The position numbers were made by a program, and so were the translations under genes. A DNA stretch of 21,578 nucleotides from a virus, in IMG/VR virus record IMGVR_UViG_3300044678_001216, positions 1-21,578 of that record. One strand, given 5' to 3'. The notes beneath the pieces were generated by a model that saw nothing but the letters and a program-made list of their open reading frames with translations, searched no databases and had not been told where the DNA came from. Shown one piece after another: positions 1-21,578 of this stretch. Within the stretch, counting starts at the first letter, position 1; every line of letters begins with the position of its first letter.

Positions 1-25
1 GTTTTGTGGGTCCTGCTCAAAGATT

Positions 26-334
26 TTATATGGGGTTGGGCTCGGCATTCCTTTCCTTGGCGCTCTTGCTCGCGTGGCAGGAATTGCACAACGGTTGCAA
101 GTTATCGGCGTCCCAGAACTCACCGCCTAATCTCACGGGCTCAATGTGATCCACCATCTGCGCCAATGTAATCAATCCAACAGACTCACAGGCTTTGCAC
201 AATGGTGAGGCTTGCAACACTGAAGCGCGAAGGTTGCGCCAATGCTGGGTATTGTATCGCGGCTCTATGTATGACCCCTTCACGTATTGCCTTGGCTTCT
301 TGCCTCCCTGCTTAGGCTTGTTTATTGTTGGCAT
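26..334 (-). CDS. HNH endonuclease (small, zinc-binding type)
   Basis: A 102-aa protein with the HNH nuclease core: two zinc-ligand pairs (C46/C49 and C83/C86), the catalytic DH at residues 62-63, N78 and a closing His at 87. The N-terminus is basic. Phage HNH proteins of this size commonly sit directly before the small and large terminase genes and assist DNA packaging, so terminase genes are expected just left of the window; that is inference. The start overlaps the VRR-NUC stop by 13 bp, which places the gene at the end of the same minus-strand operon. Family assignment is firm; a packaging role rather than homing is likely but not shown. Confidence 0.9.
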   Translation of the reverse strand: MPTINKPKQGGKKPRQYVKGSYIEPRYNTQHWRNLRASVLQASPLCKACESVGLITLAQMVDHIEPVRLGGEFWDADNLQPLCNSCHASKSAKERNAEPNPI

Positions 335-657
335 GTCAGTAGTAGTTTAAAGTCTAGCAATGATCTTACCAAATGATAATCAAAGCCACAGTCTCTAACA
401 CGCTCAGCAAATACTTTCTGCTCTTCTGATTGCGTGCCTGTCGATGTCTTGACTTCAACGAATAGCAACTTACCAAAGTATATCACAATTAGATCACTGG
501 CCCCTGGTGTTAATCCTGTGGCCTTCATAAGCATGGCCGTGCGCTTATCTCGTTTACCACCATTCGGAATGCTAAAGATTAAACAATCCTTATATTTTAT
601 TTGGAAATAGTTTTTATAATACATTATAATTTCCTGCTGTATTTTATCCTCAGTCAT
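322..657 (-). CDS. VRR-NUC domain nuclease
   Basis: A 111-aa single-domain protein of the VRR-NUC branch of the PD-(D/E)XK nucleases. Visible motifs are PNGG (31-34), GASDLI with the metal-binding D55, the FVEVKT strand with E68 and K70, and Q76 in the following helix. Stand-alone phage VRR-NUC proteins are thought to act on branched or structured DNA during replication or before packaging. The start codon overlaps the stop of the preceding 95-aa ORF in an ATGA arrangement, suggesting coupled translation. No Shine-Dalgarno sequence is visible; the leader is AT-rich, as usual in Bacteroidetes. Confidence 0.9.
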   Translation of the reverse strand: MTEDKIQQEIIMYYKNYFQIKYKDCLIFSIPNGGKRDKRTAMLMKATGLTPGASDLIVIYFGKLLFVEVKTSTGTQSEEQKVFAERVRDCGFDYHLVRSLLDFKLLLTCQQ

Positions 658-941
658 ATATTAGCAAAGTTAGCAATTTGTACGGTGGTCAGAGGGTGGT
701 CAGAGAAAAAAAGCTCTCTGACCACCTCTAAAGGCGCGCTGTCATTGGGCGCAAGTCGAAAGGTGGTCAGGTGGTCAGAGAAAGTCAAAGACTTTACCAG
801 AACTACAAAATAAAAAAAATGGAAATTGAGAATTATATTTTCTAGGGAAGTTATGTTTTTTACGTGCCTCTCTGACCACCTTTTAGGTAAAGCCGTATAA
901 ACATTGGGCTGAGAGGTGGTCAGAGAAAATCGCTTTTTCAT
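654..941 (-). CDS. Possible 95-aa ORF spanning the iteron-like array
   Basis: This frame stays open for 95 codons and is joined at both ends by 4-bp ATGA overlaps: its ATG overlaps the primase-helicase stop, and its stop overlaps the VRR-NUC start. That fits a real member of the operon. Against this, about a third of it is made of 11-12 bp DNA repeats read in different frames and orientations, giving FSDHLTT, RWSERH and VVRELF-like pieces. The protein has no recognisable domain. It may be a real small gene overlain by a replication origin, or a remnant kept open by chance. No function is proposed. Confidence 0.35.
   Translation of the reverse strand: MKKRFSLTTSQPNVYTALPKRWSERHVKNITSLENIILNFHFFYFVVLVKSLTFSDHLTTFRLAPNDSAPLEVVRELFFSDHPLTTVQIANFANI
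684..925. repeat. Iteron-like array of GGTGGTCAGAG around an AT-rich core (candidate origin)
   Basis: Six exact copies of GGTGGTCAGAG: plus strand at 684-694, 695-705, 770-780 and 915-925, and minus strand at 716-726 and 870-880. A shortened copy (9 bp, GGTGGTCAG) lies at 762-770. Copies 695-706 and 715-726 form a perfect 12-bp inverted repeat with an 8-nt loop; 869-880 and 915-926 form another 12-bp pair 34 bp apart. Between the clusters lies an AT-rich stretch, about 800-860. Iterons beside an AT-rich segment, next to a primase-helicase gene, resemble a replication origin. The repeats are seen directly; the origin role is inferred. An operator cluster is the main alternative. Confidence 0.7.
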
Positions 942-3103
942 TGTCTGGCTATTTTTACAACCGCATAGCAGCGCATTGTTGATCCATTTACTTTCCTTTT
1001 CACCTGTTGGAATCCCAAATTTTTCATTTCCATCCCCAACTTTCGAGTGTCAAAAATCCGCTGTTGGCTGTTTACCTCGAGATATATTTTCAATTCGGTA
1101 TTTGTTAAATAATCGCTGTAATCACCATTTTGCGGAACTCTAAAATATTGGTTTATTAATTCCGCTTCAAAATTAATTGCATTAAATTCACTGCTATTTT
1201 CGTTTAGTTGCAATATATCCTCACTCGAAAGGTGCCAATTGAAACCCGCTTGGTAGAGGTCGTAAAAGGCCATAAATAGCGCGGTTTTGTCAATGGCGTT
1301 ATATGCCGGGTGATTGATGCCGAGCACATTAATGGGAAGGATTCGGCGGTTGCCTGTTGGATCTGAGATAAGGCCGAGATCGTTGGTAGTGCCTGCTAAG
1401 ACGGCCAATCGCTTCAAATCTCTGTGGGTGCGTCCATAAGGCAGGCGAATTGAGAATGAAGCCTTACTAGTCAACTCCTTAAATCGTTTGGCCTCAAACT
1501 TGGATTTACCCCCAAATTCATCATCCATAATAATGAGCTTTTTGGTTAACAGAATATCGTCATCCTTTCCCCCATCCAGTTTAGACTCTGCGTAGTAGTT
1601 GGCGAGTGGTTTGGGAAGCAGCCTGCGAAAAAACTCAGTTTTACCCGTATTTTGGCGCTCGCCTGCTAGGACAAGCACGAGCGGGGACGTGTGCCCGTAA
1701 ACGCTGGCAATCATTCCAACGCCCCAGTGAGTTAAGTATTTTGCAACGTGTGGCGTGGTGGTTTCAATACAAACGGCCAACTCATCAATAATTTGCTGGC
1801 TTCGCTGTACCGACTCATTAGCCTTAAGAAAGTCCTCGAATGGGTTGTAATAGCGAGTGAGTTCTGAGTAAATAACCCTGCAGAAAAACTCAAATGATAT
1901 TTTGTTGTCTGTTAATTCTGAAAATTTCAAATACATCGTATTTAACGACATATCATCGAGAATCTTGGGGCGGTTGTTAAATGTTACAGCACGATCCTCA
2001 ATATCTGCCGTGATTGTATTGTAGTGCAATTGGTGATTATTCGATAGATACAACTGGCATAGCGCGACGGGCGTCTGACCCGTAAGCTGCAGCGAAACAT
2101 TGGCCTCAAATACTGCGGCAGCGGTCTCTGTTGCCTTTTCAACATCCATTCCAGACAGCCGAGCAATCTCAACAACTGACTCCTGAGCACGCCCTTGCTT
2201 TTTGGCCATTTTTGCAATATTCTCCAACTTCACAGCCTGCTGACTTTTCAACTCAACGCCTGCCTGTTTAGCGTAGTAGTAAAAGGTGCCGATTGCAATC
2301 TTGCTTTGGCCTGTATCTCGTAGGCAATAATTATACTGCCTATCGGCTTTGATGTGGTCGTATTTGCTATTTTGTGCGGCAATGGCGTGGAAATACTCCC
2401 TACCTCGCTCTCCAAACTCTGAAGCCAGTGCAAAGCCTATGTCGAGATAGTTTTTGTAAGCGCCCTCTGTTAGATCATAGCCGCCCCGGCAAATCCTGTC
2501 AATCAATTCATCAAATTCGTTGCCAGTTAGCACAGTGTGCACTTGCTTGGGCTTTGCTTCCTTTTTCGGGTACTCCTTAAACGTCTTGCTTTGCTCGTTG
2601 ACATACAGCAGCGGATCATAAGACAGAAACCGCAAACGGCTCACATTCTTGCAACTCTGATCAATTAGTTGCCCGTAGTTTTTAAAATAGTATTGTTTTA
2701 ATCCATTAAACGCATCTAGGTGGCGCTCTGGCTCAATCTTGACCAAGGCCGCAAGTCCATTGCCCGAAACCGACAGCAGTGCCGCAAAAGTATACGGATC
2801 TTTGGCCAGTTCGGATTTCAGTCGAGCCACATCATCGACAGCGTCAAAATCAATACAAATTAGCCCTGAGTGTTGGATGAGGTTTGCATTGCTTACGTTA
2901 TCCCGAAAAGTCCCCGAAATCGTAACCGCTGGAATCCGTTGCTTTGCCTCGGCCTGCTCATCCTTACTCAACGCTTTAGTATTCCTGTAGGCTTCAATAA
3001 GTGCCAAGTGTTGACCAGATCGCACGAGGGCGAAATAATCAGCTATTTGGATAGTGTGGTGCTTTGCCGACTGTCTTATATTCGGCAGATAGGTTATTTG
3101 CAT
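938..3103 (-). CDS. Primase-helicase: BT4734/VirE-N domain, PriCT-like middle, VirE/VapE-type helicase
   Basis: A 721-aa replication protein. Residues about 1-180 resemble the BT4734-like/VirE N-terminal domain, a relative of archaeo-eukaryotic primases, with the acidic ICIDFD strand (82-87) and a later SRLRFLSYDP segment. Residues about 195-290 look like a PriCT module. The C-terminal half is a virulence-associated-E P-loop helicase: Walker A GERQNTGKTE (481-490), Walker B LIIMDDEF (523-530), sensor AGTTND (570-575) and a GNRRILPI arginine-finger region (584-591). It probably primes and unwinds phage DNA. It overlaps the upstream 58-aa gene by 10 bp and the downstream 95-aa ORF by ATGA. Domain order is typical of Bacteroidetes mobile elements and phages. 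Confidence 0.9.
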   Translation of the reverse strand: MQITYLPNIRQSAKHHTIQIADYFALVRSGQHLALIEAYRNTKALSKDEQAEAKQRIPAVTISGTFRDNVSNANLIQHSGLICIDFDAVDDVARLKSELAKDPYTFAALLSVSGNGLAALVKIEPERHLDAFNGLKQYYFKNYGQLIDQSCKNVSRLRFLSYDPLLYVNEQSKTFKEYPKKEAKPKQVHTVLTGNEFDELIDRICRGGYDLTEGAYKNYLDIGFALASEFGERGREYFHAIAAQNSKYDHIKADRQYNYCLRDTGQSKIAIGTFYYYAKQAGVELKSQQAVKLENIAKMAKKQGRAQESVVEIARLSGMDVEKATETAAAVFEANVSLQLTGQTPVALCQLYLSNNHQLHYNTITADIEDRAVTFNNRPKILDDMSLNTMYLKFSELTDNKISFEFFCRVIYSELTRYYNPFEDFLKANESVQRSQQIIDELAVCIETTTPHVAKYLTHWGVGMIASVYGHTSPLVLVLAGERQNTGKTEFFRRLLPKPLANYYAESKLDGGKDDDILLTKKLIIMDDEFGGKSKFEAKRFKELTSKASFSIRLPYGRTHRDLKRLAVLAGTTNDLGLISDPTGNRRILPINVLGINHPAYNAIDKTALFMAFYDLYQAGFNWHLSSEDILQLNENSSEFNAINFEAELINQYFRVPQNGDYSDYLTNTELKIYLEVNSQQRIFDTRKLGMEMKNLGFQQVKRKVNGSTMRCYAVVKIARQ

Positions 3104-3270
3104 ATTGTAATCTTCAGTAAATGCTCAGTAAGCGTGCAAAGTAGTTGCCCGTTAAGTTTAGCGTCGCGAATATACTCGCCATTTTCATCGTGTAGGTGAA
3201 TTGCTTTTATCAATATGCCGTTTTCGGTTACTTCAACGTGGGCGATTCGTGCGTGGGTTGGTTTGCTCAT
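3094..3270 (-). CDS. Small hypothetical protein, 58 aa, before the primase gene
   Basis: Manual translation gives a 58-aa protein beginning MSKPTHARIAHVEVTENGIL and ending HLLKITICK. Its ATG overlaps the stop of the 108-aa gene (ATGA), and its 3' end overlaps the primase start by 10 bp, so it fits the operon exactly. It has a beta-rich start and an amphipathic end, with no recognised domain. The first 13 nt of the gene (ATGAGCAAACCAA on the minus strand) are identical to the first 13 nt of the preceding gene, possibly a shared translation-start context. Gene status is likely; function unknown. Confidence 0.7.
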   Translation of the reverse strand: MSKPTHARIAHVEVTENGILIKAIHLHDENGEYIRDAKLNGQLLCTLTEHLLKITICK

Positions 3271-3593
3271 TTTCCAAATTGATTAAATTTTTTATCAGTA
3301 AAAGGCAAAAGCGCCTCAATTAATTTTTCGTGGCTTCTAAATTCCCCGTAATACAAAGTTGGATTTTCAATTTTCCAATTATGCCTATTCAATGGATGAG
3401 CAGTATCAGAGTAATTTTTATTTTCTTTTTCTCTACAATATGGGCAATATTCAACAGTCCCCAATAACGTAACAACATACAAAGTATGCCATCCGTAACC
3501 GCCCGAGGCGTCGGTCGTGCCTGTTAAAAGTCTAATTTGAATTGCATTTGCCGACAGCATTTCAATAACATCATGTAGCATTGGTTTGCTCAT
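3267..3593 (-). CDS. Hypothetical protein, 108 aa, with CPYC motif
   Basis: A 108-aa protein of unknown function. It carries a CPYC pair near residues 50-53 with a nearby acidic/basic stretch, which could be a half zinc site or a redox pair; no second Cys pair is present, so a classical zinc finger is not supported. Several Trp, Tyr and His residues suggest a compact globular fold. It is joined by ATGA overlaps at both ends, to the 73-aa gene upstream and the 58-aa gene downstream, so co-translation with replication genes is likely. Confidence 0.7.
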   Translation of the reverse strand: MSKPMLHDVIEMLSANAIQIRLLTGTTDASGGYGWHTLYVVTLLGTVEYCPYCREKENKNYSDTAHPLNRHNWKIENPTLYYGEFRSHEKLIEALLPFTDKKFNQFGK

Positions 3594-3811
3594 AATAACT
3601 TTTCATTACCATCGCCCAACTTGATAAAACCACTGTCTTTTGTTGATCCAGTGGCGCGGATAAAATCCACCTCCAACTTTGCCGAGTTTATAATAACCTG
3701 CCCGACGTCGGCCATTGCCTTCGCTGTTGCTATGTCAATATCGCCATCTTTTAGGCGTTCCAAGGTTTCAAATAGGTGATCGCGTAGATCATTAATTTTG
3801 TTGCGTGCCAT
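3590..3811 (-). CDS. Conserved small phage protein, 73 aa
   Basis: A 73-aa mostly helical protein starting MARNKINDLRDHLFETLERL, followed by an alpha-helical DIATAKAMADVGQVIINSAK segment. From memory, this pattern (NDLR-HLF-LE-L ... AKA-A-VGQVI-NSAK-EVD) is found in many phages and prophages of Gram-negative hosts near HNH or replication genes, without an assigned function. The start lies 20 bp inside the preceding HNH gene and the stop overlaps the next ATG. A nucleic-acid-associated role is possible but not shown. Confidence 0.75.
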   Translation of the reverse strand: MARNKINDLRDHLFETLERLKDGDIDIATAKAMADVGQVIINSAKLEVDFIRATGSTKDSGFIKLGDGNEKLL

Positions 3812-4406
3812 TTTTTTCTAGTTGGTTAATTTTTCGTGTGATTGATTTTTTAATATGTAGTACTTCCCTTAATTCCTCGGGCAGATTGTGCACTGTGTTG
3901 CGCCTCATATGTTCGTGGCGGTCGATGAGCTCGAGATTGTCCAGTGTGATGTTGGCCTTGTTGCGGTCTTTAAACACCACAAACATACCTTTAGGCACTG
4001 GGCCGTTAATGGCTTCCCACATCAATACGTGCACCATTTTAAAGCCGTTGTCTGTCTTTTCAACCATGTAGCCATCGCGGGTACTTCGGTAGCCTATCGG
4101 CTTTGTATTGTGTGGATTTTGTCCCTTCTTAAATTGCGTTTCAACGCCGCCCATCATTACGCCTTTTGTGCCTTTGTTCCAGCTTGTCATCCCCTTTTTA
4201 AATTGGGTTGCCGGGTGCCCTTTAAAGTTGGCTTTGTAGTATTGGTGCAAAAATTCTGTGCTTTTGTTAACGCCAGTATTTTGCTGTTTGTGGTATATCT
4301 GGGCAACTGAGCAACCGAATCGCTCGGCCAAATCTTTGGCCATAGTGGTAGGGTACAGCTGCACAAATTCTGCCGTTTCGGCTTGGGTCCATTTTTTCCG
4401 TTTCAT
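3792..4406 (-). CDS. HNH endonuclease with N-terminal helix-turn-helix (free-standing homing type)
   Basis: A 204-aa protein with an N-terminal HTH-like segment (about 5-45, ending in FGCSVAQIYHKQ), two F-KKG/WNKG-type DNA-contact repeats (about 68-95) and a C-terminal HNH_3-like nuclease core: H126 in VHVLMWEAINGPVP, then the DRNKANITLDNLEL segment with N149, N152 and N157. This is the architecture of free-standing phage homing endonucleases, which cut related phage genomes and spread themselves. Both ends overlap neighbours (ATGA with the 64-aa gene; 20 bp with the 73-aa gene), so it is well integrated into the operon rather than a recent insertion. Confidence 0.88.
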   Translation of the reverse strand: MKRKKWTQAETAEFVQLYPTTMAKDLAERFGCSVAQIYHKQQNTGVNKSTEFLHQYYKANFKGHPATQFKKGMTSWNKGTKGVMMGGVETQFKKGQNPHNTKPIGYRSTRDGYMVEKTDNGFKMVHVLMWEAINGPVPKGMFVVFKDRNKANITLDNLELIDRHEHMRRNTVHNLPEELREVLHIKKSITRKINQLEKNGTQQN

Positions 4407-4597
4407 TCCTTTATTGCATAAGTTACCTCAATCCCAAAAGCGTTATGGCCGAGTGTTGTCTCCTTAAACGCCTTTTTCATAACTTTCACCCATTGCGCTT
4501 CAGGCAAACTGATCCCCTGGATAAATTCCTGTATTTCTGTGCTGTTGTAGCTCTTGTCTGTGTGCTCGATTTCAACTGTTATTACAAATGTTTTCAT
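4403..4597 (-). CDS. Hypothetical protein, 64 aa
   Basis: A 64-aa protein with no recognised domain. A beta strand at the start (MKTFVITVEIEHTD), a middle helix and a final beta strand (GIEVTYAIKE) suggest a small alpha/beta fold. It is flanked by ATGA overlaps with the 48-aa HTH gene upstream and the HNH gene downstream, which is the main evidence that it is translated. Confidence 0.65.
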   Translation of the reverse strand: MKTFVITVEIEHTDKSYNSTEIQEFIQGISLPEAQWVKVMKKAFKETTLGHNAFGIEVTYAIKE

Positions 4598-4740
4598 TTC
4601 TTCATACTTAAAATGTACCTAACACCCGACTGGCTGTAACCCAACCGCTCGGATATTTCTCTAATTGAATACTTTAGATCCTGCCGCATAATCAAAACGG
4701 CATATTGTTTCGGCGTGTAGCCGTTTAAATTTAGTCTCAT
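4594..4740 (-). CDS. 48-aa helix-turn-helix protein
   Basis: Manual translation from ATG at 4740 gives 48 residues: MRLNLNGYTPKQYAVLIMRQ, then a helix-turn-helix unit YSIREISERLGYSQSGVRYI. The hydrophobic and Gly spacing (I-EIS-RLG-S-S-V) matches the DNA-reading HTH of small regulators and sigma-like or resolvase C-termini. The start overlaps the helicase stop and the stop overlaps the next start, both as ATGA, which strongly supports a real gene. The protein is little more than one HTH and would need to dimerise or bind a partner. Target unknown. Confidence 0.75.
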   Translation of the reverse strand: MRLNLNGYTPKQYAVLIMRQDLKYSIREISERLGYSQSGVRYILSMKK

Positions 4741-6128
4741 AATTTTACTATAAAATTTTTAACTGCGCCACCTTCGGCAAATTCTCGCTCTCTGCGATTG
4801 GTATAGCCCTGCGTGTAGCCTTTTGCATCCCAGAACCTGCGCAACTCCGAGTAATTGGCGTAATACAATACCCGCTCAATAAATGCCTGCTTGTAGTTTT
4901 TACGGCTTTTGAGTTCCCATAGATCCGCTGGCGTTTTGGCAATCTCAAACAGATATCGGCCGTTGAGCTTTTCGTACGCCATCAATTCCAGACTGCCGCG
5001 CTCGGCCTTCTTTTCGGTAGCAAATGCCTCACCGCAAAACTCACAGAATCGAGCGGATGCGTAGAGCACAGCACCGCAGCAGGGGCAATCCTTAACAGGC
5101 GCCACGCCTTGGCCTTTCTTTTGCTCCATTCCAGCGAATGCCTTGCCCCAATCTCGTGCCTCCTGCCAGAATCCTAAGCGGTGCACATTCTCACCAAAGT
5201 CGAGGATAGTGAACTCTTTTTTACTCGCTGTCGGCCGTGATCCACGCCCCACCATTTGCAGCCATAGCGCTACGGATTTGGTAGCCCTGTTCACAACAAC
5301 AACCTCAATATCTGGGCAATCAAAGCCAGTGGTTGCTATTCCGCAGTTAACGAGGATTCCGTATTTGCTAACCATAAATTCCTCTATTAGGTCGGCTCTT
5401 TCGTATGCGCTTTGTTTTGAATGAACGCAATAAACCCGCCCCTCTCCCAACTCCTTGGCAAAAGCCTCGGCCGTGTTTATACTGGCCTCAATGTTCACGC
5501 AAAACACAATCGCCTTCTTATTCCTCCAACGCTTGCAAAACTCCTGCACAACTCCCTCATAAACTTTCGGGCGGTTAAAAGCGTCATCTAATCCCTGCGC
5601 GGTAAATTCCCCCATTCTCGTGGCAATCTTTGACGTGTCGACTGGGTGCATTGCATAGGTAATAGGATTGCACAAATAACCCTGAGCAATCAGTTCGCCA
5701 ATCCCTACCGAGTTAATCAGTTTTCCATAGCTTTGAGCCATCGGTGGCTTACTTACTGGCGTTGCAGTTGCGCCGATCACAAAGCCCTCAAACCCCTCCA
5801 GAATTTTGCGAAAGTTGCCAATGTGGGCCTCGTCAATCACGAGCAAATTGTAACTGCTCAGATCAACCTTGCCTTTCTTTATTGCGTTGTTAAGCGTCTC
5901 AACCATCAAAATATCGCAGCGGTTTAGTTTGCCTGCTTGGCTTAACAATTCGCGCCTGTGGGTAATGATCGCCACCCTGCGCCCCTTTTCCAACACCCTG
6001 CGCACAATCTCAGAAAATACAACTGTTTTGCCCGCTCCAGTTGGAAGGCATAGCACAACCCTTTTGGACTCTTTGAACGCCCCGCGGATTTCATCGACAG
6101 CGCTAACTTGGTACGGCCTTAGTTGCAT
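4737..6128 (-). CDS. Superfamily 2 DEAH-type DNA helicase with C-terminal zinc ribbon
   Basis: A 463-aa helicase of the ResIII/UvsW-like type common in phages. Motif I PTGAGKT (29-35), motif II DEAH (99-102), motif III TATP (121-124), motif V around IATTGFDCPD (264-273) and motif VI QMVGRGSRP (291-299) are all intact. A zinc ribbon follows (C348, C351, C362, C365). Expected role: ATP-driven unwinding or remodelling of replication forks and recombination intermediates. It overlaps the DnaA-like gene by 10 bp and the 48-aa HTH gene by 4 bp. No nuclease domain is fused to it, so it is unlikely to be a restriction subunit. Confidence 0.93.
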   Translation of the reverse strand: MQLRPYQVSAVDEIRGAFKESKRVVLCLPTGAGKTVVFSEIVRRVLEKGRRVAIITHRRELLSQAGKLNRCDILMVETLNNAIKKGKVDLSSYNLLVIDEAHIGNFRKILEGFEGFVIGATATPVSKPPMAQSYGKLINSVGIGELIAQGYLCNPITYAMHPVDTSKIATRMGEFTAQGLDDAFNRPKVYEGVVQEFCKRWRNKKAIVFCVNIEASINTAEAFAKELGEGRVYCVHSKQSAYERADLIEEFMVSKYGILVNCGIATTGFDCPDIEVVVVNRATKSVALWLQMVGRGSRPTASKKEFTILDFGENVHRLGFWQEARDWGKAFAGMEQKKGQGVAPVKDCPCCGAVLYASARFCEFCGEAFATEKKAERGSLELMAYEKLNGRYLFEIAKTPADLWELKSRKNYKQAFIERVLYYANYSELRRFWDAKGYTQGYTNRREREFAEGGAVKNFIVKL

Positions 6129-6562
6129 ATCCCGAGCAGCTCCTTCACTGTGTTGTAAATCTTCTGCACTCCTTTGTCAAACTCCAAAAACTCCGACATT
6201 CTCTGATAACTGTTAATTGCTGTCGAATGATCACGCCCCAACCGTCTGCCAATCTCTGAATAACGCAAAGCGTAGTGCTGTCGCAGAATGTAAACCAACA
6301 TATGCCGGGCATCCTTAATGTCGCCCTCCCTGGATGTTGAAAGCAACTGCGCAGGCGTTACATCGCAGGCAATGCAAACGGATTGCATAACCTTGGCGAA
6401 GTCATCCATTTTGCTGGTGAATTTCACCTGTGGGCGCAGTAGCTCGTTTTTTAATCGAACCACCTCGGCCTCATATTTGGATGTCATTTGCAGGATGCGC
6501 ATTTGTAGCTCTTTATTCTCGCGTCTCGCTCTGCTGTATAGTTGTAAATAATCTGTAATCAT
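6119..6562 (-). CDS. Orphan DnaA domain IV protein (DnaA-box-binding domain without AAA+)
   Basis: A 147-aa protein whose C-terminal part (about 54-140) matches the DNA-binding domain IV of bacterial DnaA. It has the ARHMLVYILR helix, the YSEIGRRLGRDHST signature (101-114) and the following NSYQRM helix. In DnaA the D-H-S/T residues read the DnaA box. Residues 10-42 form a coiled coil; the ATPase domain is absent. It could recruit the helicase to an origin, block DnaA boxes or regulate transcription. A perfect DnaA box lies in the promoter of this operon. The start is uncertain: ATG at 6562 overlaps the previous ORF by 50 bp, while M21 (6502) would avoid the overlap. Confidence 0.85.
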   Translation of the reverse strand: MITDYLQLYSRARRENKELQMRILQMTSKYEAEVVRLKNELLRPQVKFTSKMDDFAKVMQSVCIACDVTPAQLLSTSREGDIKDARHMLVYILRQHYALRYSEIGRRLGRDHSTAINSYQRMSEFLEFDKGVQKIYNTVKELLGICN

Positions 6563-6710
6563 TTGGCTTTATTATTGAATGTCTTGATAGTTCATACTGC
6601 TCGGCAATCTTAATATATTCCCTCATCTTGTCCCGCTCTTCGATGTTGGTGATCATAAAGCAGGCGTTGTAAATGTGTAGGGAAATCGTTTGTTCTGGTA
6701 GGTCAATCAT
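6513..6710 (-). CDS. Hypothetical protein, 65 aa
   Basis: A 65-aa ORF with no known domain; the middle is helical and charged (ITNIEERDKMREYIKIAEQY). It begins in an ATGA overlap with the 121-aa gene, which argues for translation, but its last 50 bp overlap the first codons of the DnaA-like gene in another frame. A shorter form from M19 (6656) is possible. Moderate confidence that it is expressed; no function proposed. Confidence 0.5.
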   Translation of the reverse strand: MIDLPEQTISLHIYNACFMITNIEERDKMREYIKIAEQYELSRHSIIKPNDYRLFTTIQQSETRE

Positions 6711-7072
6711 TGCCCCATCCCTTTCTTTTTCGCCCTATGCCTTGCTTTTCTAATCCTCGCCTGTTCTCTTCTGATTGATTCCTTTGCTTCCAGTGCAAAC
6801 AATTTCTGCAACGCTGCTGCCAAATCATTCTCAGCAATGAGGTAGCGTTGGACTGCATAGGTCCCGCGCTCTTCCCACGTCTTTGCTTTGTCTTTTTCCC
6901 CTCTGTTTTCCACCTCCAAATCGAGCAGGCGGGTGGATTGCTTGGCGAATTGAATAGTCTTTCGGTTTAATTCCTTTGCCAATCCGCGCACCTGAGCGCG
7001 TGAGGCGTTAATGGCAAGCCCGAGCACAATCGTGCTGCCGGCTGTTGCTGCGGTTAAGATTTCAATTATCAT
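6707..7072 (-). CDS. Membrane-anchored coiled-coil protein, 121 aa
   Basis: An N-terminal hydrophobic segment (about 5-24, ILTAATAGSTIVLGLAI) is followed by a long charged helical region with coiled-coil character (about 30-100) and a strongly basic end (RIRKARHRAKKKGMGQ). This suggests an inner-membrane anchor with a cytoplasmic, possibly nucleic-acid-touching tail. It overlaps the 61-aa membrane protein gene by 11 bp. It could hold replication proteins at the membrane; that is speculation from topology and neighbourhood only. Confidence 0.7.
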   Translation of the reverse strand: MIIEILTAATAGSTIVLGLAINASRAQVRGLAKELNRKTIQFAKQSTRLLDLEVENRGEKDKAKTWEERGTYAVQRYLIAENDLAAALQKLFALEAKESIRREQARIRKARHRAKKKGMGQ

Positions 7073-7247
7073 TATCGTTTTTTATTACAAGGTTTAAAAC
7101 ATAAAGGGCGGCCACTGTTATCACGAAAGTAAAACGGGCATCCTGTGGCCACGTAGCAGGGTTAAACTGCCACGATACAAATACAAATCCTGCATAGGTA
7201 ATAAGCAGGGATTCGAGCAAACAGAGCAAAGCGGTTTTGGTGGTCAT
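7062..7247 (-). CDS. Small two-helix membrane protein, 61 aa
   Basis: Two hydrophobic segments are visible (about 6-26 and 41-55) separated by a short polar loop containing WPQDARF, with a polar end NDNDN. This gives a hairpin topology in the inner membrane. Position as second gene in the early operon makes an early host-membrane function (for example superinfection exclusion) conceivable, but nothing in the sequence proves it. The start overlaps the preceding stop by 4 bp. Confidence 0.7.
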   Translation of the reverse strand: MTTKTALLCLLESLLITYAGFVFVSWQFNPATWPQDARFTFVITVAALYVLNLVIKNDNDN

Positions 7248-7459
7248 TTGTCAGCCCTCCCTCTGTACATTCTGCGCTGTACTAACATCTGCGTGAACTC
7301 ATCAAACTCGGGGCGATACTCATCGCGCTCAAATTTGTAGGGCTCGGCTTCAGGGGTTTCAATTCTGCGCTTTTTGTTGCGGCGAATTACGTGAGCGCAG
7401 TAGGCCACCGCAATGGTAGCAGGCGCTAAAATGATTGGGTAAATTATATCTAAGCTCAT
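7244..7459 (-). CDS. Single-pass membrane protein, 71 aa, first gene of the early operon
   Basis: Start chosen at ATG 7459 (MSLDIIYPIILAPATIAVAY). The reading frame extends 17 codons further to an ATG at 7510, but that segment lies on top of the promoter elements, so the longer form would start upstream of transcription. The protein has one N-terminal transmembrane helix (about 4-22), then a basic stop-transfer run (RRNKKRR) and an acidic-to-basic cytoplasmic tail. Function unknown. The predicted leader is about 17 nt with no Shine-Dalgarno sequence. Confidence 0.75.
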   Translation of the reverse strand: MSLDIIYPIILAPATIAVAYCAHVIRRNKKRRIETPEAEPYKFERDEYRPEFDEFTQMLVQRRMYRGRADK

Positions 7460-7480
7460 AAATGTGGTGCTATGTGGTTG

Positions 7481-7511
7481 CAAATATAAAGGCATTATCC
7501 ACAAAACCAAA
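7481..7511 (-). promoter_or_regulatory. Bacteroidetes-type promoter of the early/replication operon
   Basis: On the minus strand a -33 TTTG (complement of 7508-7511) is followed after exactly 19 bp by TATATTTG (complement of 7481-7488), matching the -7 consensus TAnnTTTG. The predicted start, about 5 nt downstream near 7476, gives a short leader to the ATG at 7459. All genes leftwards to position 26 overlap or abut, so this promoter probably drives the whole replication operon. Confidence 0.75.
7495..7503 (+). promoter_or_regulatory. Perfect DnaA box inside the early promoter
   Basis: TTATCCACA is the full consensus DnaA box. It lies between the -33 and -7 elements of the early operon promoter, where a bound protein would block RNA polymerase. 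No other perfect match was noticed in the window. The fifth gene of the controlled operon encodes an orphan DnaA domain IV protein, so autoregulation or sensing of host DnaA is a direct hypothesis. Confidence 0.7.
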
Positions 7512-7519
7512 TAAATTTG

Positions 7520-7551
7520 AAAAAAAAATGCCCCGAGCCGAAACCCGAGGC
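7520..7551 (-). terminator. Intrinsic terminator after the 58-aa regulator gene
   Basis: In the minus-strand RNA a 9-bp GC-rich stem (three G-U pairs included) closes on a UUCG tetraloop. One A and then nine U residues follow (complement of the A-run 7520-7528). It lies 31 bp beyond the regulator stop and just before the early promoter, so it insulates that promoter. It could also stop late read-through arriving from the lysis genes. Confidence 0.75.
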
Positions 7552-7582
7552 AGTTAGCACCACACTAACGGCGCAAATATAC

Positions 7583-7759
7583 TCAAAGATTTTGTAAGGT
7601 TTGTTCTAATTTCCTCAACGTTTCTAAGCTCTTCGGTTCTTTTCTTGACCAGTGAGTTAAGACGCACCGATTCACGCCTGCAAGTGCGCAAAGTTTTGTT
7701 AAGGTTACGCCCTTTTGGATTGCCTTAATTTTTAAATCTGTTACGATATTTTTTTCCAT
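7583..7759 (-). CDS. 58-aa Cro/XRE-like helix-turn-helix regulator
   Basis: Manual translation from ATG 7759 gives MEKNIVTDLKIKAIQKGVTL, then TKLCALAGVNRCVLTHWSRK and a closing helix SLETLRKLEQTLQNL. The pattern (helix, T-TKLC-LAGV turn, recognition helix V-T-W, then the hydrophobic last helix) is that of XRE/Cro-type DNA-binding domains. The gene diverges from the recombination genes; the two possible ATGs form a CATATG at 7757-7762. A promoter with near-consensus elements lies directly upstream and a strong terminator follows. It probably represses one or both divergent promoters and perhaps the early operon. Too short to include a CI-type cleavage or dimer domain. Confidence 0.8.
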   Translation of the reverse strand: MEKNIVTDLKIKAIQKGVTLTKLCALAGVNRCVLTHWSRKEPKSLETLRKLEQTLQNL

Positions 7760-7765
7760 ATGCTA

Positions 7766-7797
7766 CAAATTTACAAAAAAAGCGATAAATTTGCAAA
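7766..7797. promoter_or_regulatory. Palindromic divergent promoter/operator CAAATTTA-N12-TAAATTTG
   Basis: The 8-bp arms at 7766-7773 and 7786-7793 are exact reverse complements, and each reads as a -7 box (TAAATTTG = TAnnTTTG) for one direction. The minus-strand promoter also has its -33 TTTG (complement of 7794-7797) at 20 bp spacing, leading to the regulator ATG at 7759 with almost no leader. The plus-strand box would start RNA near 7798, just before the exonuclease ATG at 7802, but no -33 TTTG is seen there. A dimeric regulator binding the palindrome could switch both directions. Confidence 0.6.
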
Positions 7798-7801
7798 TGT
7801 T

Positions 7802-8566
7802 ATGCAGTACCACACCGACATAAGCCGCGTCTCAAAGAGCGGCCTCGACCTAATTAACCGCGCTCCAGCATTGTACTATGAGCGCTATCTGAACCCCAAC
7901 GCCTCACCGCAAAAAGAAACCCCGGCCCTTATCATTGGCTCCGCTGCTCATTGTGCAGTGTTTGAGCCTGCTGAGTTCGGCAAACGCTATGCTGTTGCCC
8001 CTCATTGCGACCGACGCACAAAGGAAGGCAAAGAAACCTGGGCCAACTTCCTCGAGCATTCCAAGGGCCTCATTCCACTGGATGCCGAAAGCGCCACAAT
8101 GGTAGAGCGGATAATGGAAAGCGTCCGCGGTCATCGGACGGCGCAGTACTTACTAAAGGACGGCATTGCTGAGCAACCTATTTACTGGAATGATGAAGAG
8201 ACGGAAATTGATTGCAAGGCTCGCCCCGATTGGCTTACTCCTGACAACGTTATAATTGACCTCAAAACAACAGAGGACGCAAGCCCAAGAGGCTTCGCAC
8301 AGAGCGTTAAAAAGTACCGATACGACGTGCAGGCAGCCTTCTACTCCGATGGTCTTGAAGAGGCCACAGGAAAGCCGTGTAATGGTTTCTTTTTTGTTGC
8401 TGTTGAAAAGCACCCGCCCTATCTTGTTGGCTGGTATTTTATCGGCAACGAGGATCTAAAGGAAGCCAGACAGAAATACAAAAAAAATCTGATGACCTAC
8501 GGCTTTTGTAAGAAGTCGAACATATGGCACGGATATAGCGAAATAGTAACTAAGGTAATTTTATGA
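7802..8566 (+). CDS. RecE/YqaJ-like PD-(D/E)XK exonuclease
   Basis: A 254-aa nuclease like the C-terminal domain of RecE (exonuclease VIII). An N-terminal SKSGLDLINRAPALYYERYL helix leads to IIGSAAHCAVFEP, then the catalytic region ARPDWL ... VIIDLKTT (D and D-x-K) and the YDVQAAFY helix. It would resect double-stranded DNA ends to single strands for the annealing protein encoded next, with which it shares an ATGA overlap. The frame is open back to an ATG at 7760, but those 14 codons cover the palindromic promoter and are AT-rich and non-conserved in look, so ATG 7802 (MQYHTDISRVSKSG) is preferred. Confidence 0.87.
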   Translation: MQYHTDISRVSKSGLDLINRAPALYYERYLNPNASPQKETPALIIGSAAHCAVFEPAEFGKRYAVAPHCDRRTKEGKETWANFLEHSKGLIPLDAESATMVERIMESVRGHRTAQYLLKDGIAEQPIYWNDEETEIDCKARPDWLTPDNVIIDLKTTEDASPRGFAQSVKKYRYDVQAAFYSDGLEEATGKPCNGFFFVAVEKHPPYLVGWYFIGNEDLKEARQKYKKNLMTYGFCKKSNIWHGYSEIVTKVIL

Positions 8567-9150
8567 GCACAGAAATAACAGAAACAAACCCCGCGCCACT
8601 CAGCAGCTTCGAGCTGGCCCAACGCCAAGCAAAAGCCCTGAGCGCTTCAGACTTGGTGCCACAACAATACAAAGGCAATGTCGCCAATACTTTGGTGGCT
8701 TTGGAAATTGCAAACCGCATCGGCGCCTCGCCGCTTATGGTGATGCAAAACCTGCACATCATTCACGGCCGCCCCAGTTGGAGCAGTACTTTCGTGATCG
8801 CCGCAATAAACGGCTGCGGAAAGTTCACCGCCCTGCGCTTTGTTGGTGATCTTGACAAAGGTATTAAGGCAGTTGCAACCGAAAAGGCAACAGGCGAGAC
8901 CGTAGAAGGCCCCGCAGTTACAATGGCAATGGCAAACGCTGAGGGGTGGGTGAGCAAGGCTGGCAGCAAATGGAAAACAATGCCTGAGCTAATGATGCGC
9001 TACAGGGCCGCCGCTTTCTTTGGCCGTCTCTACGCCCCCGAGATCACCATGGGGATGCACAGCGTTGAGGAAGTGGTAGATATCCAACACGAAGAGCCCG
9101 CAGGGGTTGCAGCGATCAACGCTAAACTAATTAACCCAACGCCTGAATAA
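8563..9150 (+). CDS. RecT-like single-strand annealing recombinase
   Basis: A 195-aa protein with the features of a RecT-like family widespread in phages: SSFELAQRQAKALSASDLVP, the NTLVALEIANRIGASPLMVM helix, HGRPSWSSTFVIAAIN, and the late MPELMMRYRAAAFFGRLYAP segment followed by an acidic VEEVVDI. Such proteins anneal complementary strands during phage recombination and double-strand-end repair. Pairing with a RecE-like exonuclease in a coupled operon supports the role. Its last 20 bp overlap tail-to-tail with the endolysin gene on the other strand. Assignment rests on remembered family pattern plus context. Confidence 0.78.
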   Translation: MSTEITETNPAPLSSFELAQRQAKALSASDLVPQQYKGNVANTLVALEIANRIGASPLMVMQNLHIIHGRPSWSSTFVIAAINGCGKFTALRFVGDLDKGIKAVATEKATGETVEGPAVTMAMANAEGWVSKAGSKWKTMPELMMRYRAAAFFGRLYAPEITMGMHSVEEVVDIQHEEPAGVAAINAKLINPTPE

Positions 9151-9694
9151 GGTCTTTAGATTCGAGCAAAGTGTAAGTAAAGCGGTTGCCGTGAATGGTG
9201 GCCGCTTTTTTTGCTAATGCCATAAACTCGTTGAAATCTGCAACACGCTTAAACACTTGGCAGCCGTGGCTCCAGTCATCGACGCGGGCACTGTCAACTC
9301 CAGCCTTGTGAATGTTGATTCCGAAAACGCCCGTTTCAGTTTTATCCGTTTGATAAATACCGTCTTTGGTGTAATCCCGGTACACAGTTACAGGGCCGCA
9401 TTGTTTAAGCGCTTCATACTTTCCCTGGTGCAATCCAATGGCGTGAGATCCGCGGTACTGATTTGCAACCAAGCGAGCAGTGCCGCCGCCGTTATCTGTT
9501 GTTGCAGCCCATTCTTTTACCACCCAAGTATTTTGTATTTTGTAAGCAACCACAAGCTTATCGTCAAAAGCGTTGGTAACTTTGTTGCCAGTGGAACTAT
9601 TACGAATCCCGATAATATTTAAATTGTACTCGCCATCTTCAAAGAAGGCATATTTTTTGGCGGCCATAGTAGCGCGCAATACTGATATATTCAT
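9131..9694 (-). CDS. YkuD-like (L,D-transpeptidase fold) protein, putative endolysin
   Basis: A 187-aa protein with the active-site pattern of YkuD enzymes: H129 in FGINIHKAG, 12 residues, then S142-H143-G144-C145 in WSHGCQVF. The preceding region (IIGIRNSSTGNKVTNAFDD, RGSHAIGLHQGKYEAL) belongs to a family frequent in Bacteroidetes phages, usually left unnamed. It sits at the end of the late operon next to holin- and spanin-like genes, so peptidoglycan cleavage during lysis is the best guess; the chemistry might be hydrolysis rather than transpeptidation. No signal peptide, as for a holin-dependent endolysin. It starts in an ATGA overlap with the previous gene. Confidence 0.75.
   Translation of the reverse strand: MNISVLRATMAAKKYAFFEDGEYNLNIIGIRNSSTGNKVTNAFDDKLVVAYKIQNTWVVKEWAATTDNGGGTARLVANQYRGSHAIGLHQGKYEALKQCGPVTVYRDYTKDGIYQTDKTETGVFGINIHKAGVDSARVDDWSHGCQVFKRVADFNEFMALAKKAATIHGNRFTYTLLESKDLIQALG
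9179..9212 (+). terminator. Intrinsic terminator of the recombination operon, inside the antisense endolysin gene
   Basis: On the plus strand AAAGCGG (9179-9185) pairs with CCGCTTT (9202-9208). The inner arm TTGCC (9186-9190) pairs with GGTGG (9197-9201) through wobbles, the loop is GTGAAT, and the T-run continues to 9212. It lies 28 bp after the RecT-like stop, within codons for the C-terminal part of the endolysin on the other strand. Confidence 0.75.
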
Positions 9695-9996
9695 AAGATC
9701 AAAGTTACTAAAAAGACGGCTGCAATTGCATAAGTTGTGCGGCGCAGGCGGTGGTATTTCTGATCACGCTTCTGCAACTCATCGAGCAGCTTCGCCTGTA
9801 TCTTGTCCTGTTGCGCAATCACCTCCGCATCCACCTTCCGATATTCAATACAAAGCGCCAGATTCTCCCGGGCTTCTGCGCCCTTCAGCAGATAGTAATT
9901 ATTTGCCGAGACTGTCGAGCTGTCTGTGCATTGCGAGTAAGCGCAATGTGGTGCCGCAAGAAGTATCACCATCAAGAGCAATATAGAGCGTGTCAT
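9691..9996 (-). CDS. Secreted coiled-coil protein with C-terminal membrane anchor (spanin-like candidate)
   Basis: A 101-aa protein with an N-terminal signal peptide (MTRSILLLMVILLAAPHCAY, likely cut after AYS), a charged helical middle (about 38-84) and a C-terminal transmembrane helix (TTYAIAAVFLVTLIL). A long periplasmic helix between export signal and membrane anchor recalls unimolecular spanins, but neither Cys context makes a good lipobox. Its first 98 bp are embedded in another frame of the 100-aa gene, like Rz/Rz1 pairs. Lysis role inferred from topology and neighbours. Confidence 0.65.
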   Translation of the reverse strand: MTRSILLLMVILLAAPHCAYSQCTDSSTVSANNYYLLKGAEARENLALCIEYRKVDAEVIAQQDKIQAKLLDELQKRDQKYHRLRRTTYAIAAVFLVTLIL

Positions 9997-10201
9997 ATTT
10001 TTGATTAATTACAATTTGTGTATCGTGCAGGGCTTTGTATTTTAGGCGGATTTGATAGAGTGTATCTAAATCTTTTTCAACGATCCTAATCGCTGGGCCG
10101 TGCACTACCCGCTCGCGTTTTGGCACGGCAAATTCTAAGTAAGCCATCCCGCCAAAAACGAGCAGGATCAACAGCAGGATGGTGAGGTTACTCTTGCTCA
10201 C
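9899..10201 (-). CDS. Type II membrane protein, 100 aa (i-spanin-like candidate)
   Basis: A short N-terminus is followed by one transmembrane helix (about 6-24, LTILLLILLVFGGMAYL), then a periplasmic domain with a helical stretch (VEKDLDTLYQIRLKYKALHD) and a Cys-containing CGTTLRLL segment. Topology and size fit an inner-membrane spanin subunit. The following gene begins within its last third in another frame, the classic Rz/Rz1 embedding. It overlaps the holin candidate by 14 bp. No family recognised with certainty. Confidence 0.65.
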   Translation of the reverse strand: MSKSNLTILLLILLVFGGMAYLEFAVPKRERVVHGPAIRIVEKDLDTLYQIRLKYKALHDTQIVINQKYDTLYIALDGDTSCGTTLRLLAMHRQLDSLGK

Positions 10202-10421
10202 CCTTTTTGCCGCTAAACTTATCGACAGAAGTAAAGCCGAGGGTTAAAATTGTAACCCATTCAACAGCCGCCACCAATTCCGCACTGGGTGCAATCTCCT
10301 GCGGGCTCATTGAATTGTGCGCCATCGTTCCAAACAAAACAAATGCGCCAATGATTCCCACAAAGCGCTTGCTTGAAAGTTGGCCGTTATCGCCCTTAAA
10401 TATTTCGAGTATCTTTTTCAT
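10188..10421 (-). CDS. Putative holin, 77 aa
   Basis: A small protein with an N-terminal amphipathic, charged stretch (KKILEIFKGDNGQLSSKRF), two hydrophobic segments (about 20-37 and 48-67) and a charged tail (KFSGKKGEQE). Two-helix proteins beginning in this way are common in lysis regions of Bacteroidetes phages and are usually called holins, which form pores that release the endolysin. The start shares one base with the upstream stop (TAATG). Holin is the best call, but not proven. Confidence 0.65.
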   Translation of the reverse strand: MKKILEIFKGDNGQLSSKRFVGIIGAFVLFGTMAHNSMSPQEIAPSAELVAAVEWVTILTLGFTSVDKFSGKKGEQE

Positions 10422-10537
10422 TATCTACCTTGGCCGCGATATCTTTTCGCGGGCTTGTTATTTTTTGAATGTACGCCCTTGTTTTTACGCTTGGGCTTTG
10501 GTTGCCATTTACCTACGGATGCGCTCGCCTTTGCCAT
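10421..10537 (-). CDS. 38-aa very basic protein (Arg/Lys-rich)
   Basis: Manual translation gives MAKASASVGKWQPKPKRKNK followed by GVHSKNNKPAKRYRGQGR. The net charge is strongly positive and there is no hydrophobic core, so it is probably unfolded until bound to nucleic acid or another acidic partner. Short proteins ending in YRGQGR with a GVHSK/GVHAK core recur, from memory, in Bacteroidetes mobile elements without a known role. The stop shares one base with the holin start (TAATG), and the gene starts one base after the previous stop, so it is a fitted member of the late operon. Confidence 0.75.
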   Translation of the reverse strand: MAKASASVGKWQPKPKRKNKGVHSKNNKPAKRYRGQGR

Positions 10538-10538
10538 T

Positions 10539-10907
10539 TTACAACCCGTTAAGTTTTAGCATATTGTTGAGGCTTAGCGTGTCCATTTCAGCCAGTGCAG
10601 TATCAACGCCCATAATCCGCATTGTGGTGGCATATTTTTCAGCCTTCAATTCAAACACCTGCGCTTTGGCCTGCGCCTTAACTACGGCCTCCTTCAATTC
10701 GGCCTTTTCCGCCACCTTACTCTCAACCATTGCCTCACCCATTGCCTTCGCCTGTGCAGTTGCAACAGATGCGGCTTGCAAATTTTTGCTAATCTTGCCC
10801 AGCATTGCCTCAACCTCATCCACTGGCACCGCCTTGGCTTTGTCTGTAGGTACTGCAACGATGCTAACAAATAAACAGGCGGCAAAAATTAGAGTAAAGT
10901 GTTTCAT
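10539..10907 (-). CDS. Exported Ala/Lys-rich coiled-coil protein, 122 aa
   Basis: An N-terminal signal peptide (MKHFTLIFAACLFVSIVAVP) is followed by a long alpha-helical segment (about 30-98) dominated by Ala, Lys, Glu and Val, with heptad character, and a short C-terminal NNMLKLNGL. A periplasmic rod-like protein is expected. Lying between tail-fiber and lysis genes, it may help lysis or be a host-envelope effector; nothing specific supports either. The start overlaps the upstream stop by ATGA. Confidence 0.7.
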   Translation of the reverse strand: MKHFTLIFAACLFVSIVAVPTDKAKAVPVDEVEAMLGKISKNLQAASVATAQAKAMGEAMVESKVAEKAELKEAVVKAQAKAQVFELKAEKYATTMRIMGVDTALAEMDTLSLNNMLKLNGL

Positions 10908-11185
10908 AGTTTTTTCATTGTGTTCATTATGCGAATTTCAGTAATGGCGGCAGCCAGTGCGCTATCTGATTTTTTCAACGCGTAGCTGAGGCGGTCAATC
11001 TTTAAATCCAAGGCATCTATTTTCTGATTACTCTTTTCAATCTGTTCCTTGTAGCCCGAACGCAAGTCCATATACAAATAACTAACAGCCAAAAGCATAC
11101 AAAAAGCCACGGCAGCAACTGGATTTTTACGGAATTGGTCAAAGCTAACAGGTAGCGCATTGGGTTTTACTTTCGGTGTTGTCAT
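10904..11185 (-). CDS. Membrane-anchored coiled-coil protein, 93 aa
   Basis: A cytoplasmic N-terminus with FDQFRKNPVAA, one transmembrane helix (about 23-40, AAVAFCMLLAVSYLYM) and a coiled coil (about 46-90: KIDALDLKIDRLSYALKKSD). The topology resembles Rz-type inner-membrane spanin subunits, making this a second candidate for that role besides the 100-aa protein. ATGA overlaps join it to both neighbours. Confidence 0.7.
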   Translation of the reverse strand: MTTPKVKPNALPVSFDQFRKNPVAAVAFCMLLAVSYLYMDLRSGYKEQIEKSNQKIDALDLKIDRLSYALKKSDSALAAAITEIRIMNTMKKL

Positions 11186-11424
11186 ATCGGAAATGGTGGG
11201 GTTACAACTTCAAATTCTGTGGGCGTTCCGAGTATTGGCGTGAGTGATTCATCAAAAACAATATACCAAAATTGTGGTGTGTTTAATTCTGCGAACTGAT
11301 AGTCCACCCAATTCTGCGTTACGTCATCGGGGCTTACGGGGATGCCATAGTAAGCATCGCACAACTCACGGGCGTTAATTGCTTCCTGTTCGGTGTTGTA
11401 TTGGTAGCCGTTAATAGATGCCAT
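11182..11424 (-). CDS. Conserved hypothetical protein, 80 aa
   Basis: An 80-aa acidic, aromatic-rich protein starting MASINGYQYNTEQEAINARE with a PVSPDDVTQNWVDYQ centre and a FWYIVFDESL strand. Similar proteins occur beside tail-fiber genes of Bacteroidetes phages, from memory, without an assigned function. Position between the receptor-binding module and membrane proteins suggests a tail or fiber accessory role. It overlaps the 269-aa gene by 14 bp and the next gene by 4 bp. Confidence 0.7.
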   Translation of the reverse strand: MASINGYQYNTEQEAINARELCDAYYGIPVSPDDVTQNWVDYQFAELNTPQFWYIVFDESLTPILGTPTEFEVVTPPFPI

Positions 11425-12220
11425 AATATGAATTTATATTTGTGTTAATACCTGTTATACTACTTGTTTTGTCTGACTGGTATAAAACAATTTCGCTTAT
11501 TTTTCCATTCCACCACCAAATATCATTAGCTTGACCAATAAATAAAAGGTCAAGTGCTGCGGAATTGTTGTATGTACTGCCAAATATTGTATTATTTTTG
11601 TAAACTTTAACGTTGTTTGCAGTATCTCTATTTGCAGTTAATAACGTTTGCGTATTTATAACGCCACCATAACCATTATTCGCACCTCCTGGGTTTATTG
11701 TTACAGTTGTGATGTTATTTACTGCAAGGTAATCTGCTAAAAATTTACCTAACAAAACTTGAATTGCTGGAAATGTTGCATTACTATACACCCCATAAAT
11801 AGAATAATTATTGTATGGTGTATCTGTAAATTCTAAGAAATCATTTGTACCGTCAAACAAAATAGAAGGCTTACCATTGTCAGTAATTATGCTTCCACTA
11901 CTTACAATTTGTGGCTGATTTACTGCGGTTGTTTTTGTTGCGTTTCTACTATTACCACTTTGGTCGTACCAAGTTGTTACAAAGCCATTTGTACCACTAC
12001 AAAAAGTAGTAAGTGCTGATGTGTCTAAATTGCCTAATGCAGTAAATCCAATGTTTGTTTCCGTATTGTCGCTTGACCTACGCACACGAATTGCACTACC
12101 AGTATAAGCAGTACGCAATTTTCTAACGGAATAGGCAGCGGCAGCATTTGGATAAGTATCCAACAACCCAACAAACGACTGAATCTGCGAAGCAATAACC
12201 CCGTGTGTTGAAAGTATCAT
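11411..12220 (-). CDS. Tail-associated protein with arabinofuranosidase B-like (LamG-type) module
   Basis: Residues about 15-130 match the pattern of the alpha-L-arabinofuranosidase B catalytic-like family: AAAAYSVRKLRTAYTGSAIR, VRRSSDNTETNIGFTALGNL, then GFVTTWYDQSGNSRNATK and PSILFDGTNDFLEF. The rest is a beta-sandwich with Asn/Thr-rich strands, ending in WWWNGKISEIVLYQS. In phages such modules probably bind or trim surface glycans as part of receptor recognition. The gene is visibly AT-richer than its neighbours, as expected of an exchanged host-range module. Binding rather than enzymatic activity is assumed. Confidence 0.78.
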   Translation of the reverse strand: MILSTHGVIASQIQSFVGLLDTYPNAAAAYSVRKLRTAYTGSAIRVRRSSDNTETNIGFTALGNLDTSALTTFCSGTNGFVTTWYDQSGNSRNATKTTAVNQPQIVSSGSIITDNGKPSILFDGTNDFLEFTDTPYNNYSIYGVYSNATFPAIQVLLGKFLADYLAVNNITTVTINPGGANNGYGGVINTQTLLTANRDTANNVKVYKNNTIFGSTYNNSAALDLLFIGQANDIWWWNGKISEIVLYQSDKTSSITGINTNINSYYGIY

Positions 12221-12221
12221 A

Positions 12222-12986
12222 TTATGACGCTATATCTCCAAATAAATACCACTCGTTTTCAGCAATCTTCACCAAAGTTGCACCCGAATACTGGGCGTTT
12301 AATTTCAACTTTGCCCCATTGCTTCGGATTGTTACCCCACTCGTTGCCACAACCGTAGTTTGTCCTGCTCCGTATTGTGCCAAAAGTATTTGTGTGCCTG
12401 TGCTGAACGCTACTGAACTATTCAAAGGTATTGTCAAGTTATTAGCGCTTCCGACATTCATCTCAACCAATTTATCGGCATCGCTTAAAACCAAAGTATA
12501 TGAAGCGGTCTGTCTGTTAGTTGTAATTAATTTGCTTGTTTTTTCTGCTACTGATGCTGTGCTTGCTTTGCCATCAATCTGCGTTTGAATGGCCGATGTT
12601 ACCCCGTTTAAATATTCAAATTCCGTAGTACTTACAACGCCCGTTCCTATTTTATTAGCGTTTATTCCTGTAGGTAAATCTATTTCATCCAACGAATTGC
12701 CCGCAGTTACAAGCCCTTTAGCGTCGTAAGTAATCTTTGTTTTTGTAGCTGCAACGATTGGCGCGTTTTCATCCACCTTCGCATTTAACGCGTCCTGCTG
12801 CGCAATGCTCACGGGCTTGTTTGCATCGCTGGTATTGTTGACGTTGTCCAACGCGAGCGCAGTCTTTAGCGCGTTAGGTGTTACTTTCTTTGTGGTATTT
12901 GCTGAAATGTCAACAATAGGCAGAACGTCTACGCTATTGTCAACAGTTACAATCGCGGTTAATTCGCTAATTTTTTGATTAGGCAT
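12222..12986 (-). CDS. Tail fiber protein, 254 aa
   Basis: The N-terminus MPNQKISELTAIVTVDNSVD attaches to the tail in many fibers of this type. It is followed by fiber-like repeats (VNNTSDANKPVSIAQQDALN) and short trimer-forming motifs (EFEYLNGVTSAIQTQIDGK). The last 90 residues form a beta-rich tip ending in ENEWYLFGDIAS. It probably forms a homotrimeric fiber that meets the cell surface. A similar tip motif closes the 806-aa tail protein. Confidence 0.82.
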   Translation of the reverse strand: MPNQKISELTAIVTVDNSVDVLPIVDISANTTKKVTPNALKTALALDNVNNTSDANKPVSIAQQDALNAKVDENAPIVAATKTKITYDAKGLVTAGNSLDEIDLPTGINANKIGTGVVSTTEFEYLNGVTSAIQTQIDGKASTASVAEKTSKLITTNRQTASYTLVLSDADKLVEMNVGSANNLTIPLNSSVAFSTGTQILLAQYGAGQTTVVATSGVTIRSNGAKLKLNAQYSGATLVKIAENEWYLFGDIAS

Positions 12987-13028
12987 AGCCCAAAATTACA
13001 AAACACCTACCGCGCAGCCGTTAACAAA

Positions 13029-15449
13029 TTAAACGCTCGCAATAATATACCACTGGGCGCCGTCGCTTATAATTGTCTTGCTGCCGTATTGCGAATTAAT
13101 CGTGGTACTACTTGAGCCGTTTATATTATAAGACCCGCCGCTTATAGTCACTACGTGCGGATTTGCTTTCTTTAGGAAATAGTATTTTTTGCCATTACTC
13201 TCATTGGCAGGCGGTAAGTTCACAGTTACGTTGCCGTCGGCAGTATTGCAAATAATAAGCTCGTAGCCGTTTGTAATTGTGTGAGTGCCGGCTGTGTAAA
13301 CTACAGAAGCGTTGTGCTCTTGCAAATGCCATCTCACAACCTCTGAACTGTCCACATATTCGAGCATCACCTCCCAGCGTGTATTCAAAGTGGGCTGAGT
13401 CGTTGGTGCGCCTTCTGAATAGTTTACCAGGTATTCCAAAACTCTATCCTGTACAGCGCTAGTCTCTAAATTAAGTTTTGTAATTGCAAACTCGTGATAG
13501 TTTAGCCTGTCTTTAATTATGCGCTCCCCTGTTCTGGGGTTGTAGTCAGTAGATCCGCCACCTGTTGCAAGCGTGTAGTCTGGAGCCAATCCAATCCACT
13601 CGGCTTGCCAACTTTCTGCGCGAGGGTTAAAAGTACCACCATTAAACAGCCATTTGGTAGAGTCAAAACTTAAAGACTTAATTGCGCTCAAAGTTCCAGC
13701 ATCGTGCCAAGTGCCTTGTATTGCAGGTACAAATTTATTGTAAGCCCCGGCTATTCGCTTGCCGATAATTTCGCCGAGATCTCCGTGAACGCTTCCGCTG
13801 TAGCCACTGTACCAATCAGAACTTAAAACCCATGAGGTGCCGTTATAAACATATACAGAGCCAAATCCATACAAACCCTCATCATCATAATAGGCTGGCA
13901 ATACTTCAACAAGCTGCGAGTTTCCACTTGCCGCGCCCGTTACACTTATAGTCTGTTTGGTAGTGCGTGAAAAGTCTGGATCTTCCTGCGCGCTAAATGG
14001 TTGCGCCGCTGTAATAGTTCCCCAAAAACTAATCGGATAAGTTGTATTTGATGCCCAGTTATTTGGCGCCACAAAAAAACCTTCTTCTGCCTCAATGTAA
14101 TAGTCAACGTATAACTGAGTAAAGCCTGTAGGTATTGGAGGCAATACAAAATCCAACACGTGCGTGTTATAAGAGTTTCGCGTATTGGTTACAGTTAACT
14201 CTTGTTGCATGTAAAGCGCCGTAGTAACTGGCGTAAAATATGCGTTTAGGTTTGGGCTGTATTGCCTGGTTCCTGTTGAGCCGTTGGTTACATAAATTCG
14301 GTAATTAAATAGATAGCGCTGGTAACGTTTGGCGCTAGAAGTAGACAAAGCTACGAAGCTGTCGTCAAACCATTTACAAAGCATGCGTACCCGCGTAGGC
14401 TTGCTCGCTTCTATGGTTTTATTGACAATGCTTAACTCAATGCTGTTATTGTCTGGCTCAGTGCGTAAAACGAAAATAGCGTTTTGGCGATCTTCAATTA
14501 CATCAACCGCCCTAACTGGTGGCTGGTAACTTATCGATGGCTTAGCGGCCCATTGCGGTCTGTCATTGCTACCCAATGCAACGGCGTGCGCTGTGCTTCC
14601 TGTGCTCTGATATGTGCCCGCTGCGTTGTAAATTCTTGTGCTTAAATTGGTGGCATTATAAGCATCATCTGGCAAAATCCAAAAACTACCAGATTCCAAA
14701 ATAATGCGAGCACCATAGATAGAAAGTATTTGCTCTATTGCCTGCTTACAAGTCAATAAATCTATATCCGTGGTGGCTTCAAATGGATCAGTAGTTGTGA
14801 TAAATTTAACATCTGAAAAAGGGTCGAAGCTATTGTAAAAAGATAGCACGCTAAATCGCGTATTCGCTAGCCCCTTGTTGCTCGCCTGGGCGGTGTCGTA
14901 CATTGTTACGCCATCACGCAAATAATTGACAGAACTTAAATAGGTCCAGTAATCATCGAGGCCGCAATACTCCAAACATTTACGGATAATTTCCAAGCCT
15001 GTAGCGTAGCCATTTGTAAACCAATCAGGGCTAACATTAAAGCCCTCCATTAAGTTCAAAGAGTCAACAGCAACCAAATCAAAAACAGGTGCGCCGTTAA
15101 TACTTTCACGCAAAAAATCTGCCTGATCTGCAACCACTCTGCCGACATAAAACAAAACGCCCGCACGATAAACTACTATTGCGTATTTTGACTCTTCGCT
15201 GTTGGCTATTGCTATAAAAGCATTTCGCACGGTATCATTTGGCATCAGCCAATTGGTTGAGATTCTCGACGGCCTGCTATAATTTTCGTAATAAGTATTG
15301 CCTTGCCCCTGTCTTTCAATTGTGAAGCCATTGCCTGCCAGCGTCAACTCGGTGCCGCCGGTGGTGCTTCCAGTTGCGCCGTCGTAAAGTTCAACCCTAT
15401 ACTCTATATTTTCAATGCTCAAAAAAGAGCCGTAGTAGATCCTTGCCAT
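13029..15449 (-). CDS. Tail-tip/hub protein, 806 aa
   Basis: The gene directly follows the tape measure gene, where the distal tail and hub proteins are encoded. The N-terminal 200 residues (TLAGNGFTIERQGQGNTYYE, FDLVAVDSLNLMEGFNV, and a YCGLDDYW segment) match a family found at this place in Bacteroidetes siphophages. The middle is beta-rich and probably forms the hub and central fiber. The last 75 residues are a tip-like domain (GNVTVNLPPANESNGKKYYF to DGAQWYIIASV). No separate Dit-like gene is present, so this protein may combine distal tail and tail-associated functions. The start shares one base with the tape measure stop. Confidence 0.82.
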   Translation of the reverse strand: MARIYYGSFLSIENIEYRVELYDGATGSTTGGTELTLAGNGFTIERQGQGNTYYENYSRPSRISTNWLMPNDTVRNAFIAIANSEESKYAIVVYRAGVLFYVGRVVADQADFLRESINGAPVFDLVAVDSLNLMEGFNVSPDWFTNGYATGLEIIRKCLEYCGLDDYWTYLSSVNYLRDGVTMYDTAQASNKGLANTRFSVLSFYNSFDPFSDVKFITTTDPFEATTDIDLLTCKQAIEQILSIYGARIILESGSFWILPDDAYNATNLSTRIYNAAGTYQSTGSTAHAVALGSNDRPQWAAKPSISYQPPVRAVDVIEDRQNAIFVLRTEPDNNSIELSIVNKTIEASKPTRVRMLCKWFDDSFVALSTSSAKRYQRYLFNYRIYVTNGSTGTRQYSPNLNAYFTPVTTALYMQQELTVTNTRNSYNTHVLDFVLPPIPTGFTQLYVDYYIEAEEGFFVAPNNWASNTTYPISFWGTITAAQPFSAQEDPDFSRTTKQTISVTGAASGNSQLVEVLPAYYDDEGLYGFGSVYVYNGTSWVLSSDWYSGYSGSVHGDLGEIIGKRIAGAYNKFVPAIQGTWHDAGTLSAIKSLSFDSTKWLFNGGTFNPRAESWQAEWIGLAPDYTLATGGGSTDYNPRTGERIIKDRLNYHEFAITKLNLETSAVQDRVLEYLVNYSEGAPTTQPTLNTRWEVMLEYVDSSEVVRWHLQEHNASVVYTAGTHTITNGYELIICNTADGNVTVNLPPANESNGKKYYFLKKANPHVVTISGGSYNINGSSSTTINSQYGSKTIISDGAQWYIIASV

Positions 15450-17248
15450 TATCCGCGTTTGCTGTCTTTGTTATACCTTTCAATCACTAAAGCCAAATCG
15501 CGCCCGCTTATTGTTGTGCTGGCCACATATCCGCTTTGATCACCCATGCCTTTCAACATGCCCTTAAGTTTGTCAAGTGGTGCGATTACTTCAGGGTTTG
15601 AACTTGCCCCGGGATATTCTCCCACCAATCCCAAAGTCGGACCGCTCACAATACCACCATCAGCAAATGCCGTAGGCTGTGGCCCTTTGTTCAGCATCCC
15701 CGTAATAACGGCAGAACCCGCAACCAATGCAACACCCGCAGCAGCTGCTAAAATTGGGTCCTTAATAAGCAACTCCTTAAAAGCCTTAGATGCTGTGGCA
15801 GTTGCAATTAATGCCGAACCGAAAGCCCGCATAAATTTAGCAACCGAAGCAAGCAAGGATTTTCCAAAGTCATCAAAACTACTGATTTGGCCTGTCATTA
15901 AATCGCCAATCATATTGCCGAAATCTTCGAGGCCCTGGGCGGTCAAACTATTAAATGCCTGGTTTACCCCTTCCATTGTTTTTGCAAAACTCGCCTCATA
16001 CTCTTCCTGCTTTGCAATTTGGTTTTGCATCGCATAATCAATCTTTACAAATGTGTGCTCAAGTTTTTGCGGTGCTTTAATATCAATAGGCGCAGGATCT
16101 ATTGTTTTGATTCCTTGGCGTGGTCCGCTGGCAACGGTTTCAATTTCTTTTGCCTTTAATTCAGTTCTGGCGTTTTCTGCCTCTAACTGTCTTTGTGCGT
16201 TGTACTTTCTAAACTTTTCTAAACGCTTATTATAGGCATCTTGATTTTGCTTTAAAATCTCGGCTTCGTGCTCTTGTTGTTTGGCGGCCTCGGCTGCGTT
16301 ATAATTGTCTCTCTGTATTTTTAATACGGTTAACGCCGTTTTAGTATCGTCAATTATTTTGCCCCAGTTTTCTTTATTGTTTTTACCAAAGTTGGCGCGA
16401 GCCTTTTGTAGCGTTAAATTTAAATTTTGTTCCTGTAAAGCAAAGGCGCCTAATTTATTGCCCTTTGCCTCCATTACTTTTATATCGCGCTCGTTTTTTG
16501 CTATTGTTTTATCGAGCGTTGTATTTAATCCTTTCAGCGCGGCATCAGCGGGAAAAATTGCGTTCTTTAATTTGTCAAAGTTGGCAATCAATGCGCCAAT
16601 CCCTGCAATTGCAACACCAATACCTATAGACATTAAGGCTGTTCTAAAGGCAAGCGTTGCCCCTGTTGCGCCTCCCGTTACTAATGTATAAAGTTTAGTG
16701 GCCGCCGTAGTTATCCCAATACGCACAGCGCTCTCGGCTTGCAATGCGTTTTGTATGGCTTGCACTCCATTCACTAAAGCAATGGCGCCCTGAAGCTTTA
16801 CCATTGTTTTCTGTAGATCTTCATTCTCAACGCCTGCCAATGCAAGTGCGCCCTCAACGGCGCCAAAGGCCCCCGCAACTGCCTGCACTCCACCCAATAC
16901 CGCATCGAGGCGTCGGGTATCGCTTGCAAAATATCCAACTTCCGCCCTGGCATCGCCTATGCTGTCCTTTATCCTACCCGCTTCACGAATAAACTGATCT
17001 GCAGAAGCCGCAAACTCTGGACCCAATGCCCGCGCTTCCATTGCCAACTGAGTCAACTGTTTTACGGTTGCCATCGTTGGGTTACGGGTGGCAATGCTCG
17101 CTAGCTTCTCCTCTATGCTTTTTGCACTCTTTGCCACATCGGCAGACATTTCACCGCCCGCCTTTTTTATTACTGATATCGCATCATTAAAGCCCTGTCT
17201 GAGCTTTTCAATGTTTGCGCCAATTACTATATTTAACGACCTTGCCAT
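15449..17248 (-). CDS. Tail tape measure protein, 599 aa
   Basis: A long, mainly helical protein with an N-terminal coiled-coil region (1-130), a hydrophobic stretch at about 200-225 (ALMSIGIGVAIAGIGALIAN), another coiled coil (about 240-370) and a second hydrophobic stretch near the end (ILAAAAGVALVAGSAVITGM). The C-terminal FADGGIVSGPTLGLVGE and NPEVIAPLDKL motifs are characteristic of tape measure proteins. It sets tail length and helps DNA entry. At roughly 0.15 nm per residue a tail near 90 nm is expected (inference). The hydrophobic parts would be masked by the G/GT chaperones. Confidence 0.93.
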   Translation of the reverse strand: MARSLNIVIGANIEKLRQGFNDAISVIKKAGGEMSADVAKSAKSIEEKLASIATRNPTMATVKQLTQLAMEARALGPEFAASADQFIREAGRIKDSIGDARAEVGYFASDTRRLDAVLGGVQAVAGAFGAVEGALALAGVENEDLQKTMVKLQGAIALVNGVQAIQNALQAESAVRIGITTAATKLYTLVTGGATGATLAFRTALMSIGIGVAIAGIGALIANFDKLKNAIFPADAALKGLNTTLDKTIAKNERDIKVMEAKGNKLGAFALQEQNLNLTLQKARANFGKNNKENWGKIIDDTKTALTVLKIQRDNYNAAEAAKQQEHEAEILKQNQDAYNKRLEKFRKYNAQRQLEAENARTELKAKEIETVASGPRQGIKTIDPAPIDIKAPQKLEHTFVKIDYAMQNQIAKQEEYEASFAKTMEGVNQAFNSLTAQGLEDFGNMIGDLMTGQISSFDDFGKSLLASVAKFMRAFGSALIATATASKAFKELLIKDPILAAAAGVALVAGSAVITGMLNKGPQPTAFADGGIVSGPTLGLVGEYPGASSNPEVIAPLDKLKGMLKGMGDQSGYVASTTISGRDLALVIERYNKDSKRG

Positions 17249-17250
17249 GC

Positions 17251-17736
17251 TTACAATTCTATTTTAAATCCATCTTCTAACAAAATGAAATCACCACTTT
17301 CTAACAATAGCAATTCGGTTACAACTGCAACGGTGTAATAATTAATTATAAAGTCCTGAGCAACGTGGTAAATCCCAGCAAATCCTGCCTCATCTTCAAC
17401 CAAATGCACCTCGCCATCGAACTCAATCGCCTGGCAATAATAGTCATTGAATATATTTGGGTAACTCGCAGCCTCAAATGCAGCTCGAACTTGCGCCGCC
17501 ACTTCTGTAGCACTTGCAAACGTGGTGCCAAAACTACTAACTTGCACCCGCGCAAAGTCTGTGCGTGAGTGGCTTGTATTGGTAGGGCTTGCAATTACGC
17601 TAACTAAATTATAAGCGATTGCAGGAAATGCAGACTCTTGCGGAATCCGCAAAGGATTTAAGCGAGTGGAAACCAACGCCGTAAGGTCTGACGCATTGCT
17701 TAAAATGTTATATACTATTTTTATGGGTGCGCTCAT
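17251..17736 (-). CDS. Tail completion/terminator protein (DUF3168-like) with C-terminal extension
   Basis: Residues 1-130 follow the DUF3168 pattern: LTALVSTRLNPLRIPQESAF, PAIAYNLVSVIA, and SRTDFARVQVSSFGTTFASA followed by a helix VAAQVRAAFE. The family caps siphovirus tails before joining to the head. The last 25 residues (VVTELLLLESGDFILLEDG and the end) are an added LLLE/DGF-type repeat. Usually this gene sits before the major tail protein; here it lies between the GT chaperone and the tape measure gene. It overlaps the chaperone stop by ATGA. Confidence 0.78.
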   Translation of the reverse strand: MSAPIKIVYNILSNASDLTALVSTRLNPLRIPQESAFPAIAYNLVSVIASPTNTSHSRTDFARVQVSSFGTTFASATEVAAQVRAAFEAASYPNIFNDYYCQAIEFDGEVHLVEDEAGFAGIYHVAQDFIINYYTVAVVTELLLLESGDFILLEDGFKIEL

Positions 17737-18077
17737 GCCTTGGCGTCCGGTGTTAATTTATCAAAGACATGCGAATATAGTTTAACCGCTTCGTGAATAG
17801 ACAAAAACTCAGGTTCCTCCCAAGGAAATGTTAACAGCCTTTTCGGCTCAATTGGTTTCTTTAAGTGGGGCGCCATGCCTGTAGCAACTGCCCAGCGAGT
17901 TATTTCCCATTGGTTTCTGTACTGCTGTTGCTGCGCCTCACGCATGCCCTCCAATTTCAAACGCCAAAAACGTGGCGAGCATTTCCAAAACTCCCGCTCA
18001 GTTAGATTCAATTCGCCGTAACTAATGCGCTCAATCTTGCGCCAAGTTAGCGGTGCGCCGTCGCCCTTGGCTTTTAC
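17733..18077 (-). CDS. Tail assembly chaperone extension (GT-type), made by -1 frameshift
   Basis: This is the T part of a lambda-like G/GT chaperone. No ATG opens the frame; the only alternative is a TTG at 18011 (a 92-aa product). The frame is open upstream to the slip site, so a -1 shift on G-GGA-AAG at the end of the G gene yields a 222-aa fusion: 108 residues of G plus 114 residues starting VKAKGDGAPLTWRKIERISY. The T part contains NLTEREFWKCSPRFWRLKLE and LTFPWEEPEFLS, typical of this position in Bacteroidetes phages. GT proteins coat the tape measure protein and recruit tail tube subunits. Confidence 0.8.
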   Translation of the reverse strand, partial: VKAKGDGAPLTWRKIERISYGELNLTEREFWKCSPRFWRLKLEGMREAQQQQYRNQWEITRWAVATGMAPHLKKPIEPKRLLTFPWEEPEFLSIHEAVKLYSHVFDKLTPDAKA

Positions 18078-18083
18078 TTTCCC
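18041..18083 (-). promoter_or_regulatory. Programmed -1 ribosomal frameshift site
   Basis: The heptamer G-GGA-AAG (complement of 18077-18083), in the correct zero frame, lies directly before the G stop codon TAA and is the same slip site used in phage lambda G/GT. Five nt downstream begins a 6-bp stem GCCAAG/CTTGGC (18066-18071 with 18041-18046), a possible stimulatory structure. Confidence 0.8.
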
Positions 18084-18400
18084 TCTGGCTCTTCGGTGCT
18101 AAAGAAATCACTAACGGCCTGCGTGAATCCATCCAGCGCAGGGCTCAACTCTGTAAATCTTTTAACCGATGCGCCCAACTTTTGGATGGTGGGGTATGGC
18201 GTTTTTTTGCCGTCGGCTTCGTAGCCTTCCAGAATCCCATAGAATGCGCAACTTAGTGCGAAGTCCATAGATTTGGCAAGGTCTTTTTGCAGGTTTAGAT
18301 CTGCGAAATTTTCCATTCCAGCCAACTGCATAACGTTGCGCAGGCTGTTCATGTTAAATAAAAGGGGGTGCTGAACACCCCCAATTGTAATGTGGCTCAT
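18074..18400 (-). CDS. Tail assembly chaperone G
   Basis: A 108-aa, mostly helical, acidic protein between the major tail protein and tape measure genes, the position of lambda gpG. It starts MSHITIGGVQHPLLFNMNSL, with a central DLAKSMDFALSCAFYGILEG helix, and ends STEEPEGK at the slip site. Most ribosomes should stop here to make G; a minority shift to make GT. A terminator-like hairpin lies over codons 7-13, which could tune its expression. Confidence 0.82.
   Translation of the reverse strand: MSHITIGGVQHPLLFNMNSLRNVMQLAGMENFADLNLQKDLAKSMDFALSCAFYGILEGYEADGKKTPYPTIQKLGASVKRFTELSPALDGFTQAVSDFFSTEEPEGK
18355..18382 (-). terminator. Terminator-like hairpin within the start of gene G (possible attenuator)
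   Basis: In the minus-strand RNA GGGGGUG pairs perfectly with CACCCCC (7 bp) around a UUCAG loop, followed by UUUUAUUU. It lies about 40-60 nt after the major tail protein stop and inside the first codons of G. The U-run is interrupted, so partial termination is more likely than full. Confidence 0.5.
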
Positions 18401-18422
18401 GCCACAAATATACTAAAATAAA

Positions 18423-18860
18423 TTATGAAACGGTTCCGATAGTCAAAGCGCCTGTACCCTGCAAAGTTCCTGTAAAGGTTGCTTTGTCGTTGTTAGGTGC
18501 GCTCAAAGACAAGCTGCTGAAGAAAGCGCCGCCTGTTAATTTTTGATCTCCTGTGCTGTTGGTAGTCATTACAATTGTAACAGAAGTACCCGCTAACAAA
18601 TCGGTCAAAAGATCTTTAAAAGACAAACCGCTTGTGCTCACAGATGCATCTTCTTCAAAAATACCTTCAACGTTCAAAGTGTAGCCATATTCGCCGGCGA
18701 TAAACTCCTTTGCGCCTGCGCTGTCTTTGTTAGTAACGTCGATCATATCTTTAGAAATGTCGATTGAATGAGATGTCGCGTTTGCGATTTTGGTTAAGGT
18801 TCCGCTAACATCTTTATAGATGCTTATCAGCGTGCCGTTTACTGGTCCAGAGATTGCCAT
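18423..18860 (-). CDS. Major tail protein
   Basis: A 145-aa beta-rich protein of the TP901-1-like tail tube family: MAISGPVNGTLISIYKDVSG, then SIDISKDMIDVTNKDSAGAK, EFIAGEYGYTLNVEGIFEED, and the C-terminal strands LTGGAFFSSLSLSAPNNDKA and TFTGTLQGTGALTI. It builds the tail tube. Position between the gp10-like gene and the chaperone pair is canonical. The TAA stop is followed by an AU-rich spacer and a hairpin in the next gene. Confidence 0.9.
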   Translation of the reverse strand: MAISGPVNGTLISIYKDVSGTLTKIANATSHSIDISKDMIDVTNKDSAGAKEFIAGEYGYTLNVEGIFEEDASVSTSGLSFKDLLTDLLAGTSVTIVMTTNSTGDQKLTGGAFFSSLSLSAPNNDKATFTGTLQGTGALTIGTVS

Positions 18861-18862
18861 GG

Positions 18863-19306
18863 TTATTTATATATTAAATTATTTTTCTTTGCTAAATCGG
18901 CAATGATTTGATCAACGCCTTTCATTATACTTTCCTCTACGCTTGTGGCGTTTGAATCAACGGCCCTTTGCATAAAACGCACCGGGGCAATGGCGCCTGT
19001 ATAGCGGCCTGTGCTCGATTGGATTCGCTCAACCGTGCCGTATTCATACATCACGCCCAGGTAGTTGTTGTGGTATTCCTTGCGCAAGCCAATCAAAGCC
19101 TTATCAAAGTTCTGATTGTCCTTGCTATTAATAAAACCGATTGAGTCCCGCAAATCGCCCGTATCGACTGGCACCAAACTTTTGGCGGTTGCGATAATTG
19201 GGCTTGCGCTTTTCTTCAAAACTTGCTGCAGTTTACGACTTTTCACACTGACCCCCATAGCCTTTAGGGCTTCCAAGGTTTCAGCGAGTCCGTCGATTTT
19301 TGCCAT
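18863..19306 (-). CDS. HK97 gp10-like tail protein
   Basis: A 147-aa protein with the hallmark LVPVDTGDLRDSIGF segment of the HK97 gp10 family, preceded by a helical LKKSASPIIATAKSL stretch and followed by VMYEYGTVERIQSS and PVRFMQRAVD. The family acts at the head-tail joint during tail assembly. It abuts the head-closure gene (one-base overlap) and lies 2 bp before the major tail protein gene. Confidence 0.9.
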   Translation of the reverse strand: MAKIDGLAETLEALKAMGVSVKSRKLQQVLKKSASPIIATAKSLVPVDTGDLRDSIGFINSKDNQNFDKALIGLRKEYHNNYLGVMYEYGTVERIQSSTGRYTGAIAPVRFMQRAVDSNATSVEESIMKGVDQIIADLAKKNNLIYK

Positions 19307-19626
19307 TATTGCGTTAATTCGGTTTGTAGTTTCAAATATAGATTGCGCTGAAGGTTTGCAATGTTAACAATGTTGTGCGCTCCATTGTCATCAACTACCC
19401 TGTGCTTAACGCCTACGGCCGAATTAAAACGGATTGTATACATGACAATTTGCTTGTGTTCGCGCCTGTCTGCGTTTACATTCTCTGCGCCGCTTTCCTG
19501 CTCAACACGCTGCGCCCATGCGGTTGCGTATTCCGTCCACGTTTGCAGCTTCTCGCCTGTGTTGCTATCTATGGTCTCGGTATAACTTTGCAGGCTCACC
19601 AAAACGTCCATTAACCCCGCATTCAT
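19306..19626 (-). CDS. Head closure / head-tail joining protein (gp16-like)
   Basis: A 106-aa protein of the SPP1 gp16/HK97 gp7-type head-tail joining family: LMDVLVSLQSYTETIDSNTG, then TWTEYATAWAQRVEQESG and the conserved REHKQIVMYTIRFNSAVGVK strand pair. It plugs the connector after DNA packaging. The start shares a base with the connector stop (TGATG). Confidence 0.85.
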   Translation of the reverse strand: MNAGLMDVLVSLQSYTETIDSNTGEKLQTWTEYATAWAQRVEQESGAENVNADRREHKQIVMYTIRFNSAVGVKHRVVDDNGAHNIVNIANLQRNLYLKLQTELTQ

Positions 19627-20285
19627 CAGATCATGATTTGGATTTTGTACGGATCGAGTAGGTAATGAAAGCCGAAATTCATTTCGCTGTTAATACTGCC
19701 CGCAATGATGGCCTGCCTGTTATCGTAGTACTGAGCAACCAACAAAAGCGCCGCGTGTTTAATCGTGGCGGGTAGAATTGTATCAGGATCTACAGATGAA
19801 GTGCCGACAGGATTAAAACCCTCAGAGATTTCAACGATGTACTTAATCACATCGTCCGTTATAGAGGATGGCGTGTTTTCAAAAAAGATATTTCTGCTAT
19901 ATCCACCCATTGGATCAGGCGCAACCAACCAATCGGCAGAATCAAAAGCAACAACTGCCTGCGAGTCGTTCACATAGCTCACGGAGTTAATAGCCAAACA
20001 GCGCGTGTTTAAGCGCAGATAATTTCCTGAAGGTATATTCAGACCATTCACGGGATTCACTAGCGCAGGCATGCCTGTAAATGAGTCAAACCCATACTTT
20101 GCCGTTCCTTTGCGAATCGAATAGCCCAAATAATTACTGCAGGCATCAATTGCCATAGAGATAAGCCCCGAAATGTAAGTATCATCTGAGGAACTTGTAA
20201 CCCTTAAATGGGTTTTTGCATCTGCCAAACTGAGGTAATCAGTGGCGGCATTTGCGAAGGCGGTATATCTACGGCTAACAAACAT
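19626..20285 (-). CDS. Head-tail connector protein (gp6-like)
   Basis: A 219-aa protein. The N-terminal LSLADAKTHLRVTSSSDDTY, IDACSNYLGYSI helices and the C-terminal LPATIKHAALLLVAQYYDNR and LLDPYKI segment are characteristic of the HK97 gp6/SPP1 gp15 adaptor family, whose ring docks under the portal. It is longer than many gp6 proteins because of a beta-rich insertion between the helices (about 70-160). It lies between the 66-aa gene and head closure, as expected. Confidence 0.9.
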   Translation of the reverse strand: MFVSRRYTAFANAATDYLSLADAKTHLRVTSSSDDTYISGLISMAIDACSNYLGYSIRKGTAKYGFDSFTGMPALVNPVNGLNIPSGNYLRLNTRCLAINSVSYVNDSQAVVAFDSADWLVAPDPMGGYSRNIFFENTPSSITDDVIKYIVEISEGFNPVGTSSVDPDTILPATIKHAALLLVAQYYDNRQAIIAGSINSEMNFGFHYLLDPYKIQIMI

Positions 20286-20286
20286 T

Positions 20287-20487
20287 TTATTCTGCGTCTA
20301 GTTCGGTTTCAGGGTTTACTGGCTTTGCCTTTTTGCTAGGCTTGGCTGGCGTCAATACTGCAATCTCTTCAGCAACGCCCGCCTCAATTAAGAGCATGGC
20401 CTGCTTGGTTTCCATTATTACTTCCTCGCCTACGTTGTAACTTAAATTAAATTTCCCTGTAGGGTTTGCTGTAAATCTCACTTTCAT
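20287..20487 (-). CDS. Small protein after the capsid gene, 66 aa
   Basis: A 66-aa protein with a small beta-rich fold (MKVRFTANPTGKFNLSYNVG, then MLLIEAGVAEEI) and a Lys/Pro-rich tail. Proteins with this pattern (F-A-PTGKFNL-Y--GE, a helix ending LIEAG-AE) are common directly after the capsid gene in many siphophages; a role in head-tail joining or as a head-associated protein is plausible but unproven. It lies one base before the connector gene. Confidence 0.75.
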   Translation of the reverse strand: MKVRFTANPTGKFNLSYNVGEEVIMETKQAMLLIEAGVAEEIAVLTPAKPSKKAKPVNPETELDAE

Positions 20488-20496
20488 ATTGGCCCA

Positions 20497-20522
20497 GGGG
20501 CGATGCAGTCAAGATCACCCCC
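20497..20522 (-). other. RNA hairpin in the capsid-to-66-aa-gene spacer
   Basis: In the 73-nt spacer after the capsid stop, the minus-strand RNA can fold GGGGGUGAU with AUCGCCCC (8 bp, one bulge, one wobble) around a 9-nt loop. A smaller hairpin, TGACC/GGTCA, lies just after the stop (complement of 20541-20556). There is no U-run, so RNA stabilisation or processing is more likely than termination. Confidence 0.4.
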
Positions 20523-20560
20523 GGCACTTGGTACTTTAATGACCCCAAGCGGTCAAGTTA

Positions 20561-21578
20561 TTAGGCTACGATGTCCTTACAAACTGCGAAGGCAGTAGGC
20601 TGCAACAAGTTTACATCCATGTAAGAGTTAAGGATAACGTTGGTCAAACCAGCAGTAGCTCCACTGAAAGGATCTACCACTAATTCCATGCCGCCGCCCC
20701 ATGAAGCCAAAGCGAGCTTGGAGAAGTCACCAAAAATCATGGCAGACAATGTGCTGCTAGTTCCTTTGGTCAAGTTGCTTGGAACCAAAGTAGAAGTGGC
20801 TACATTGTAACCGTTCAACTCGGCGCCACCGCTTGCCCAAATGAAGTTACCTTCAACACCAGAAGCTTGGCGTGGGATAGTTTGCAAAGCGGCTTTTACT
20901 TTAGGGTTAGTCAAGTAAGCAACACCCTCGCCGTTAGCGTTTTCTACAGCTTTCATCAAGTTAACAACGTCAGCCCATACTGGAGCGATTCCGTTAGCGT
21001 TAGTACTGTTTGAAGATGCGCCACCTGCGAAAGTTACGTTAACTGAAGAGTTAGCAATGATACCAGTAGGCTCGTTAGATCCACCGCCTTTGATAGCAGC
21101 AGTTTCCAAAGATTGAGCCATTGCATTCAAGAGCCAGTTACGCACGTAAGCGTCGATTGAGTTGCTAGACTGCAACATCAACTGGTTTGATACCTGAATG
21201 TAAGCGGCCAAACGCTTAGGGCTGAAAGTGATTTTGCTGAATGCAGGGCTCTTTTCAGAAGCTGAACCGTTTTCAGTATTCCAACCTGCAGAAGGTACAG
21301 TTGAAGCTGTTGGCATATCCAAGTTACCAACCAATCCGCTCAATTGCTGAACACCCAAACCGCGCAATACGGTGCGAGGTAACAACACATCGATAATTGA
21401 ACCAACAGAAGTTTGAACGTTTACACCACCTTCAGAACCAGCAGAACCACCGGTAGCAGTCATATCACGTTTGAAAACTTCAGAAGGGATTTTTACAGAG
21501 TGAGCAGAAACAGAAACACCAGAACGCTGGAACTCTTCAGCACCGATTTGAGAAAATTCACCTTCAACACCTTCGCGG
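20561..21578 (-). CDS. Major capsid protein (HK97 fold), 5' part outside the window
   Basis: The reading frame runs through the right edge without a stop. An internal ATG at 21463 is not the start, because the preceding 38 codons (REGVEGEFSQIGAEEFQRSG, VSVSAHSVKIPSEVFKRD) read as capsid sequence. Features seen: the LPRTVLRGLGVQQLSG region, FSPKRLAAYIQVSNQLMLQS (P-domain and E-loop neighbourhood), the spine helix VRNWLLNAMAQSLETAAIKG, SNEPTGIIANSS, and the C-terminal FGDFSKLALASWGGGMELVV. It forms the icosahedral shell. Portal and protease genes are expected upstream (to the right). Confidence 0.95.
   Translation of the reverse strand, partial: REGVEGEFSQIGAEEFQRSGVSVSAHSVKIPSEVFKRDMTATGGSAGSEGGVNVQTSVGSIIDVLLPRTVLRGLGVQQLSGLVGNLDMPTASTVPSAGWNTENGSASEKSPAFSKITFSPKRLAAYIQVSNQLMLQSSNSIDAYVRNWLLNAMAQSLETAAIKGGGSNEPTGIIANSSVNVTFAGGASSNSTNANGIAPVWADVVNLMKAVENANGEGVAYLTNPKVKAALQTIPRQASGVEGNFIWASGGAELNGYNVATSTLVPSNLTKGTSSTLSAMIFGDFSKLALASWGGGMELVVDPFSGATAGLTNVILNSYMDVNLLQPTAFAVCKDIVA

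Follow-up and report, generated by a model that had tools for sequence, protein, structure and literature searches.

Divergent promoters with leaderless messages have been described in the immB region of phage PY54, where the cI and cro mRNAs begin at the AUG (mapped by RACE; PMC4488713), and the OR region of lambda likewise combines a leaderless regulator message (cI from PRM) with divergent transcription from a short region. Sigma-ABfr promoters of B. fragilis, B. thetaiotaomicron and Flavobacterium carry a -7 box, TAnnTTTG, and a -33 element, TTTG; in F. johnsoniae RNA starts were measured 4-5 nt past the -7 box, and the -33 motif is optional and barely visible even in real promoters (PMC6847099). 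These hosts rarely set the box beside a start codon (PMC7366714, PMC9723704): ~3.7% of 5′ UTRs are shorter than 10 nt in B. thetaiotaomicron (PMC7366714) and 5.5% are leaderless in F. psychrophilum (PMC9723704). In Deinococcus-Thermus, a -10 motif adjacent to ORFs gives leaderless mRNA (PMC12340547). Short RNAs beside phage control genes include P22 sar, which prevents translation of ant mRNA from starting by base-pairing with it, and lambda OOP, each acting on one phage mRNA by long complementarity (PMC12197685).

The locus analysed here, positions 7757-7804 of an IMG/VR viral contig (the window, 21,578 bases), is very probably a compact bidirectional sigma-ABfr-type promoter whose two messages would both be essentially leaderless, with an eye-catching palindrome arising as a by-product of two boxes. 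The promoter pair is a variant on known divergent leaderless promoters. As in PY54, a repressor-type gene and an opposite gene are read from divergent promoters as leaderless messages, here predicted from sequence; PY54, however, has a 16-bp Cro operator, two repressors and promoters without shared elements, whereas at this locus the promoters overlap and a single HTH gene lies opposite a recombination operon. Compared with lambda, there is no second repressor, no 17-bp operators were recognised and no recombinase gene was found in related contigs. The box directly in front of an ORF recalls Deinococcus-Thermus, where cellular genes of another phylum use a classical -10 box. Shine-Dalgarno leaders are absent from Bacteroidota, in which leaderless mRNAs are rare, yet in this phage group near-leaderless starts seem to be the rule, even at two opposing control genes.

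The contig and its relatives

The window encodes a BT4734-like primase with PriCT_2 and VapE domains, the nearest relatives of which belong to phages of Cellulophaga, Nonlabens and Flavobacterium, so a Bacteroidota host is likely. The host is placed no finer than this affinity, since one scan of bacterial genomes with the exonuclease gave no match and the small RNA cassette described below had 0 matches in ~85,000 bacterial and archaeal species genomes. Against known phages, the region gave no DNA match. Relatives were gathered by scans with the exonuclease, the regulator and the primase, and range from near-identical to 55% identity (regulator) or 66-73% (exonuclease). Conservation was compared across 15 aligned lineages, which are partly non-independent and have parts swapped by recombination. 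L142, L149, L158 and L160 were retrieved via the core hairpin of the cassette, so that their core is conserved by construction, while the loci found through the primase (L071-L098, L116) carry no such bias. Distant exonuclease relatives (L015-L036) were set aside, being other phage types in which the promoter region is not comparable, as was a divergent pair with N12 spacing in L102, located upstream of a helicase gene without regulator or exonuclease.

Probable overlapping promoters between regulator and exonuclease genes

The features of this region are:
7583-7759, minus strand: gene for a 58-aa regulator, probably of Cro/C1-type HTH fold (structure comparison)
7760-7761, minus strand: predicted regulator RNA start, 4-5 nt past the box
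7766-7773, minus strand: -7 box TAAATTTG of the putative leftward (regulator) promoter, invariant at 8/8 positions in 15 lineages
7786-7793, plus strand: -7 box TAAATTTG of the putative rightward (exonuclease-RecT) promoter, TAnnTTTG kept in 15 lineages
7794-7797, minus strand: TTTG as -33 element of the putative leftward promoter, separated by 20 nt from the leftward -7 box, core TTG invariant in 15 lineages
7798-7799, plus strand: predicted exonuclease RNA start, 4-5 nt past the box
7802-8566, plus strand: RecE-like (DUF3799) exonuclease gene, start corrected to 7802 from in-frame stops in relatives
8563-9150, plus strand: gene for a RecT-like annealing protein, second in the rightward operon (phrog_561, E 1e-71), forming a RecE/RecT pair with the DUF3799 exonuclease

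An earlier note on this DNA had described CAAATTTA (7766-7773), a 12-nt spacer and TAAATTTG (7786-7793), flanked by the regulator ATG at 7759 (minus strand) and by an ATG at 7802 in frame with an ORF listed from 7760. All of this is present in the window, and the proposal that the palindrome consists of two back-to-back -7 boxes is borne out by conservation, TAnnTTTG being kept in both directions in all 15 lineages. The leftward box is preceded by TTTG-N20, within the usual -33 spacing of TTTG or TTG (~17-23 nt); its core TTG reads CAA on the plus strand (7794-7796). At that spacing no TTTG or TTG precedes the rightward box in the window, and several relatives have a rightward TTTG at N23.

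Single TAAATTTG sites are not rare in the window (4 versus 2.6 expected) and TAnnTTTG is only mildly enriched (33 versus 23.7). In 13 of 14 related contigs (the fourteenth stops inside the site) there is exactly one divergent pair CAAANNTA-N12-TANNTTTG, always in this place, and a backward-read control had 0 occurrences in them, so the pair is not due to chance. Eleven of the 12 spacer columns vary among the 15 lineages and the length is always 12, a constancy explained by the leftward -33 element abutting the rightward -7 box (8 + 12 = 20). Both boxes, N12 and the leftward TTG are constant even where the regulator is only 55% identical, and TTTGCAA, the end of the right box plus the adjoining CAA, is invariant in 15 lineages. 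At the nn positions the right box has AA in 12 of 15 lineages and TT in three (L076, L082/L116 and L158, reading TATTTTTG). Since boxes, N12 and the -33 TTG are invariant and exact symmetry is lost in three lineages, selection appears to keep the promoters, not the dyad.

A further divergent -7 pair, with N19 spacing and ending in TATATTTG, was seen in L101 (2582) and L108 (1820); in related contigs a gene ATG lies ~5 nt past TATATTTG, seemingly in the same context.

All lineages have the ATG 5-6 nt from the box on the leftward side and 6-8 nt from it on the rightward side. With the spacing of box and RNA start measured in F. johnsoniae (PMC6847099), leaders of 1-2 nt for the regulator (ATG 7759) and 3-4 nt for the exonuclease (ATG 7802) are predicted, in agreement with the near-leaderless starts proposed before. 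The -7 rule itself comes from Flavobacterium and Bacteroides, a caveat for a phage whose host is placed only coarsely. The exonuclease starts at 7802 and not at 7760, as had also been suggested: relatives (L009/L085, L011, L012, L080, L082, L086, L087, L090, L094, L116) have an in-frame stop upstream of the equivalent ATG with no start codon in between, and in L098 a TTG replaces the ATG at 7760. One gene start is thus corrected.

Six window genes (657, 7759, 7802, 9694, 12986, 18400) have a box ending 4-8 nt before the ATG. Box density (33 boxes on both strands of the 21,578 bases, with 5 positions allowed and 35 genes considered) predicts ~0.13 such genes, and permuted motifs averaged 0. Of the six, the genes at 657, 9694, 12986 and 18400, all on the minus strand, have TAnnTTTG ending 4-7 nt before the ATG. 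Related contigs have 2-8 such genes each, counts that are homologous and so not independent; the automatic count for G012, the most diverged large relative included, was 2. The Bacteroidota phages 6H, 11b, B40-8 and RAP44 have one each, most of their boxes lying 14-59 nt upstream. Near-leaderless starts therefore look general in this phage.

In the proposed arrangement TTTG-N20-TAAATTTG would drive the 58-aa Cro/C1-like HTH gene leftward and TAnnTTTG without the usual -33 element would drive the RecE-like exonuclease and RecT rightward, each RNA being predicted to begin 1-4 nt ahead of its AUG. Because the leftward -33 element abuts the rightward -7 box, both promoters would occupy the same ~40 bp, and we infer that RNA polymerase could use only one at a time. 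The palindrome would then be a by-product of two identical promoter boxes pointing outwards in opposite directions rather than a selected dimer operator.

The regulator and the operator reading

In Pfam, HTH_26 scored 15.4 bits with the regulator and 20.5 bits with a homologue, below the cut-off of 22; the regulator's sequence matches in NCBIfam and PDB amounted to noise. The predicted structure has four helices (pLDDT 75.7), and its best Foldseek matches were HipB, SinR, C.BclI and 434 Cro (probability 0.98-1.00, best E 0.028). The model thus makes a Cro/C1-type HTH fold likely, in keeping with the XRE-like protein assumed earlier.

It is highly unlikely that the 28-bp palindrome is the operator of this protein, with a dimer repressing or activating both promoters, as the earlier note had supposed. 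Symmetry is exact in 12 of 15 lineages, with a left arm that never changes, and the Cro/C1-like HTH gene adjoins the palindrome; the promoter elements, however, account for every invariant base too. The nn symmetry is lost in the three lineages named above while the -7 consensus stays; two divergent TAnnTTTG boxes match at 6 of 8 positions by themselves, the remaining two being those that differ there, so the exact palindrome adds little. Nor are the conserved flanks symmetric, with AA on the inner side of the left box and CAA on the outer side of the right one. Dimers of the Cro, 434 and HipB type contact half-sites ~10-13 bp apart, and the half-site centres of the palindrome, 20 bp apart, are too far from each other for one Cro-like dimer. 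The palindrome is also wider than the ~14-17-bp operators of lambda/PY54-type switches. Least likely of all is a promoter in the leftward direction only, with exonuclease-RecT expressed in another way: a -33 element at normal spacing is confined to the leftward side, but the -33 is barely visible even in real F. johnsoniae promoters (PMC6847099) and all 15 lineages preserve the rightward TAnnTTTG, 6-8 nt from its ATG, despite a drifting spacer.

The earlier note also proposed that control of both directions by the regulator makes a compact genetic switch, which is at best a hypothesis. No tyrosine or serine recombinase or rve-type transposase domain (PF00589, PF00239, PF00665) was found in the related contigs, which are fragments, and with the cassette absent from the cellular genomes there is no sign of lysogeny. 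Where lambda and PY54 have two opposing repressors (cI, cro), the other gene here encodes the RecE-like exonuclease. In these fragmentary contigs a lysogeny switch has no support.

Candidate small RNA downstream of the regulator

Directly 3′ of the regulator and on the same strand lies a cassette (7581-7520) with its own -7 box, hairpin and terminator, reading TATATTTG-CGCC-GTTAGTGTGGTGCTAAC-T-GCCTCGGGTTTCGGCTCGGGGC-A-T9. Its parts and candidate targets are:
7574-7581, minus strand: -7 box TATATTTG of the putative cassette, TAnnTTTG kept in all lineages
7520-7569, minus strand: putative small RNA of ~50 nt, predicted transcript
7553-7569, minus strand: hairpin GUUAG-UGUGGUG-CUAAC of the putative RNA
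7530-7551, minus strand: GC-rich terminator hairpin of the putative RNA, followed by a T run
7244-7459, minus strand: 71-aa gene opening the leftward replication operon, preceded by a separate -7 box (TATATTTG, 7481-7488)
7463-7472, minus strand: UAGCACCACA in the leader of this next gene (ATG 7459), candidate target, 10-nt perfect complement
7809-7815, plus strand: ACCACAC in exonuclease codons 3-5, candidate target, complement of the RNA 5′ region
3052-3063, minus strand: AGCACCACACTA, ~40 nt into the primase gene, candidate target, 12-nt perfect complement

The 71-aa gene probably starts at ATG 7459 (leader ~16 nt) and not at TTG 7510. The cassette is nearly verbatim in all regulator-bearing relatives, including those at 55% identity, and TAnnTTTG, hairpin and T run, the elements of an own promoter and an intrinsic terminator, are found in every copy. 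Searching with the 15-nt core retrieved 46 contigs, ~34 of them with a complete cassette. The 22-nt terminator, used independently as a query, retrieved 35: the core is present in 33, another is truncated by its contig end, and L177 is unrelated. All aligned cells (100%) are paired and two pairs are changed on both sides, a modest compensatory signal: the outer hairpin pair is G-C in the window and A-U in relatives at 55% identity, and one terminator pair goes from G-C to A-U in L082. In L098, where a tRNA-like insert lies between regulator and cassette, the -7 box has remained beside the cassette, which thus behaves as an autonomous unit. The cassette reads like a small RNA gene of ~50-59 nt. 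All Rfam matches were far below threshold and, if transcribed, it would be an undescribed phage small RNA as far as Rfam and the present searches show.

The tRNA-like element of L098 (5723-5852, plus strand) scores 36.3 bits with the Rfam tRNA model over 130 nt and was missed by ARAGORN; it may hold an insertion or an odd anticodon arm.

The 5′ part of the putative RNA, UUAGUGUGGUG, is complementary to ACCACA(C)-type sites, all in sense orientation, where early genes begin (exonuclease, next gene, dnaA-like gene and primase), a relation noticed in the same data from which the hypothesis was formed. RNAduplex ranked the exonuclease first (-19.9) and the next gene second (-19.0) among window genes; these were again the top two in G018 and G013, and early genes dominate in G015 and G016. 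The top G016 entry is trivial, since its site overlies the cassette's own antisense strand. Complements of 9 nt or more were present in 2 start regions of the window, 3 of G013, 2 of G018, 4 of G016 and 3 of G015, counts reached by shuffled seeds in 4, 0, 5, 0 and 1 of 500 trials, respectively, P values that are optimistic because the test followed the observation on the same data. Sense-orientation controls gave none of at least 9 nt. ACCACA is found in 25 of 25 distinct downstream leaders or gene starts, persisting even where the following gene has been replaced by another. Of 111 amino-acid-invariant codons in the exonuclease, 12 are also codon-invariant, among them TAC CAC (codons 3-4), constant in 15 lineages.

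From these comparisons we regard it as fairly probable that the cassette makes a ~50-59-nt small RNA whose 5′ end pairs with ACCACA(C) at early mRNA starts on both sides, probably repressing translation. It is rather unlikely that the regulator instead binds GTTAG-N7-CTAAC in the cassette as a 17-bp dyad operator and that the ACCACAC copies are further protein-binding sites, not RNA targets. Cro and CI operators are similar in size and symmetry, and the outer change from G-C to A-T is symmetric, as for a DNA dyad; yet copies near starts keep one orientation, with 17 ACCACAC in mRNA sense in seven contigs (the highest of 35 permutations) and 0 antisense, although one in G016 and similar counts may come from the antisense strand of the cassette. 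The window alone contributes one gene, the strong counts coming from the G015/G016 lineage. No copy retains both arms, a terminator is attached to the core in every case, several copies lie at operon-internal genes without a -7 box, and variants such as CACCACAUUAA still pair via G-U wobble; the last two points favour RNA pairing over a DNA operator.

Distinctly unlikely is a cassette that is a mere terminator of the regulator transcript, its complementarity to early genes coincidental. A strong terminator does follow the regulator stop immediately, and 8-nt seed complements are not enriched genome-wide in the window (6 versus 4.3 expected) or in G018, enrichment being confined to longer matches and gene starts. 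An invariant 15-nt hairpin and a -7 box would, however, be superfluous for a terminator, and the box stays with the hairpin where the tRNA-like insert separates both from the regulator; complements in start regions exceed those of shuffled seeds and exonuclease codons 3-4 are frozen.

Taken as a small RNA gene, the cassette suggests a phage RNA acting on early mRNAs: if made, it would cover the first nucleotides of the exonuclease and replication-gene messages and hinder ribosome loading. We think it just probable on balance that the locus forms a two-layer early-control module, in which overlapping near-leaderless promoters would be combined with an autonomous small RNA, its invariant seed UUAGUGUGGUG pairing with the beginnings of several early mRNAs with near-leaderless or short-leader starts and gating recombination and replication genes at translation. 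Like P22 sar and lambda OOP, the putative RNA is short and lies beside control genes; those act on single mRNAs, whereas it would reach several early mRNAs via one short seed, and no Rfam family matches it at threshold. Phage small RNAs are little explored in Bacteroidota, and this conserved candidate, absent from Rfam, may control early genes. In the primase gene, a 9-nt core of the 12-nt complement is kept in several relatives.
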